From Salegentibacter tibetensis (GTDB taxonomy: Bacteria; Bacteroidota; Bacteroidia; Flavobacteriales; Flavobacteriaceae), in the NCBI RefSeq assembly GCF_020164485.1, contig NZ_JAIQZA010000004.1:1-64000 (forward strand): a DNA stretch of 64,000 nt, written 5' to 3'. Each line of letters opens with the position of its first letter. Within the stretch, counting starts at the first letter, position 1. A program made the position numbers and the translations under genes. The notes beneath the pieces are model-generated. The model searched no databases, had not been told where the DNA came from, and saw only the letters and a program-made list of their open reading frames with translations. This document shows, one piece after another, positions 1 to 64,000 of this stretch.

Positions 1-127
1 CATCCGGCAAAGCTCCAATCATTTCCCCTAATTTAATTTCAAATCGAAAAATATTTCAATGAACGTTTATCCTTTATATAGTCATACTTCCCAATGATTC
101 ACATACTCCTTAACCGGACACTAGTAA

Positions 128-609
128 CTTAATAATGATATCACAGGTTATTTCTGGGGGAAACTTTTTAAAAGAGAATTATTAACAGATATGGATTATG
201 ATGTGCCTCAACTTTTGCAGGAGGATGTGCTGGCCAATCTTCATATTTTCTTAAACAAAAAAGTGAAGATTGCTTATGAATCTACACCTATTTACAATTA
301 CATAAATCATGGAAACTCTGCGAATTTTTAAAAAATCCTTTTTTTATAGAAGATGTTTTTGCATTCATCGAGATCACCAAAAAATTGCTTGAAGAAGCTA
401 ATTTGTTCTACAAACTTGAAGATAATTTTAGGTTATTCACTTGCAGAAACTGGATTGTTTACTCCCGGCTTGGAGGAAAACTGGCAAAGAATAAGAAATT
501 CAGAGGTGATTTCTATAGTGAAAATTTTACTGTATACGCCAAATTCAACCCTGCAAGAAATCATAAAATAAATATGATTGGGTATACGGATCACAATTAT
601 TTTAGATGA
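128..609 (+). pseudogene. Decayed GT2 glycosyltransferase, C-terminal remnant
   Basis: Two reading frames together give one glycosyltransferase-like C-terminus. The first (128-331) contains GYFWGKLFKREL and a QEDVLANL segment, as found after the catalytic core in many GT2 enzymes, and ends at a TAA in an A/T homopolymer at 329-331. A frame shifted by one base continues it (NPFFIEDVFAFIE, then to the stop at 607-609). An in-frame stop at 125-127 precedes the first segment, and no GT-A core or DxD motif lies upstream in the window. It is therefore a 5'-truncated, frameshifted relic at the edge of the exopolysaccharide locus. The family call rests on motif resemblance only. Confidence 0.55.
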
Positions 610-658
610 ATAACAATCCATTCCAAGTAGTGATTAAACAGATTAATACATTGAAATT

Positions 659-1228
659 ATGTCGGAAATTATAAACCAAAAGGAGCTAGTTGATTTGTCC
701 CGGTATGACTTTAGCTTTAGTTTGGCCAATAAATTGGGGCGAGTACTTTGGAACGTGTGTTACTGGATATTTTTTCGTCCATTTAACCTGGAACTCTTTA
801 AAGGCTGGAGGAGATTTATTCTAAGATCATTTGGGGCGAAAATAGGAAAGAATTCTGGCGTATATGCAAGTGCCAAAATTTGGGCACCCTGGAATCTTGA
901 GATGGGGAATCATTCAAACATAGGCCCTCAGGTAGATTGTTATAATCAGGGGAAAATTATTATTGGTAATCAAACTGTGATTTCTCAAAAGTGCTATTTG
1001 TGTGCATCTTCCCATGATCATACTATTTCCAATTTCCCTTTAATCTTAAAACCTATTACCATTGATAATCAAGTGTGGATCGCAGCTGCTGCTTTTATAG
1101 GCCCTGGGGTACATATAGGCGAAGGTGCCGTGATTGGAGCCAAAAGTGCAGTTTTTAAAGAAGTTAACTCCTGGAGTGTTGTTGGGGGAAATCCTGCAAA
1201 ATTTATCAAAAAACGCGAGATATTATGA
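659..1228 (+). CDS. WcaF-like hexapeptide-repeat acetyltransferase
   Basis: This 189-residue protein has a left-handed beta-helix acetyltransferase fold. Hexapeptide-type repeats run from about residue 75 to 168 (IGPQVD, IIIGNQ, IGPGVH, IGEGAVIG), with the likely catalytic His in the SSHDH segment at 118-121 and the typical end VVGGNPAK at 174-181. The N-terminal segment with WIFFRPFNL is like the colanic-acid WcaF group. It probably O-acetylates a sugar of the exopolysaccharide in the cytoplasm. The stop overlaps the start of the next gene (ATGA, 1225-1228), so the two are translationally coupled. The acceptor sugar cannot be inferred. Confidence 0.85.
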   Translation: MSEIINQKELVDLSRYDFSFSLANKLGRVLWNVCYWIFFRPFNLELFKGWRRFILRSFGAKIGKNSGVYASAKIWAPWNLEMGNHSNIGPQVDCYNQGKIIIGNQTVISQKCYLCASSHDHTISNFPLILKPITIDNQVWIAAAAFIGPGVHIGEGAVIGAKSAVFKEVNSWSVVGGNPAKFIKKREIL

Positions 1229-2124
1229 AGAAGTTACCAGTAACGGTTATCATTCCTGTAAAAAATGAAGAATGCAATTTACCACATTGTTTGAAAATGC
1301 TAAAGGATTTTGATCAGGTGATGGTTGTAGATTCCTACAGTAAAGATCAAACGGTGAAAATTGCAGAAGAATTTGGTGTAGAAATACATCAATTTTCCTG
1401 GGACGGAAAATTTCCTAAAAAAAGGAACTGGGTACTCAGAAATTTACCGATAAACAATGAATGGGTACTTTTTCTGGATGCAGATGAATTCCTCACAGAA
1501 GATTTTAAACAAGAGTTAATTCAAAAAATTAAGGATGCTTCCATCTCAGGTTATTGGATTCCTTATACAAACTATTTTATGGGCAAGGAATTGAGATATG
1601 GTGAAAGTTTTAAGAAGCTCGCCCTATTTAAGTTTGGAGAAGGGGAATACGAAAAGATTGATGAAGATTACTGGAGCCATTTGGACATGGAAGTGCACGA
1701 ACACATTCTAGTAAAAGGACGGGTAGGAAAGTTTAAATCTTATGTTGTACATAACGATTACAAAAATCTTGAAGCTTACATAAAGCGACATAACGCTTAT
1801 TCTACCTGGGAGACACATCGATTCTTTTCCATTGAAAAAAATGGATTTAAGGGCCTTGATGGCAAACAGCTTTTAAAATACCGTTTAATTCAATTGGGAT
1901 TGCTACCAATCTTTTGTTTTCTGGGGGGGTATTTTTTAAAGCTAGGATTTTTAGATGGGATAGAAGGTTTTTATTTTGCCCAATATAGAGCAAGTTATTT
2001 TTATCAAGTACAAATGAAAATTAAAGAAATAGGAAGCAAACAAATTAAAAACACGGGGGAACCAATACGATTATCATTAAGCCAACCTAAGTGTGAAAGA
2101 GTAGTCGAGGATTACACCAAATAG
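1225..2124 (+). CDS. GT2 glycosyltransferase, WaaE/KdtX-like
   Basis: This 299-residue protein has a GT-A fold. It opens with VTVIIPVKNE (residues 6-15), then VVDSYSKDQT and the metal-binding DADE motif at 85-88. The arrangement with FPKKRNWVL between them is characteristic of the WaaE/KdtX branch of family 2, whose members add hexoses to LPS core or capsule intermediates. A hydrophobic C-terminal stretch (about 225-250) suggests membrane association. It overlaps the acetyltransferase by 4 bases and is followed 48 bases later by a nucleotide-sugar decarboxylase, so it probably works in exopolysaccharide assembly. Donor and linkage are unknown. Confidence 0.85.
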   Translation: MKKLPVTVIIPVKNEECNLPHCLKMLKDFDQVMVVDSYSKDQTVKIAEEFGVEIHQFSWDGKFPKKRNWVLRNLPINNEWVLFLDADEFLTEDFKQELIQKIKDASISGYWIPYTNYFMGKELRYGESFKKLALFKFGEGEYEKIDEDYWSHLDMEVHEHILVKGRVGKFKSYVVHNDYKNLEAYIKRHNAYSTWETHRFFSIEKNGFKGLDGKQLLKYRLIQLGLLPIFCFLGGYFLKLGFLDGIEGFYFAQYRASYFYQVQMKIKEIGSKQIKNTGEPIRLSLSQPKCERVVEDYTK

Positions 2125-2172
2125 TCCGAAAGAAAGAGGTGAGAATACATAAAAACTATAAAATAAAAAAAT

Positions 2173-3144
2173 ATGAAAAGAATACTAATAACTGGAGGAG
2201 CTGGGTTTATAGGATCTCACCTTTGTAATAGACTATTAAAAGAAGGGAATGAAGTTATTTGTTTGGATAATTATTTTACTGGTAATAAGAGAAATATTAT
2301 TACTCTTATGGATAATCCTTATTTTGAAGTGGTACGCCATGATATTACTACACCGTTTTTTATTGAAGTTGATGAAATATATAATCTGGCCTGTCCTGCC
2401 TCACCGGTTCACTACCAGTATAACCCAATTAAAACTACCAAAACTTCTGTGATGGGGGCCATAAATATGTTGGGGCTGGCCAAAAGAGTTAAGGCTCGGG
2501 TTTTACAGGCAAGCACCAGCGAGGTATATGGAGATCCGGAAATTCACCCTCAACCTGAAGACTATTGGGGCAATGTAAACCCAATTGGCCCCCGGTCCTG
2601 TTATGATGAGGGGAAACGTTGTGCAGAAACTCTGTTTATGGATTATCACAACCAAAATGGAGTGGATGTTAAGATTATTCGAATTTTTAATACCTATGGA
2701 CCCAATATGAATCCCGATGATGGCCGGGTGGTCTCTAATTTTATTGTGCAGGTACTTAAAGGAGACGATATTACGATCTTTGGGAATGGAAAGCAAACCC
2801 GTTCTTTTCAATATGTAGATGATCTTATAGAAGGAATGCTAAGAATGATGAATACTCCCCGGGGTTTTACAGGACCTGTGAACTTAGGAAATAAACAGAA
2901 ATTTACTATGCTAGAACTGGCAGAGAACATACTTGCAATAACAGGATCTACATCAAAGATTATTTTTAAGCCTTTACCCAAGGATGACCCCAGGCAAAGA
3001 CAACCTGATACTACCCTGGCAAAAGATCAGCTTAATGGGTGGGAAGCAAGAATTCCATTAAAAGAAGGTTTAGCCCGAACTATAGATTATTTTGAAACAT
3101 TTCTTAGTACAAAAAGAACTATGGAACCCTCAATATCCCATTAA
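2173..3144 (+). CDS. UDP-glucuronate decarboxylase (UDP-xylose synthase), extended SDR
   Basis: This 323-residue extended short-chain dehydrogenase converts UDP-glucuronate to UDP-xylose using bound NAD+. The Rossmann glycine motif GGAGFIGS lies at 8-15. The active site is complete: STSE at 114-117 and the YxxxK pair Tyr144/Lys148 in CYDEGKR. The segments [10 protein letters not shown] (73-82) and [15 protein letters not shown] are typical of UXS enzymes rather than of dTDP-glucose dehydratases or UDP-glucose epimerases. In this locus it would supply xylose (or a xylose-derived sugar) for the polysaccharide. It is the last gene before a 371-base gap, so it may end the first transcription unit. 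Confidence 0.92.
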
Positions 3145-3515
3145 AAAAAATCTTGAATTATTTCATTAGATACTTTTAACTATCTGAATGTTAAAGTTTT
3201 ATATTAAATTTTGTTTTTGTTTTCTTCTTTGGAAGAAAGTAAGTATCTTACAGGTAGCTGTTATCCCGTAAAGGCGAACAGCTAATTTCCCCACCTTAGG
3301 CTTAAGCAGTAAACTTACCCCGTTTAGTTAATACTTGTCTATAGAACTTTAAATATATAGACTTTCCCTCCCCCCACTTATTTTGTGTATTTCAACAAGC
3401 TTATATAGCCCCGTCCCAAGGAACCCCTATTATTATGTTTTTAATTTATTGAAGCACCTTACTGTCTATAAATAGCTGTTTGTGATTTATTTTAAAATTT
3501 TTAAAACCATTAGTT
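3145..3515 (+). promoter_or_regulatory. EPS intergenic leader with JUMPstart-like hairpin
   Basis: This 371-base non-coding gap separates the decarboxylase gene from the second exopolysaccharide gene block. It contains a perfect 7-bp inverted repeat, AGCTGTT at 3256-3262 and AACAGCT at 3277-3283, enclosing TATCCCGTAAAGGCG. The segment GGTAGCTGTTA (3253-3263) followed by GGCG matches the core of the enterobacterial JUMPstart element (GGTAGCTGTTAAGCC...GGCG) found before capsule and O-antigen operons, where RfaH acts. A pyrimidine-rich stretch and a C-run follow at 3365-3380. I infer a 5' leader that may recruit a NusG-type factor. No clear TAnnTTTG promoter was recognised. Confidence 0.4.
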
Positions 3516-3701
3516 ATGAAACGTGGATCTTTTCTTCTTACGCTTTCTGTGCTGGCCCACCTGTTTATAGTGGATTTGGTTTATTATTTTTTAAATCCTT
3601 CTATATCAGTAAGTTTTATTGCAATTCTGAGTTATAATATCGCCTGGTTAGTTGTTGCAGTGATGGTAAAAAAACAAATTAATGATCAACGTAGAAGTTG
3701 A
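3516..3701 (+). CDS. 61-residue truncated copy of the sugar-transferase N-terminus
   Basis: This small protein aligns almost without gaps to the first 60 residues of the WcaJ-like protein encoded at 4565-5908. Both share the MK...F start, (L/V)AHL, a Y-x-L-x-P segment and YN-xx-WL near residues 40-45. Two hydrophobic helices are predicted (about 7-27 and 34-51). It ends with a short basic tail (KKQINDQRRS) and lacks the Rossmann and catalytic domains. It is most easily read as a relic of a duplicated initiating transferase whose 3' part was lost when the adjacent glycosyltransferase gene was inserted. A small independent membrane protein is also possible. It may be translated, since the frame is intact. 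Confidence 0.6.
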   Translation: MKRGSFLLTLSVLAHLFIVDLVYYFLNPSISVSFIAILSYNIAWLVVAVMVKKQINDQRRS

Positions 3702-3748
3702 GGCAAAATATAAGTTTTTTATTTCTTAATAAACTAAAACTATGCTTT

Positions 3749-4522
3749 ATGAAGGTATCAATTATCACTATTGTCTATAACCGTGCACACTGTATTGCCC
3801 ATTGCATAGAATCTGTCCTTAGCCAAACCTATAAAGATATAGAACATGTAATTGTAGACGGGGCATCGACAGATGGAACTTCAGAAATAATTGAAACTTA
3901 CAGAAAAAAACTTGGATTTTATATTTCAGAAAAGGACGAGGGTATGTATTATGCGCTTAATAAAGGAATAAAACACGCTACCGGAGATATTATAGGAATC
4001 CTCAATTCTGATGACTTTTTTTATCAATCGGATACTGTCTGTAAGATCGTGAATGGTTTTTTAGTTTCCGGAGCAGACCTGGTTTACGCAAAAGGTTTGT
4101 ATGTAGACAAAGAAAATCCTTCCAAAATCAGACGAATTTATTCATCGGGACCCTTTAAAAAGAGAAATTTGGGATCTGGCTGGATACCTCTCCATACAAC
4201 AATCTTTGTTCGCAGAGAGATCTTCTATAGGTATGGAGTATATAACTCCAGATACAGAATTGCCAGTGATTATGAAATCTCCCTACGTTGGTTTCAAAAT
4301 GATGATATTAAAAAAATGTTCCTAGATGAATGGGTCGTTAAAATGAGGATGGGAGGTTTAAGCACTTCTGCCAAACTACAAATTAAAAAATCCAGAGAAG
4401 ATCTCAGTATTATTAAGCACAATCATTTGAACGGCTTATTTACCCTGGGATGTAAAATTGGCAGGAAAATACCTCAATATATCATTCCTCAAATCCCCGT
4501 ATTACGCAACTCCTTTTATTAG
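3749..4522 (+). CDS. GT2 glycosyltransferase (exopolysaccharide)
   Basis: This 257-residue GT-A enzyme starts MKVSIITIVYNR. VDGASTDGT at 37-45 and the metal-binding SDD at 87-89 (ILNSDDFF) are complete, and EKDEGMYYALNKG (61-73) is typical of WcaA/WcaE-like family-2 enzymes. I chose the ATG at 3749 because the longer frame from a TTG at 3698 adds 17 residues unlike the family and overlaps the stop of the preceding small gene. It lies between the truncated and the complete copy of the sugar-transferase N-terminus. Donor and acceptor are unknown; the context indicates extension of the lipid-linked repeat unit at the inner membrane. Confidence 0.85.
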   Translation: MKVSIITIVYNRAHCIAHCIESVLSQTYKDIEHVIVDGASTDGTSEIIETYRKKLGFYISEKDEGMYYALNKGIKHATGDIIGILNSDDFFYQSDTVCKIVNGFLVSGADLVYAKGLYVDKENPSKIRRIYSSGPFKKRNLGSGWIPLHTTIFVRREIFYRYGVYNSRYRIASDYEISLRWFQNDDIKKMFLDEWVVKMRMGGLSTSAKLQIKKSREDLSIIKHNHLNGLFTLGCKIGRKIPQYIIPQIPVLRNSFY

Positions 4523-4564
4523 GAAAAAATTTTGAAATAATACATTATAAAAGATTGAATTGCA

Positions 4565-5908
4565 ATGAAGTGGTCCCGGTTTATAATGCCATTTTCGCTG
4601 GTGGCCCATTTGGTAACAATAAATCTCACATTGTATTTATTGACTCCGCATACCTATCTTAATTTATATGCGATAATCTGGTATAATTTGTCCTGGCTTT
4701 TTATTTCTGCAGGCTTAAATTTCTATTCAGTTGAAAGAAAGGAACGATTTAGAACAGAATTTCACAAATTTTTACGTCACTATCACATCTTTACAATGGC
4801 TTATTTTACTCTTTTTGCTTTTATGCGATTTGAGTTTTCTATAGGCTATCAAATTTTTGTTTTGAGTTTCCTGCTTTTTCTACTCACCTTTTATCGGTGG
4901 TTCTTCTTCTCGGTAAGAAGGTTATACAGGCTTGAAGGAGGAAATTATGTAAATGTAGTTGTTATAGGAAGAGACAAAAATATAAAAGTTATTAAAAAGG
5001 TCTTTTCTGAGCCAGATTTTGCATATCGCTATAATGGCTATTTTGATAATAAAAAATCTACAAATAAAGATTATCTGGGAAGTGTAGATCAGTGCCATGA
5101 TTTTATTCTTAAAAACCAGATCGATGAAATCTATTGCATGGTTTCTCAACTTTCAAGTTCAGAGCTACGTAACTTAATAGATTTTGCAGACAACAACCTA
5201 AAACGGATAAAACTGGTTCCAGATAATAAAGAAATCTTTACCAGAGCTATGAATGTAGAATTATATGGAACTGTTCCTGTTCTTAATTTAAGGAATTCAC
5301 CTCTGGAGATGAATTATGCAAAATACGGGAAACGTTTCTTTGATATTATATTTTCCTCCCTGGTGCTTGTTTTTATTTTATCCTGGCTTATTCCTGTGCT
5401 TTATATAATTATGAGAATGGAATCCGAGGAATCTTTATTTTTTAAACAATTAAGACATGGCTATAATAAGAAACCTTTTTGGTGCTACAAATTCCGTTCT
5501 ATGGCTATAAACAAGGTGTCAAATACCAGGATGTGTACCAAAAATGATCCCCGGGTGACCAGGATAGGTAAAATTCTTAGGAGGACAAGTATCGATGAAT
5601 TACCTCAATTCATAAATGTTTTATTAGGGCAAATGAGTGTAGTGGGGCCAAGACCTCATATGGAAATTCACACCCTGCAATTCGCCCGGTCTGTAGACAA
5701 ATATCTTGTACGGCATTTTGCTAAACCAGGTATTACAGGACTGGCACAAATAAAGGGTTATCGCGGAGAAATCACCTGTGAAGCCGATATCATTAACCGA
5801 ACAAGACTTGATATTTTTTATTTGGAAAAGTGGAGCCCCCTACTGGATCTAAAAATAATCTACTATACCATTTTTAATACAATTACTGGGGATGAAAAAG
5901 CTTTTTAA
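4565..5908 (+). CDS. Undecaprenyl-phosphate sugar-1-phosphate transferase (WcaJ-like)
   Basis: This 447-residue polyprenyl-phosphate hexose-1-phosphate transferase starts repeat-unit synthesis on undecaprenyl phosphate at the inner membrane. Four hydrophobic helices lie within about residues 5-115, a degenerate Rossmann (CoA-binding-like) region at about 128-235, and the bacterial sugar transferase domain at about 252-447. The latter has a membrane helix (260-283), the KFRSM motif, SIDELPQ (342-348) and VVGPRP (359-364), with GITGLAQ and LDIFYLEKWS further on. All catalytic motifs are present, so it should be active. It precedes the export genes by 61 bases. Whether it transfers glucose, galactose or another sugar cannot be told. 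Confidence 0.9.
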   Translation: MKWSRFIMPFSLVAHLVTINLTLYLLTPHTYLNLYAIIWYNLSWLFISAGLNFYSVERKERFRTEFHKFLRHYHIFTMAYFTLFAFMRFEFSIGYQIFVLSFLLFLLTFYRWFFFSVRRLYRLEGGNYVNVVVIGRDKNIKVIKKVFSEPDFAYRYNGYFDNKKSTNKDYLGSVDQCHDFILKNQIDEIYCMVSQLSSSELRNLIDFADNNLKRIKLVPDNKEIFTRAMNVELYGTVPVLNLRNSPLEMNYAKYGKRFFDIIFSSLVLVFILSWLIPVLYIIMRMESEESLFFKQLRHGYNKKPFWCYKFRSMAINKVSNTRMCTKNDPRVTRIGKILRRTSIDELPQFINVLLGQMSVVGPRPHMEIHTLQFARSVDKYLVRHFAKPGITGLAQIKGYRGEITCEADIINRTRLDIFYLEKWSPLLDLKIIYYTIFNTITGDEKAF

Positions 5909-5969
5909 CCCCCCTTTTCAATAAGAACGTTAATTAATTGACTTTTATTAACTCCTTAAACAAAACATT

Positions 5970-6749
5970 ATGATCTATAGTAATTTTTTTAAGCGACCTG
6001 TCCTTTTCTTATTACTCCTTTTTATAATCTCTTCCTGTGTTTCCCGAAAAGAGATGGTTTATTTTCAGGATATTGAGCAATTAAGAAAAAGTGAAAACAG
6101 GAGGTCAGGAAATAACCTGGAGATCCAACCAGATGATGTTTTAACCATTCGGGTATCGGCCCCGGAGCAAGAGGCTGCTCTTCCTTTTAACCTGACAAAA
6201 TCTATAACATCTCAGGAAAGAATAATGGGGGAGGTGGAACTGGAAACTTATCTCGTCTCGAATGAGGGTACAATAGAGTTTCCAGTTATAGGTACAATAG
6301 AGGTTAAAGGTTTAACGAATATTGAGTTGGCAAAAAAAATTCAGGACAAAATCAGGTCATATGTAAAGGATCCCATTGTAAATGTAAGAATTCTTAATTT
6401 TCAAATTAGCGTTTTAGGAGAAGTGAATAATCCAGGAACATTTTCTATAGAAGATGATCATATCACATTATCTAAAGCACTTTCTATGGCCGGCGATCTT
6501 ACCATTTTTGGTAAACGCAATAACATTCTTGTAATGGGTGAGGATGGTGATCATAAAACCTACGCCTACCTTGATCTCACCAATGCAAATGTGGTAAATT
6601 CTCCCCATTATAACTTGAGACAGAACGATGTGATATATGTGGAGCCAAGAGGTACAAGAAGGCAATCTGCCGGTTCTACAGGTCTGGCTTCAACTTATCT
6701 TTCCATTGTATCTGTTCTCGCGTCACTTGTAATATTGATAACCAAATAA
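5970..6749 (+). CDS. Wza-like polysaccharide export lipoprotein
   Basis: This 259-residue outer-membrane auxiliary protein takes part in exopolysaccharide export. A lipoprotein signal ends in SSC with Cys23 as the lipidated residue, followed by VSRKEMVYFQD, a start common to Bacteroidota Wza homologues. The polysaccharide-export domain spans about 45-150 (QPDDVLTIRV), followed by one SLBB-type domain (QISVLGEVNNPG at about 146) and a C-terminal hydrophobic helix at about 238-258. It is shorter than E. coli Wza (about 380 residues), as is usual in this phylum. Two bases separate it from the Wzc-like gene, so the pair is co-transcribed. Confidence 0.93.
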   Translation: MIYSNFFKRPVLFLLLLFIISSCVSRKEMVYFQDIEQLRKSENRRSGNNLEIQPDDVLTIRVSAPEQEAALPFNLTKSITSQERIMGEVELETYLVSNEGTIEFPVIGTIEVKGLTNIELAKKIQDKIRSYVKDPIVNVRILNFQISVLGEVNNPGTFSIEDDHITLSKALSMAGDLTIFGKRNNILVMGEDGDHKTYAYLDLTNANVVNSPHYNLRQNDVIYVEPRGTRRQSAGSTGLASTYLSIVSVLASLVILITK

Positions 6750-6751
6750 TT

Positions 6752-9124
6752 ATGGCTTCTCTAAATAATCATTCCGGAAAATCTCATCTTGAAAAAGTAA
6801 ATATGAGAAAAGAAATTAATCGATATTTAAAAAACTGGCCATGGTTTTTACTCTGTCTGGTACTTTGCCTGGCTTTGGCCTTTTTTTACCTTAGGTATAC
6901 TACTCCCTTATACAATGCCAAAGCAACTGTAATTATAAAAGATGAATCTTCCAAAGGGCCTGAATCTGCAATATATGCTGATCTTAATCTTCTTATGGGC
7001 TCAGGAACCAAGAATATTGAAAATGAAATTGCAATCCTACGTTCAAGAAGATTAATGCACGATGTTGTAAAATCCCTTAATCTGCATATCCAGTATTTTA
7101 TAGAAGGTAGGTTTAATGCTATAGAAGTATATGAAAACGCACCTATTGCTATACAGGTTCTTCAATTGGATGAAAAGGAATTAAAGAAGGCCGGAGGAGT
7201 AAGGCTGGAAATTTCAGCTACAGACAATAATTTTTTCAGGGTTTTACATATAAATAGGAATAAGGTATATAAAGTAGAAGCTGGCACTCCGTTTAATATT
7301 GGATTTGCAGATCTGGTAATAAAATCGGGGAACCTTGAAGAGAAATTTTATGGAACAACCATTGTACAATTTTCTGAAATAGAAAAGATGGCTTCTCATT
7401 ACAGAAGTCAAATATCATTTATACAGGAAGATAATAATTCCAATTTAATTGAACTGGTGCTTTCAGATCCCGTTAAGGAAAAAGCCCGGGATATTCTTGA
7501 TCAATTAATACTTGAGTTTAACCGTTCAGCAATAGAAGATAAAAACCTTATTGCAGGAAATACCGCAAATTTTATAAATGAACGCCTCACTATCATCAAT
7601 ATGGAATTAGATTCTGTTGAAACAGGAAAAGAAATTTTTAAGGAAGAAAATCAACTTACAGATATACAGGCAGAATCCCAGATGTTCATACAAAATGCCA
7701 GTGATTACAACAAGAAGCGCCAGGAGGTAAGCACACAGCTTGAGCTGGCAAATGCTATGCTGGAGTATATATCTACAAACACGAAAAATGACCTATTACC
7801 TTCTAATTTAGGACTTTCTGATGGGGGGGTTACCGGACAAATAGATGAATATAATGACCTGGTTTTACATCGTAACCGTCTCCTGGCAGGTTCCAGTGAA
7901 AAGAACCCAATAGTTATAAAACTTAACAGCCAGATTGATCAGATTAAAGGAAACGTTATGCAGAGTTTAAACAGGATGCGGTCTAATCTTCAGATTAGTC
8001 AGGAAGATCTTAACCGCCAGGCCTCCAGTATTGGGTCAAAAATTTATGCGGTACCTTCAAAAGAAAGACAATATAGAGGGATTGAGAGACAACAAAGTAT
8101 AAAAGAAACCCTGTACTTATTTCTTTTACAGAAAAGAGAAGAAAACTCCCTTGCAATGGCTGTGACTGAACCTAAGGCCAAAATAGTAGACAGGGCATAT
8201 TTTAATGAATTCCCAATATTTCCTAATCCCAGAAGTATATATTTAGGTTCTGTTATTTTAGGTTTATTTTTTCCATTTTCCGTTATTTATTTAAAAGGAA
8301 TGCTGGATAATAAAATAAGAAAGAGATCAGATATTGAAGCCTTTACATCCAGTATAGCTGTGGTAGGAGAAATTCCACGCTTAAAAAAATCAAATGAATT
8401 AATAAAAATTAATGACCGTTCCATGCTGGCAGAATCATTCCGGATCCTGAATACAAACCTTCAATACCTTCTGGTACACTTAAAAGAAAAAGTAGTAGCA
8501 AAAACCTTATTAATTACATCCTCTGTTAAAGGAGAAGGCAAAACATTTACAGCCATCAACTTAAGCATTACCCTTGCCAATACGTCTAAAAGAGTCCTTT
8601 TAATTGGGGCAGACCTTAGAAGCCCGAAACTTCAGTCACTGCCTATTGATAAAGAGAAGAAACGGGGGCTTAGTGATTATTTGGTGGACGAAGATCTGCG
8701 GCTGGCAAGCCTTATAAGTAAATCTAACCTTCACCCTAATATAGATGTCCTTTTATCAGGAAGTATCCCGCCCAATCCCTATGAATTGCTTAAAACGGAG
8801 AAGGTAGGATCCATGTTTAACACTCTTAAAAGTCAATATGATTATATAATTATAGATACAGCACCCTCCATGCTGGTAGCAGACACTTTTATGTTAACTC
8901 AATATGCCGATCTTGTGTTATATATGGTACGAGCGGGGCATACAGAAAAAGAATTACTGGAATTCCCGGTCCAGGCCAAAGATAAAGGAAGGATAAATCA
9001 ACTGTGTTTTGTTCTTAACAATGTTAGCAATTCAAACCTTGGGTATGGCAATAAATATGGCTATGGCTATGGGGTAGAAAAGAAAAGCAAATGGCATGGG
9101 TTTAAACATCCAGTACCATCTTAA
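6752..9124 (+). CDS. Wzc-like polysaccharide co-polymerase and tyrosine autokinase
   Basis: This 790-residue inner-membrane protein controls chain length and export. Transmembrane helices lie near residues 30-48 and 498-518 and bracket a periplasmic Wzz/GNVR-type domain with a central coiled coil. The cytoplasmic BY-kinase domain has Walker A (SVKGEGKT, about 590-598), the Walker A' segment with LLIGADLRSP, and Walker B (IIIDTAPS, about 696-703). The C-terminus has a short tyrosine cluster (YGNKYGYGYG) that would be the autophosphorylation site. A cognate Wzb-like phosphatase is not in the window. The gene follows the export lipoprotein by 2 bases. Confidence 0.93.
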   Translation: MASLNNHSGKSHLEKVNMRKEINRYLKNWPWFLLCLVLCLALAFFYLRYTTPLYNAKATVIIKDESSKGPESAIYADLNLLMGSGTKNIENEIAILRSRRLMHDVVKSLNLHIQYFIEGRFNAIEVYENAPIAIQVLQLDEKELKKAGGVRLEISATDNNFFRVLHINRNKVYKVEAGTPFNIGFADLVIKSGNLEEKFYGTTIVQFSEIEKMASHYRSQISFIQEDNNSNLIELVLSDPVKEKARDILDQLILEFNRSAIEDKNLIAGNTANFINERLTIINMELDSVETGKEIFKEENQLTDIQAESQMFIQNASDYNKKRQEVSTQLELANAMLEYISTNTKNDLLPSNLGLSDGGVTGQIDEYNDLVLHRNRLLAGSSEKNPIVIKLNSQIDQIKGNVMQSLNRMRSNLQISQEDLNRQASSIGSKIYAVPSKERQYRGIERQQSIKETLYLFLLQKREENSLAMAVTEPKAKIVDRAYFNEFPIFPNPRSIYLGSVILGLFFPFSVIYLKGMLDNKIRKRSDIEAFTSSIAVVGEIPRLKKSNELIKINDRSMLAESFRILNTNLQYLLVHLKEKVVAKTLLITSSVKGEGKTFTAINLSITLANTSKRVLLIGADLRSPKLQSLPIDKEKKRGLSDYLVDEDLRLASLISKSNLHPNIDVLLSGSIPPNPYELLKTEKVGSMFNTLKSQYDYIIIDTAPSMLVADTFMLTQYADLVLYMVRAGHTEKELLEFPVQAKDKGRINQLCFVLNNVSNSNLGYGNKYGYGYGVEKKSKWHGFKHPVPS

Positions 9125-9198
9125 ATGAGAAACGTTTTCTCTTTTTATCAAGATTTGATATTCATGTTTTTAGTTAAAGAGACAAATTACTGTTCCTT

Positions 9199-9218
9199 GT
9201 AAAAACATAAATTTTTAC
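9199..9218 (+). terminator. Weak AT-only hairpin after the export operon
   Basis: GTAAAAA (9199-9205) and TTTTTAC (9212-9218) form a perfect 7-bp inverted repeat 75 bases after the Wzc stop. The stem is almost entirely A-T, and there is no downstream T-run, so termination would be weak. It lies in a 287-base gap before the giant secreted-protein gene, in which nothing else was recognised. Confidence 0.25.
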
Positions 9219-9411
9219 AGTTCGTTACGAAATAAGGCTTTGAACTGAAAGTCTTATCGCACTTTACATATTATATAGATACAGGCTCCCCAATACTTCT
9301 ATAAAAGGCTGATATAAAATTAATTCTTCGGGATTAATTCCAGCTTTCCATTTTGCCGCCAATTGGCTTTTAAAATCTATTAGTTCACTATTTAATTTAA
9401 TTTTTTTCGAT

Positions 9412-12400
9412 ATGAAAACGTTCTACTCAAACTCTGTATTGTTGGTGACAATTTTCTGGTCACTCTTATTCTCCGTAACAATTTCACCAGGTGTTTTTGC
9501 CCAAAGTTTTTCCCAGAATAATATCAACTTTAATGGCAAGGGCTCCGTTAATAACGTTACATCCATGTCATTTGGGCCAGATGGGCGACTTTATGTGACA
9601 GAATATGTGGGAATTATAAAGGTTTTTACCCTGGAAAGAAACGGTCCAGGGGATTACATTGTCACCCACATGGAGGAATTAAAAGAAATTCAGGCTATCC
9701 AGGATCACAATGATGACGGCAGTCTTTACTCCAGCACTATGCGTGAAACTATAGGTATAGTGGTAGTGGGAACCGCAACACAACCTATAGTTTATGTTTC
9801 CTCCAGTGATTTCCGTATTGGAGGCGGTGGAGGAGGAGGCAGTGGAGATGTGAACCTGGATACAAATTCCGGAATCATTACCCGTTTTAGCTGGAATGGA
9901 ACCAGTTGGGATGTGGTGGATATCGTAAGAGGTTTGCCTAGATCAGAAGAAAATCATGCAACCAATGGTTTGGATTTTGCTACTGTGAATGGAGAAGATT
10001 ACCTTATTGTTGCCCAGGGTGGAAACACTAATGCCGGCGCACCCTCCACTAATTTCGCATATCTCACGGAATATGCACTTTCTGCCGCTGTACTTTCCGT
10101 AAATCTTACCCAACTTGAGGCAATGCCTATACTTGATGACAATGGTAGAAAATATATTTACGACCTCCCTACCCTTGATGACCCTACCCGTTCCAATGTA
10201 AATGGAATTACAGATCCTGATGACCCTAATTATGATGGTATTGATATTAATGATCCATTTGGAGGAAACGACGGTTTAAATCAGGCAATTATAGTGCCGG
10301 GAGGCCCGGTACAAATCTTTTCCCCCGGTTATCGCAATACTTACGATTTAGTTGTTACCGAAAATGGAGCTGTGTACGTTACAGATAATGGTGCTAATGG
10401 AGGTTGGGGTGGATTCCCCGTTAATGAAGGTGGTGGAGATGCCAATAATGATTACGACCCTAACGAACCGGGTAGTACCACGGCCACAGCTGATGGTGAA
10501 ATAGTAAATAATAAAGATCACCTGACTATGGTAACTCCGGATATCCAGAATTATCAATTTGGAAGCTTCTATGGAGGTCATCCAACCCCGGTAAGGGCTA
10601 ATCCATTTGGTGCAGGTCTTTATACCAGTCCTGCTGCAACTGGGACTGAAGGCGCTATTTTTAGAACTCAAATCTACGATCCCGATGGATCAAGACCGGG
10701 CTCTACTACAGATCCTTCAGTAGGACTTCCTGCCAACTGGCCTCCTGTTCAGGTGGCCAATCCGGTGGAAGGGGATTATCGTGGCCCGGGAGACCCTAAT
10801 CCTGATGGCCCTGAGGATCAGCTGGTTACTATTTGGGGCACCAATACCAACGGAATTGCCGAATATACCGCTTCGAATTTTGAGGGTGCTATGAAAGGCA
10901 ATCTTATTGCAGGGGTGAATACGGGAGAATTGCGACGCGTAGAATTAAATCCTGACGGAACTTTGTTGCAACTAACCCCCTCTTTCGCTTCAGGGCTGGG
11001 AGGCAATGCGCTGGGGGTGGCATGTAACGGTGACAATGATCCTTTTCCAGGAACTATTTGGGTTGGCACATTGGATGGGGGATTAATTGTACTGGAACCT
11101 CAGGATTTTGTGACTTGTGTTGGACCGGATGATCCGGAATATGACCCTCTTGCAGATTATGATTATGATGGCTATACCAATCAGGATGAAGTAGATAATG
11201 GCACAGATCCCTGTAATGGAGGTTCTCAGCCAAATGATTTTGATAAAGCTGCAGGGGCACCGTTAATTTCAGACCTTAATGATCCAGATGATGATAGTGA
11301 TGGAATCCCGGATGCTGAAGATCCGTTTCAGTTAGGCGATCCTCTTACAACTGGAAGCGATGCCTTTTTACTTCCTGTGGTAAACGAACTTTTTTCCAGT
11401 AATCCTGATTTAAAAGGATATATGGGGTTGGGGATGACCGGATTAATGAATAATGCTGATCCTAATCCCAACTGGTTAAACTGGCTGGACCGCCGTGATG
11501 ACCCTAACGACCCCAATCCCAATGATATTCTTGGAGGTGCAATTGGCGCTATGACCATGCAAATGACTTCGGGCACCGCTCTTGGGATCAGTAATAATCA
11601 GGAAAAAGGTTTTCAATATGGAGTACAGGTAGATCAATCTACAGGTGTTTTTACCGTAACAGGCGGCCTGTTTAATTTCGATGCTCCCTTGCAATTATAT
11701 GGGCATCCCGATGCACCAAACGGGGAGTTAGGAATATTTATTGGAACTGGTTTTCAGGACAATTATATAAAATATGTTCTTACTAAAAACGGGCTGACTA
11801 TCCAGCAGGAATTAAATGATGTTCCTCTGCAACCTTTACAAGTCGCGATTCCTATAGAGGGCCGCCCACAGTCTGGAGCTGCACTCTTTTTTGTGATAGA
11901 TCCTGCCTCGGGTAATATAGACTTCGAATATGCATTTGACACCGGTCCCCGTATTTTAGCAGGTTCCATGATAGCTCAGGGAGCTATACTTGAAGCTATA
12001 CAAATGGCAGGGAAGGATTTGGCGGTTGGTTTAATAGGAACTTCCAATGCCTCCGGGGTAGAAATAGAGGGAACCTGGGATTATCTTAATGTAACGGGAA
12101 AAAAACCCTATATTGTTAAATTTATTGAAGATATAGAAGCTTATGTAGGAACTACGGGTACAGAAATAGATCTTCATCAGTATTTTGGGGATGACGAGGG
12201 TGTCGAAAATCTGTCATATTCGATTATAGAGAATATTGATCCTTCAATTGGTGCCAGTATATCAGGTAGTATCCTTAGCCTTGTCTATCCTTCTTCCGCT
12301 GCCCAAACCCAGATTACGATAAGAGCAACGGATACGCATGCCAATTATATTGATCAGAATTTTACAGTGACTGTTCTTGATCAAATGTCGGTTCTCTACC

Positions 12401-15400
12401 GGGTGAATGCGGGCGGAGTGGCGACAGCTGCTATAGATGGTGAACTGGATTGGGGAGGAGATACCTCCGGTGCCAACTCTCCTTATCTTTCTGTTGCCGG
12501 GAGCAATAGTACCGCCTCCTTCGGGATGACGGGTTATACTTCTGAGGTAGACCAGAATACCACTCCTGTAAGCATATTTGATACTGAGCGGTATGACGGT
12601 AATTCGGGTGCTCCTAATTTGACCTATACCTTCCCTGTTTCTGAGCCAGGGAATTATGAGGTTCGTTTGTACATGGGCAATGGTTATTCGGGTACATCAG
12701 AGCCAGGCACACGTATTTTTGATGTTGCCATAGAAGGGGTGATATATTCGGGATTGAACGATCTTGATCTTTCGGGTACTTTCGGTCATCAGATAGGGGC
12801 GGTAGTGACCCAGACCGTAGAGGTAATTGATGGCGCAATAGATATTGTTTTTCTTCATGGCAGCATAGAAAATCCATTGGTAAATGGAATAGAGATTCTT
12901 GGATCTGCTGCGATAGATACTCCCATTGAAGTAGCCTCTATAGCAGATCAGACAAATTTTGAAAATGATATTCTTGACGGTAGCCTTGTGGTATCTGCCA
13001 GTGGTGGGGATGGGAATTTATCATACGCTATGTCAGGGCAACCTGCCGGTGTGACTATTGAACCTACAAACGGACAAATTGGAGGTGTTTTGGATGCAGG
13101 ATCTGCAGTAGGTAGTCCGTATACCGTGATTGTTACAGTAGATGACAGCGATGCGGAAACCAGTGATGCGGTCACTACCAGCTTCACCTGGACAGTTTAT
13201 TCGGGAGATCCTATTGTTGTACAAGAGCTTCCTGATTTGGAAAGGATCATCGTAGCAGCAAATGAAGATATTAATTTAAATACTTATTTCGATGATAATA
13301 ATGGGGTGGAGAATTTAGTTTATACAGTAACAGGAAATACCGATCCGGCTATTTCAGCGGTTATTTCGGCTAATATACTAACCCTGAGTTATCCTGATTC
13401 TCCAGCAGTTTCAGAAATCACTATTCGTGCTACAGACGCGGATGCTAATTTTGTGGAACAGAGTTTTATGGTAAGCCTTAGCGAAGCTGTTCTTGTTTTG
13501 TACCGGGTAAACAGTGGAGGCTCTGCTATAGCTGCTATAGATGGTGAACTGGATTGGGGAGGAGATACCTCCGGTGCCAACTCTCCTTATCTTTCTGTTG
13601 CCGGGAGCAATAATACCGCCTCCTTCGGGATGACGGGTTATACTTCTGAAGTTGACCAAAATACGACTCCCGTTAGCATATTTGACACTGAGCGATATGA
13701 TGATAAATCGGGTGCTCCTAATATGACCTATACCTTCCCTGTTTCTGAGCCAGGGAATTATGAGGTTCGTTTGTACATGGGCAATGGTTATTCGGGTACA
13801 TCAGAGCCAGGCACACGTATTTTTGATGTTGCCATAGAAGGGGTGATATATTCGGGATTGAACGATCTTGATCTTTCGGGTACTTTCGGTCATCAGATAG
13901 GGGCGGTAGTGACCCAGACCGTAGAGGTAATTGATGGCGCAATAGATATTGTTTTTCTTCATGGCAGCATAGAAAATCCATTGGTAAATGGAATAGAGAT
14001 TCTTGGATCTGCTGCGATAGATACTCCCATTGAAGTAGCCTCTATAGCAGATCAGACAAATTATGAGAGTGATGTACTTGACGGCAGCCTTGTGGTATCT
14101 GCCAGCGGCGGCGATGGATCTTTGGTGTATTCAATGACCGGGGCACCGGCCGGGGTTAGCATTGATCCTGCAACCGGGGTGATAAGTGGAACCATAGATG
14201 CAGGAGCCTCCTTAAATAGTCCTTATGCAGTAACGGTTAGTGTAGATGATAGTGATGAGGATACCACAGATGCTGTGAGCACCGGGTTTACCTGGACAAT
14301 TCTTTCTGGAGACCCCGTAATTACCGCAGTACTGCCCGACCTGGAACGCTTTACCAGTGATCCTGATGATATAATCGATTTAAACCTTCACTTTGATGAC
14401 AACGATGGGGTAGAGAATTTAGTTTATACTGTAAAAGGAAATACCGATCCTGCTATCTCGGCGGTTATCTCGGCTAATTTACTTACCCTGAGTTATCCTA
14501 ATTCACCAGCCATTGCAGAGATCACTATTCGCGCCACAGATACCCATTCAAATTTTGTGGAGCAAAGCTTTACTGTAACAGTTTCGGAAGAGACTTCGCA
14601 AACCCCCATTGAAGTAGCACCTATTGCCGATCAGACAAATTATGAGCATGATATACTCGACGGCAGCCTAATGGTATCTGCTACCGGAGGCGATGGAGCT
14701 TTGGTGTATTCGATGACCGGGGCACCAGCCGGGGTGGGCATTGATCCTGCAACCGGGGTGATAAGTGGAACCATAGATGCAGGAGCCTCCTTAAATAGTC
14801 CTTATGCGGTAACGGTTACTGTAGATGATAGTGATGAGGATACCACAGATGCTGTGAGCACCGGGTTTACCTGGACAATTCTTTCTGGAGACCCCGTAAT
14901 TACCGCAGTACTGCCCGACTTGGAACGCTTTACCGGAGATCTCGATGAGAACATCGATTTGAACCTTCACTTTGATGACAACGATGGGGTAGAGAATTTG
15001 GTTTATACTGTAACAGGAAATACCGATCCTTCCATTGGAGCTGTTATTACCGGTAACTGGTTGACGCTAAGTTACCCTGCAGATCCTGCAATAGCTGATA
15101 TTACCATCAGGGCCACAGATGCTTATGATAATTTCGTGGAACAGATATTTACAGTAAATGTTATAGAAGTTGCCTATCAGGGATGTACAGCTGAATTTTG
15201 GGCGGGAACTTCCAATTGGTGCAGTACTTACAAACCTACAGATAGCTTCTTTACAGTCTTTGGAATAACTAACAAACGAGGTTTAGGTGGAAAAACCGGT
15301 ACTTTAACTCTTCAGGAAGCATTGCAAAGCAGAGGAAGTGGGTACAATAAGCTAGCCAAACAAGGTACTGCTGCCTTGCTAAATGCTTGTTCCATCTCCG

Positions 15401-15894
15401 TTAATTATCAATATCCGGAAGCACAGATAAAGGCTGAGGTGCAGGATGCATTTAATAACACCTCTTATAATAACTCCTATGCAAACCAGTTAAGCCGTGT
15501 TTACGAAACTGCCAACAATGCAGGATGTCCTTCAGAAGAAATATCTTTAATGGCCTCAAAATCTTATGAAACTATAGATAAAGAGGCTGAGCCGTCACTT
15601 TACGAGGAGGAACCGGCAGTGGAAGAGTCCATAAGCATTAAATTGTATCCTAACCCTGCAAACGCAGAGGTTTATTTTCAGGCTTCCCATTCTTCTGTAA
15701 AAATCAATGCTGTGGCTTTGTACGATTATAATGGAAGGTATATAAGAATCTTCACTACCGGCCAAGACCTTACCTATGAGGGTAAAGAGAGATATATGTT
15801 TAACATTTCAGGAATGCCTAACGGTGTATATATCCTAAAAGTCTCTACGGAGAGTTCTAGAGTATTCACTTTCAGGTTTATCAAAAAGGATTAA
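9412..15894 (+). CDS. Giant multidomain T9SS-secreted protein with malectin-like repeats
   Basis: This 2160-residue secreted protein has a signal peptide at about 1-30. Residues about 38-560 look like a beta-propeller of the glucose/sorbosone-dehydrogenase type (FGPDGRLYVTEY, LVVTENGAVYVTDN). A DxDxDG-rich, calcium-binding TSP3/dockerin-like stretch (about 572-640) and a probable concanavalin-like beta domain (about 650-895) follow. Cadherin-like modules then alternate with two malectin-like carbohydrate-binding domains (about 993-1166 and 1361-1535) and three putative-Ig modules (IADQTN...). A Cys-rich GCTAEFW domain starts near 1923. The last 85 residues are a T9SS type A sorting domain (YPNPA, then NGVYILKV), which implies surface anchoring or release. 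Its place between wzc and a methyltransferase suggests that it binds or organises the exported polysaccharide. The enzymatic activity of the propeller is unproven. Confidence 0.85.
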   Translation: MKTFYSNSVLLVTIFWSLLFSVTISPGVFAQSFSQNNINFNGKGSVNNVTSMSFGPDGRLYVTEYVGIIKVFTLERNGPGDYIVTHMEELKEIQAIQDHNDDGSLYSSTMRETIGIVVVGTATQPIVYVSSSDFRIGGGGGGGSGDVNLDTNSGIITRFSWNGTSWDVVDIVRGLPRSEENHATNGLDFATVNGEDYLIVAQGGNTNAGAPSTNFAYLTEYALSAAVLSVNLTQLEAMPILDDNGRKYIYDLPTLDDPTRSNVNGITDPDDPNYDGIDINDPFGGNDGLNQAIIVPGGPVQIFSPGYRNTYDLVVTENGAVYVTDNGANGGWGGFPVNEGGGDANNDYDPNEPGSTTATADGEIVNNKDHLTMVTPDIQNYQFGSFYGGHPTPVRANPFGAGLYTSPAATGTEGAIFRTQIYDPDGSRPGSTTDPSVGLPANWPPVQVANPVEGDYRGPGDPNPDGPEDQLVTIWGTNTNGIAEYTASNFEGAMKGNLIAGVNTGELRRVELNPDGTLLQLTPSFASGLGGNALGVACNGDNDPFPGTIWVGTLDGGLIVLEPQDFVTCVGPDDPEYDPLADYDYDGYTNQDEVDNGTDPCNGGSQPNDFDKAAGAPLISDLNDPDDDSDGIPDAEDPFQLGDPLTTGSDAFLLPVVNELFSSNPDLKGYMGLGMTGLMNNADPNPNWLNWLDRRDDPNDPNPNDILGGAIGAMTMQMTSGTALGISNNQEKGFQYGVQVDQSTGVFTVTGGLFNFDAPLQLYGHPDAPNGELGIFIGTGFQDNYIKYVLTKNGLTIQQELNDVPLQPLQVAIPIEGRPQSGAALFFVIDPASGNIDFEYAFDTGPRILAGSMIAQGAILEAIQMAGKDLAVGLIGTSNASGVEIEGTWDYLNVTGKKPYIVKFIEDIEAYVGTTGTEIDLHQYFGDDEGVENLSYSIIENIDPSIGASISGSILSLVYPSSAAQTQITIRATDTHANYIDQNFTVTVLDQMSVLYRVNAGGVATAAIDGELDWGGDTSGANSPYLSVAGSNSTASFGMTGYTSEVDQNTTPVSIFDTERYDGNSGAPNLTYTFPVSEPGNYEVRLYMGNGYSGTSEPGTRIFDVAIEGVIYSGLNDLDLSGTFGHQIGAVVTQTVEVIDGAIDIVFLHGSIENPLVNGIEILGSAAIDTPIEVASIADQTNFENDILDGSLVVSASGGDGNLSYAMSGQPAGVTIEPTNGQIGGVLDAGSAVGSPYTVIVTVDDSDAETSDAVTTSFTWTVYSGDPIVVQELPDLERIIVAANEDINLNTYFDDNNGVENLVYTVTGNTDPAISAVISANILTLSYPDSPAVSEITIRATDADANFVEQSFMVSLSEAVLVLYRVNSGGSAIAAIDGELDWGGDTSGANSPYLSVAGSNNTASFGMTGYTSEVDQNTTPVSIFDTERYDDKSGAPNMTYTFPVSEPGNYEVRLYMGNGYSGTSEPGTRIFDVAIEGVIYSGLNDLDLSGTFGHQIGAVVTQTVEVIDGAIDIVFLHGSIENPLVNGIEILGSAAIDTPIEVASIADQTNYESDVLDGSLVVSASGGDGSLVYSMTGAPAGVSIDPATGVISGTIDAGASLNSPYAVTVSVDDSDEDTTDAVSTGFTWTILSGDPVITAVLPDLERFTSDPDDIIDLNLHFDDNDGVENLVYTVKGNTDPAISAVISANLLTLSYPNSPAIAEITIRATDTHSNFVEQSFTVTVSEETSQTPIEVAPIADQTNYEHDILDGSLMVSATGGDGALVYSMTGAPAGVGIDPATGVISGTIDAGASLNSPYAVTVTVDDSDEDTTDAVSTGFTWTILSGDPVITAVLPDLERFTGDLDENIDLNLHFDDNDGVENLVYTVTGNTDPSIGAVITGNWLTLSYPADPAIADITIRATDAYDNFVEQIFTVNVIEVAYQGCTAEFWAGTSNWCSTYKPTDSFFTVFGITNKRGLGGKTGTLTLQEALQSRGSGYNKLAKQGTAALLNACSISVNYQYPEAQIKAEVQDAFNNTSYNNSYANQLSRVYETANNAGCPSEEISLMASKSYETIDKEAEPSLYEEEPAVEESISIKLYPNPANAEVYFQASHSSVKINAVALYDYNGRYIRIFTTGQDLTYEGKERYMFNISGMPNGVYILKVSTESSRVFTFRFIKKD
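12390..14060 (+). repeat. In-gene tandem duplication, 1104-base period
   Basis: The coding sequence of the first malectin-like plus Ig-like unit (from 12390) recurs at a constant offset of 1104 bases (368 codons). By eye, 12621-12957 and 13725-14061 are identical over about 337 bases, whereas the flanking parts of the same repeat differ at many third positions. Such patchy identity suggests recent duplication or gene conversion within one gene. Confidence 0.8.
14035..15165 (+). repeat. In-gene tandem Ig/cadherin-like repeat, 579-base period
   Basis: A shorter unit (193 codons; Ig-like plus cadherin-like module without malectin) is repeated at an offset of 579 bases. For example, CAACCGGGGT occurs at 14171 and again at 14750. 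Long identical tracts are visible at about 14166-14230 against 14745-14809. Confidence 0.75.
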
Positions 15895-16006
15895 TGTTCA
15901 TCTCATTGACAGGATATAAAGGCTGGTTTTTTTAAAAATTAAACTTCACCTTTTCATTTAAAAGTTTATCCATTTAAAGATAAATCAACCAATAAAATTT
16001 AAAGAA

Positions 16007-16894
16007 ATGAAATCACAAATTAGTTCTTATTTAAAGAAAGATGCTAACCCTAGATATCATGAGGATTATCTGGAGTTTGACCTGGCGAAAAACGCATCTG
16101 AAGGTTTAGCAGCAAATGCTTATTATTTTAATAATTCTGAATGGGCAGAGGAATACTTAACTTACTGTCATAGGGATGTCCATTTTAAAAGTCGTTGGAA
16201 AAAAGCTCTTGGAGATTATTCTGATAAAATTGTTGTGGATTTAGGCTGCGGTCCCGGAAATGTTTTTGCCAATTTTTCTGAAAAGCCTAAACTTTTAATT
16301 GGAGTAGACGTGGCAAAAAAGTCATTGGAATTTGCGAAAAAAGCCGGATATCTTCCTGTTCTTGCAGATGCATCTGATCTTCCCTTTAAAAATGGATTTG
16401 CAGATATAGTTATTTTAAACGCTGCTTTGCATCATTGTGATGATATGCCTGCTGTTCTTTCAGAAGCTGCCCGTATTTTAAAACCAGGGGGAACTATAAT
16501 TACCGATCACGATCCTCAAAAATCTGCATGGAATTATAAGGGATTGGCTTTATTACTATGGAAAAGCAGAACCCTTATTTACAGATTTACCGGCCATGGA
16601 TTTCATAAGGAGAAGGGACAACAATATTGGGCTCTTAAAGGTGAAATCCATCATAAACCTGGACTCGGGGTTTCAAAAGAACTTTTTGAAAACAGCCTTA
16701 AACCACTTGGTTTTGATGTGAAAACATATCCTCATAACCATACAAAAGGGGTCGAGATTTTTAACGGAAATTTGGGTAAAGCAGATTTTAAATATAGAAT
16801 AGGCAACTTGCTTTCCGGGAGGAATCCGAATTCCAAATCCAGTGCGTTAACTTTAATGTGTGTAGCTAAAAAGGATCTAGAATTTGCAAACTAG
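16007..16894 (+). CDS. Class I SAM-dependent methyltransferase
   Basis: This 295-residue cytoplasmic protein has a Methyltransf_11-type core. Motif I is VVDLGCGPGN (about 75-84), the acidic residue after strand 2 is in GVDVAK, the motif II region is ADIVILNAALHH, and motif III is ILKPGGTII. About 115 C-terminal residues carry extra helices, and the substrate cannot be read from them. It follows the giant secreted-protein gene by 112 bases and precedes a strong terminator, so it is probably the last gene of the exopolysaccharide block. Methylation of a sugar or lipid carrier is plausible but inferred from position only. Confidence 0.85.
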   Translation: MKSQISSYLKKDANPRYHEDYLEFDLAKNASEGLAANAYYFNNSEWAEEYLTYCHRDVHFKSRWKKALGDYSDKIVVDLGCGPGNVFANFSEKPKLLIGVDVAKKSLEFAKKAGYLPVLADASDLPFKNGFADIVILNAALHHCDDMPAVLSEAARILKPGGTIITDHDPQKSAWNYKGLALLLWKSRTLIYRFTGHGFHKEKGQQYWALKGEIHHKPGLGVSKELFENSLKPLGFDVKTYPHNHTKGVEIFNGNLGKADFKYRIGNLLSGRNPNSKSSALTLMCVAKKDLEFAN

Positions 16895-16922
16895 TAGAAT
16901 TAGCTAAGTATTACCACAATAC

Positions 16923-16959
16923 AAAAAATCCCGCACATTTTTTTTCGCGGGATTTTTTT
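16923..16959 (+). terminator. Rho-independent terminator
   Basis: AAAAAATCCCGC (16923-16934) and GCGGGATTTTTT (16947-16958) form a perfect 12-bp inverted repeat with a 12-base loop and a T-run, 29 bases after the methyltransferase stop. The symmetric A/T ends would let it work in both directions. Confidence 0.9.
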
Positions 16960-16960
16960 A

Positions 16961-17116
16961 TTGGGTTTTCACACATTTCACGAACAAGTTACTCCAGGGC
17001 ATTTACTGGAATTGTTACAACAGGCGGAGAAAGCAGAATTTAAAGGGGTGCTTTCATCAGCCCATTTTTACCCCTGGAGTTATAAGTGGGTAATCACAGA
17101 GTACACAGATGTTTAA
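16961..17116 (+). pseudogene. N-terminal relic of a luciferase-like flavin oxidoreductase
   Basis: The frame 16961-17116 reads GFHTFHEQVTPGHLLELL and then AEKAEFKGVLSSAHFYPWS before ending in an unrelated tail and TAA. The pattern GFHxxHEQ, then an amphipathic helix, then SSxHFxPWS, is the N-terminus of LLM-class F420/flavin-type oxidoreductases (the TIGR03885 type as I recall it). Only about 45 of some 320 residues remain, and there is no start codon beyond a TTG. It is a deletion remnant beside a repeat element. The family is assigned from motif memory. Confidence 0.55.
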
Positions 17117-17227
17117 AGTTTCTATAATGTAATTTGGAAAAAAGTTATTTGCGGATGAAAGTAGCTGGATAGCAAAATATTTTAGAAAACACACTAACTT
17201 TTATACAATTTTCGTATTTGAAAACAG

Positions 17228-17374
17228 AAAGAGGCTGTCTAAAAAGTCTAATTCGTCAAGCTGTCCCGAAAGCTTTCGCGATTGTTTCAGCTTCTAGCAT
17301 GATTTGATAATCAATATCTTAGATTCTGAAACAATCAGAATGACGATTGAAAAAAATTTTGAGACAGCCTCTTT
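17228..17374. mobile_element. MITE-like element with 13-bp terminal inverted repeats
   Basis: AAAGAGGCTGTCT (17228-17240) and AGACAGCCTCTTT (17362-17374) are perfect 13-bp inverted repeats enclosing 121 bases with no coding capacity. An internal part (CTGAAACAATC...) is also partly self-complementary with GATTGTTTCAG at about 17280-17291. The ends resemble terminal repeats of insertion sequences, so this may be a non-autonomous derivative. It sits between convergent genes and could also act as a terminator for katG. Confidence 0.6.
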
Positions 17375-17399
17375 AATAACTGGAATTCTTTAATTTACT

Positions 17400-19670
<2,271 letters not shown>

Positions 19671-19737
19671 TTAAAGATTAACAGCTTAAAAATACTATAA
19701 TTTTTACTTATAGGTTTTCAATTTTTATACTAAATAA

Positions 19738-19763
19738 CTATAGTGATTAGGCAAAAACTATAG
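19738..19763. promoter_or_regulatory. Paired CTATAG palindromes in the katG/PIG-L intergenic region
   Basis: CTATAG occurs at 19738-19743 and 19758-19763, within ACTATAG in both cases, 20 bases apart (about two helical turns), 80-105 bases upstream of the katG start. Two 6-bp palindromes on one face of the helix are compatible with a dimeric regulator. The spacing does not fit the OxyR consensus. Function is inferred from placement only. Confidence 0.3.
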
Positions 19764-19918
19764 CGCAAAAAATACCGCATTATCATAGTCCCTAAAAATG
19801 TGATTTGTATGGGTTTTTAAGTACGCATTATTAATCAATAATAAATTAACTTTAGGTGACTCCGAAGAAGTAAGGAATAATGTTCAGAAATTTTTTAAAT
19901 CATACTTAAAATTTTCAA

Positions 19919-20560
19919 TTGGGGATTAAAAATAATTTATCTGATAAAAACGCAGTAGTTATCGTAGCGCATCCGGATGATGAAACTTTATGGTGCGGCG
20001 GTACTATTCTAACACATCCTACTTTCAACTGGTTCGTGATTTCTCTTTGTCGGGGTGATGATATGGAAAGAGCTTCAAGATTTTACAAATCCCTCAAAAT
20101 TTTAAAAGCTAAGGGAACAATGGGCGAACTTGATGACGGTCCTGAACAAATCCCGTTAGATAAAGAAGAAGCTAAGAATGCAGTATTAAGTTTACTACCC
20201 AACCAGCATTTTGATCTGATTATTACGCATAATCCTTCTGGAGAATATACCCGGCATCTTCGGCATGAAGAAGTTAGCAGGGCTGTAATTGAGTTATGGT
20301 ATCAAAAAAAAGTATCGGGCAAAGAGCTTTGGACCTTTGCCTACGAAGACGGGAATAAAAAATATTTTCCCAGAGCTGAAAAAAGAGCGTTCCAATACCC
20401 CCTGTCTGAAAATATTTGGAAACAAAAATATGCGCTTATCACTGAAACCTATGGATTCTCACCCGGAGGTTTTGAAGCTGAAACAACACCAAAAATTGAA
20501 GCTTTCTGGAAATTTTTTGATCCAGGGGAGGCTTATAAATGGTTAGAACAAGCTGGTTAG
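19919..20560 (+). CDS. PIG-L family N-acetylglucosaminyl-type deacetylase
   Basis: This 213-residue zinc-dependent deacetylase is of the PIG-L/LmbE family. The metal-binding motif AHPDDE is at 17-22, and the second histidine region is TRHLRHEEV (about 104-112), both intact. Family members remove acetyl groups from GlcNAc-type glycosides and related amides. The start is a TTG at 19919. An ATG 39 bases upstream in the same frame is cut off by a stop, so no better start exists. The last 22 bases overlap an extended reading of the next gene, and the true ATG of that gene lies 26 bases after the stop. It leads the second glycan locus, so its substrate is probably a glycan intermediate. Confidence 0.85.
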   Translation: MGIKNNLSDKNAVVIVAHPDDETLWCGGTILTHPTFNWFVISLCRGDDMERASRFYKSLKILKAKGTMGELDDGPEQIPLDKEEAKNAVLSLLPNQHFDLIITHNPSGEYTRHLRHEEVSRAVIELWYQKKVSGKELWTFAYEDGNKKYFPRAEKRAFQYPLSENIWKQKYALITETYGFSPGGFEAETTPKIEAFWKFFDPGEAYKWLEQAG

Positions 20561-20586
20561 TACAGCGAAACTATAATAAAGGAAAA

Positions 20587-21729
20587 ATGAAAGTATTAAT
20601 GCTTTACGATTATCCTCCATCGCCCGGCGGGTTGGCAACACAGGGAGATTTATTATATAAAGGTCTCCTGGAATTGGGGGTAGATGCCCATGCTGCCCAT
20701 TTTGAATCGGCTCAGGAAAAGGAATGGTATTATCGTTGGTTTAAGCCAGATCTTGCAGTGGGGGTAGGTTACTGGGGCCATACGCCGCAGTTAATTTTTC
20801 ATCCTCAAAGCCACGGAGTATTACCGGTGCCCTGGTTGGTGGCCGACGGATATATTGCAAATTATCATAAAGTGTTGAATGAACTACCGTTAATTTTAGT
20901 AACCTCCAATTGGGTGAAAGAAATGTATGTGCGTGATGGTATAAAACCCGATAATATTGAAGTTTTACCGGTGGGTTGTAATACCGATACATTTATTCCT
21001 TTTAAGAAAAATGATCCAAAAATTCTGGCGGTCCGGGAAGCTTTAGGGGTTTCTTCAGATCAAATAATGATTCTTACTGTTGGTGGCGATGCTGCTTCAA
21101 AAGGTGCCAGGGAAGTGATGGAAGCCCTTGCTATAATTAATGATGAATTTTCAAACTGGAAATATGTATGTAAAGTATGGCCGCAACCAAGAACCAAAGC
21201 ACAAAATTTATTGGATTTGGAATTGGCTAAAAAGCTAGGTATTGAAGATAAGATATTCTATGCAACCAATACTATTTCGCGAAATTTTATTCCTTATTTA
21301 ATTGGAGCTTGTGATATTTATGCAGCTCCTTCAAGACTCGAAGGATTTGGGATGCCCCAGGTAGAAGCAGGTGCCTGCGAAAAACCGGTAATAGGAATAA
21401 ATGCCATGGGAATGTTAGATACACTTGTGCACAAAGAAACTGCATTGCTGGCCGGGGTAGGTCAAAAGATTATTGCAAAAGAGGTTATCCTGGGTAAAGA
21501 ATCTGGTTTTGAGAAAAACCATAAAATAGTTTTTAATGAGCCCCGAACGGTAGATTACCGCGCCGATGTTCGGGATATAGCAACACATCTTTTAAGCCTA
21601 ATGCGAAACAAAACTTTGAGAGAAAGATTGGGTAAGAAGGGGAGGGAACGAGTGGTAGAAAATTTTGATTACAGGATAGTAGCGAAGAAGTTTTTAAAAA
21701 TCGTACAGGATAAATTAGGTATGGATTAA
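20587..21729 (+). CDS. GT4 family glycosyltransferase
   Basis: This 380-residue GT-B retaining transferase starts MKVLMLYDYPPSPGGLA, with the N-terminal glycine-rich loop. The C-terminal nucleotide-sugar site has the E-x7-E motif in LEGFGMPQVEAG followed by EKPVIG. The ATG at 20587 is preferred over one at 20539 because the family N-terminus begins there and the earlier one overlaps the PIG-L gene. The next gene begins 10 bases downstream. GT4 enzymes use GDP- or UDP-sugars. Mannosyl transfer is a reasonable guess given the GH130 gene in the same locus. Confidence 0.87.
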   Translation: MKVLMLYDYPPSPGGLATQGDLLYKGLLELGVDAHAAHFESAQEKEWYYRWFKPDLAVGVGYWGHTPQLIFHPQSHGVLPVPWLVADGYIANYHKVLNELPLILVTSNWVKEMYVRDGIKPDNIEVLPVGCNTDTFIPFKKNDPKILAVREALGVSSDQIMILTVGGDAASKGAREVMEALAIINDEFSNWKYVCKVWPQPRTKAQNLLDLELAKKLGIEDKIFYATNTISRNFIPYLIGACDIYAAPSRLEGFGMPQVEAGACEKPVIGINAMGMLDTLVHKETALLAGVGQKIIAKEVILGKESGFEKNHKIVFNEPRTVDYRADVRDIATHLLSLMRNKTLRERLGKKGRERVVENFDYRIVAKKFLKIVQDKLGMD

Positions 21730-21739
21730 AACGAAAGTG

Positions 21740-22930
21740 ATGACAACAGAAAATTTAAAATTAATCGATTCAGCGAAAGAGGCGGCAATAACTGTTCTTT
21801 TGCATAATTCAAAAGGACCATTTCTTGACTTGCCCAGAACTGCGGGTTGGGGATATCCGGAGCCATATACCCGGGATTTAATGTTTTCTGTTTTAGGAAT
21901 AGCAGTTTCAGGTAATTCCGAGCTTTTAGACAGCATCCGTAAAGTCCTGGAAACCTTAGCTGCAAATCAGTCAGAAAAGGGACATATGCCTTCCCTGGTT
22001 CACGACAGCGAAGATCGCGGGGCAAGTGATACCACCCCATTGTTTTTACTTGCTACTGAGATTTTTAGAAAGACTGTAAACGAGCCTGATTTCTTAAAAA
22101 ATGCGGTAGAAAAATCTTTACTCTGGATGGAGTATCAAAGTCCCAGAGATCGCTACCTCGTTGCCCAACAACCTACCAGTGACTGGCGCGATGAACAATG
22201 GGTACTGGGCTATGGACTTTTTGTAAATACGTTGGTTTATAGTTATTTGCAATTAATGGGCGATCACGACCGGGCAAAGAAGATGCATGATGAAATGGAG
22301 AAATTTACGATCATCCGGGACAGACAAGGAGAACATATACAGCAGAGGTTGGTTGTGAGAGATAAACCTCATTATGCTTTTTGGGCTTATAAGAATTTTA
22401 AAAGTGAAAGATTCGATTTGCTGGGCAATAGTCTCGCAATTCTTTCAGGGATGGCATCTTTTAAAACAGCAAAAGCTATTATTGAATGGATAGAAAAAGA
22501 ATGTGCAGAAATGAAAACCAGGGGAGAGTTAACAGTAGATTTACCACCAAATTTCTATCCCTTCATAAAACCTGAAGATTCAGATTGGCACAAACGTTAT
22601 GCTGATTACAACTTACCGGGAAATTATCATAATGGTGGAATATGGCCATTTATCTGCGGACTTTACGTAGCGGCTCTTGTTGCCGCTCAAAAATATGAAT
22701 TGGCAGAAATAAAACTTGTAGAACTTACTAAGCTTATAAAGCGGTCCAGAACAAAAGACCTTGACTTCGGGTTTAACGAATGGTTCAAATCACAAAATGG
22801 CGAACCCATGGGGCAGGATTGGCAAACCTGGAGTGCTGCGCTTTATCTTTATGCGGTAAAGTGTGTAGAAGAGAAAACCACGCCATTTTTTGATGAAATA
22901 AGAGCAGCTTCTTTTAGATATAATTCCTGA
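21740..22930 (+). CDS. (alpha/alpha)6-barrel glycosidase-like protein
   Basis: This 396-residue cytoplasmic protein has no signal peptide. It contains aromatic and acidic motifs such as GWGYPEPYTRD (about 36-46), GHMPSLVHD (about 81-89), TSDWRDEQWVLGYG (about 151) and YHNGGIWPF (about 294), all typical of helical-barrel glycosidases. It recalls GH100/GH15/GH63 proteins and amylo-glucosidases. I cannot assign it to one family. The acids Asp46, Asp152 and Glu155 are candidate catalytic residues. I start at the ATG at 21740, since a GTG lies directly before it. It is sandwiched between GT4 genes and presumably trims or phosphorolyses the same glycan. Confidence 0.7.
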   Translation: MTTENLKLIDSAKEAAITVLLHNSKGPFLDLPRTAGWGYPEPYTRDLMFSVLGIAVSGNSELLDSIRKVLETLAANQSEKGHMPSLVHDSEDRGASDTTPLFLLATEIFRKTVNEPDFLKNAVEKSLLWMEYQSPRDRYLVAQQPTSDWRDEQWVLGYGLFVNTLVYSYLQLMGDHDRAKKMHDEMEKFTIIRDRQGEHIQQRLVVRDKPHYAFWAYKNFKSERFDLLGNSLAILSGMASFKTAKAIIEWIEKECAEMKTRGELTVDLPPNFYPFIKPEDSDWHKRYADYNLPGNYHNGGIWPFICGLYVAALVAAQKYELAEIKLVELTKLIKRSRTKDLDFGFNEWFKSQNGEPMGQDWQTWSAALYLYAVKCVEEKTTPFFDEIRAASFRYNS

Positions 22931-23223
22931 ATGTTTTTAAAAACCCTGTCCATATTTTAGTAAAAGTTAACACATACGTTATAAAAGTCTTAGGTTAAAT
23001 AACCTTATCTTTAGAATCCCCCAATCCGATACCCGGATGTAATTTTATTTAGAATTCAGTATTTAAGATAAAGAAATACAGGTAAAAACTGCCCCAAAAC
23101 TATTTGAATACAGTCAGTACCTGGCTTTATAACACTTGCAAGAATTATAAATTCATTGAAGTGCTTTAACTATAGCTAAATGAAAAGGATAAATGCTGAA
23201 ATAAATATTAAAGCAGGTTCAAA
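22931..23223 (+). promoter_or_regulatory. Intergenic region with AGGTTA/TAACCT palindrome
   Basis: This 293-base gap lies between two glycan genes on the same strand. It holds a perfect 6-bp inverted repeat, AGGTTA-AA-TAACCT (22992-23005), and is otherwise AT-rich. It may contain a separate promoter for the 23224-26525 gene pair. No TAnnTTTG box was confidently seen. Confidence 0.3.
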
Positions 23224-25503
23224 ATGAAAATCACTTATATAGGTACATATCCGCCAAGAGAATGTGGTATTGGAACTTTTACCCAAAATCTGGCGTTTGC
23301 AATGACCGCAAAAGATCATCAGGGCGAAAAACTTAATAAGCGTCTGATAATTGCTATGAACGATTACGATGAAACGTACTCATACCCACCCGAGGTAAAA
23401 CTATGTATTCGACAGGAACAACAAGCCGATTATCTAAAAGCAGCAAATTTCATCAACTCCAACGGTGCCGATATCTGTATACTTGAACACGAATTTGGAA
23501 TTTTTGGAGGAAATGGAGGAGTTTATATTCTGCCATTATTGCATCACGTAAACATTCCGATAATTGTCACTTTGCATACTATTCTTGAAAATCCTTCCTA
23601 TACAGAAAAGGCAATTTTAAAGGAAATTTGTAAAATGGCCGATAAAGTGGTTGTAATGAGTGAAATGGCAATTGCTTTTTTAACTTCTATTTACGATGTT
23701 CCAAAAACAAAAATAGCTTTAATAGCACATGGGGTGCCCGATATTCATTTTGATAGAAAACAGTCTAAGGCAGAATTTAAACTGAAGAAGAAAAAAATAT
23801 TAATGACTTTTGGGTTTATCGGTAGGAATAAAGGAATTGAAACTGTAATAAAAGCCTTACCTCAAATCATCAAAAAACATCCTGATATTCTCTATATGGT
23901 TTTAGGAAAAACACATCCTAATGTGCTACGCAGTTCGGGGGAAGAATACAGGAATTATCTACAATTACTTACTAAAAACCTGAAGCTTAAGGGGCACGTT
24001 TTATTATTAAATGAGTTTATTGATGAAACTGAATTGTTTAGATATTTATCTGCTTGCGATATCTACATAACCCCATATGTTAACGAAGCCCAGATTACCA
24101 GCGGTACGCTTTCTTATGCTATGGGTACTGGTTGTGCGGTGGTTTCCACCCCATATTGGCACGCTGCAGAGTTGCTTCAAGGTGGTAAAGGCTGCCTTTT
24201 CAACTTTAACGATCCCGATGACCTTGCTTTTACACTCAATGAGTTATTAGATAATCCCGAAAAATTAAAAGGTATTCAAGAGAAAGCATATAAATATGGC
24301 AAAGAAATTAAATGGCCCAGGATAGGGGAGAAATATTTAGAACTCGCCAAAAGCATTCTAAAATCGCCTAAGAAAGAAAGTGTAAATGAAGAGGGAAGCA
24401 TAATAGATCCTTTACTACTTCCAACATTTTCCCTGGCTCATATTAAAAGGTTAACCGATGATACGGGAATTATACAGCACGCAAAATTTGGAATTCCCAA
24501 CCTTAAAGAAGGTTATTGCCTGGATGATAATGCAAGGGCTCTGTTAATGTCTTTAATGGCTTACAACCAGAAAAAAAATCCTTTAGCGCTGGAGTTAATG
24601 CCTATTTATCTTAGTTACATTCATTATATGCAGAATGAAGATGGAACATTCAGGAACTTTCTAAGCTTTAACCGAAATTTTTTAGATATAACCGGCTCCG
24701 AAGATTCTTTTGGAAGGACCATTTGGGCTCTGGGATATTTAATGGGCAATGCACCAAATGATGCCTATTATCAAAATGGAAAATTGGTTTTCTTTAACGC
24801 GGTACCAAATTTTGAAAAAATAAAATCTATTCGAAGCATTGCTTATACTATTATTGGGATATGTTACTACTTGAAAAGTAATCCCGCCGACGAAGAAATG
24901 ATTATGCGCTTAAAGAACCTAAGCTCAAAATTAGTAACACATTATGAGGAAAATAGCTCTAAAGATTGGAATTGGTTTGAAACTTTACTTGCCTACGATA
25001 ATGGAATTTTACCCTTATCTCTACTTCACGCTACCCAAATTTTAAATGATGACCATATAGAAACGATAGCTCTGGAATCTATGGAATTTCTTACTGAACA
25101 AACTTTAAAAAATGGATATCTTTCAATTATAGGTAATAAGAATTGGTATGTAAAAGGCGGGGAAAGATCTATGTTCGCACAACAGCCTGTAGACGCTTTG
25201 GCAATGGTGCTTATGTATTATCAGGCATTTTTGCTTACAAAGGATAAAGAGTTTTTAAATAAATTATTTCTTTCATTTATGTGGTTTTTAGGTGAGAACG
25301 ATTTGCGAATGAGCCTTTATGATTTTGATACCAAAGGTTGCTGTGATGGAATTGAAAAATACGGAGTCAATAGAAATCAGGGCGCAGAGAGTTCACTTGC
25401 GTATTTAATTTCCCATCTTACCGTTCTCCAGGCTTATGATGAACTCTATAAAACCGAAGAATTTAAATCTGCCAATCTCCCAAAAATAATGGTTAATAAC
25501 TGA
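23224..25503 (+). CDS. GT4 glycosyltransferase fused to a helical glycosidase-like domain
   Basis: This 759-residue protein has two parts. Residues 1 to about 390 form a GT-B fold, with the N-terminal loop YPPRECGIGTFT, the acceptor-side EHEFGIFGGN, GFIGRNKGIE (about 198-207) starting the C-terminal half, and PYVNEAQITSG in place of the usual E-x7-E. Residues about 400-755 are helical with repeated aromatic motifs (GYCLDDNARAL, EDSFGRTIWALGY, YGVNRNQGAESSLAYL), like an (alpha/alpha)6 hydrolase or phosphorylase-type barrel. No signal peptide is present, so it should be cytoplasmic. The stop and the next start overlap by one base (TGATG), so it is coupled to the following GT4. Synthesis and processing in one chain is an inference. 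Confidence 0.8.
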   Translation: MKITYIGTYPPRECGIGTFTQNLAFAMTAKDHQGEKLNKRLIIAMNDYDETYSYPPEVKLCIRQEQQADYLKAANFINSNGADICILEHEFGIFGGNGGVYILPLLHHVNIPIIVTLHTILENPSYTEKAILKEICKMADKVVVMSEMAIAFLTSIYDVPKTKIALIAHGVPDIHFDRKQSKAEFKLKKKKILMTFGFIGRNKGIETVIKALPQIIKKHPDILYMVLGKTHPNVLRSSGEEYRNYLQLLTKNLKLKGHVLLLNEFIDETELFRYLSACDIYITPYVNEAQITSGTLSYAMGTGCAVVSTPYWHAAELLQGGKGCLFNFNDPDDLAFTLNELLDNPEKLKGIQEKAYKYGKEIKWPRIGEKYLELAKSILKSPKKESVNEEGSIIDPLLLPTFSLAHIKRLTDDTGIIQHAKFGIPNLKEGYCLDDNARALLMSLMAYNQKKNPLALELMPIYLSYIHYMQNEDGTFRNFLSFNRNFLDITGSEDSFGRTIWALGYLMGNAPNDAYYQNGKLVFFNAVPNFEKIKSIRSIAYTIIGICYYLKSNPADEEMIMRLKNLSSKLVTHYEENSSKDWNWFETLLAYDNGILPLSLLHATQILNDDHIETIALESMEFLTEQTLKNGYLSIIGNKNWYVKGGERSMFAQQPVDALAMVLMYYQAFLLTKDKEFLNKLFLSFMWFLGENDLRMSLYDFDTKGCCDGIEKYGVNRNQGAESSLAYLISHLTVLQAYDELYKTEEFKSANLPKIMVNN

Positions 25504-26525
25504 TGAAAATTGCAGTTTTATCACCAATAGCCTGGCGTACGCCTCCAGAAAAATACGGCCCCTGGGAACAGGTGGCTTCAAATATTACCGAGGGATTAGT
25601 CGAAAAAGGCCATGAGGTAACGCTTTTTGCAACGGCCAATTCCATTACTAAAGCAAAATTGAAATGGGTCTGCAAACTACCCTACGAAATTGATAAGGAG
25701 AATGACCCAAAAGTGATGGAATGTTTGCACATAAGTCATCTAATGGAGCAAGCTGACCGATTTGATATAATTCACAACCATTTCGATTTTCTCCCTTTGA
25801 GTTATTCAGGTCTTATTACAACACCAATGTTAACCACTATTCATGGTTTTTCATCTCCCAAAATACTTCTGGTTTATAAGAAGTACAATGCATCAACCTC
25901 TTATGTCTCTATTTCAAATTCAGACAGAAATAAAGAACTCGACTATCTCACTACTATTTATCATGGTCTTGATCCTGGAAAATTTACTTTCGGAAAACAC
26001 AAAGAGAATTATTTACTTTACTTCGGAAGAATACATCCACATAAAGGAGCTCACGCCGCTATTGAGATTGCCAGGAAGGCAGGTTTCCCGCTAAAAATTG
26101 CCGGACTTATTCAGGATGAAGCATATTTTAATTCAGAAATAAAACCTTTTATAGATAATAAAAATGTTCATTACCTGGGGAATGTAGGCCCCGAAGCACG
26201 GGATGAATTACTTGGGGGGGCAAAGGCGTTACTACATCCCATATTTTTTGAAGAGCCCTTCGGGTTAAGCGTGTTGGAAGCTATGATGTGCGGCACACCG
26301 GTAATCGCGTTTAAAAGAGGAAGTATGCCGGAACTAATCATAGAGGGAAAAACCGGATTTTTACCGGGGAATATTTCAGATGCTGTTTTCGCGATAAAAG
26401 CTTTAGATAAAATTGATACCAAAACCTGTAGAGACTATGCAGTCAGAAATTTCAGTCTGGAAGCCATGGTCGATGCTTATGTAGAAGCTTATAAAGCTAC
26501 AATAAAAAAGAAATCAGTTAAATGA
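25503..26525 (+). CDS. GT4 family glycosyltransferase
   Basis: This 340-residue GT-B retaining transferase starts MKIAVLSPIAWRTPPEKYGP with the substrate loop, followed by HNHFDFLPL. The C-terminal half opens with YLLYFGRIHPHKG and contains the nucleotide-sugar motif FFEEPFGLSVLEA followed by CGTPVIA. The E-x7-E pair is intact, so it should be active. It starts inside the stop codon of the fusion gene and ends 5 bases before the end of the convergent GH130 gene. It is probably the third glycosyltransferase acting on the same product. Confidence 0.88.
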   Translation: MKIAVLSPIAWRTPPEKYGPWEQVASNITEGLVEKGHEVTLFATANSITKAKLKWVCKLPYEIDKENDPKVMECLHISHLMEQADRFDIIHNHFDFLPLSYSGLITTPMLTTIHGFSSPKILLVYKKYNASTSYVSISNSDRNKELDYLTTIYHGLDPGKFTFGKHKENYLLYFGRIHPHKGAHAAIEIARKAGFPLKIAGLIQDEAYFNSEIKPFIDNKNVHYLGNVGPEARDELLGGAKALLHPIFFEEPFGLSVLEAMMCGTPVIAFKRGSMPELIIEGKTGFLPGNISDAVFAIKALDKIDTKTCRDYAVRNFSLEAMVDAYVEAYKATIKKKSVK

Positions 26526-26530
26526 AGTAT

Positions 26531-28003
26531 TTACCTTTTCTTCAAAGCACTAAATAATTCAGCCAAATTCACAACTGCATACGTAGAAGAGTAGTCTGAT
26601 AGGGCATAGGGTAATATAAGGCTTGTGTTGTGAATTAATGCTCCGCAGGAGTAAACCACATTGGGAACATAACCTTCCCTTTCATGCTCAAGTGGTGTAA
26701 CTAAAGGTTCTTCAAGTCTGCCTATTTCTTTGGTAGGATCTTCCAGGTCAAAAAGTGAAGCTCCAATACAATAACGACGCATTGGTCCTACACCATGCGT
26801 GATAATTAACCAGCCTTCTGTGGTATATAAGGGCGATCCACAGTTGCCAATTTGTGTAAATTCCCAGGGATATTTTGGTTCCTGAAGCATCACAGGATTC
26901 TTCCATAATGTAGTTCTTTCAGAATACATGATATAATTGTTCACCCCATCAATTCTCGCCAGCATCGCATATTTACCTTTTATTTTTGTAGGAAAAAGCG
27001 CTAAATTCTTATTTTGAGCTCCTTCGCCATGAAGTGGCATAATCCTGAAAGTATAAAAATCATCGGTATAAAGAAGTTTAGGCAGAATGGTGTGACCATT
27101 ATACGCGGTATAGGTAGCATATACTTTTATTTCGCCATCTTCATCAATAAACCTAACAAATCGGGCATCTTCTATCCCGCTGCTTTCCGATTGTGAAATT
27201 GGGAAAATTACGCGGGCCGAGAGATCTGCATCGTGTTTAAATTCAATGTCGTAAAAGGAATCTACCAACCAGGTCATTTCTTTAAGAGCTCTTTTTCTTT
27301 CAGCAATCATATTCGTATCCTCCAGGATTCTATTTACTTCCTGTTTTAAAGAATAATATTCAAATTTATCTGGTAGCCTGTTCATGATAGCGTTTGAAAA
27401 TTTTGTAGGAATTTCCATTTCTGCAAGTCGCTCTATAAAGCGCTTTTTATCATATAATTTTTTATGTAGGATCTCTGCTTTATCAATATGATTGCCGATT
27501 TTCATTAAATGCAGATCATTATTTTTATCCAGGATTCCCCTTCTAAATACTAATGATGAAATATGGCCTTCTCCAGTGGCCCTAAAGGAAATAATCACTC
27601 TTTTTTCGCCTTTTTCTAAATAGGTTTGGTCAAAATCTTCAATCATAGAAGGATTGAAAAAGGCGGCCGATTCCAAAGCAAACTCCATGGTGCAATAAGA
27701 ACCTATGAGTAATTTTCTTTCATCAGAAAGACCGGTATAGTTAACCTGCATTTCCTCAATAATATGTTGAATATTAGAGCAATGTCTAAAAAAGACCTTG
27801 GAAATATTACGGTGTCGTCTGGAAAATTCCCTTAAGGTCTGTTCTAAGGTTTGACTAACCTGGAAGTCACTCATCGCTAAAATCCTGGCCACAAGATCTT
27901 GAGTTCTTTGATCACCATTCATAAAAAACCGGGCCACAACCCGACTTGAGTCAGGCATAAACTTGATATTTTTTCGTTGTACTGAAACTCTCATGATATG
28001 CAC
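26531..28003 (-). CDS. N-extended GH130 family protein (mannosyl phosphorylase/mannosidase-like)
   Basis: This 490-residue five-bladed propeller belongs to glycoside hydrolase family 130, which contains beta-mannoside phosphorylases and beta-1,2-mannosidases. The key motif GIEDAR (about 273-278) holds the Asp used as general acid in the phosphorylases. KNLALFPTKIKGKY and then LARIDG correspond to the phosphorylase LFPEK...LHRP region, but the HRP part is replaced, so hydrolase or transferase activity is possible. About 130 residues precede the propeller (an R-rich start, then an amphipathic helical region), longer than typical enzymes of about 350 residues. There is no signal peptide. It is convergent with the GT4 genes. 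Eukaryotic GT108 mannosyltransferases are relatives of this family. Confidence 0.85.
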   Translation of the reverse strand: MHIMRVSVQRKNIKFMPDSSRVVARFFMNGDQRTQDLVARILAMSDFQVSQTLEQTLREFSRRHRNISKVFFRHCSNIQHIIEEMQVNYTGLSDERKLLIGSYCTMEFALESAAFFNPSMIEDFDQTYLEKGEKRVIISFRATGEGHISSLVFRRGILDKNNDLHLMKIGNHIDKAEILHKKLYDKKRFIERLAEMEIPTKFSNAIMNRLPDKFEYYSLKQEVNRILEDTNMIAERKRALKEMTWLVDSFYDIEFKHDADLSARVIFPISQSESSGIEDARFVRFIDEDGEIKVYATYTAYNGHTILPKLLYTDDFYTFRIMPLHGEGAQNKNLALFPTKIKGKYAMLARIDGVNNYIMYSERTTLWKNPVMLQEPKYPWEFTQIGNCGSPLYTTEGWLIITHGVGPMRRYCIGASLFDLEDPTKEIGRLEEPLVTPLEHEREGYVPNVVYSCGALIHNTSLILPYALSDYSSTYAVVNLAELFSALKKR

Positions 28004-28198
28004 TTTTATAGAGGTAAACCTCTTAAAGATAGTTCATAAGCAGAACTTAAGAGGATTTTTAATCTTAATTTTTTATGAAAAAATAAAGAACGATAGGACT
28101 AGGAGAGAATAATTGATATTAGAAATTCTTTGAAAATAGAACCGCTTTTTTCTAATTATTAGCAAGATATTTATATCTGCTTCTACAAAAACAAAAAC

Positions 28199-28231
28199 CC
28201 TGTAAGTTATAGGCTTACAGGATTTTTTTTG
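28199..28231 (-). terminator. Bidirectional Rho-independent terminator
   Basis: CCTGTAAG (28199-28206) and CTTACAGG (28214-28221) form a perfect 8-bp stem with a T-run on each strand outside it (T8 on +; GGTTTTTGTTTTT on -). It lies about 110 bases beyond the stop of the amidohydrolase gene on the minus strand and about 190 bases before the GH130 start. The rest of the 335-base gap shows nothing recognisable. Confidence 0.8.
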
Positions 28232-28338
28232 TTTTTTCTTAAAACGGAAGAGACAGTGAGTTTCTTCTATATTTTATAGTGGGGATTTCTGTCTTAACGT
28301 GTTGAAGCTGGTCGCAACAATGGTATCAAATTCCATGA

Positions 28339-29925
28339 TTACTGCTTTATTCCGGGTTGATTAAATTTAAATCCGGACTCTTCTTTTTTCCTGTCTACCA
28401 TTTCCTTTACATCCTGAAGCAGTTTTTTAGCATCATAGATTATCCCGTCTTTGATAGTGTATTTCACCCCGCCAACACGCACTACTTCGTTTTCATCTGT
28501 AAGTTTGATGGCGCCGGTACCATAAAGTACTTTAAAGTTGGCAAGGGGATTCTCTTCCACCAGGACAAAATCTGCCAGCTTGCCCACTTCTACAGATCCC
28601 AGATCATCTTCTACTCCTAATACCTCTGCACCGTTAAGGGTGGCTGCCATGATAACTTCCATAGGATGCAGGCCGGCCTCCCGCAGTAATTCCAGCTCTC
28701 GTATATATGCAAAACCATAAAGCTGAAAAATAAACCCGGAATCTGATCCTGCTACAACACGACCCCCGCGGTTTTTGTATTCATTTACAAAATCCATCCA
28801 TTTGCGATAATTCTTTTTCCAGGCCACTTCTTCTTCTGTACCCCAAAAGTGCCAGTAGGAACCGTGGGAAATCTTGCTGGGCTGATAGAATTTCCAGAGA
28901 GAAGGCAGGGTGTAGTCAGCGTGCCACTCGGCAGTGCGTGCTCTCATTAGATCTCGGCTGGCCTCATAAATATTGAAAGTAGGGGAAAGAGTGAAATCGA
29001 GTTTCAGGAGTTCTGTCATCACGGAGTTCCATTTTTCACTACCGGGTTCCGCAGCCTGCTCCCAAAGTTTTCCTGCTTCACGGAACCTGTCCTGTTCATT
29101 GTTATAATTATAGTCGGCGGGATAATCTTGCACCGTACGGTTTGTGAACAGAGCTTCGGGTAGGCCATACCAGTGCTCCATACTATTAAGTCCCGCCCGT
29201 GCCGAATGAAGCGCGTTCCATTTGGCCACTGCCATTTGAGCGTGGTGGGCCGTAGCCCTTAATCCAACTTTTTTATTTTCATCCAGGGCCGCTTCCATGA
29301 TTTTTGGTGGAGCGCCGAAGAATTTTATTCCATCTGCTCCTCGTTTTGCATTTTCCCTTACCCATTCCCGGGCTTGTTTCGGGCTGGAGATATCTTCCTT
29401 GCTTCCCTGGCCAAATGCGGTGTAGGCATAAAGACGGGGGGCAGTGATCTCATTGGCTGCACTTTTATTTTTTTGGTCCAATACCCAGTCTAGTCCGTTC
29501 CCGGCAGAAGGATCTCTAACCGTGGTTATTCCGTGAGCCATCCATAGCTTAAAAACATATTCAGCATCTGCTCCCTGTGCACTGCCACCAATGTGCCCGT
29601 GCGCATCTATAAAACCGGGAAGGAGGTACATTCCTGTGGCATCTATTTCTTTTCCACCTGCTTTCAACTCAGGTCTTTTAGATGCATCGATCTCCACTCC
29701 GGGATAACCCACAACATGAACCCCGGTGATACGATTTTTATTAACCACTATGTCCACCGGTCCCGTTGGTGGGGCACCGTTCCCGTTAATAAGCGTCACG
29801 CCCCTTATGATAAGTTGCGGCCAGGGACCCTCCCCCTCAGCTCGTGGTGGGGCTTTTTCTACCTGGGCGGTGCTTAGTTGGAATATAAAGAATAACAGGA
29901 ATAGGGTTAAGGTGGATCTTATCAT
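28339..29925 (-). CDS. Secreted metal-dependent amidohydrolase (imidazolonepropionase-like)
   Basis: This 528-residue amidohydrolase-superfamily enzyme has a Sec signal peptide (residues 1-20, ending STA-Q), so it is periplasmic. Metal ligands and catalytic residues are visible: His109 and His111 in FIDAHGHIG, Lys201 in DGIKFFG, the His227/His228 region in ATAHHAQ, His251 in SMEHWYG and Asp in AGSDSGF. ADFVLVEENPL closes the composite beta domain. Members hydrolyse cyclic amides, dipeptides or lactones. The exact substrate is not readable. The gene appears to be single, with its own terminator. Confidence 0.88.
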   Translation of the reverse strand: MIRSTLTLFLLFFIFQLSTAQVEKAPPRAEGEGPWPQLIIRGVTLINGNGAPPTGPVDIVVNKNRITGVHVVGYPGVEIDASKRPELKAGGKEIDATGMYLLPGFIDAHGHIGGSAQGADAEYVFKLWMAHGITTVRDPSAGNGLDWVLDQKNKSAANEITAPRLYAYTAFGQGSKEDISSPKQAREWVRENAKRGADGIKFFGAPPKIMEAALDENKKVGLRATAHHAQMAVAKWNALHSARAGLNSMEHWYGLPEALFTNRTVQDYPADYNYNNEQDRFREAGKLWEQAAEPGSEKWNSVMTELLKLDFTLSPTFNIYEASRDLMRARTAEWHADYTLPSLWKFYQPSKISHGSYWHFWGTEEEVAWKKNYRKWMDFVNEYKNRGGRVVAGSDSGFIFQLYGFAYIRELELLREAGLHPMEVIMAATLNGAEVLGVEDDLGSVEVGKLADFVLVEENPLANFKVLYGTGAIKLTDENEVVRVGGVKYTIKDGIIYDAKKLLQDVKEMVDRKKEESGFKFNQPGIKQ

Positions 29926-30082
29926 GTTTAAAAACTGGTTTTGATATGAATAATTTCAAATATAAAATATTTTATTAGTCTCTGTTCCCGGTTTTAAATT
30001 TTCAAATACTATTGGTTGATAAAAAAGAATGACTATTATATTTCACCTCTATGAGGCTTAAAAAAACGCAAACACTTATTTT

Positions 30083-30192
30083 TTACCGACATTTCGCTCC
30101 TAACGGAGCTGTTTCTAGTCCCATCGGGACTATATACTGGTAGAAAAGTTTGTCATCGAAAAGAGAAGCCCCATCGGGGCTAAATATAATAT
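30083..30192. repeat. Cluster of three REP-like palindromes
   Basis: Three short hairpins follow each other: GCTCC-taac-GGAGC (30096-30109), AGTCCC-atc-GGGACT (30117-30131) followed by ATATACTGGTAGAAA, and AGCCCC-atc-GGGGCT (30167-30181). The middle unit with its TGGTAGAAA tail closely resembles the GTCCC...GGGAC plus TATCGGTAAAA units around the RAYT gene at 37648. They sit in the 843-base gap 29926-30768, which otherwise holds one small gene. Confidence 0.7.
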
Positions 30193-30283
30193 AAGTCAGG
30201 TGATTGCAAGGATTCAGGAAATTGTTTTAGTTTTTACCGAACAACAATGATTTTCAAACAATAAACCCCGAACCCTAAACCTT

Positions 30284-30436
30284 TTACCGTTTCCCGGATT
30301 TCTTTCTTTCCTCCTTCTCTTTGACTTTTTTAACTTGTTTCCGCAGTTTAATGATGGTGTAGATTCCCACGGCAAGGAGAACTGCGCCGCTTATCAGGGC
30401 GTACCCTAAGACGGTATTTGATAGCAAAGCAGACAT
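30284..30436 (-). CDS. Small single-pass membrane protein, 50 residues
   Basis: A 51-codon frame begins MSALLSNTVLGYALISG, has one hydrophobic helix (about 8-29) and then a highly basic, Lys-rich tail (KLRKQVKKVKEKEERKK). The ATG (30434-30436) and stop (30284-30286) are clear. The composition, with a helix followed by a positive cytoplasmic tail, is that of a real small membrane protein rather than a chance frame. It has no close partner gene, and I do not recognise the family. It is shorter than common gene-calling thresholds and is easily missed. Confidence 0.55.
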   Translation of the reverse strand: MSALLSNTVLGYALISGAVLLAVGIYTIIKLRKQVKKVKEKEERKKSGKR

Positions 30437-30768
30437 AACTAAGGTTTTAATTTCTTCAATTTACCAAAAAAAAGAAGCTTTTGCTAAGCCTGCTTAATAA
30501 TCCTTTTGAGATTTAAGTTCCTCTATCAACTCTTTAATACCAGCAGAAAAAATGATTAAGAAAAATCATTCTTGAAGTTAGATTTAATCCCCTTTAGTAT
30601 CGGAGTCACCAACGAATTGCAGGCATTCAGGGCAGCTTGCAATAATAAATGGTTTTTTCAGCTTAATTAGTTGTAGCATATTAAGAGAAAAGTCTTGATC
30701 TGAAAGTGATAATAGCCTGTATCTAATCCCGGATTTTTTCTTTAGGTTTGTCTGTAAAATAAGCTCTG

Positions 30769-32208
30769 ATGGATAATCTAAAAACCCGGATTTTTGCCCT
30801 GCAGAAGATATCTGCCGGTCTGGAACCTAGCCCCGGACAGCGCGACACTTACTTTAATAAGGTAAATGATTATTCCAATAGCTTTCTAAATGGACTATCT
30901 ACTTTTGGGACCTATTCTTCAGAAATGCCCCTGCAAGAGGCTTTGGCTCTGGGGGAGGAGCCTAAACCTCTGGAAGAGATCCTGAAGATCTTTGCGAAGG
31001 AGGTGGCTGGAAAGGGGATAAAGCCTGCCTCGGGAGGTTATATGGGGTATATTCCAGGCGGAGGGATCTTTGCTTCTGCCCTTGGCGATTATCTGGCCGA
31101 TATTACCAATGAATATGCCGGGATGTCTTTCGCTTCCCCGGGAGCGGTTGCCATGGAACACGAACTTCTCAACTGGATGAAGTCTCTCTTTGGTTTTCCT
31201 GAATCGGCTGTGGGAAACCTCACTTCAGGTGGTTCTATCGCGAACCTGATCGCCCTTACCTCTGCAAGAGATAAACACAGAATTAAAGGAGCTGCCATCG
31301 AAAAAAGCGTGGTTTATTTGAGTCCGCAGTTGCATCATTGCAACCTGAAAGCTTTAAGAATTATCGGACTGGAAGATGTGATTATCCGTGAACTACAGCT
31401 GGACGAAACTTCAAGGATTGTTGCTGAAGATTTAAAACAAAAACTGGAGGCGGATAAAGCTGCAGGCTTAAATCCATTCCTGCTGATTGCTTCCGCAGGA
31501 ACCACCGACACAGGAGCCATGGATCCTTTAAACGAAATGGGAGAGATCGCCAAAGCAAATAAACTTTGGTATCACGTGGATGCCGCCTACGGGGGATTTT
31601 TCATCCTTAGCGAAGAGCGAAAACATCTTTTTAAAGGTATAGAAAAAGCAGATTCCCTGGCGGTAGATCCGCATAAAGGGCTTTTTCTGCCTTTCGGACT
31701 CGGAGCAGTGTTAGTAAAAGACAGGGAAGCGGTTTTTCATTCTCATCACCGAAGTGCAAATTATATGCAGGATGCCGTTGAAAATGATTCGGAGATAAAT
31801 CCCGCCGATGTCTCTCCTGAACTTACCAAACATTTCCGGGCCCTACGCTTGTGGCTGCCATTGCAATTACACGGGATAAAGCCTTTTGTGGCCTGTCTTG
31901 AAGAAAAACTGTTGCTCACGGCTTACTTCCGTCAGCAATTGAAAGAAAAAGGTTTCGCCCTGGGCCCTGAACCCGACCTTTCGGTAAGTTATTTCTGGTG
32001 GCCGCTTTCAGAAAATGAAACTAATTTTAATAAAAAACTTCTTAAGGAAATCCACAATGACGGCACGGTATTCTTTAGCTCTACCAATATCAACGGCCGT
32101 TTTGTGATTAGAATGGCCCTATTGGCATTCCGCACTAAAATAGAACATGTGGATAAGGCTGTTGAGCTTCTCGATAATGCCAGGAGTAGGTTGTTGGGTA
32201 GGGTTTAG
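30769..32208 (+). CDS. Group II PLP-dependent amino-acid decarboxylase
   Basis: This 479-residue protein belongs to the pyridoxal-phosphate-dependent decarboxylase family that includes aromatic-L-amino-acid, tyrosine, glutamate and diaminobutyrate decarboxylases. The PLP-binding signature is intact: TSGGSIANL (phosphate-binding loop), HVDAAYGG with the Asp that contacts the pyridine nitrogen, and Lys303 in DPHKGLF as Schiff-base lysine. The length is typical. It would decarboxylate an L-amino acid to an amine and CO2 in the cytoplasm. An aromatic substrate is suggested by overall resemblance, but specificity is not safe. No transporter partner is adjacent, and it appears monocistronic. Confidence 0.9.
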   Translation: MDNLKTRIFALQKISAGLEPSPGQRDTYFNKVNDYSNSFLNGLSTFGTYSSEMPLQEALALGEEPKPLEEILKIFAKEVAGKGIKPASGGYMGYIPGGGIFASALGDYLADITNEYAGMSFASPGAVAMEHELLNWMKSLFGFPESAVGNLTSGGSIANLIALTSARDKHRIKGAAIEKSVVYLSPQLHHCNLKALRIIGLEDVIIRELQLDETSRIVAEDLKQKLEADKAAGLNPFLLIASAGTTDTGAMDPLNEMGEIAKANKLWYHVDAAYGGFFILSEERKHLFKGIEKADSLAVDPHKGLFLPFGLGAVLVKDREAVFHSHHRSANYMQDAVENDSEINPADVSPELTKHFRALRLWLPLQLHGIKPFVACLEEKLLLTAYFRQQLKEKGFALGPEPDLSVSYFWWPLSENETNFNKKLLKEIHNDGTVFFSSTNINGRFVIRMALLAFRTKIEHVDKAVELLDNARSRLLGRV

Positions 32209-32306
32209 GTGTTTGTTGTTTGGTGTTCGGGTTTTCTTTTCAGTTGTGAATTCTCGATTCTCTGTGCCGAATTTTGGGTGAGTTTGTTTTTAGCTTTTTG
32301 GTTCGT

Positions 32307-32341
32307 GATTGCGAGTCCGGTTTATACCGGACACGGCAATC
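32307..32341. terminator. Long intergenic hairpin between convergent genes
   Basis: GATTGC (32307-32312) pairs with GCAATC (32336-32341), and inside it GTCCGGT (32315-32321) pairs with ACCGGAC (32326-32332), giving a 35-base two-part stem with a 4-base loop. It lies between a plus-strand gene end (32208) and a minus-strand gene end (32405), where a bidirectional terminator would be expected. There is no T-run, so a REP-type repeat is an alternative. Confidence 0.5.
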
Positions 32342-32404
32342 TGCGAAATCCCAATTAACCTCCCAACGTTATATTAGTGAGGCTCAAGTCCTGAGCTGAT
32401 TTTT

Positions 32405-32839
32405 CTATACAGCCAATAAATTCTTCCGCTCTTTTTTTGATAATTTTCGGTAACGGAATACAGCCATTATTGTAATAAGCAACAGTCCGGCCACTAACCA
32501 ATAGATCCAGCCGGGAATAGGTACAGGATCTCCGGAAGCATAGGAGTGCAGCCCTGAGAGGTAATAGTTTACCCCAAAAGACGTCATAATTATAGACGAA
32601 AAAGCCCATAAACTGGCGACATTGAGTACCAGGGAGTTTTTTAATTTTGGAATAAGCCTTAGGTGCAATACAAAAGCGTAAACCATGATAGAAATGAGAG
32701 CCCAGGTTTCTTTAGGATCCCAGGCCCAATATCGTCCCCAGCTTTCATTTGCCCAAACACCTCCCAGAAAGGTACCTACGGCAAGAAGAAATAAGCCAAT
32801 GGTGATAGACATCTCATTTACCATACTTAATTCCTGCAT
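32405..32839 (-). pseudogene. 3' fragment of cytochrome c biogenesis gene (CcsA-type)
   Basis: 144 codons encode the C-terminal part of a CcsA/CcmC-type haem handling protein. They include the tryptophan-rich WWD motif (WGRYWAWDPKETW), the downstream membrane helices and the conserved His in FVLHLRL. The N-terminal helices, and any ResB-like part with which this domain is often fused in Bacteroidota, are missing. An in-frame TGA lies directly upstream (about 32849). It adjoins an nrfA stub on the same strand, so a single deletion probably fused the two loci. It is unlikely to work alone. Confidence 0.8.
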
Positions 32840-32852
32840 ACTCTTCCATCAT

Positions 32853-32933
32853 TTAGAAGATTATTGAATTGGCAAGCAATGCCAGCAGAAAGACTGCTAT
32901 GATCGTTACGATTAAAATTATCCAGTTTTTCAT
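32853..32933 (-). pseudogene. nrfA: nrfA 5' stub (cytochrome c nitrite reductase, truncated)
   Basis: A 26-residue frame reads MKNWIILIVTIIAVFLLALL and then ANSIIF before a TAA. It has the signal-anchor helix and MKNW start seen in flavobacterial NrfA pentahaem nitrite reductases and sits directly after nrfH, where nrfA belongs. None of the five haem motifs remains. The body of the gene (normally about 480 residues) and the 5' part of the following biogenesis gene are gone. The identity rests on the start sequence plus position. Confidence 0.6.
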
Positions 32934-32984
32934 TGGTTTGGTGGTTAGTGTCTAGTACTTATTTTCGATCAATTAGTTCCTTTT

Positions 32985-33627
32985 TTATGGCGCTGGTTGG
33001 TTTATCGTATCACCTTCTTCATCACTTATGTAAGATCTTAACCATTCTGGAATAATATCTCTCTTTTCCGGGATATGTACGGGAATGGGTTCAATTTGGT
33101 GGCCTACCGAAGAAAGGCTCTTCACCTTGCCATGGGGCACCTCTTTGTGGCATTCCCAGCAGGTACGATCTGTCCTGTGAAATTCGTGATCATCTATAGT
33201 TGCCAGTAATTTTGCATCTGTAACCCGGGTATCGTGACAGCGAATACAATTATTCTGAATAACTTCTGCAGAAGCTTCCCGGGCTACGATCACTTCTGGT
33301 TCTGCACGCATAGTAAAGACAGCAGAATGGTACAACCCGTCCATCGCTTTGAAATAGTACTGATTAAATACATTGTCCTGAGGTACATGACAATCATTAC
33401 AACTGGCTACTTCCCGGTGGGGACTTTTATTCCAGGTAAGGTATTGAGGAGTCATTACGTGGCAGTTAATACAGGCCTTAGGATCATCAGATAAATAAGA
33501 CGCTGAGTTTTAATATATAGAATCCAAGACCTAAAAAAGCTCCCAGTGTAAGGGTCGCTATTAATCTCCATTTGGGAGGAGGAAGCAGCTTTTGGAAGAA
33601 GTTTCGTTTTTTTACAGATCCCGCCAT
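32985..33627 (-). pseudogene. nrfH: Frameshifted nrfH (NapC/NirT tetrahaem cytochrome c)
   Basis: The small subunit that passes electrons from menaquinol to NrfA is recognisable but split. A 5' frame from the ATG at 33627 encodes MAGSVKKRNFFQKLLPPPKW and a membrane anchor ending in FYILKLS. It then runs into a TGA in frame. A one-base shift near 33500 restores SYLSDDPKACINCHVMTPQY and the remaining protein. All four CxxCH motifs survive (CINCH, CNDCH, CIRCH, CWECH), so decay is recent. A start inside the second frame would lack both the anchor and the first haem. Together with the nrfA stub this shows loss of nitrite ammonification at this locus. Confidence 0.85.
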
Positions 33628-33677
33628 ATTTTAGCAGTTTTTCACAAAGTAAAAATAGAACCGGAAGCCTACTTTTA

Positions 33678-33695
33678 ATATGATCTGGATCATAT
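33678..33695 (-). promoter_or_regulatory. Perfect FNR/CRP-type palindrome upstream of nrfH
   Basis: ATATGATC-TG-GATCATAT is an 18-base perfect palindrome centred about 60 bases upstream of the nrfH start. It contains TGAT-N4-ATCA, the half-site arrangement of FNR/DNR-type CRP-family regulators that control anaerobic nitrogen-oxide respiration. Placement before nrf genes fits this known role. No regulator gene of the family is in the window. Confidence 0.6.
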
Positions 33696-33856
33696 TCTAT
33701 GGCTTAATCAGCAATTTTCAACCCCAGGAATTTGATTAATTGTGTTAAAGTTATTAAAAAATTACAAACATTTTAAGTCTTTATCCTGGGGTTTTTTAAG
33801 GAATTGGGGGGGTATAGTTTTATGAATGTCTTGAAATATTTTAGCGTTTAGTTTTC

Positions 33857-34306
33857 TCAATCTCTTTGACGTCCACTAATTTCATCAATATGAATGCGGA
33901 AGATTATAGGAGTATCTGAGTTTTCTGTTTTACTGGAGAAGTTCTGGATAGAATCCGGACAGGATTTTCCTTTATTTTTTAATGTTTTTTTTACCCCTTC
34001 AGAAAATAAGTGCAACATATATTTGGTATCAATTCCGTTTAATTCTTCAAACTTGCCATACAATAAAACTGATTTCCAGTTTTCTAAGGTAGTGATTTCA
34101 TCTACCTGAAAAGTGACCAAAGGATTTTTCCGCATGGCTTCAATTTTACTTCCCTGTCCAGAATAAGATAAAATGCTATTTTCTTTAGGATCATAATAAT
34201 AGGTGATCGGAATAATTTCGGGCTTTCCTTTTGAAATATAACCAGGCCGGCCAATATAATTTTCAGCAAGCAGCTGAATATTATCATTTGAAGTCATGAC
34301 TTTCAT
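33857..34306 (-). CDS. Pyridoxamine 5'-phosphate oxidase-like FMN-binding protein
   Basis: This 149-residue split-barrel flavoprotein is of the NimA/PNPOx-like type. The pattern YIGRPGYISKGKPEIIPITYYYD (split here by the GxI-x-K-PEI core), then KIEAMRKNPLVTFQVDE and WKSVLLYGKFEEL, matches small cytosolic flavin-nucleotide-binding proteins. The fold is clear, but the reaction is not: FMN- or F420-dependent reductase and haem-degrading relatives share it. It stands alone on the minus strand, upstream of the divergent transporter. Confidence 0.75.
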   Translation of the reverse strand: MKVMTSNDNIQLLAENYIGRPGYISKGKPEIIPITYYYDPKENSILSYSGQGSKIEAMRKNPLVTFQVDEITTLENWKSVLLYGKFEELNGIDTKYMLHLFSEGVKKTLKNKGKSCPDSIQNFSSKTENSDTPIIFRIHIDEISGRQRD

Positions 34307-34718
34307 TTTAATTTAAATTAAGCTTTAAAATTAGAAGGCTATCAAAAAAACTGATTTCAAGAATTCCTATTTTAAAAATGAAGTGTAATTTACCGCTCAA
34401 TCTCTAAATAAAATATGACAAGTATCACTATAACATAAATAATTCAATGGTTTTTGTAAACTGAAAGATTTCCGAATTCCATTAAATTTGAATACGATTC
34501 GTCTTAAGAATATTTGACTGAAGCGGGGGCTCCCAATCCTATTGAAAAGTGAGTCTTCTTATATATAATTAGCTTCAAAAATACCAGAGGGATCTTGTTA
34601 ATCTTATATATTTGACAAGAAGTTTGGCAGGGATACGCTTGAAAATACATTTTGAAACCGGAAGAAGCTATAAATTCGTACGCTTTTGTACGGAGCTAAA
34701 TTGAACCTAAAACCATTC
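34307..34718. other. Divergent intergenic region, no gene seen
   Basis: The 412 bases between the FMN-binding protein gene and the transporter are AT-rich. The only promoter-like string noticed is TATATTTG (34608-34615), a match to the Bacteroidota -7 box TAnnTTTG for the transporter direction, but no TTG at the expected upstream spacing was found. Confidence 0.3.
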
Positions 34719-36923
34719 ATGAAAAATCCTTTTAAGAGATTTCCACGGGAAAAAGAAAATGTTATTGCCTCCAAAAAAAGCGGATTAGGAACTTTTGGAG
34801 GAGTCTTCACTCCTTCTATTTTAACTATTCTTGGTGTTATCATGTACCTGCGTTTTGGCTGGGTAGTGGGGAATGTTGGGTTAATTGGTACCCTTTTAAT
34901 TGTCACTATTTCGGTTTCAATTACTTTTCTAACAGCTTTATCTATTGCGGCAATTGCTACAGATCAGCGGGTAAGAGGGGGAGGAGCTTATTATATGATA
35001 AGTAGGTCGCTGGGGATTGAAGTTGGGGGAGCCGTGGGAATTCCACTTTTCATCGCCCTGGCCCTCTCGGTAGCTCTATACACGGTAGGATTTGCAGAAA
35101 GTATAGTGAGCGTATTTCCTAGCTTAGATTTTAAAACGGTTGGTTTGGTCACTACCATAGGAGTAGCTGCTTTAGCTATTATCTCTGCTAAGATCGCAAT
35201 CCGTGCTCAATACTTCATTATGTTTGGGATTGTTCTATCGTTGCTTTCCCTGTTTTTTGGAAGTCCTATTGAAGAAACAAAAATTGAAATGTGGGGTGCT
35301 GCAGAAAGGCATTCAGAAGGTTTTTGGATCGTTTTTGCCGTATTTTTTCCTGCTGTTACGGGTATCATGGCCGGGGTTAATATGTCTGGAGATCTTAAAG
35401 ATCCTGCCAGGTCTATTCCCAAAGGTACTTTCGCCGCGATTGGTGTAGGTTACCTTATCTATATGACCTTGCCGGTTATACTGGCGAATCGCGCAGATGC
35501 CCTTAGCCTGATAGAAAATCCACTTATTATGAGAAAGATGTCATATTGGGGAGATGCCATATTAATAGGAGTATGGGGAGCTACCCTCTCCAGTGCGGTG
35601 GGAAGTATATTAGGTGCTCCACGCGTGCTTCAGGCTTTGGCAAAAGACCGGGTTCTACCAGGCTGGCTTGGAAAAGGTTCTGGAGATGATGATTCCCCAC
35701 GCATTGCTACCCTTTTTACGTTAGGTATAGCGCTTATCGCAGTTTACTTCGGAAATTTGAATATTATCGCTCCGGTTTTAACGATGTTTTTCTTAACTAC
35801 CTATGGAGTACTTAATGCTGCTGCCGGTCTGGAAAAAATGCTGGATAGCCCCTCTTTCCGCCCAAAATTTAAAGTACACTGGGTTTTTTCATTACTGGGA
35901 ACCTTAGGTTGTATAGCAGTGATGTTCCTTATAAACCCTGTGGCCACAGCAATGGCCTTAATTGTAATTCTAACTATTTTCTTTTGGTTGCAAAAACGCC
36001 AAATGAAAACTGCCTGGGGCGATGTTCGAATGGGGATATGGATGACCCTGGTGCGCACAGGTCTTTTAAACCTTAGAAAAGAGAGCGAGGCTAAGACATG
36101 GAGGCCAAATCCTTTAATCCTTTCGGGTGCTCCAACCAGTCGCTGGCATCTTATAGACTTTGCTTCGAACATCAGCCATGACCGGGGCATACTTACGGTA
36201 GCTACCATACTCACCGGCAGACCCATTAGCCAGGACCGGCGTGAAAAAATAGAAGATAATATTCAGGATTTTTTGGAGAAAAACAATACTTCAGGCTTTG
36301 CCAGTGTAATTTCAGCAAAAGACGCTTTCCAGGGAGCAGGTGAATTTGTGAAATATTATGGACTCGGCACGGTAAAACCGAACACTGTCATTCTCGGAGA
36401 TAGTGAAAATGAGGAAAACAGACAGAAATATGCCGATATGATCACCCATTTTCATGAGCTTAATCGCAATGTGATTATCATAGCTAATGATGACAAAAAA
36501 GGTTTTGGGGATCGTAATCAAATAGATATCTGGTGGGGAGGAGTAAAAGGTAACGGCGGACTTCTGCTGATCCTGGGACACCTGTTAAAAGGCAGCCGTT
36601 CATGGCGGGATGCGAAAGTCACAGTAAAAATAATGGTAGATAATAAAATCTCAGCAAAGGATGCAAAACGGAATCTGTCTTCGGTTATTACAAGGTTAAG
36701 AATAGATGCAGAACTTGAAATAATAGTTTCAGAAGGACGGTCTTTCGACGAGGTATTACATAATTCTTCAAAAGATGCCGATATGGTTTTACTTGGGCTG
36801 GCTATTCCCGATGATAATTTTATGGAATATTACGAAAAGATGCAGAAGCGCATATCTCCATTGCCTACTACCGTCCTGGTGCTTGCAGCAGATGACGTTT
36901 CTTTTAGGGAGGTATTGCTATAG
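34719..36923 (+). CDS. SLC12-like APC-superfamily cation/chloride cotransporter
   Basis: This inner-membrane transporter of about 734 residues has the N-terminal signature of bacterial cation-chloride cotransporter homologues (GTFGGVFTPSILTILGVIMYLRFGW). It has about twelve hydrophobic helices to residue 430 and, in the sixth-helix region, FPAVTGIMAGVNMSGDLKDP, a hallmark of the SLC12 family. The last 300 residues are soluble (VLGDSENEENR, INDK-type segments), as in the C-terminal regulatory domain of these proteins. I start at the ATG at 34719; a TTG 33 bases earlier adds an unlikely extension. Transported ions (K+, Na+, Cl-) or amino acids cannot be fixed from sequence. It is monocistronic. 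Confidence 0.88.
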   Translation: MKNPFKRFPREKENVIASKKSGLGTFGGVFTPSILTILGVIMYLRFGWVVGNVGLIGTLLIVTISVSITFLTALSIAAIATDQRVRGGGAYYMISRSLGIEVGGAVGIPLFIALALSVALYTVGFAESIVSVFPSLDFKTVGLVTTIGVAALAIISAKIAIRAQYFIMFGIVLSLLSLFFGSPIEETKIEMWGAAERHSEGFWIVFAVFFPAVTGIMAGVNMSGDLKDPARSIPKGTFAAIGVGYLIYMTLPVILANRADALSLIENPLIMRKMSYWGDAILIGVWGATLSSAVGSILGAPRVLQALAKDRVLPGWLGKGSGDDDSPRIATLFTLGIALIAVYFGNLNIIAPVLTMFFLTTYGVLNAAAGLEKMLDSPSFRPKFKVHWVFSLLGTLGCIAVMFLINPVATAMALIVILTIFFWLQKRQMKTAWGDVRMGIWMTLVRTGLLNLRKESEAKTWRPNPLILSGAPTSRWHLIDFASNISHDRGILTVATILTGRPISQDRREKIEDNIQDFLEKNNTSGFASVISAKDAFQGAGEFVKYYGLGTVKPNTVILGDSENEENRQKYADMITHFHELNRNVIIIANDDKKGFGDRNQIDIWWGGVKGNGGLLLILGHLLKGSRSWRDAKVTVKIMVDNKISAKDAKRNLSSVITRLRIDAELEIIVSEGRSFDEVLHNSSKDADMVLLGLAIPDDNFMEYYEKMQKRISPLPTTVLVLAADDVSFREVLL

Positions 36924-37133
36924 GTAGACGTATTTGCCAGGAAGTAGGAGTCAAAGAAAAGAGACAACCTTTAAAACTCATAGGCCTGCTTACCCGACAA
37001 TTGGATGGAACTTTGCAGGTTATTTGCACCTCCGGTACTCAATATCTCTTTAATTTCAATTGCACCGGCTTCCCTGATTTTTAAAATCGCAAAAAAGGTT
37101 CAACATGACCCCTATCAAAAAGGGCTTCCGGCG

Positions 37134-37643
37134 TATGGTCCTCTTACGGGACATAAAATCGTTCTGTTAACCAATATATCTTATATCTCGTACCTAAAGG
37201 CACGTGAGATTTGGGTTTAAATCTGATTTCTACCGATATATGGTCCCTAACGGGACATAAGATCTTCAAAAGATTTCGCCAGATAGTTATAGTAATTTTT
37301 AACTGCATTATCTTTGTTTTGTCCCTTAGGGACTATCTATCGGTGAAAAATTTCAACAAGAATTTCCAAAACTAAAGGAACGATATTAGGGCAACATTTT
37401 TGGGCTAGTGGTTATGGAGTGGAGTACAGGAAATATTACCGATGAGATGGTTAATGAATATTTGGAGCACCATCGCCGAGATTCGAGTGATAATTCCAAT
37501 TTCATATTGGAATAGCTTGGGGACTTTCAGTTTCTAGTAAAATACCTCTGCACTTTGAGAGCAGAGTGGTTTAGTCCCTTAGGGACTATCTATCGGTAAA
37601 GAAATGTTTTTCGAGAATAATACTGTGCCGTTAGGTACAGAAT
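37134..37643. repeat. REP/BIME array, left flank of the RAYT gene
   Basis: Several short palindromic units lie within 510 bases. GTCC...GGGAC-type hairpins are at about 37136-37153, 37231-37260 (with TACCGATATA before it), 37320-37342 and 37573-37599 (both followed by TATCTATCGGT). A second class with a GTGCC-GTTA-GGTAC or TACCTAAAGGCAC core is at about 37190-37204 and 37624-37640. Units occur in both orientations, as in bacterial interspersed mosaic elements. Together with 36924-37133, where nothing was seen, this accounts for the gap before the transposase. Confidence 0.8.
37350..37515 (+). pseudogene. IS200/Y1-type transposase C-terminal relic
   Basis: Two frames offset by one base give KGTILGQHFWASGYG (to about 37419) and then WSTGNITDEMVNEYLEHHR with a stop at 37513-37515. 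LWxRGY/HFWxxGY followed by STxGN-x-T-x-E-x-V-x-x-Y-I/L-E-H/N is the C-terminal part of IS200/IS605 TnpA proteins, which includes the catalytic-Tyr helix. Only about 55 residues remain. It is distinct in sequence from the intact RAYT gene nearby and lies inside the palindrome array. Confidence 0.6.
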
Positions 37644-37647
37644 ATGA

Positions 37648-38109
37648 TCATTCAATTGATTTAAATATATAGCGTTCATCAAATTCTACATGGTGTGTTC
37701 TTAGAAGCTCTACATACTCCTCCTGAAATGTCAATGTTCTATGATGTTTTTGTTGATTCTGAATGTATTTAATTACGCGTGGCAATTGCAATTTTGAATA
37801 TGAAAATGCGCCATATCCAGCTTGCCAGGAGAATCTACCATTTACAACTCCTTTATTGTTTATCCATTTTGATGAATCCTGTTTTACCTGTTTCATTAAA
37901 TCAGAAAGCGATTGCGTGGGGCGCATGCCAAATAATATGTGAATGTGATCCGGCATTCCGTTTATCTGTAACACTTTATGTTCGTTATTTTGGATAATGC
38001 CTGTGATGTATTTATACAATTCGTCCTTCCAATCATTTTTAATTAAACTTTCCCTGTTTTGCACTGAAAAAACTGTCTGAATATGTATTTGTGTATAGGT
38101 GTTAGCCAT
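37648..38109 (-). CDS. REP-associated tyrosine transposase (RAYT), Y1 family
   Basis: This 153-residue transposase of the IS200/IS605 (HUH, single-tyrosine) type acts on single-stranded REP hairpins. The HUH pair is in HIHILFG (about 56-62) and the catalytic tyrosine in VIKYIQNQQKHH (about 113). The NTYTQIHIQTVFSVQNR start and the FSWQAGYGAFSYS segment are typical of this branch. I use the ATG at 38109; an upstream start adds 11 residues that overlap a palindrome. No TnpB is present. Palindromes of the same class lie on both sides within 15-40 bases of the gene, which supports the RAYT identification. It looks intact. Confidence 0.85.
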   Translation of the reverse strand: MANTYTQIHIQTVFSVQNRESLIKNDWKDELYKYITGIIQNNEHKVLQINGMPDHIHILFGMRPTQSLSDLMKQVKQDSSKWINNKGVVNGRFSWQAGYGAFSYSKLQLPRVIKYIQNQQKHHRTLTFQEEYVELLRTHHVEFDERYIFKSIE

Positions 38110-38126
38110 ACTTGCTTGTTTATATA

Positions 38127-38631
38127 CCGCACCTAAAGGCACGGGGATTTGAATTAATTTTGATTTCTACCGGGATGTTGTCCCGAATGGGACATCTCTT
38201 TGTTTCGTAATCAAGATATTCTTTAACTAAAGATACGGATTTATTTTAGCGGTATATATTCTAAAAAAGGGGATTCAATTGTTTAGATAAAATTCTACTG
38301 CGGTCCCTTACGAGATATTAAAACGTTTTGATAATCAGTATATCGTTTTCTTAAAAATCTGCGGGAATTTTTCTATTAAAATGTTGTCCTAATGGGACTT
38401 AAATTCGTAAAAGATATGATCGTGAATTTCTGATTAATTTCGAGTAGAATTTTTCAATTGTTTGTCCCGTAGGGACTAGCTATCGGTAAAAAAAATCGAG
38501 AATGATAACTGTGCCGTTAGGTACAGAATATTCAAATTGGAATAGAATTTTTTTAAAAAAAACACCCCATACCTAAAGGAACGGGGATTAATTATACCGG
38601 TATGTGATCCCTAACGGGGCATGAAATCTTT
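38127..38631. repeat. REP/BIME array, right flank of the RAYT gene
   Basis: The repeats continue right of the transposase: GCACCTAAAGGCAC (about 38130-38142), TACCGGGATGTTGTCCCGAATGGGACA (split unit, about 38168-38193), degenerate units near 38312 and 38385, GTCCCGTAGGGAC followed by TAGCTATCGGTAAAA (38462-38490), GTGCCGTTAGGTAC (about 38512-38525), ACCTAAAGGAACGGGG (about 38568) and TACCGGTATGTGATCCCTAACGGGGCA (about 38596-38622). Orientation alternates. The remaining 38632-38862 shows no gene that I trust. Confidence 0.8.
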
Positions 38632-38862
38632 CTGCTAAATATAGCACCCACCTAATTTAGGGGTTTAATTCTACTCTACCCGGGATATCCCTTCTTATAG
38701 TTTTAAGTCAATGACAATCTTACCAAAGCATGTTTTGAAGAATCAACGGTTCGGAACTAATAGGGTGTTATTAACCAAAAGTATCACTCGATTTTTTGGT
38801 GACCACAGACTGCCAAAAGCACTAATCATCCATCTTAAAAAATGCTTTTTTGACGAACTATG

Positions 38863-39129
38863 CTATAAATCAACCTGTCGCGACATGGTAATGGGTTCTA
38901 TTACCGTGTGCGAATCTTTTATCTCTTGATTTTTAGGATCGTTGATGATGGTTCCAAGCAATTCCAGATCGGTTACTTCTGCAACGATAACCACCGAATT
39001 TGGATCATCTGTATCCTGAAATGTTTTAAATTCTGAGACAGCCGGGGCAAATATTTTTTTCCGATCCTCATGGCCCTTGAGCCAGGTATTAATATCCCCA
39101 ACTTTGTGTCTAACTACAATTGTTTCCAT
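38863..39129 (-). CDS. Small dimeric alpha/beta-barrel (ABM-like) protein
   Basis: This 88-residue cytoplasmic protein has the pattern VRHKVGDINTWLKGHEDR, then a middle D-DPNSVVIVAEVTD and a terminal strand. This corresponds to a single ferredoxin-like fold of the antibiotic-biosynthesis-monooxygenase/cyclase type that works as a dimer. Some relatives are cofactor-free monooxygenases or polyketide cyclases. No catalytic residue can be named. It is the last gene of the eight-gene minus-strand cluster. Confidence 0.6.
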   Translation of the reverse strand: METIVVRHKVGDINTWLKGHEDRKKIFAPAVSEFKTFQDTDDPNSVVIVAEVTDLELLGTIINDPKNQEIKDSHTVIEPITMSRQVDL

Positions 39130-39287
39130 TGTTTTCCCTATTTAATTTTATTGCCTACTCTGGCCGGTTTTCGGCTTTCCCCGTTTTTTAGTTCATTAAA
39201 TTTTGTTTTTTAGTACATTGTTGTTAATGCTGGTTCCTGGTTCTTGCAGTCAAGCGGTCTCTCATCTTTTCCCAGACAACAATGAAA

Positions 39288-40127
39288 TTATTGACTAGAA
39301 GCATCGGCAAGTTGTTTTGTATCCACATATTGCTGAAATGCCACCACTTTTCCATCTTTTAACGTCCAAAGGTGCGCGGCCTGTACATTATAAGTTTTGC
39401 CAGTTTCTTTGACTTTAGCATCATAGCGCAAGGTGGCTAATACTTGATTGTTGCTCATTTCATGTAGCTTGATGTCTTCGAGTTTGAAATATTCGTGTTC
39501 TGCTCCAACCCTCTCGAAAATACCTTTTAAAACGGCATCCGGACCTATATAAGGATTACCATCGGCATAAGCATTGCCTTCGGCTTCGTTCCAAACAATT
39601 TCAGGATCCATTCCGGCAAGAACTGTTGGAATATCCCCTGCGGAAAAGGCTTTGTAGATACCATTTACAATACCACTATTGTTCGTGGTTTCAGGATACC
39701 GATAGCTTTTATAAATTTTCCATTGGCCATTTACATTTTTCAGGGTGTTCACAAATGTGCCTTTTTGTACCATTTGTGGTTCGTCAATTTTGGTAAAGAC
39801 AAAAGAGCCACTCACAAACATATAATCCTTATTCAAGGCTTGTTCTTCTATAGTTTTTAGAGTGATATTGTACTTCCCGTTATCGAATGTGGCTTTGTAT
39901 TGCTCTTTAACATTATTAAGTCCGGCTACCATACTGCCATCCGAATTCCGAATGGAAACATCATCAGTATATAAAGCGTTTAAATTACCAAGATCACCTG
40001 TATTTATAGTTTTGATATAGAGTTGATGCAATTGATCAACCGCTGCACTTTGAGCATTTGTTTGCAAGGAGAATATTGAAACAAATAGTACGATCCCAAT
40101 GCTGTAAATAATTTTTCGACTGTTCAT
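39288..40127 (-). CDS. Secreted protein with two NTF2/SnoaL-like domains
   Basis: This 279-residue protein has a Sec signal peptide (residues 1-25, ending TNAQS). Two cone-shaped NTF2-like domains follow: about 28-145 (LYIKTINTGDLGNLNALYTDDV, read as helix then strand) and about 150-275 (GIYKAFSAGDIPTVLAGMDPEIVWNE, then WTLKDGKVVAFQQYVD). The second is a classical SnoaL-like/ketosteroid-isomerase-like domain. Such folds bind small hydrophobic ligands or isomerise them, and the duplication could form an intramolecular dimer. Periplasmic location is inferred from the signal peptide. Three other genes in the same cluster have the same or similar folds. Confidence 0.75.
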   Translation of the reverse strand: MNSRKIIYSIGIVLFVSIFSLQTNAQSAAVDQLHQLYIKTINTGDLGNLNALYTDDVSIRNSDGSMVAGLNNVKEQYKATFDNGKYNITLKTIEEQALNKDYMFVSGSFVFTKIDEPQMVQKGTFVNTLKNVNGQWKIYKSYRYPETTNNSGIVNGIYKAFSAGDIPTVLAGMDPEIVWNEAEGNAYADGNPYIGPDAVLKGIFERVGAEHEYFKLEDIKLHEMSNNQVLATLRYDAKVKETGKTYNVQAAHLWTLKDGKVVAFQQYVDTKQLADASSQ

Positions 40128-40179
40128 GATTTCTAAAATTTTTTGTTTGTCTTTTTGAATTTTCAGTGTATAATTTTGC

Positions 40180-40584
40180 CTAATATATTTTATGCGTTTC
40201 CAACTCTATTTCAATCAGAAACTCGGGTAGCGCCAATTCTTTTACGCCCAGCCAGGATCCGGTGGGAAAATGATTTTTATAAATCTCGTTTCTATAACCT
40301 GCCACTTCCAAAAACTTCGGCATGTTAGTAGTGAACACATTTTCGACCACAACATCATCAAAGGTGCAACCGTAGTGCTTAAGTACTTTTTCCAAATCGG
40401 AATAGCAGTTTTTCATTTGCTGTTCAAAATCGCCCACAGCGGTTGGGTTACCTTCATCGTCCATACTCACTGCACCGGAGATTTTTATGCTATTTCCAAT
40501 TTTTACGGCGTGCGAATACCCATAAGTTTTTTCTACTTCCGGGCGAAGTAAAAAATATTCAGCTTTTTGGTTTGACTTTTTCAT
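40180..40584 (-). CDS. RidA/YjgF family enamine deaminase-like protein
   Basis: This protein of about 134 residues has the YjgF/RidA (chorismate-mutase-like) trimer fold. Visible markers are YSHAVKIGNSIKISGAVSMD in the first strands, DFEQQMKNCYSDLEKVLKHYG as helix one, and the signature VVVENVFTTNMP with WLGVKELALPEFLIEIE at the end. The usual catalytic Arg in the R-x-x-V region near position 105 is not obvious here, so it may not deaminate 2-aminoacrylate-type enamines. I start at the ATG at 40584 rather than a GTG 15 bases earlier. It is cytoplasmic and lies within the NTF2/ABM cluster. Confidence 0.8.
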   Translation of the reverse strand: MKKSNQKAEYFLLRPEVEKTYGYSHAVKIGNSIKISGAVSMDDEGNPTAVGDFEQQMKNCYSDLEKVLKHYGCTFDDVVVENVFTTNMPKFLEVAGYRNEIYKNHFPTGSWLGVKELALPEFLIEIELETHKIY

Positions 40585-40737
40585 AATTAAAAATTTCACT
40601 GAATAATCTATTCTTTCATTTCTATTGGAATAAGCTGAATCGGTTTGCTAATATTTAAGTTACCACAAAACGTGGTTTTTCAAAGTTGGTTATCCCGCTT
40701 GCAGTTTGGAAAAGGTTTTGCAATAACTTCTTATTAT

Positions 40738-41520
40738 TTAACGCACCTTTCTTATGAGCGTAGCCATATATTTATATTTCAGATCCCTGGATGTTAGACC
40801 TTCCTGTATTTTTTGAATTTGGTCTTCAGAAAAGTTCGGTCCGGCTTCAGCCCATCCACTAAATAACTGGTTGTAATCCTTATACATATCCACAGCTATA
40901 TGTGAAGCGTAAACATCACTTCCAACCGGTAGGATATATCTCATTAGACTCCAATTTCCCCTTACTCCCGCATCAATCTCTTTTTGATGCATAGGTTGGA
41001 AAATTTCTGTTTCAAATTTTTCATATTTCTCAGAATCTCCATCTGTTGCTTTCATTAAATTAATTCCGGCAATTGTACCTAAAGGCATCTCAAAATCATC
41101 TTCAGTGGCAGCTATTTGTTCAAGAAATATCCGCACTGCCAGATCTCTTGATTTTGCAGTGTTATTAAATTTTTCATAGCGATCATCTTCGGACATGTCC
41201 GGGTAAGCTGCTTCTAAAGCTGCCTCAAAATTCCCGGCCCCACTCATCATTTTTACGGAGTCATTATAAAGATTTACCGTTAGGTATTGGAATCCCTGGT
41301 TTTCACCGCCAGGCTGTAAACTCCACAGGTCCCATCCTAAAATATCTCCATTTTTAACGCGTTCTTCATGAATTTTTTCCCAAAATACTTCCGTTTCCAT
41401 ATAGGCTTGTTCCTGCTCATTGTCCACTTTCATAAACTCGAAAATTAAATAAAGTTTGTCCTGGGCAATACCAGTATTCCCTACCAGCATTATTGCGATT
41501 AGAATTAATAAACTTTTCAT
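40738..41520 (-). CDS. Secreted protein with two dimeric alpha/beta-barrel-like halves
   Basis: This 260-residue protein has a signal peptide (residues 1-19, ending GIAQ). The mature part seems to be two repeats of a ferredoxin-like fold: strand (KLYLIFEFMKV), long helix with ExVFWEKIHEERVKNG, then GWDLWSLQPGG and strand; the second repeat starts GTIAGINLMKA and has EIFQPMHQKEIDAGVRGNW. The W-x-L/L-M-x-Y pattern after a K/D-x-G turn is like ABM-type or NIPSNAP-like domains. The family is known to me only as uncharacterised in Flavobacteriia. Its gene lies 34 bases after the reductase gene. Confidence 0.55.
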   Translation of the reverse strand: MKSLLILIAIMLVGNTGIAQDKLYLIFEFMKVDNEQEQAYMETEVFWEKIHEERVKNGDILGWDLWSLQPGGENQGFQYLTVNLYNDSVKMMSGAGNFEAALEAAYPDMSEDDRYEKFNNTAKSRDLAVRIFLEQIAATEDDFEMPLGTIAGINLMKATDGDSEKYEKFETEIFQPMHQKEIDAGVRGNWSLMRYILPVGSDVYASHIAVDMYKDYNQLFSGWAEAGPNFSEDQIQKIQEGLTSRDLKYKYMATLIRKVR

Positions 41521-41554
41521 AATTGATAGATTTTAAATTAGTTGCTGTTTTATT

Positions 41555-42496
41555 TTAGCTTGAATAGTTACTTAATGTTTCTCTTACAGGCCTGAATTGA
41601 ATGCCCAGATCCATTCTTGCGAGATCGTTTTTATAGACGATTAGCGCTTTTTCTTTGGGTTCCAGGTGATTCAGCATTTGGTGAATATCCCATACTTTGT
41701 AGGTTTCACTGGTGAGGAGGTAATCCTTGCCGTGCAAACCCTTTTTCGTTGCCACACTGAATGTAGCAGTTGCCACATCTTCGACATCTACTACTGCAAA
41801 CGGAACATTATTATCATAGAGGGTTTGAATAAAATCATCGGGAGCTATTTTATTTTTTATAAGAAACTGTATGCCGGTAGAGGTGGAGTCTTCCCTGGTG
41901 GATAAAGATTTTCCCATCACCATCACAGGAGAAACTGAACAAATTTCAAATGGAAGTTCAGGATTATTTTCAATGAATTCCTCCACTACCTGATTGGCAA
42001 TAAATTTAGCTTGTGCATAGGGATGGCTTTCCTCACTGCTAAATCTAATGTCCTTTTCATCAAAAGTATCGGTAAAGCTTTTACCTTCTGCGGGCATAGG
42101 AAAATTGGTGTTCCAGGCCGCTACCGAAGCGATAAAAACTACTTTCTCAAGGTGTGGGGATTCACATATGGCTTCAAGGAAATTTTTAGTTCCTTTTATA
42201 GTAGGATCAAAAAGTTCCGCTTGCGGGTCTTTTACATTCAGTTGAAACGGGGTACCACTGTGAATAACAATATCACAGTCTTTTATAAAATCTTTTAAAG
42301 CATCTAAATTCTCTAGTCTGAATGCCCGTATGTGGAGGTTTTCTGAATTTTTAAGATCAAAAAGATGCTGATACTTCTCGCTTTTATTAATATCTGTAAC
42401 CGAGACTTTCACGTTGTAGCCTTCTTCCAAAAATTTCCTGGTTATGTAGCTTCCAATAAACCCTGAGCCACCAATAATTCCAACTGTCTTCATCAT
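41555..42496 (-). CDS. NAD(P)-dependent extended SDR (dihydroflavonol-reductase-like)
   Basis: This 313-residue cytoplasmic extended short-chain dehydrogenase/reductase has the NAD(P) motif GGSGFIG at 9-15 and IASVAAWNT, followed by the active-site-type YAQAKF (Y-x-x-x-K) at about 181-186. The substrate half is like dihydroflavonol 4-reductase and aldehyde/ketone reductases (SPVMVMGKSLS). It would reduce a carbonyl or epimerise a sugar or small molecule. Within the cluster it is the only clear redox enzyme, which makes the NTF2/ABM proteins candidate partners in one small-molecule conversion. Substrate unknown. Confidence 0.82.
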   Translation of the reverse strand: MMKTVGIIGGSGFIGSYITRKFLEEGYNVKVSVTDINKSEKYQHLFDLKNSENLHIRAFRLENLDALKDFIKDCDIVIHSGTPFQLNVKDPQAELFDPTIKGTKNFLEAICESPHLEKVVFIASVAAWNTNFPMPAEGKSFTDTFDEKDIRFSSEESHPYAQAKFIANQVVEEFIENNPELPFEICSVSPVMVMGKSLSTREDSTSTGIQFLIKNKIAPDDFIQTLYDNNVPFAVVDVEDVATATFSVATKKGLHGKDYLLTSETYKVWDIHQMLNHLEPKEKALIVYKNDLARMDLGIQFRPVRETLSNYSS

Positions 42497-42533
42497 CTTA
42501 TCATTTTGAATTATAAATTTCTGTGGCAGAAAT

Positions 42534-43058
42534 TTAATTCCGGTTGCTTTTTTCTAAGGAATCTGATTCATCATTCTGGTCCTTTTGGATATCCTGAATT
42601 ATTTTCGAAACATCCCAGTAACCGGCTTCACGAACTATTTTTCCGTTTACAAAATGAGCAGTTATATGCGTGGGGATTTTATACTCTTTATTATTGGCTT
42701 TAAAAGTTCCCTGCCAAAGGCCCCAGAAGTTCACCCAGGTCTCTCCCTTATCATTTACAACCATCTCATATTCAGATTCAGTTTCCACAAAATCCCAACT
42801 GGAAAACTGAGTTGCATCTTCTTTGTTTTGGGCCAGGAATTGCGACAGGTTCTGCGCATCTTTTTCCTCTACATTGTTCATTATTTTAGCGGAATCTGCA
42901 TAATGTGCAACCATAGTTTCCCAATCCCGTTCCTCATAAGCTTCCAAAACCTTCTTGTAAGTGTCTATTTCTGCCGATTGTTGCGTATAACGTTTGTCCT
43001 GTGAGTTATAGACTATGAATATGGCTATTGCAAGTCCAAATGATACTAAAGCTTTCAT
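42534..43058 (-). CDS. Membrane-anchored NTF2-like (SnoaL/DUF4440-type) protein
   Basis: This 174-residue protein has an uncleaved-looking N-terminal helix (MKALVSFGLAIAIFIVYNSQ) that would anchor or export it. The rest is one NTF2-like domain: YKKVLEAYEERDWETMVAHYADSAKIMNN as helices and first strand, then WVNFWGLWQGTFKANN and THITAHFVNGKIVREAGYWD as the curved sheet. A polar tail follows. The ligand is unknown. Spacing is 16 bases to the upstream gene and 37 bases to the reductase gene, so co-transcription is likely. Confidence 0.7.
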   Translation of the reverse strand: MKALVSFGLAIAIFIVYNSQDKRYTQQSAEIDTYKKVLEAYEERDWETMVAHYADSAKIMNNVEEKDAQNLSQFLAQNKEDATQFSSWDFVETESEYEMVVNDKGETWVNFWGLWQGTFKANNKEYKIPTHITAHFVNGKIVREAGYWDVSKIIQDIQKDQNDESDSLEKSNRN

Positions 43059-43074
43059 AAGTTTTGTTTTTTGG

Positions 43075-43494
43075 TTATTCTAAGAAATGGACTATTTTAC
43101 CATCCTTTAAAGACCAGTAATGCTTAAACTGGGTAGAGATAAATTCACATTCTGTAGATTGACGCCCGTTTACTGTTCCTGTAACTAATACCTTATCATC
43201 CTCAGGTATCTTGAAATTGAGATTCTTAAAAAGAATATTTTCCCATTCATTTTTCATTATCGCATTAAAGGAAATGCTGTACTTGCTATTGATTCCTTTC
43301 TTGCTTCCTCCTATTTCATCCCAATTTATTCCATTCGTTAATGCTGAAATCTCATTTGAATTTGCGTTCTTATTTTGTAGAAGGTCATATACCGCTTTTA
43401 CAACAATTTTATTGTTATTGTTTTGTCCCTGTAAGTAGTTTGAAGAAAGCAATACAGTCAACAAAGTGAATAAACATAGGTGTGAGGTTTTCAT
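43075..43494 (-). CDS. Small secreted NTF2-like protein
   Basis: This 139-residue protein has a signal peptide (about 1-22, MKTSHLCLFTLLTVLLSS then NYLQGQ). The mature part begins with the AVYDLLQNKNANSNEIS helix region and ends with HYWSLKDGKIVHFLE, the last-strand pattern of SnoaL/DUF4440 folds (also WTLKDGKVVAFQQ in the gene at 39288). It is shorter than a usual NTF2 domain and carries no recognisable catalytic dyad. It begins 3 bases after the upstream gene, so the pair is one transcript. Confidence 0.6.
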   Translation of the reverse strand: MKTSHLCLFTLLTVLLSSNYLQGQNNNNKIVVKAVYDLLQNKNANSNEISALTNGINWDEIGGSKKGINSKYSISFNAIMKNEWENILFKNLNFKIPEDDKVLVTGTVNGRQSTECEFISTQFKHYWSLKDGKIVHFLE

Positions 43495-43497
43495 TGG

Positions 43498-44274
43498 TCA
43501 ATCTTTAAAGTCAGTAGTTGCGGTGTAAGCTAAATCGGGGCGCATACGGCCTGTTTTAGATTCGTATTTATGAACGTACTGCATCATTTCATCAAATACC
43601 TTCTCACCTTCTTCTCCAAGAAGTTCATCTGTTTCTGCAGAAGTTTTTGCGTAAGATTGCGCATCTTTTGCTGAAATTACCGCGAGATAATAATCTCCAT
43701 TACTTCCAAAACCACTGCGGTAGATTCTAAAGTGCTGTTTAGCACCTTTCTTTTCATAAAGGGCTTTAATCTCTTTTATCTTATCTCGAAGGTTGGTAAG
43801 ATTTTGTGGTGTAACGTGAAAGAAATGCCATTTTCTGTAATCTTCGCCAACGGTATTCGTGGTAAGCCCGTTAGGCATATAAGACAGGCCATCTATTAAA
43901 TGCACTACATAATCACGGTGGGTATCATAACATTCATTAAAACGATTAAATATGGCTCTGAAGTTTTCTTCTCCCATTTTTTCAGCTAAAGGCGCCAAGG
44001 GATTCTTATCAAAATCGGCCATACTATCAATGGGTGAAATGCTCAAATATTTTCCATCATCAATACTCGCTGTAGCCCAGTTGGCATCTTTTAAATTATG
44101 CTCTTTGCAGGCAGCGATAAAATCTTTGGAAACGGCTTCATACTCTTTTTGCATAGAAGGTTTTACCTGGTCTTCGTGTACCCAAAAGGCCTGATTGGCA
44201 TTTTGAGAAAAGAGGTTGGTGGTTTGCAATACTACAATTGCAAAAAGCAAGGCAATAAAATTTAGAGTTTTCAT
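43498..44274 (-). CDS. Secreted protein of unknown function, ABM-like halves
   Basis: This 258-residue protein has a signal peptide (residues 1-23, ending NLFSQ). The mature sequence has WVHEDQVKPSMQKEYEAVSKDF followed by a strand, and later HFFHVTPQNLTNLRDKIKEIKALYEKKG, which looks like two copies of strand-long helix-strand as in alpha/beta-barrel dimer folds. It is related in layout, not obviously in sequence, to the protein at 40738. It is the first gene of the cluster, 118 bases after the LytTR regulator stop. I do not recognise the family. Confidence 0.5.
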   Translation of the reverse strand: MKTLNFIALLFAIVVLQTTNLFSQNANQAFWVHEDQVKPSMQKEYEAVSKDFIAACKEHNLKDANWATASIDDGKYLSISPIDSMADFDKNPLAPLAEKMGEENFRAIFNRFNECYDTHRDYVVHLIDGLSYMPNGLTTNTVGEDYRKWHFFHVTPQNLTNLRDKIKEIKALYEKKGAKQHFRIYRSGFGSNGDYYLAVISAKDAQSYAKTSAETDELLGEEGEKVFDEMMQYVHKYESKTGRMRPDLAYTATTDFKD

Positions 44275-44360
44275 AATTTCCTGATTTTAAATAAATAGGA
44301 AACAATTTACTTATGGAAACAACTGAAAACAAGTGGTTTAGGACGAATCGACTAAAATGC

Positions 44361-44374
44361 TGTCCTAAAGGACA
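44361..44374. promoter_or_regulatory. TGTCCTAAAGGACA palindrome before the NTF2/ABM cluster
   Basis: A perfect 14-base palindrome lies between the LytTR regulator stop (44393) and the first cluster gene (start 44274). It could be an operator or an mRNA hairpin separating the two. It also resembles the core of the REP units near 37650-38620, so a solitary REP is an alternative. Confidence 0.35.
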
Positions 44375-44392
44375 TTATTTTTTATCAAAGGC

Positions 44393-45139
44393 TTAAATGG
44401 TTTGCAATCTTTTTAAAAGCTCGGGTCTCATCCCTTTAGACATGGGAATTGCTTTTTTAGCAATAACCACATGCGTTCCCGCGATTTCGTCTATTCTGGA
44501 GAGGTTAATAATATAAGATCTATGGATTCTGAAAAAATGTCTTTGGGGCAGTTTTCTGTCCATATCTTTAAGTGTAGTCACCAGTAAATATTCTTTGTCG
44601 GTAGAAAATATCCGGCAGTAGTTGCGGTCGGCTTCTATATAACGAATAGCTTTAATATCAACTTTTACCATCGTTTCCTGGTGTCGTATAAAAAGACATT
44701 CCTTTAAAACGAAAGTAGAATTTTCAGTTTTATAACCATTGATAGGAGTGGGGATATTACATTTTAACTGATTTATGGTAAGTTCAATACTACGTTGTAA
44801 GTCCAGTTTCTTAAATGGTTTGGAAATAAAGGCATAAGGATGGGTTGATTTAGCCCTGTTAAAATTTGCGTCATCGGCATTGGCGGTAAGGTAAATAATA
44901 GCCAGATTACTATGAAATTTCTGCATTCTCTGTGCTGTTTCTATTCCATCTAACTCACCTTTAAGCTGAATATCAATTAATACAATATCCGGGAGGTTAC
45001 TTTTAATATGATTTAAGGCGTCTTCACCTCTTGGAATAATCCCTGAAACTTCGTAGCCCATTTCGGTAAGTTGCAGGGAAATATTTGCCGCAATGATCAT
45101 TTCGTCCTCAACTATTAATATTTGTATAGGTTGGATCAT
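44393..45139 (-). CDS. LytTR-family response regulator
   Basis: This 248-residue regulator has a receiver domain at 5-125 with the acidic pair Glu11/Asp12, phospho-acceptor Asp56 (IVLIDIQLKG), Thr in YLTANAD and Lys in ISKPFKK. A LytTR DNA-binding domain lies at about 145-245 (IRYIEADRNYCRIFSTDKEYL, then FFRIHRSYIINLSRI). It would bind direct repeats in target promoters after phosphorylation. No LytS-type kinase is adjacent. It is encoded directly upstream of, and in the same direction as, the NTF2/ABM cluster, so it may be its regulator. Confidence 0.9.
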   Translation of the reverse strand: MIQPIQILIVEDEMIIAANISLQLTEMGYEVSGIIPRGEDALNHIKSNLPDIVLIDIQLKGELDGIETAQRMQKFHSNLAIIYLTANADDANFNRAKSTHPYAFISKPFKKLDLQRSIELTINQLKCNIPTPINGYKTENSTFVLKECLFIRHQETMVKVDIKAIRYIEADRNYCRIFSTDKEYLLVTTLKDMDRKLPQRHFFRIHRSYIINLSRIDEIAGTHVVIAKKAIPMSKGMRPELLKRLQTI

Positions 45140-45428
45140 GGAGCACTTGTATTTAATTCCTCACAAAATTGATATGAGGTAAATATTCTTCGAAACTGAA
45201 AAATTATTCCTTCGTTTTTAGAAAAATCCTAAAAACAAAAAGACACAGTATAGGTTAAAAAATTTGGGTTCTTAATGAATTCTGGGGCGGAAATATTAAT
45301 TAGAAAATTTTCTTCAGTTAGGCCTGATTTGAAAGAATTCTAACTGTCTAATTTAATAAAAAATTCCTTAGTGTTGAATTCGTTTTTAGATTTTAAATTT
45401 TGATATACAGTATTTTATATGATTTTGA

Positions 45429-45736
45429 TTTTTTTACTTTAGCAGTAAAAGGAAAGCTGAATTTAAAGGTGTCGTAAAGAAAACAGCCAAGGGCATGGGT
45501 GATGCGATCATTTCTGAAAAACCAGAAAGCAACCGTATTTCGCGCTTTCTTTTGTTTTCAGAGAAATTGTAAGAAGAAAATTAAAACTCTTCTGAATCCT
45601 CAAATTCATCATGCGGCCAGAAATAATAACTGGTTTTGCATAGATCAATCAGATCAAATATTAGGATTTTAGGATTATAATATTTGATTCTTTCAAGGAC
45701 TTTTATATTAGTAGCTTCTGAAACATTTTTTATAAG
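45429..45736. other. Two coding-like remnants in a 621-base gap
   Basis: Inside the gap 45140-45760 two short open frames look protein-like but lack starts. On the plus strand, 45429-45572 reads KGVVKKTAKGMGDAIISEK and continues to a TAA. On the minus strand, 45736-45581 contains VLERIKYYNPKILIFDL and ends EDSEEF. Neither matches a family I recognise. They may be remains of deleted genes. The rest of the gap shows nothing else. Confidence 0.3.
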
Positions 45737-45760
45737 TTAATCAATAGAAAGCCATTCCCT

Positions 45761-46639
45761 ATGAAAAAAAGGACAATCCTATTAATTATTGGCTTTGTTT
45801 TGTTGTGGAATTCTGGCTTTATAGGAGCTGAGTACGGACTTCCGTATACAGGACCATTTACGTTAATTTTCTGGAGATACCTTGCCGTGACTGTATTAAT
45901 GGTTTTATATCTGGTGATAAGAAAAAGGTTTAAATGGGTTGGTTTTAGGGTGGCATCACTGAATATGCTAATTGGTTTTCTGGCGCATGGGGTATGGCTT
46001 ACCTGTGTTTTACTGGCGCTGGAAAATAAGGTTCCGTCAGGTATTGTGGCGCTCGTGGTAGCCTTGCAACCCTTGGCAACCGGAGCTCTCTCCGGTTATG
46101 TAACCAAAGAAGAAACAAATAAATACCAATGGTTCGGATTAGTATTAGGGTTTATAGGTGTGGTAATAACTGTGGCCTTTAGAATAGATTTAAACAGTAC
46201 TAGCTCAATTTTTGGTTATCTTATTCCATTAGGATCGGTTATAGGAATTACCATAGCTACTTTAATTCAGCGAAAGGTGGAAATAAATAAGGAGAAAGAA
46301 AAACTACCCCTCGATCAAACCCTCTTTTATCATAGCCTTGCTACGATGCTGGCTTTAGCTTTGCCCGCTATTTTCTTCGAAAATTTAGCTACGGAATGGG
46401 TTCCTGAATTTACTTATGCTATGATCTGGCTGGTTTTGGCAGTTTCCCTCGGAGCTTATATTTTAATGTGGCGATTAATTGAGAGGCTTGACGCTACTAG
46501 TGTAGCCAGTTTATTTTACCTGGGGCCACCCGTAACTATGTTCATGGCCTGGTTGGCTTTTGGTGATAAAATTAATATAACGGACGTTGTTGGGGTTGCT
46601 ATAGTATTCTTTGGAATATTATTAACCCAGAAAAAGTAA
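45761..46639 (+). CDS. EamA-type DMT superfamily transporter
   Basis: This 292-residue inner-membrane permease has about ten transmembrane helices in two EamA repeats (the first about 5-135, the second about 150-290). FILLWNSGFIGAEYGLPYTGPF-like segments (LLWNSGF then GPFTLIFWRY) mark the first repeat and ASLFYLGPPVTMFMAWLAFGD the second. Family members export amino acids, metabolites or drugs. No substrate can be inferred, and there is no operon partner. Confidence 0.9.
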   Translation: MKKRTILLIIGFVLLWNSGFIGAEYGLPYTGPFTLIFWRYLAVTVLMVLYLVIRKRFKWVGFRVASLNMLIGFLAHGVWLTCVLLALENKVPSGIVALVVALQPLATGALSGYVTKEETNKYQWFGLVLGFIGVVITVAFRIDLNSTSSIFGYLIPLGSVIGITIATLIQRKVEINKEKEKLPLDQTLFYHSLATMLALALPAIFFENLATEWVPEFTYAMIWLVLAVSLGAYILMWRLIERLDATSVASLFYLGPPVTMFMAWLAFGDKINITDVVGVAIVFFGILLTQKK

Positions 46640-46735
46640 ATGATCCAAAATTTAAAATGCTAAAAAGAAGAAGACTGCATGGAATAGCAACCTTTTTCTT
46701 TGAATTTGTTTCTGGATTATTTTAAAACTTCTAAA

Positions 46736-47764
46736 TCAATACTTTTGCTTATTGGCGTATTTAACCAGGGAGAGCATCACGGGAACTTCAACTAAAACAC
46801 CAACAACACAAACCAAAGCCGCCGGACTTTCCAAACCAAAGAGACCGATAGCCACCGCAACAGATAGTTCAAAGAAATTACTGGCTCCTATCATAGCGGC
46901 TGGCGCACATACCTGGTGTGATAAATTCAGCTTTCTTCCCGAAAACCAGGTCGCAAAGAAGATGAAATACGTCTGGATTATTAGTGGTACTGCTATTAAA
47001 AGGATGATAATTGGGTTATTCAGAATATTTTCACCCTGGAAAGCGAAAAGCAGGATCAAAGTAAGCAAAAGAGCGATCACGCTCATGGGCTTGAATTTTG
47101 GAAGAAAATCGGATTCAAACCAGTCCCTGCCGTGTTTTTTTATAAGAAGATTACTTGTGAGAATCCCTGCAACCAGCGGCACAACTACGTAGATGAGAAT
47201 ACTTAGGATGAGCGTTTCATAAGGGACAACTACATCTGTAATTCCCAGTAACAATCCAACAATAGGGACATAAGCGAAAAGGATGATAAGGTCATTAACT
47301 GAAACCTGCATCAGGGTGTAATTCGGATCCCCGTCTGTAAGATAAGACCAGACAAAAACCATTGCCGTACAAGGCGCGGCACCTAAAATAATCGCTCCGG
47401 CGATATATTCTCCCGCAAGGGCAGGATCAATAAATGCTGCAAATATTTTAGTAAAAAAGATCCATGCGAAGAAAGCCATGGTAAAAGGTTTAACAAGCCA
47501 ATTCATTACTAACGTCAGCAAGATACCCTTGGGCTTTTTTCCCACCTTTTTGATACTTGTGAAATCTACCTGCAACATCATGGGATAGATCATCATCCAG
47601 ATGAGGATGGCAATAGGGATATTTACCTGGGAGATCTCCCAGGTACTCATGACTTCCATCGCATCTCCGGCGATGTAGCCAATAAAAATACCCCCTGCAA
47701 TACAAAGGGCAACCCATAAGCTTAGATATTTTTCAAAAAAAGCGATTTCTTTCTTTTCAGACAT
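46736..47764 (-). CDS. ACR3-type arsenite efflux permease
   Basis: This 342-residue BART-superfamily arsenite/antimonite efflux protein has about ten helices. The conserved motif GAAPCTAMVFVWSYL contains Cys132 in helix 4, the residue known to be required in ACR3 proteins. NDLIILFAYVP and the late GASNFFELSVAVAIGLFG (with conserved Glu) are also typical. It would expel arsenite using the proton gradient. No arsR, arsC or arsM lies next to it, so it is a solitary resistance gene here. Confidence 0.93.
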   Translation of the reverse strand: MSEKKEIAFFEKYLSLWVALCIAGGIFIGYIAGDAMEVMSTWEISQVNIPIAILIWMMIYPMMLQVDFTSIKKVGKKPKGILLTLVMNWLVKPFTMAFFAWIFFTKIFAAFIDPALAGEYIAGAIILGAAPCTAMVFVWSYLTDGDPNYTLMQVSVNDLIILFAYVPIVGLLLGITDVVVPYETLILSILIYVVVPLVAGILTSNLLIKKHGRDWFESDFLPKFKPMSVIALLLTLILLFAFQGENILNNPIIILLIAVPLIIQTYFIFFATWFSGRKLNLSHQVCAPAAMIGASNFFELSVAVAIGLFGLESPAALVCVVGVLVEVPVMLSLVKYANKQKY

Positions 47765-47947
47765 GATAGTTTAATTTTTGGTGTTTTTTCTTTAGGTAAG
47801 AACGAAATGCCGTTCTCTTAGCATTAATGTTTTAAATGTTATATAGCAATATTACGATAAGTAAAAGAATTTTTAGAATAACATCAAAGATTTTTAATGT
47901 AAGAAAAGGTGGTATAGATAAATACTTGAAAGTGACAACGAAAAATA

Positions 47948-47979
47948 AAACCCCATAAATCATTAGATTTAGGGGGTTT
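47948..47979 (-). terminator. Terminator of the 48096-49913 gene
   Basis: AAACCCC-ATAAATC (47948-47961) pairs with GATTTA-GGGGGTTT (47966-47979) around a 4-base loop. Read on the minus strand it is followed by a T-rich run (GGGGTTTTATTTTT) 117 bases after the stop at 48096. The rest of the gap 47765-48095 holds only a start-less plus-strand open frame (47981-48124) that I do not trust. Confidence 0.75.
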
Positions 47980-48095
47980 GCTGAATTTTGCTATTTATAA
48001 AATAGAGTGGGAGGGAACGCCCGAAATTTCATCTTTCCAGTGTTTCTCCATTATTCAGGCCCTGGTTGAAAAAGAGATTAAATATTACGAAAAGT

Positions 48096-49913
48096 CTAAG
48101 TGGAAACCTCGGGCTTTATATTAATCCCGCTTACTAATGCTTTTAATTCTTCCAATTCACAGAGCAGCTGGGTTCTTCCGCTTTTGAAAAAATTGGTTTT
48201 CTTTGTGAATAAATCCTCGTAATAGGATATCCCTTCCAAAAGGTTAGTTTTAAATTTTTCCAGTTTTTTCTTCTGTTTAGCATTAGGTTCCTCCACGAAT
48301 TCTTCAATTTCATTCCTGAAGTATTCCAGGTATATTTTTAGTTCCTTTATAAACATATTAGGACGGTTTGACATTTCCATAACCGATACTTTTCCATAGA
48401 TATGTTGTACCATTTTTGAAAGAGAAATAACTTTGGAAAAATAGGCCATATTTGGTCCCGGACAGATTGCAACTCCCTGCGCCTGACCCTTTATTCTAAT
48501 GTCATTTTCAAGAAAAGATGCATTCCCGAGGCCAACACATAAACAGGCTTTTTCTGTTATTTTGTTTTTCTTTTTCTCCAATGCCTGCCTGGAGTGGTTT
48601 TCTTTCTGATCTTCCAGTTCTTTAAGTTTTAATTTTTGAAACTTCTTCGAAGCGGAACAAACTCCCTTCTCATCGTATTCTTTACTCAGGGCCAGGAATT
48701 TTTTAGGACAGGAACTACCACTTTTGTTTTTAGCAATTCGTTTTAATTTCAAGGCTTCGTTTGTGGTTCCCTTTACGGTGTTAAAGGGTATCCCAAGAGG
48801 AGAAATATGGCTTAAATAAAGATCTTCTTCCCTGGCTTTTGCCAGTAACCTACGTGTTTCAGTATCAACCGAAGTAGCTTCCGGAACAAGTAAAAATGGA
48901 GTACCCCATCCAACAGAAGAAACCTGGTAATGTTCCAGTAAAAAGTTATGCTCTTCAGAAGTACCCACACCGCCCTGTACCGTGATTTTTAGATCAAAGG
49001 GTTTTTCAGGAACAGGTATTTCTTTTTGAATTAAAGCTTTACTCATCAATTCGTGAGCAGATTGAATAAGTTCCTCTTTTTTCTGATTAAATTCCTCCAG
49101 GATTGGCCCAAGCAGATACCCATCGGTAGCAAAGGCATGTCCTCCACAGTTCAGCCCGGATTCTATTCGATACTCCGATACCCATAATCCTTTTTTAGCC
49201 AGGTAATTTCCCTGGATCGAGGCAGACCTAAAATCACTTACTTTCAGGATAATTTTCTTTTTAAGGTTTCCATTTGTGTCTGGAAAAAAATCTCTAAAAT
49301 TTTCAAAATAGCTATAAAGCCTGGGGTTTAATCCTGCAGAAAGAACAACTGAAGAAGAAAGTTTTGAATTGGCAAATCCGCGTAGGGCCGCATGGGCATC
49401 ATTAAATTCTACAGGTAATTGCTCGTTTTTTATGTAATTATCCTTGTCGATCTTAGCCATGATATTTACATCAATACTACCTGGGCTTAGATTTTTCTCT
49501 ATATACTTATTCAATTTTTCTTCGGAATCCACTCCGTTATTCAGAAAATTTTGAAGACCCTGTTTCATTTCAGAATGATTGGGTAGCATGGAAATGTAAT
49601 TTTCTAATGCCGTTTTGCTTTCAGAAAGTTCCTTTTTGAAATCCTCAAATTTATCCTGAACAATCTTGTGTACCATGTCTAAATAAGAAGTGATGCGTTC
49701 GGCCCGGGAGTCGCGATTGCTTTTTGGAATTTCCCGATAAGGCAAATTGTATTTCTTACTGTAAAAAGCATTCATTTTATCAATAAGCTCGTCGTCAATA
49801 ATGGAGATCACAGAAGATATTCCATATTTAGCAACCCGAAGAGGACTGTCAATGGTAAAAGCTGTTCCCATCACCGGGATATGAAAACTGTGCACTTGGT
49901 TTGTTCTGGTCAT
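48096..49913 (-). CDS. Unknown protein, distant nitronate-monooxygenase-like TIM barrel
   Basis: This cytoplasmic protein of about 605 residues has no signal peptide. The start HSFHIPVMGTAFTIDSPLRVA resembles the first strand of NMO/FabK/IMPDH-type flavin barrels. Near the middle, GLNCGGHAFATDG recalls the NMO glycine/His motif, and VQGGVGTSEEH followed by VGWGTPFLLVPEA recalls the phosphate-binding and GTRFL segments. Long helical inserts (about 85-160) and a Cys-rich C-terminal third (Cys402, Cys419, Cys457, Cys459, Cys484) are unusual and may bind a metal or Fe-S cluster. I use the second Met (49913); an upstream Met adds 11 residues. It is monocistronic. Function unknown. Confidence 0.6.
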   Translation of the reverse strand: MTRTNQVHSFHIPVMGTAFTIDSPLRVAKYGISSVISIIDDELIDKMNAFYSKKYNLPYREIPKSNRDSRAERITSYLDMVHKIVQDKFEDFKKELSESKTALENYISMLPNHSEMKQGLQNFLNNGVDSEEKLNKYIEKNLSPGSIDVNIMAKIDKDNYIKNEQLPVEFNDAHAALRGFANSKLSSSVVLSAGLNPRLYSYFENFRDFFPDTNGNLKKKIILKVSDFRSASIQGNYLAKKGLWVSEYRIESGLNCGGHAFATDGYLLGPILEEFNQKKEELIQSAHELMSKALIQKEIPVPEKPFDLKITVQGGVGTSEEHNFLLEHYQVSSVGWGTPFLLVPEATSVDTETRRLLAKAREEDLYLSHISPLGIPFNTVKGTTNEALKLKRIAKNKSGSSCPKKFLALSKEYDEKGVCSASKKFQKLKLKELEDQKENHSRQALEKKKNKITEKACLCVGLGNASFLENDIRIKGQAQGVAICPGPNMAYFSKVISLSKMVQHIYGKVSVMEMSNRPNMFIKELKIYLEYFRNEIEEFVEEPNAKQKKKLEKFKTNLLEGISYYEDLFTKKTNFFKSGRTQLLCELEELKALVSGINIKPEVST

Positions 49914-50956
49914 GTTGTAAATAGTTTTATTACCGGCAGCCTGCAAAATTTAGCATGCCAGGGCGCCTGTTTAAAATGAGAAGCTAAGCTTCCAATTTGT
50001 AAAGAAAAGAGGTTGAAAAGTTCAAAAAAATGACTCGGATCATATTTAGAAAATAAAGTCTAAATTTTTTGAGGTTTAGCTTAATCGTGAACAGCTAATT
50101 TCAGTTATGGCAGAAAAGGTTTATACGATCTTTGTTTTAGCTGGATGTTTTTTCGGTAATATTTTTGCTGAATTTCCAATTTGAATTTTCAGCATTATGA
50201 GTTGATAAAAAACAGAAGCCTTTTATAGAAACAAAAAAACTTAAAATTAGGAATTAATAATTGGGCTGATGAAGAGGAATGCTTATCCGTTTAAAAACCT
50301 AAAAACAGTTTTTGTCACCCTGAGACCCGTGACAAAAATTTACCTAGCGTAGGAATATGACGTTTCGAGCATAGCGAGTTTTAAACTACGTGTGTGAGTG
50401 TAGAGAATCAGCAACGTTAAAAATTTTTGAAAGCTTGTCCTGAGTGGAGTTGAAGGGGCCTGGAAAAAATTTAGCTGCTGATTTGGGATTTTTTGTGCCT
50501 CCGACGACCAAAAGGGAGAGGAAGGCAGTTGCCAAAAAAACACCTCCACATAGGGCGCCCTTCCTGCCCGTCCGTTTGGTCGGGTTTTGTTTCGTTTTAA
50601 TTGTATCCAACGAACGGAGTGAGAGGAATACACACAAAAAATGAAAAAGGAAACTTCCATACCAGTTAAGTTTCATTTTGAATTATAAAAACAAGCCTGA
50701 TTAACAGGATTTTAAAATTACGTCAATGGTAGCGCAGTCGAAGGGTCAAACAAAAGCGTCTCGACTGTGCTCGACGTGACACCTTATTTCAATTTTGCCT
50801 TTTGGGTCTCTTAGCGGATATACAATGAAGAGGAAAACAGAAATATGTTAACCAAATAAAGATCCTAATCTAAACTTGTTAAGGGAGAGATATCAAATTC
50901 TGATGGGAAAAAGAAAAATACTTATCACTAAAGACCGGTCAGGACTTTAATTATTC
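49914..50956. other. 1-kb repeat-rich non-coding island
   Basis: No trustworthy gene was found in 1043 bases. The part 50430-50640 is visibly more GC-rich than its surroundings and contains CTTGTCCTGAGTGGAGTTG-like intergenic repeat sequence, GAAGGCAG...GCGCCCTTCCTGCC partial inverted repeats and GTTTGGTCGGG. Long open frames on the minus strand overlap each other in two phases and have low-complexity, non-protein-like products. A 25-codon plus-strand frame at 50107-50184 is of doubtful value. It may be a scar of a mobile element. Confidence 0.5.
50729..50783. repeat. Imperfect palindromic intergenic repeat
   Basis: GCGCAGTCGA (50732-50741) pairs with TCGACTGTGC (50761-50770) with one mismatch around a 19-base loop. 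The wording AGCGCAGTCGAAGG...CTCGACTGTGCTCGACGTGAC resembles a repeat widely seen between genes in Bacteroidota and other phyla. Confidence 0.6.
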
Positions 50957-51373
50957 CTATTCCATTTTTTTATGACTGAATTGCAGTTCGCCTTCCTTAA
51001 TGAATTTCTTAAGGCTATTTGGTCCAATAGGTTTATTTAGGAAATCAATTACCAAAGGCGACTCTTTTGCCTTTTCATAATCTTCCCTGAACTTTGATGA
51101 GGTAACAACGATAACCGAAACCTTGGCTGAGTAATCCCTTTGCTCCAAAGCTTCCAGAAATTCCCAGCCATTCATTACCGGCATATTTAGGTCTAAAAGA
51201 ATAAGATAAGTTTCATCGGGCTTGTCTATAAGCTCTTTATCCAGAAAATTAACAGCCTCTAAACCGTTGGAGAATAATTCGGCCTTATAATTAAAGGTTT
51301 TTGCGATCCACATCTTTTGCATTATGGCAACCACGGCATCATCTTCAATAATAAGAATTTTCATTTTTTTCAT
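50957..51373 (-). CDS. Single-domain response regulator (CheY-like receiver)
   Basis: This 138-residue protein is a receiver domain only. Acidic residues Glu10-Asp11-Asp12 and phospho-acceptor Asp61 (LILLDLNMPVMNG) are present, Thr is in VIVVTSS and Lys in FLNKPIGP. There is no output domain, so it must act through protein contacts or as a phosphate carrier. It starts 6 bases after the stop of the PAS protein at 51380-54142, which indicates a dedicated pair. Such receivers next to PAS/H-box proteins are common in this phylum. Confidence 0.92.
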   Translation of the reverse strand: MKKMKILIIEDDAVVAIMQKMWIAKTFNYKAELFSNGLEAVNFLDKELIDKPDETYLILLDLNMPVMNGWEFLEALEQRDYSAKVSVIVVTSSKFREDYEKAKESPLVIDFLNKPIGPNSLKKFIKEGELQFSHKKME

Positions 51374-51379
51374 TTAAAG

Positions 51380-54142
51380 TTATACTTCTTCGGTTTTGCG
51401 TATGATTTTGATAACTACTTCATCGAGTTCATCGGCTGAATCACTAATAAGGTCTATTAATTCTTTCTGGCTCCATTCATCATAGACCTCTAGTTTTACT
51501 AATTCCACAAGTCCTTTTAACCGGGTAAGGGGGGCACGCACTACGTGTGCCTGCTCCCAGGCTATTTCTCTTAAAACCTTATTCTGTTTTTTAATTTCTT
51601 TGACCAATTTCCTTGATTCTGAAACATCTAAAGTAGCTCCAACCATTCTGGTCGCCTTTCCAGTGGCATCTCTAATTATAAAGCCCCGGTCTATCACAAA
51701 AGCCTTTTCTCCGCTTAATTTCAGGAACCGGTATTCCTCCTTCCATTCAGAGACCTTAGGGTTCTTTACGGCAGCATATAAAGATTTCTTCACCCTTTCT
51801 CTATCTTTCTGAACGATTTTATCAAACCAAAAATCTTCAACCGAGTGTTTATCTTCATCATATCCGTAAAGCTTCTTAAAAGCCTTGCTTCTAATTATTA
51901 TATCATCCTTTATATTCCAATCCCAGATCATCTCCCTGGTAGCTTTCATCGCATAGTTGAATCGTACATTAGCCAGTTTTAAGGCATCCCTATTGGAAAT
52001 TATTTCCGAGATATCGCTGGTAGCACCAATTAGTCGTATTGCTTTCCCGTTTCCATCGCGAATAATGTGGCCCCTGTCAATGATGCTTGCATAACTGCCA
52101 TCACTGCGCTGAAACCTATATTGGGTATTCATTTTGCTGGCATTGAAGTTTTTTAAAGCGGCTTTAAGCTCTTTTATATAAGAATGCCGGTCTTCAGGAT
52201 GTATTTGTTCCCTCCAGAAGCTTATTTCTTCCATTTTTTCCAGGGAATAACCAAACATCGATTCTTTTCCCTCGATATATCGTGTCACTTCGTCTGCAAC
52301 TAAATCCCAATCGTACATTAGATCATGGGTGGCTTTGGCCGCAAGTCGGTATCGATCGTTTAAATCCTTGATCTCGCGAGCACGTTCAAATTTCTCTGTA
52401 ACATCACGGGAATTAGTTATAATACCTTCTATCTCTGGTGCCTCCAGGAGATTTGTGGCAGTAGTCTCTATCCATCTCCACTGTCCTTTAGCATTACGAA
52501 AGCGAAATGGCTGGATATGAAGATGTTTCCGGGAGCTAATGGAAGAAAATTGGGCAAACATAAAATCTTTATCCTCAGGATGAATAAAATCAAAGGCATT
52601 CCTTCCTACAAATTCTTGCGGAGAAATCCCTAAGACCCGCGAGGAAGAAGCACCTACAAACTTATAAGTACCGTCTGCTTCCAGTATTCCTATAAGATCC
52701 AAACCCTCCTGCACCAGGAATTCGAATTTTTTCTCTGTTTTTAATAATTCCTGTTTCTTTCTCCTCGTCTCGATATTTGATATTCTTTTTTCAACAAAGC
52801 TCACTACATTTTTTAAAATACTTCTAAGAAATTCCTGCTCTTCCGTCTGCCAGACTCTTTTCTTAAATCGGTTTTCAATACCTACAAGCCCGAATAATTC
52901 ATTGTTAATAAATACAGGGAGGATTATTAAGGATTTAATCCCATTTTCTTTGAGTAATTCCCGTTGTTCCCGGGTATGGCAGTTATCAGGCTCTAACATT
53001 TGTGGAGCATCATATTGAAACGGACCAAATAATTTTTTTAGTTTCTCAGACCAGGATAAGTCTGGATGTGAAAATTCAGTTTTAACAGACTTTCTTCTCC
53101 ACTGAATAATTTCTGAGATCACGGGTTTCTCGTCCAGGTCTTCCAGGGATTCCCCTAAGTAATAAATTACGTCTGCATCTGAGGTTTGACCTATTTCGCC
53201 AAAAATATATTCAAGATTAACTGATTCTACGCCGTGAGCAACTAGTAGATCTATGATCCTTGAGTAAAGGTCAAGGAATTCCTTCTTCTGGTTAAGGTCT
53301 TTTTCTGAGGTTCGCAAACTGGTAATATCTTTTGCAATACCATAAGCACCCAGGACCTCCCCGTCCACTTTCATTGGAAGCAAGTCGATGCTTAATATCA
53401 TTTTCCTGCCCTTAGCAGAAACAAAATCTCCTTCAAATCTTTGAGGTTCACCGGCCACGGCCTTTTTAAAAAAGCTTACAGTCCTTTCCCGGTCGTGCTG
53501 TGCACAAAAGGGTAAAAAATCCATTTGCAAAAGTTCCTCTTCCGAGGTTTCGGTTAATTCCAATAAACCTTCATTTATACTTAAAAAATTACCTTCTCTA
53601 TCTAAAGAATATAGAGCGTCGCTATTACCCTCAATAAAGAACCGGTCCTGTTCAGTTCTTTGTTTTTTTTCAGTTTCAAGCTCCTTTTTACGCTGTTTAA
53701 GAAAAATTTCAGCGGTTTTATCAACTATAATATTCCAGATATAAATGCTGTTTTCAGCGGCAGGCCCACTTACGGCAAAACTTTGGATCTGCCAGTATTT
53801 CTCCTCTTTTTCTCCTGAATCAGGATCCGTTAGGTCATATCTCAGAATCTCTATCTGCTCGGGTTCTCCGGTTAGAATAGCTTTATTAAATGAAGCTTCT
53901 ATTCGCTTCCCGTTAGCTTCTGAGTCATTTGGAAAAGCCTCAGGCACCTGCTTTCCGATTAGGAATTCACGCGAGGTATTGGCGAGTTTACAATAGGCAT
54001 CGGTGGCATTAACAATAATAAATTTATTACCTACCATTTTCAAAAGAAGTCCTGGGAGGGGAAGGCTATTAAAAAAATCAGGGGTAAATTGGAATTTTCG
54101 GGCTCTGGGGAAAAAATTTAAAAAAAGGTTAAAAATGTTCAT
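51380..54142 (-). CDS. PAS/GAF sensor with HisKA-like helix but no ATPase domain
   Basis: This 920-residue protein appears cytoplasmic. It has a PAS-like region at about 20-140, another PAS at 165-280, a GAF-like domain at about 285-450, then PAS/PAC copies at about 470-590, 590-720 and 720-845 (repeated R-x-x-D/G-A-T-x-D-x-S/T endings). The C-terminus has a phosphotransfer-type helix pair with the H-box variant AHVVRAPL (about 866) where kinases have SHELRTPL. It then stops after about 55 residues, with no N, G1 or G2 boxes. It therefore cannot phosphorylate itself. It may be phosphorylated in trans or act as a scaffold for the adjacent receiver. Confidence 0.85.
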   Translation of the reverse strand: MNIFNLFLNFFPRARKFQFTPDFFNSLPLPGLLLKMVGNKFIIVNATDAYCKLANTSREFLIGKQVPEAFPNDSEANGKRIEASFNKAILTGEPEQIEILRYDLTDPDSGEKEEKYWQIQSFAVSGPAAENSIYIWNIIVDKTAEIFLKQRKKELETEKKQRTEQDRFFIEGNSDALYSLDREGNFLSINEGLLELTETSEEELLQMDFLPFCAQHDRERTVSFFKKAVAGEPQRFEGDFVSAKGRKMILSIDLLPMKVDGEVLGAYGIAKDITSLRTSEKDLNQKKEFLDLYSRIIDLLVAHGVESVNLEYIFGEIGQTSDADVIYYLGESLEDLDEKPVISEIIQWRRKSVKTEFSHPDLSWSEKLKKLFGPFQYDAPQMLEPDNCHTREQRELLKENGIKSLIILPVFINNELFGLVGIENRFKKRVWQTEEQEFLRSILKNVVSFVEKRISNIETRRKKQELLKTEKKFEFLVQEGLDLIGILEADGTYKFVGASSSRVLGISPQEFVGRNAFDFIHPEDKDFMFAQFSSISSRKHLHIQPFRFRNAKGQWRWIETTATNLLEAPEIEGIITNSRDVTEKFERAREIKDLNDRYRLAAKATHDLMYDWDLVADEVTRYIEGKESMFGYSLEKMEEISFWREQIHPEDRHSYIKELKAALKNFNASKMNTQYRFQRSDGSYASIIDRGHIIRDGNGKAIRLIGATSDISEIISNRDALKLANVRFNYAMKATREMIWDWNIKDDIIIRSKAFKKLYGYDEDKHSVEDFWFDKIVQKDRERVKKSLYAAVKNPKVSEWKEEYRFLKLSGEKAFVIDRGFIIRDATGKATRMVGATLDVSESRKLVKEIKKQNKVLREIAWEQAHVVRAPLTRLKGLVELVKLEVYDEWSQKELIDLISDSADELDEVVIKIIRKTEEV

Positions 54143-54250
54143 TATTTATTTTTCTGTGTAACTGTAAATTTCCTAACCAACCCTGTATCTGAAAATTAAT
54201 TGTGGTCGTAATATTCTAATTATTAGATTTTTAAGTTAGTCATTTATTAA

Positions 54251-55408
54251 TCATTGCTGCCTTGTATTACAGTAAATACTTATTAACTCCTTAAGTTTTT
54301 CTGATTCAAATGGTTTGGTTAGAAAATCATTAAAGTAGGTTTTTGAAATTCTTTGATTTTCCTGAATTTCAGTAACAGCTGTTAACGCGATAACCGGGAG
54401 ATTTTGATATTTTTTTCCGGGAAAATTGCGAATTTTTTCAATGGCTTCTATACCATTCATCTTAGGCATATAAATATCCATAAGAACTATATCATAATCT
54501 GAACTTACAATCATTTCCAGAGCTTCGATTCCGTTTTCCGCAATTTCCCAGTCCATCTGCCAATGGTCAAGAAGCTTTGATACCACCAGTATATTTACCT
54601 TATTATCCTCTACCACAAGGATTTTTTTACCTTTTAGTATGGAAGCATTTGTTTGCGGTAGCTTTTGGATCTCCGAAGTTGCAGAGGTCTTTCCGAAAGG
54701 CAGAGTAAATCTGAAACAGGTCCCGGTGTCAACCTCACTTTCTACCCAAAGATCTCCTCCCAGCATTTTAATTAATTTTTGGGTGATATTTAGTCCTAAG
54801 CCGGTACCGGCGTAAGTAACATTAATATCTTCCTCTCCCTGGTGAAAGGCCTCAAATACCCGGTCTACCTGGTTAGAAGGTATTCCAATTCCGGTATCGC
54901 TCACTTTACATATTAATACCAAAGAATCATTATCCTCCTTCTGAAGCCTTAGCCTGATTGCCACTTCTCCTTCCTCAGTGAATTTTATCGAGTTGGATAG
55001 TAAGTTTACAAAGATCTGGCAAACTTTTACCTCGTCTCCCTTAATAACTTCAGGAATACTCGGGTCGAATTCAAGCTTAAACCCCAAACCTTTTAATTTA
55101 GCTGTTTGCTTCTGAGAATACAGAGAATGCTCCAGCTTTTTTTTAAGATTAAAAGGTTTATGGGATACCTCGAGCTTTCCTGATTTCAGTTTGCTGAAAT
55201 CCAGAATGTTATTTACCAGCTCCAAAAGATTTTCTGAAGTGGTTTGAAGCACATTATAATATTCCTCCTTTTCGGGTAAGTCTGGCTTTTGCAAAAGATC
55301 TGAAATTCCAATAATGGCGTTTAAAGGTGTTCTGATCTCATGGCTTAATAGTGTAAAAATTTCAAGGCTCTTATCTACGGCTTGATCTTTCCGCTTTTCA
55401 TTTTTCAT
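54251..55408 (-). CDS. Soluble hybrid histidine kinase (HisKA-HATPase-REC)
   Basis: This 385-residue protein has no sensor or membrane segment. HisKA comes first with His23 in LSHEIRTPLN. The ATPase domain (about 80-250) has the N box in FVNLLSNSIKF, DTGIGIP and GTGLGL. The receiver (about 265-385) has ILVVEDNKVN, Asp in IVLMDIYMPKMNG and the LTA/TKPF region. All catalytic residues are present. Because it lacks its own input domain, its activity must be set by partners. One candidate is the ATPase-less PAS protein downstream (108 bases away), which it could phosphorylate. Confidence 0.92.
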   Translation of the reverse strand: MKNEKRKDQAVDKSLEIFTLLSHEIRTPLNAIIGISDLLQKPDLPEKEEYYNVLQTTSENLLELVNNILDFSKLKSGKLEVSHKPFNLKKKLEHSLYSQKQTAKLKGLGFKLEFDPSIPEVIKGDEVKVCQIFVNLLSNSIKFTEEGEVAIRLRLQKEDNDSLVLICKVSDTGIGIPSNQVDRVFEAFHQGEEDINVTYAGTGLGLNITQKLIKMLGGDLWVESEVDTGTCFRFTLPFGKTSATSEIQKLPQTNASILKGKKILVVEDNKVNILVVSKLLDHWQMDWEIAENGIEALEMIVSSDYDIVLMDIYMPKMNGIEAIEKIRNFPGKKYQNLPVIALTAVTEIQENQRISKTYFNDFLTKPFESEKLKELISIYCNTRQQ

Positions 55409-55671
55409 TCTTTCCGCACAACAATTTAAATTCCATTAATATACTTCTCTTATAAACTAAGGCCTGGAATAGCCTCTTTAAAATGCTATCTAAGTTTATG
55501 GATAATGCTTATACTATATTGCCTTTTACCACTTTATATTTTCCAACTCTCTCAAAATCAGTTTTTGGCTATTGAATATGAAAAATTAATTTATTTTCAA
55601 AATTACATAGATGTACTTTCTGGCATTACGTGATTCACAGAATTATTCATAAGCAGATCGCGTATTAACCT

Positions 55672-56343
55672 TTATCCCGGAAAATCTTCTAAAAGATTAT
55701 TTTTAATAGCGAAGACTACCAAACCTGCAATAGATTTTGCACCTGTTTTACTTATAAGATTTTGCTTATGCGTTTCCACGGTACGAATGCTTATATAAAG
55801 TTCATCCGCTATTTCCTTATTGGATTTATCTTGTAATATATGATTTAAAACTTCCTTTTCCCTGGGACTTACCGAAGAAACATCAAGATTGTTCATTTCT
55901 CGCTTTAGCTGGCTAAATTCCATCATCACTTTATTGGTAACCCCCCGGCTAAAAAAGGTGTTGCCTTTAGCAACCTCAAGGATTGCCTCTTTTAATTCTT
56001 CTTTATCACAATCTTTTAAAACGTATCCATGCGCCCCTTCTTTGAGCATTTGTTTAATATGAAGGCTTTGATTATGCATGGTTAAAGCTATGACCCTTAC
56101 CTCCGGAAAAAACTTTTTTATTTCCCGCGTGCAGTCCATACCGTTCATATGAGGCATATTGATATCCATTAGGACCACCTCAGGTTTGGGATCCATGTTC
56201 TGGATCAAATTTAATGTTTCCACTCCATTTCCGGCTGCTCCAACCAATTCGAGACTGCTTTGAAAAGTGCTTACGATAGAGATCAGGCCTTCTCTAACCA
56301 GTTGATGGTCATCTACTATAAGAATGCGTACTGGTTTCTTCAT
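55672..56343 (-). CDS. NarL/LuxR-type response regulator
   Basis: This 223-residue regulator has a receiver at 5-125 with Asp11/Asp12 and phospho-acceptor Asp60 (VVLMDINMPHMNG). A LuxR-type helix-turn-helix lies at about 152-212 (LSPREKEVLNHIL, KEIADELYISIRTVETHKQ). It should act as a DNA-binding dimer after phosphorylation by the kinase encoded just upstream, with which it overlaps by 35 bases, a strong sign of a cognate pair. Targets are unknown. Confidence 0.94.
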   Translation of the reverse strand: MKKPVRILIVDDHQLVREGLISIVSTFQSSLELVGAAGNGVETLNLIQNMDPKPEVVLMDINMPHMNGMDCTREIKKFFPEVRVIALTMHNQSLHIKQMLKEGAHGYVLKDCDKEELKEAILEVAKGNTFFSRGVTNKVMMEFSQLKREMNNLDVSSVSPREKEVLNHILQDKSNKEIADELYISIRTVETHKQNLISKTGAKSIAGLVVFAIKNNLLEDFPG

Positions 56344-59300
56344 TTGCTTCTACTTTATATTTAACAGGAACTTTAAAATAAATTACGGTGCCTTTCCCGG
56401 AAAAAATTCTGAATTGTCCTTTCATCTTTTTTACCCGGTCCCTCATTGAAATTAATCCGATTCCCTGTTTATGATAACTTTTCCTGGCATCAAAACCTTT
56501 CCCGTCGTCCTCGAGACTCATTCTCACATGAGCCTCTTCAAAAAACAAGCGAATTTGGATATTATTTGCCTCCGAATGTTTAAGGGCATTTCCAAGGCCT
56601 TCCTGTATAACCCTGAAAATATGTAATTCCTTACCCGCAGGCATTCTTCGGTATGCTGTATACTCAAAACTAATTTCTTTTTTGCTGCCCGAGGAAGACT
56701 GTTCTACCAATTCCCGAACGGCTTCTATCAATCCGAAATCTTTTATGGAGTTAGGCATTATAGTATGTGCCAGGTTTCTGGATTGATCGATTACATTATT
56801 GAGGTAATTTAAAGCCCTGGTATAACTTTCACTGGATCCCAGTTCACTAAAATCATATCGAAGATTTTTCATATTCATCGCAACCACGCTAAGAGATTGA
56901 GTAATTCCGTCGTGAATTTCTGAAGCGATCCTGGCTCGCTCTTTTTCCCTGGCTATAATAATGGAATTGGAAATCTCTATCTCCTGCTGAACTTTTTGAG
57001 TAATATCCCGAAGAACTACCATGGCGCCCAATCGATTTCCCGAAGAATCATTTAAAGCTGAACCATTGGACTGAACATATCTTACAGGCTCTCCCGGCCT
57101 TTTGATTAAGAACTCCTGTTTGTACACTTTCCCGGTTTCCAGTGCCCGGAACAGGCTTAATTCTGAAGCTTTTAGATACCTGTCCTTCTCAACGGAATAG
57201 AGATGATAAGCCCGGGGCCAGTCTTTCGGCTCTATTGTTGGATCCAGAGGCCCCACCCATTCCTTAAGGGTTTGATTAACAAACTTAACTTTGCCGGTGA
57301 TATCACAGGAAATAATAGCGTCTGAAGCATGCCGGGTTAATACCTGCATATATTCCTCCTGTTCCCTTAGCTTATTTTCGGCAATTTTTATTTCGGTTAC
57401 ATCAAGCACCAGGGCATTCCAGGTTATAGTAGTGTCCTGATTCTTAGTCGGAACACCAATGCCACGATGCCAGGTTATCTTCCCATCTTCAGAAAGGGTT
57501 CTCCAAATGATACTCAAACGTTCTAATCTTTTTGAGGCTAACAGCAGTGACCTTTTTATGAAATTGTGATCTTTGGGATGTATGTTTATAAAAAGATGCT
57601 CCCCGTTCCCACGAAAGGCCTCCTCTCTTGTAAGATTCCATATTTGTTCAGCACCTTCTGAAAGATAAAGGATCTGTGGGGGTAAATTACCGTTTACCCT
57701 GAATTGAATCAGGCCGCCGGGAATATTATCTGAAAGCAACTTAAGACGCTTATTGGTAGTTTCCAACCTGTCCTGTGCTATCTTTATAGAAGTTACGTCC
57801 TGAAAAATGCCCATAACACTGGATACCTCCGTGTTAAGACCTAAAATAGGCACGGCGATAATTCTTATATGTTTAATTTTTCCGTCTGGAAGGAAAATAT
57901 CCCCTTCCATAGATATACTGCTCTTATCCCTGATAAGCTTTTCAATTGCTTCTCTGAATTTCGACGCTGAATTGTGATGAAATTGCCCGATCACTTCCTC
58001 CAGCTCTATAGGTGAATTGCTCTTTTTTCGCCCGAAGATCCGACAAACCATGGCAGAACAATTAAAACCTCCGGAAGCTAACTCCAGTTCCCAGTCGCCA
58101 ACCATTCCCATTTCCTGGGCACGCCGTAGGCGATCCCCGGTACTTATGAGCTCTAATTCTTTCTTCTTTACCTTATCGATATCCACGTGGCTACCTGCCA
58201 TAAGGACTGGCTTTCCATCTGCTTTATGTTTAATAACCTTGCCAGAATCCAGAATCCATTTAAATTCGCCGTTTTTACACTTAAGTCTTATTTCATGGTA
58301 AAATGAAGTTTGCTCCCCCCTTAATATTGATTCCAAAGAACTTTTAAATGATGGTAGATCTTCAGGATGGACCAGGCTTTCAAAGAATTCTTTAGTGTGA
58401 GGAATTTCAAACTTTTTATAACCTAACATTTTGGCCCACTGGTCATTGATCTCGTTGTGGCCGGTTTCAAGGTTAATATTCCACGTACCTAAACCTCCTC
58501 CTTCTATGGCCGCCATCATTTTGCTCTTTTCGGTCTTCGTTTCGGTAATATCAATAACGGTATAGATTCTCCCTTTTAACTCTTTCGAAGCAAAGAATTC
58601 TGAGTTTGATAAAACTTCTCTTATCTCTCCGTTCTTTCTAACTACCTTATATTCCTTCATTGTGGTTCCCTCCACGGAACCATTGCTGCTACGATTTTTA
58701 AAAGCCCTGATGAAATACTCCTTTTCTTCCCTGGGAATGAGCATTGAAAAATGTTGTCCTAATAACTCCTCATCAGCATACCCATAAATTTCACAAAACC
58801 TCTTATTAATTTTAATAAAACACCCATCACCATCCAGCAGCGAAAGTCCAACCGAATTAGTTTCAAATATTACATCTGAAAATATTTTACTGGCCTCCAG
58901 GGATTTTTCTTTCTGCAGGAGCTTAGTGTTATTCTTAACTATGGAGATTAAAAGGTCCTGCCCGGGAATTGGTATCTTTTTGACAGCAACATTTTTAGAA
59001 ATCCCGTTCTTATCTATAATTACCTGGTTTTTATACTTCGCAGAAACTTTTGGCTGATGTAGATCTTTTTCAGATAATACAGGGCTGGATGGGTTTTCCT
59101 TATCATTAAATGCTTTGAAACTAGAATTTACTTCGTCTAGGTCATCCGGTTCAAAACCATAAATTTCCGAATATTTCTTATTGGTAAGTCTAACCTCTTT
59201 GCCATTAAGTGAACTAACCGCCAGGCCTATCGGAAGATTTTTTACAAGTAGCGTTATGAAATCCTTTTTTTCCTGTAATTCTTTCTCTCTTTCCTGTAGT

Positions 59301-59986
59301 TTATAATGTAACCCGGTGATTAATTCATTGACTTCGTTTTCTAATTCTCCCTGAATCTTATTTCCGATTTGTTTTCTGTAAGAAATGATCTCCTCATTGG
59401 TTTCCATTTTACTTAAGGCCTTCTGCAATAGGATTCGTGAACTTTCATAACCGGTATGAAAAGAATAAAAATAAAATATCAGTAAAGAAAGACAGATAAT
59501 GAATAGCAATACCTGCAATGTGCTGCTAATTCTTTTAAAGGTCAATAGGTCTTCAGAAGTTTGACGGGAAAATGACCTTAACTGGAAAAGTATATCCTCA
59601 ACATATTCTTTGTTAGAGTCAAGAAAAAGAACCTGAGCTGCTAAGGTTTCGTTAGAAGATGCTTTTTGGAATTCCTTTTCATACGCCTTAGTGAATGCAG
59701 CAAAGTCCTGCTCAACTGCAGTTTTTAAGTCAGGATGTTGGTTAAGAATGCTGTTGATCTTCGTTACCTGGATATCCCATTGCTCCTCGAAATCCCCTTC
59801 GTAATTTTTATATCCTGAGAGATTTAATACTAAAAGGTTTATTTTTTCAACAATTTCATCTGAAGCTATTTCCTTTTTAACCTCAGCATTCATCGAAGCT
59901 AAAAAATAAATATGCCAGCAAATTACCGTGATAATTACTAGCACAGAAACTATTAGAAATTTCTTAAAAATAGAGACAGATTTCAT
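56309..59986 (-). CDS. Membrane NarX-type multi-PAS histidine kinase
   Basis: This 1225-residue kinase has transmembrane helices near residues 9-29 and 155-175 that enclose an all-helical periplasmic sensor. A short coiled coil (about 190-240) and about six PAS domains follow (starting near 245, 365, 490, 610, 745 and 885). The HisKA_3 dimerisation domain has EIHDGITQSL (about 1021-1030), and the HATPase has GLGNALKHSEANN (about 1130) and DDGKGFD. It belongs to the NarL/NarX class and should phosphorylate the overlapping LuxR-type regulator. The large number of PAS domains suggests several cytoplasmic signals besides the periplasmic one. Domain borders are approximate. Confidence 0.92.
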   Translation of the reverse strand: MKSVSIFKKFLIVSVLVIITVICWHIYFLASMNAEVKKEIASDEIVEKINLLVLNLSGYKNYEGDFEEQWDIQVTKINSILNQHPDLKTAVEQDFAAFTKAYEKEFQKASSNETLAAQVLFLDSNKEYVEDILFQLRSFSRQTSEDLLTFKRISSTLQVLLFIICLSLLIFYFYSFHTGYESSRILLQKALSKMETNEEIISYRKQIGNKIQGELENEVNELITGLHYKLQEREKELQEKKDFITLLVKNLPIGLAVSSLNGKEVRLTNKKYSEIYGFEPDDLDEVNSSFKAFNDKENPSSPVLSEKDLHQPKVSAKYKNQVIIDKNGISKNVAVKKIPIPGQDLLISIVKNNTKLLQKEKSLEASKIFSDVIFETNSVGLSLLDGDGCFIKINKRFCEIYGYADEELLGQHFSMLIPREEKEYFIRAFKNRSSNGSVEGTTMKEYKVVRKNGEIREVLSNSEFFASKELKGRIYTVIDITETKTEKSKMMAAIEGGGLGTWNINLETGHNEINDQWAKMLGYKKFEIPHTKEFFESLVHPEDLPSFKSSLESILRGEQTSFYHEIRLKCKNGEFKWILDSGKVIKHKADGKPVLMAGSHVDIDKVKKKELELISTGDRLRRAQEMGMVGDWELELASGGFNCSAMVCRIFGRKKSNSPIELEEVIGQFHHNSASKFREAIEKLIRDKSSISMEGDIFLPDGKIKHIRIIAVPILGLNTEVSSVMGIFQDVTSIKIAQDRLETTNKRLKLLSDNIPGGLIQFRVNGNLPPQILYLSEGAEQIWNLTREEAFRGNGEHLFINIHPKDHNFIKRSLLLASKRLERLSIIWRTLSEDGKITWHRGIGVPTKNQDTTITWNALVLDVTEIKIAENKLREQEEYMQVLTRHASDAIISCDITGKVKFVNQTLKEWVGPLDPTIEPKDWPRAYHLYSVEKDRYLKASELSLFRALETGKVYKQEFLIKRPGEPVRYVQSNGSALNDSSGNRLGAMVVLRDITQKVQQEIEISNSIIIAREKERARIASEIHDGITQSLSVVAMNMKNLRYDFSELGSSESYTRALNYLNNVIDQSRNLAHTIMPNSIKDFGLIEAVRELVEQSSSGSKKEISFEYTAYRRMPAGKELHIFRVIQEGLGNALKHSEANNIQIRLFFEEAHVRMSLEDDGKGFDARKSYHKQGIGLISMRDRVKKMKGQFRIFSGKGTVIYFKVPVKYKVEANEETSTHSYSR

Positions 59987-60022
59987 AGCAATATTTCCGT
60001 ATACGATTAAGCCATTTTTAAT

Positions 60023-60131
60023 CCCTCATTGAGGGTTTAATTCCCCGAGGCCTGCCCGAATCATTCAGGCGGGCTTGCCTCGAAATTATAAAATAGTTTT
60101 CCAATTCATACCTCGTGGGCTTGCCCCGAGG
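60023..60131. repeat. Three intergenic hairpins upstream of the kinase gene
   Basis: CCCTC-att-GAGGG (60023-60035), a long imperfect hairpin CGAGGCCTGCCCG...CAGGCGGGCTTGCCTCG (60046-60082) and CCTCG-t-GGGC-tt-GCCC-CGAGG (60111-60131) lie in series in the 308-base gap 59987-60294. The last two share CCCCGAGG and GGGCTTGCC wording, so they are copies of one repeat family. The rest of the gap shows no gene. Confidence 0.65.
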
Positions 60132-60294
60132 TTCTTGATTTTTATGTCATCGTCAAACATACTATAAGGAAATGTTAAAACAAGGTAAAAAGTAGAATTT
60201 TCTTACGGAATTTTTGTTAGATCCCATTGCAATAGGTCTTTCAGCGGGAAAACAAATATGTTTATCAGCCAATTAGTAGATGAAGGAAAGGAAA

Positions 60295-60606
60295 TCAGCT
60301 GCTTAAGTAAAAGACAAAACTCAAAATAGAGATCACTGCAATTAACCAGGAAAGGAAGATGATTATTGATTTAGGAAAAATTGAACTGAATATAATTTGC
60401 TCTTCGGGTTCCTCTTTTTGATGAGTCTCATATCCCATTATTTCAATGATTTTGCCATACTCTGTTAGGGAATATCCATCGTTATCCGGTTTTATTAATC
60501 CCTCTTTCACCATCTGCTCAATTAATCTAAAATCCTTTTCAGATAAATAAAGAGATTCGTTCGAGGTGATTTTGGCTAAAACCCTTTCTATTTCTTTTGG
60601 TTGCAT
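60295..60606 (-). CDS. Small hypothetical membrane protein, winged-helix-like N-terminus
   Basis: This 103-residue protein starts from the ATG at 60606 (MQPKEIERVLAKI). The first 60 residues have a helical pattern ending ...GLIKPDNDGYSLTEYGKII, the layout of a winged-helix module (recognition helix then YxLTxxG wing), and the last 25 residues are a hydrophobic helix (IIIFLSWLIAVISILSFVF). A DNA-binding-like fold tied to the membrane would be odd, so the first part may bind protein instead. It directly abuts the junction of the broken usher-like gene. Function unknown. Confidence 0.55.
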   Translation of the reverse strand: MQPKEIERVLAKITSNESLYLSEKDFRLIEQMVKEGLIKPDNDGYSLTEYGKIIEIMGYETHQKEEPEEQIIFSSIFPKSIIIFLSWLIAVISILSFVFYLSS

Positions 60607-60625
60607 AACTGATGGGAGCCGTAGC

Positions 60626-62183
60626 ATTTCTACCCTTTTTAGGCCTGTGGTTGGGGTACAGCTCACCAATGCCCCTACCTATCTTAAGAAATCATTTGGG
60701 ACTTATGAATTGAGCGATTATACCGAAGCCGACTGGATGGTAGAACTCTACATTAACGGAGTGCTGGTAGATTTTAAACAGGCCGATGCTGCAGGCTTCT
60801 TTTCTTTTGATGTGCCTTTGATGTATGGCAGTACCAATATCAATCTCCGCTATTACGGTCCTTATGGGGAGGAGCAAATTGTGGAAAGACAATTCGAGAT
60901 TCCTTTTGTCTTTATGCCTAAGAACGAATTTGAATACAGCCTGAATGGCGGTCTGGTAGAAGATGGAGAAAATACCGTCTTTGCCCATGCCAGGATGAAC
61001 TATGGGCTCACCAGGAGCATCAGCCTGGGCGGAGGAGTCGAATACCTCTCTTCTCTGGAAGATAATCCGTTAATTCCTTTCCTGAACACCGCTGTACGTT
61101 TGCCGGGGAACATGTTCTTTTCAGCTGAATATGCACATAATGTAGGTGTGAAAGGAGATTTCAGCTATACTTCGCCCTCCAACCTGAGGTTGGAGCTTAA
61201 GTATGTATGGAGTGAACCTCAATCTTATCACTAATGCCTTTTTCCATAAAAACAACGATCCACTGATCTTTAGCAGGCTGTCATCTTCCATTACGTTTCC
61301 AAAGCAAATTATCTTTACACCACAGCTGGATTATGAATACAGCAGTCATTCTCTAAACGCTGTTCAAGGGCAATTGCGAAAAAGAATTTTCGGGAGCGGA
61401 TATTTGCACACTTCCTATGGATATAATTTTAATTTTAACCAGTTCCACTTCAATATTGGATTTAACTTGAATGTTGGATTTTCACGTTTCGGCTTATCCA
61501 GCACCACAAACAGATGGGAAAGCAGCTTTACCGAAACCGCCAGTGGAAGTCTGCTTTTTGGATCTTCCCTGGATAATACCAGCTTTAGCGACCGTCCCAG
61601 TATGGATAGAGCTAACGTAAAATTTATCGCCTTCCTGGACATGAATGGCAATGGCATTAAGGATAACGACGAACCCCAGTTACAGGGCATGAAAGTTACT
61701 TCCGTTAGCGGAGGAAAGAAAGAAGAGGCAAATGATGGCTCCAGCCTTTTCCGGGGAATGGAACCTTATATGGAGCATCATTTTAGCATTAATACCGACC
61801 ACCTGAACCGAATTGCATGGCGTGTAAAGAAGAAGCGGCTTAACATTTATTTGAATCCGAACCAGATGAGATTGGTGGAAATTCCGGTGAGCGTAGTAGG
61901 TGAAGTAGGCGGATTTGTGTTGGATTCCTCTACCAACGGACTGGGAGGGATTAAAGTCCGCATCCTGGATGAGCAGCAGCAATTGGTTAAACAGATCATT
62001 TCCGAACCCGACGGATTCTTCAATTACCTTGGTCTAAAGTCGGGGTCTTATACGGCACAACTTGATGCTGAGCAGCTGGAGAACTTGAAACTGAAAGCCA
62101 ATGATTCCTTCGGTTTTAAAATTTTCAATACTGAGGAAGGGGACATCGTAGACAACCTCGAATTTGTGGTGCAGACGAAATAG
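60626..62183 (+). pseudogene. 5'-truncated, frameshifted usher-like (FimD-type) outer-membrane protein
   Basis: The first frame (to 61234) contains VVGVQLTNAPTYLKKSFGTY, WMVELYINGVLVD and NLRYYGPYGEEQ, a pattern I know from Bacteroidota usher-like beta-barrel proteins. No start codon or signal peptide fits, and homology begins abruptly next to the start of the divergent small gene. At about 61203-61234 the frame shifts; the second frame (61203-62183) continues with barrel-like strands and ends in FLDMNGNGIKDNDEPQL and a carboxypeptidase-regulatory-like module (GGFVLDSSTNGLGGIKVRI). Several hundred N-terminal residues are missing. It is very probably dead. Confidence 0.75.
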
Positions 62184-62202
62184 GCTAGCCTGCGGTTCCA
62201 AC

Positions 62203-62226
62203 ATAGGAATAGCGACCTATTTTTTT
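62203..62226 (+). terminator. Terminator after the usher-like pseudogene
   Basis: ATAGG (62203-62207) and CCTAT (62216-62220) form a short stem with an 8-base loop followed by a run of T to 62226. It lies 20 bases after the pseudogene stop, between convergent genes, so it is a remnant of the original transcription unit. Confidence 0.6.
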
Positions 62227-62283
62227 CGAGTGTGTGTTAAGCAGGGGATTTTTATTTTACAACTTGTGCTGAGGATGGCAAAT

Positions 62284-63498
62284 TTAGTTGCTTCTTGTTT
62301 TCTTGTATTCCTCCCAATTGAAATTTTCCAGAAATTCAATTCCCTTTTGGGCTCCCAGCAGGAAAAGTTCGCTTTGCCGTTCTTCGGTCATATTAAAGTT
62401 TAGCCAATTGAAGCTTTCATCTGCATTGATCTTGCAAATTAACTGCTTATAATCTGGATTTTTTAAAATGAAATCATAGTCATGTATTTGGCGCATAGTA
62501 CTTATCATGGCTCCGCTAAAGGAAAAAATATTAGTTGCACTACTGTAGGATTCCCTGTAAGTACTTAGCCGCACTCCAAAGGTAGGACGCGAAGGTATCC
62601 CAGACACATGAAAAGTGTTGATAGGAAAATTAGATAACATACCTCCATCCACGAATTTCACTGTTTTTGGAACCTCACCGCTGTAACTGGCGTGGTTTAC
62701 CCAGTTTTCATCTAAAATCTTACCGTGGTTGGGAATATCTTCTAAGGTATAGGGATAGTAAAAGAACGGAATGGACATAGAAGCCCTGGCAAATTTGGCC
62801 GGAGAGACCTGGTTTGGATTTTCCCAATACAAACCTGCCATAGAGGGAAATGCCACCTTGGTATGGGTGGTGATTTCTGAAGTGATAATGCATAATTTTG
62901 GAGGTTTGAATTGTACATCGGGCTTAAGCCTGTTTTGTAATTGTGGGAGCTGATTTCTTTTTTCAGTAAGATCTTTTAAATTTTCAATACCATTCTCCTT
63001 TAAAATGCCGCTTAACCACTTTTCAAAAGCGTCCCCGGGATTTAATCCTAATTTGAATTTTAGTAAGGAAAAAATACGAATACTGTTAAAGATAAGCCCT
63101 CTCCAGACTCCAGACCTGCCTTCTACTTTTTTCTGAATTAGTTTTTTTATACCGGAAGGCCCGTCAACGAAATCGAAGAAATTCTTTCCTCCCATTATTT
63201 CTATTACTTTAAGGGAAGTGGATTCGCCGGGTTTACCCAAACCGGCCATCAATAAAGCATTTATAGATCCGGCAGAGGTTCCTGCAAGACTGTAAAAACG
63301 AATTCCTGCCTGTTCCAGGATGAAAGTATATCCTACTAAAGCGATGCCTAACATTCCTCCTCCTTCCTGCACGAGATCTACATACTGATGGCCGTCACTA
63401 TCTGTTACATCGGAAAACTCGCGCCCGCTGATTTTTATTTCTTTCGCTCTTTGTATAAGCTCTTTTATCGCATCTCCCTTTAGAAATTGATTTTCCAT
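62284..63498 (-). CDS. Patatin-like phospholipase
   Basis: This 404-residue serine lipase has a patatin alpha/beta fold. The oxyanion loop is GGGMLG (46-51), the nucleophile Ser75 is in GTSAG, and the catalytic Asp is in VDGGMLSNFP (about 286). It would hydrolyse acyl esters of phospholipids. There is no signal peptide or C-terminal barrel, so it appears cytosolic or peripheral. The family also includes effector lipases activated by signals, but no partner gene suggests that here. It is a single gene with about 500 bases upstream before the window end. Confidence 0.9.
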   Translation of the reverse strand: MENQFLKGDAIKELIQRAKEIKISGREFSDVTDSDGHQYVDLVQEGGGMLGIALVGYTFILEQAGIRFYSLAGTSAGSINALLMAGLGKPGESTSLKVIEIMGGKNFFDFVDGPSGIKKLIQKKVEGRSGVWRGLIFNSIRIFSLLKFKLGLNPGDAFEKWLSGILKENGIENLKDLTEKRNQLPQLQNRLKPDVQFKPPKLCIITSEITTHTKVAFPSMAGLYWENPNQVSPAKFARASMSIPFFYYPYTLEDIPNHGKILDENWVNHASYSGEVPKTVKFVDGGMLSNFPINTFHVSGIPSRPTFGVRLSTYRESYSSATNIFSFSGAMISTMRQIHDYDFILKNPDYKQLICKINADESFNWLNFNMTEERQSELFLLGAQKGIEFLENFNWEEYKKTRSN

Positions 63499-64000
63499 GA
63501 CTTTAGAATTAAATAGTTATTTTAAGTTTGACTCTTTCACTTTGTAATTTTAATAATATGTTGCCCGTGAAATCGCTTTAAAATTTCATTGATATTCATC
63601 AATAGATAAAGTAATCGCAGCTTTTGTAGATAAGGCTATTTTGCAGCTGAAAGTTCTTCCGGTCATTATTCTTCGTAAAATAAATTTAAGATTTATATTT
63701 TACGAAAAACAAAATTTTATTAAATTACTATAGTAATTAGCTGATTATAAGGCTTATTTGTGTTGTCTTTCACTTACGGATTAAATATTTAAGTGAAAAA
63801 TCAGGAAAATATAATGGTTACTAACACTTGTTTTTTCAGGAGGAATTTGTTCCTATTTTAGAAATTCCTTCGTTGTACCGACCCCCTAAATATTCCCTTC
63901 AGTATTTCGGGAAACCGGATTGTATTCCAGTTGCAAATTTCAACGCTAAAACGTATTGATGATTAAGACAGCCTGAAGAATCCAGCTGCAGACAAAGAAG
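63499..64000. other. Terminal 502 bases without a recognised gene
   Basis: AT-rich sequence with no open frame of interest and no hairpin that I trust. It contains the upstream region of the patatin gene. The end of the window may cut a neighbouring locus. Confidence 0.4.

Follow-up and report, generated by a model that had tools for sequence, protein, structure and literature searches.

Among the closest described systems, AgrA recognizes two repeated half-sites that lie upstream of the promoter and are centred near -60 (PMC4227749). In the Rid family, imine hydrolysis needs an arginine, Arg105 in TdcF of E. coli, and the Rid4 to Rid7 proteins, which are devoid of this catalytic arginine, are not thought to hydrolyse imines (PMC4433059). 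A LytTR/kinase pair of F. johnsoniae that was mutated under antibiotic pressure (PMC10197871) was considered as well and is not taken as the same system. No published account of a LytTR-SnoaL system in flavobacteria was found in the literature searched, in agreement with the first-pass annotation, which knew of no described system of such composition. Here, we describe a gene cluster of Salegentibacter tibetensis, located in a window of 64,000 nucleotides (contig NZ_JAIQZA010000004.1, positions 1 to 64,000). It is one instance of a gene set, very probably under the control of a regulatory switch, that had not been described before and is common to dozens of marine flavobacteria. Based on sequence comparison, we put the probability that this set forms a regulon under the predicted operator described below at roughly 0.9.

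The cluster comprises eight genes on the minus strand (38863-44274; g1 to g8 in order of position), which lie behind an intact gene for a LytTR response regulator on the same strand (44393-45139). All nine open reading frames were found at the coordinates and on the strand claimed for them. From g1 up to the regulator gene, the gaps measure 158, 52, 138, 34, 37, 16, 3 and 118 bases; therefore, the initial count of eight minus-strand genes with five intergenic spacings between 3 and 52 bases is exact. The five N-terminal signal or anchor sequences that had been reported are visible in g2, g4, g6, g7 and g8. The regulator (248 amino acids) carries an N-terminal receiver domain (Pfam Response_reg, 3.3e-21) and a C-terminal LytTR DNA-binding domain (8.4e-20), which bears out its original identification. 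An Rfam search of the window and a comparison with PHROGs gave no match. A scan for sigma-70-type promoters and terminators remained at the level of the shuffled background, its consensus being that of sigma-70 while the phylum uses other promoters.

Three proteins had been proposed to be alpha/beta barrels, a fold that is supported for g8 and g4 and remains conjectural for g1. The core member g8 (43498-44274) and g4 (40738-41520) are secreted proteins without a significant match in Pfam or NCBIfam, including the curated ABM families, and are modelled by AlphaFold2 as two tandem ferredoxin-like halves, i.e., as fused dimeric alpha/beta barrels. The g8 model (pLDDT 94) matches solved dimeric alpha/beta-barrel proteins in the PDB with Z-scores up to 14.7. 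The g4 model (pLDDT 82, the best of five with a wide spread among them) reaches a Z-score of 16.9 to 2pgc and 16.3 to sulfur oxygenase reductase. Homology between the g8 and g4 sequences is unsupported, as a profile comparison yields a probability of only 15%. Throughout the g8 family, H33 and D35 are invariant, as are other polar residues. The small cytoplasmic g1 (88 amino acids; 38863-39129) gave no significant evidence in fold searches, and a comparison with the EthD profile lends no support to an EthD-type assignment. Nonetheless, it is recurrent, with orthologs in the corresponding loci (hereafter modules) of Gillisia, Bizionia, Arenibacter and Maribacter. Sequence searches of the PDB with g8, g4, g1 and g6 returned no significant match.

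The three NTF2/SnoaL-like proteins of the first-pass annotation are all recovered, two by Pfam and one by a family profile. The secreted g2 (39288-40127) contains two SnoaL-type domains (SnoaL_2, 4.6e-17; DUF4440, 1e-15), and g6 (42534-43058) is SnoaL-like (1.5e-9). In most relatives g6 is a lipoprotein, with a lipobox in 83% of the module copies, but the lipobox cysteine is missing in the window. The secreted g7 (139 amino acids; 43075-43494) reaches a Pfam E-value of only 0.16 as a single sequence, whereas the profile of its family (13 aligned members) matches the NTF2-superfamily structure 3grd at E = 4.7e-4. The protein annotated as RidA, g3 (40180-40599), does have the Rid fold (Ribonuc_L-PSP, PF01042; 3.3e-22), yet it is probably not a RidA imine deaminase: the catalytic arginine is replaced by glycine in the window and in 18 out of 19 module copies, which leaves the proposed RidA-type clearance of enamines unsupported. 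Many g3 relatives are lipoproteins or secreted. Finally, the presumed NAD(P) reductase g5 (41555-42496) is a cytoplasmic short-chain dehydrogenase/reductase (SDR) of the NAD(P)-dependent epimerase/dehydratase type (Epimerase, 9.1e-20; 3Beta_HSD, 2e-17).

The g8 family occurs in about a third of the sampled Flavobacteriaceae genomes (50 of 149), and the cluster genes occur as a group in tens of genera. The cluster is thus a conserved grouping rather than a chance one, and the comparison supports a single conserved, mostly extracytoplasmic gene set. In Gillisia limnaea, the complete gene order is kept, along with a kinase gene and one additional tandem-barrel gene. Gene content otherwise differs strongly between species. 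Accessory genes in some relatives' modules encode an intradiol dioxygenase (PF00775), an EthD-domain protein (PF07110), a 4HBT_2 thioesterase or an O-methyltransferase, with the dioxygenase and EthD-domain proteins found in some modules of Arenibacter, Maribacter, Confluentibacter and Flavobacterium. A minority of modules contain such aromatic-type genes, and the window has none. We consider it probable that the cluster represents the central operon of a regulon that is governed by a two-component system and largely specific to Flavobacteriaceae.

The regulator had been described as an orphan, which is not borne out: in relatives, the clusters carry a TPR-HisKA_2 membrane kinase beside the LytTR regulator. 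In the window no intact kinase gene accompanies the cluster, and only a 3' remnant comprising the last ~33 codons is left on the plus strand (36974-37081; E = 8e-11 and 79% identity against the C-terminal end of the linked kinase from Salegentibacter). This stub adjoins an IS200-like transposase gene (37648-38142, minus strand; Y1_Tnp, 2e-28) in the gap left by the absent kinase gene. Read from these remains, the linked kinase is deleted in this S. tibetensis strain, with the regulator, predicted operator and targets kept. Orthologs of the regulator occur in 10 out of 15 Salegentibacter genomes; S. lacus has a decayed kinase, and S. sediminis has the regulator and neither the linked nor the unlinked kinase. 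The latter, a relative of 709 amino acids, is encoded at 85830-87956 of another contig of the S. tibetensis genome, and in Confluentibacter flavum a 79% relative of it directly precedes the LytTR and g8 genes. It is present in six of the 10 Salegentibacter genomes that encode the module regulator versus none of the five that lack it (Fisher p = 0.044). A replacement test restricted to module-bearing Salegentibacter genomes is suggestive only (p = 0.19). The unlinked kinase is thus a plausible candidate, and a rather better than even one, for having replaced the deleted kinase.

Upstream of the lead gene lies a 25-bp site of the form TTCGGACA-N13-TTCGTCC with half-sites 21 bp apart. The copy in the window, GGACAGCATTTTAGTCGATTCGTCC (44341-44365, minus strand), is located ~66 bp upstream of g8 and is the only exact match in the genome. 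The site occurs at 63 out of 65 kinase/regulator loci compared to one out of 33 other loci (p ~3e-22 with loci counted as independent, which overstates independence because the loci are phylogenetically related). The sole exception precedes a g4 gene that is unlinked, and the genome concerned has the system itself. Of the two module loci without an exact site, one (L075) has a degenerate copy and in the other (L092) none was found. An exact genome-wide scan yielded 28 matches in 29 genomes and none in the seven comparison genomes in which no linked system was seen. Nine of the 11 unlinked exact sites precede stand-alone tandem-barrel, double-NTF2, SnoaL or g4 genes. Allowing one mismatch in 15 genomes adds few targets (L229, L230 and perhaps L234) together with matches inside genes, and the exact pattern was therefore used for the results. 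The centre of the site lies ~56 bp upstream of a guessed transcription start point, and its two spaced half-sites upstream of promoters correspond to the LytTR operator class. This conserved predicted operator supports the proposed LytTR control, and the regulator very probably controls expression of the gene set. In about 12 genomes, however, g8 and a SnoaL lipoprotein are found at a housekeeping locus with no kinase/regulator or operator nearby, so this regulation is not universal.

It is very unlikely that the site serves another transcription factor or forms part of an RNA leader, with its linkage to LytTR being coincidental. Reading the half-sites as an inverted repeat is also possible, in contrast to the direct repeats bound by AgrA (PMC4227749), but the 21-bp spacing of the TTCG half-sites agrees with a direct repeat of the LytTR type, and the occurrence of the site tracks the regulator over loci and genomes. 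Its position between divergent operons, at about equal distance from each, speaks against a leader. Still less credible is the idea that unrelated stress genes with no shared function have come together loosely or by chance: single families are indeed also found alone elsewhere in genomes, yet co-location is repeated in tens of genera, and linked and unlinked members share the operator.

With respect to function, the TPR-HisKA_2 kinase would sense an envelope signal, upon which the LytTR protein, once phosphorylated, would activate the genes by binding the 25-bp site, which lies directly upstream of the promoter. The secreted proteins may then act in the periplasm and outer membrane, either binding reactive small molecules or converting them. 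We lean slightly towards such small-molecule chemistry in the cell envelope. The substrates would most likely be aromatic, quinone- or polyketide-like; the aromatic or quinone reading is a tentative one, suggested by the intradiol dioxygenase, EthD, O-methyltransferase and 4HBT_2 thioesterase that accompany relatives' modules. Alternatively, the secreted proteins could be non-catalytic, buffering or sequestering haem, quinones or other ligands or acting as co-sensors of the kinase. Haem-binding barrels such as HmoB and coproheme decarboxylases among the structural neighbours of g8 and g4, the many paralogous families of two folds with few classical enzymes in one regulon, and the Rid protein without its arginine all fit this idea. 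It nevertheless appears doubtful in view of the SDR, O-methyltransferase, dioxygenase and SnoaL proteins alongside in relatives, and of H33, D35 and the other polar invariants of g8, which suggest an active pocket. Another idea is a pathway that degrades or detoxifies one particular phenolic compound of algae or plants, in which the SDR and the O-methyltransferase each catalyse a step; this would match the dioxygenase and EthD-domain proteins of some modules and the often alga-associated host genera. It seems unlikely, as the conserved set lacks a complete catabolic pathway, a transporter or a TonB receptor and its content varies strongly between species.

Extending the preferred reading of envelope chemistry, it is conceivable, albeit speculative, that one TPR-HisKA_2/LytTR pair commands dispersed, species-specific sets of secreted or lipid-anchored barrel and SnoaL enzymes that tailor or degrade small molecules outside the cytoplasm. 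If true, this would parallel the tailoring chemistry of polyketides or quinones, but at the cell surface and family-wide in marine Flavobacteriaceae. The system would tie many unannotated secreted proteins of these bacteria to one regulator with its kinase and to a DNA site that can be read, and their function therefore becomes testable. Once the signal is found, transcripts of the whole predicted regulon should shift together. The window species additionally appears to record a loss of the linked kinase that regulator, operator and targets have outlasted.

Compared to AgrCA of Staphylococcus aureus, the locus shares a regulator with receiver and LytTR domains and paired half-sites upstream of a promoter. 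It differs in its kinase, which is of the TPR-HisKA_2 rather than the AgrC type, in the half-site sequence with its possible inverted-repeat reading, and in its targets, which are secreted tandem-barrel and SnoaL proteins. The g3 protein resembles the Rid (YjgF/YER057c/UK114) family in fold and overall sequence, unlike it in the arginine-to-glycine change and in its many lipoprotein or secreted relatives. SnoaL/NTF2 polyketide cyclases and ketosteroid-isomerase-like proteins share domains with g2 and g6 and a profile match with g7, but the cluster proteins are secreted or lipid-anchored and no polyketide synthase is seen nearby. The modelled tandem ferredoxin-like fold of g8 and g4 is that of sulfur oxygenase reductase, the anthrone-oxidase-like 5f9p, PenE and chlorite dismutase/HemQ (Z-scores of 14-17 for the best matches). 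In contrast to such dimeric alpha/beta-barrel oxygenases, g8 and g4 are secreted and without a Pfam match, and with an identity of 6-14% the likeness of the models would be one of fold, not implying activity.

On the minus strand, nine ORFs were called in succession at 38863-45139, with intergenic spacings, from the 38863 gene up to the LytTR response regulator (44393-45139), of 158, 52, 138, 34, 37, 16, 3 and 118 bases. Besides the regulator, Pfam recognizes an epimerase-type SDR, a Rid protein, one SnoaL protein and one double-SnoaL protein; the proteins starting at 43498, 40738, 43075 and 38863 have no family in Pfam or NCBIfam. Outside the cluster, the minus-strand ORF at 48096-49946 (616 aa) has no Pfam match. 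The NTF2/SnoaL-like trio proposed in the first-pass annotation is borne out by the two Pfam assignments and, for the 43075 protein, by a profile match to an NTF2-superfamily structure (E=4.7e-4). The SnoaL protein at 42534-43058 is a lipoprotein in most relatives and has lost its lipobox cysteine in the window and near relatives (L120, L121). The same annotation named three barrel-like proteins, a reading that stands for 43498 and 40738 on predicted models and lacks fold support for 38863. The AlphaFold2 model of the 43498 protein comprises two ferredoxin-like halves in tandem (pLDDT 94), a topology also predicted for 40738 (pLDDT 82, best of five, wide spread among models). Structural neighbours are fused or dimeric alpha/beta-barrel proteins, i.e., sulfur oxygenase reductase, an anthrone-oxidase-like protein, PenE, the marine metagenome protein 2pgc and HemQ/chlorite-dismutase types. 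Since the best matches share 6 to 14% sequence identity, the support is limited to the fold.

S. lacus (93%) and Salegentibacter sp. 24 (89%) have the closest named relatives of the 43498 protein, which places the window in a Salegentibacter genome. Among Flavobacteriaceae, 50 of 149 sampled genomes carry the gene, and it is nearly restricted to this family (3/295 genomes at class level, window genome counted). Its neighbourhood (40 loci, plus 57 named loci) is a recurrent module rather than scattered single genes: a TPR-HisKA_2 kinase, the LytTR regulator, the 43498 homologue and SnoaL lipoproteins, with SDR, Rid, cupin, O-methyltransferase, 40738, 38863 and 43075 homologues and further tandem-barrel proteins as variable members. 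Gillisia limnaea keeps the entire window gene order, plus the kinase and one additional tandem-barrel gene. Tandem duplicates of the 43498 gene occur at four loci (L145, L149, L153, L160), whose copies share ~43% and 56 to 63% identity with the protein in the window. In ~12 genomes (seen among L084-L101), a constant housekeeping neighbourhood harbours the 43498 homologue and a SnoaL lipoprotein, with no kinase, regulator or operator linked to them; the pair has an older or independent setting there.

The regulator is not the orphan it was taken for, as relatives encode a linked kinase. The kinase gene lies at the cluster's far end on the opposite strand in Salegentibacter relatives (L120, L123, L124); in the window, only the last ~33 codons are left at this position (36974-37075, 79% identity, E=8e-11), and an IS200-like Y1 transposase (37648-38142) occupies the gap. 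S. lacus retains a decayed 5' portion. The likely partner of the window regulator is an unlinked TPR-HisKA_2 kinase, the only one in the genome (709 aa, contig C67). In Confluentibacter flavum, a 79% identical kinase directly precedes LytTR and the 43498 homologue. Across 15 Salegentibacter genomes, the unlinked kinase occurs in 6/10 with the module regulator (one partial) vs 0/5 without (p=0.044). In S. sediminis (L062/L129), regulator and operator are present, and neither linked nor unlinked kinase was found.

Some modules include intradiol dioxygenase, EthD and thioesterase-like members, which, together with the COMT-type O-methyltransferase, point to aromatic or quinone-like compounds as putative substrates. 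The main rival explanation is that the cluster proteins bind a ligand non-catalytically. RidA-type enamine clearance, suggested earlier, is improbable, as glycine replaces the arginine needed for imine hydrolysis (criterion per PMC4433059); in many relatives, the Rid N-terminus is of signal or lipoprotein type. Searches of a largely open-access literature found no such system described.

Alignment of upstream regions revealed a conserved site, TTCGGACA-N13-TTCGTCC(TAA), with half-sites 21 bp apart; the predicted operator in the window lies at 44341-44365, ~66 bp before the 43498 gene. An automatic count over 98 loci placed it at 62/67 regulator-cluster loci. Of the five loci counted as lacking it, L071 and L077 have unrelated LytTR proteins only, and L169 bears the site ahead of a gene outside the list; the corrected count is 63/65 regulator loci vs 1/33 others (p ~3e-22, related loci counted as independent), the sole exception being a solitary 40738 homologue in a genome carrying the system elsewhere. 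An exact genome-wide scan gave 28 sites in 29 genomes vs 12 for a reversed control pattern; the window genome has a single site, and seven comparison genomes have none. G125, G070 and G133, picked as controls because their 43498 homologue had no linked system, proved to contain kinase and module genes at the scan match. Nine of the 11 unlinked matches lie ~60 to 190 bp upstream of stand-alone tandem-barrel, double-NTF2, SnoaL or 40738-type genes; the other two (L204, L212) do not. Because the pattern was derived without these unlinked loci, except the 40738-type locus of G103 (L098 = L223), the scan is close to a blind test of the proposed regulon. The predicted regulon, unlike the putative chemistry, is supported by these sequence comparisons. 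By eye, a candidate promoter box, TAAATTGT, was found ~31 bp downstream of the operator in the window; it fits TAnnTTGY, the promoter box described in F. psychrophilum (PMC9723704).
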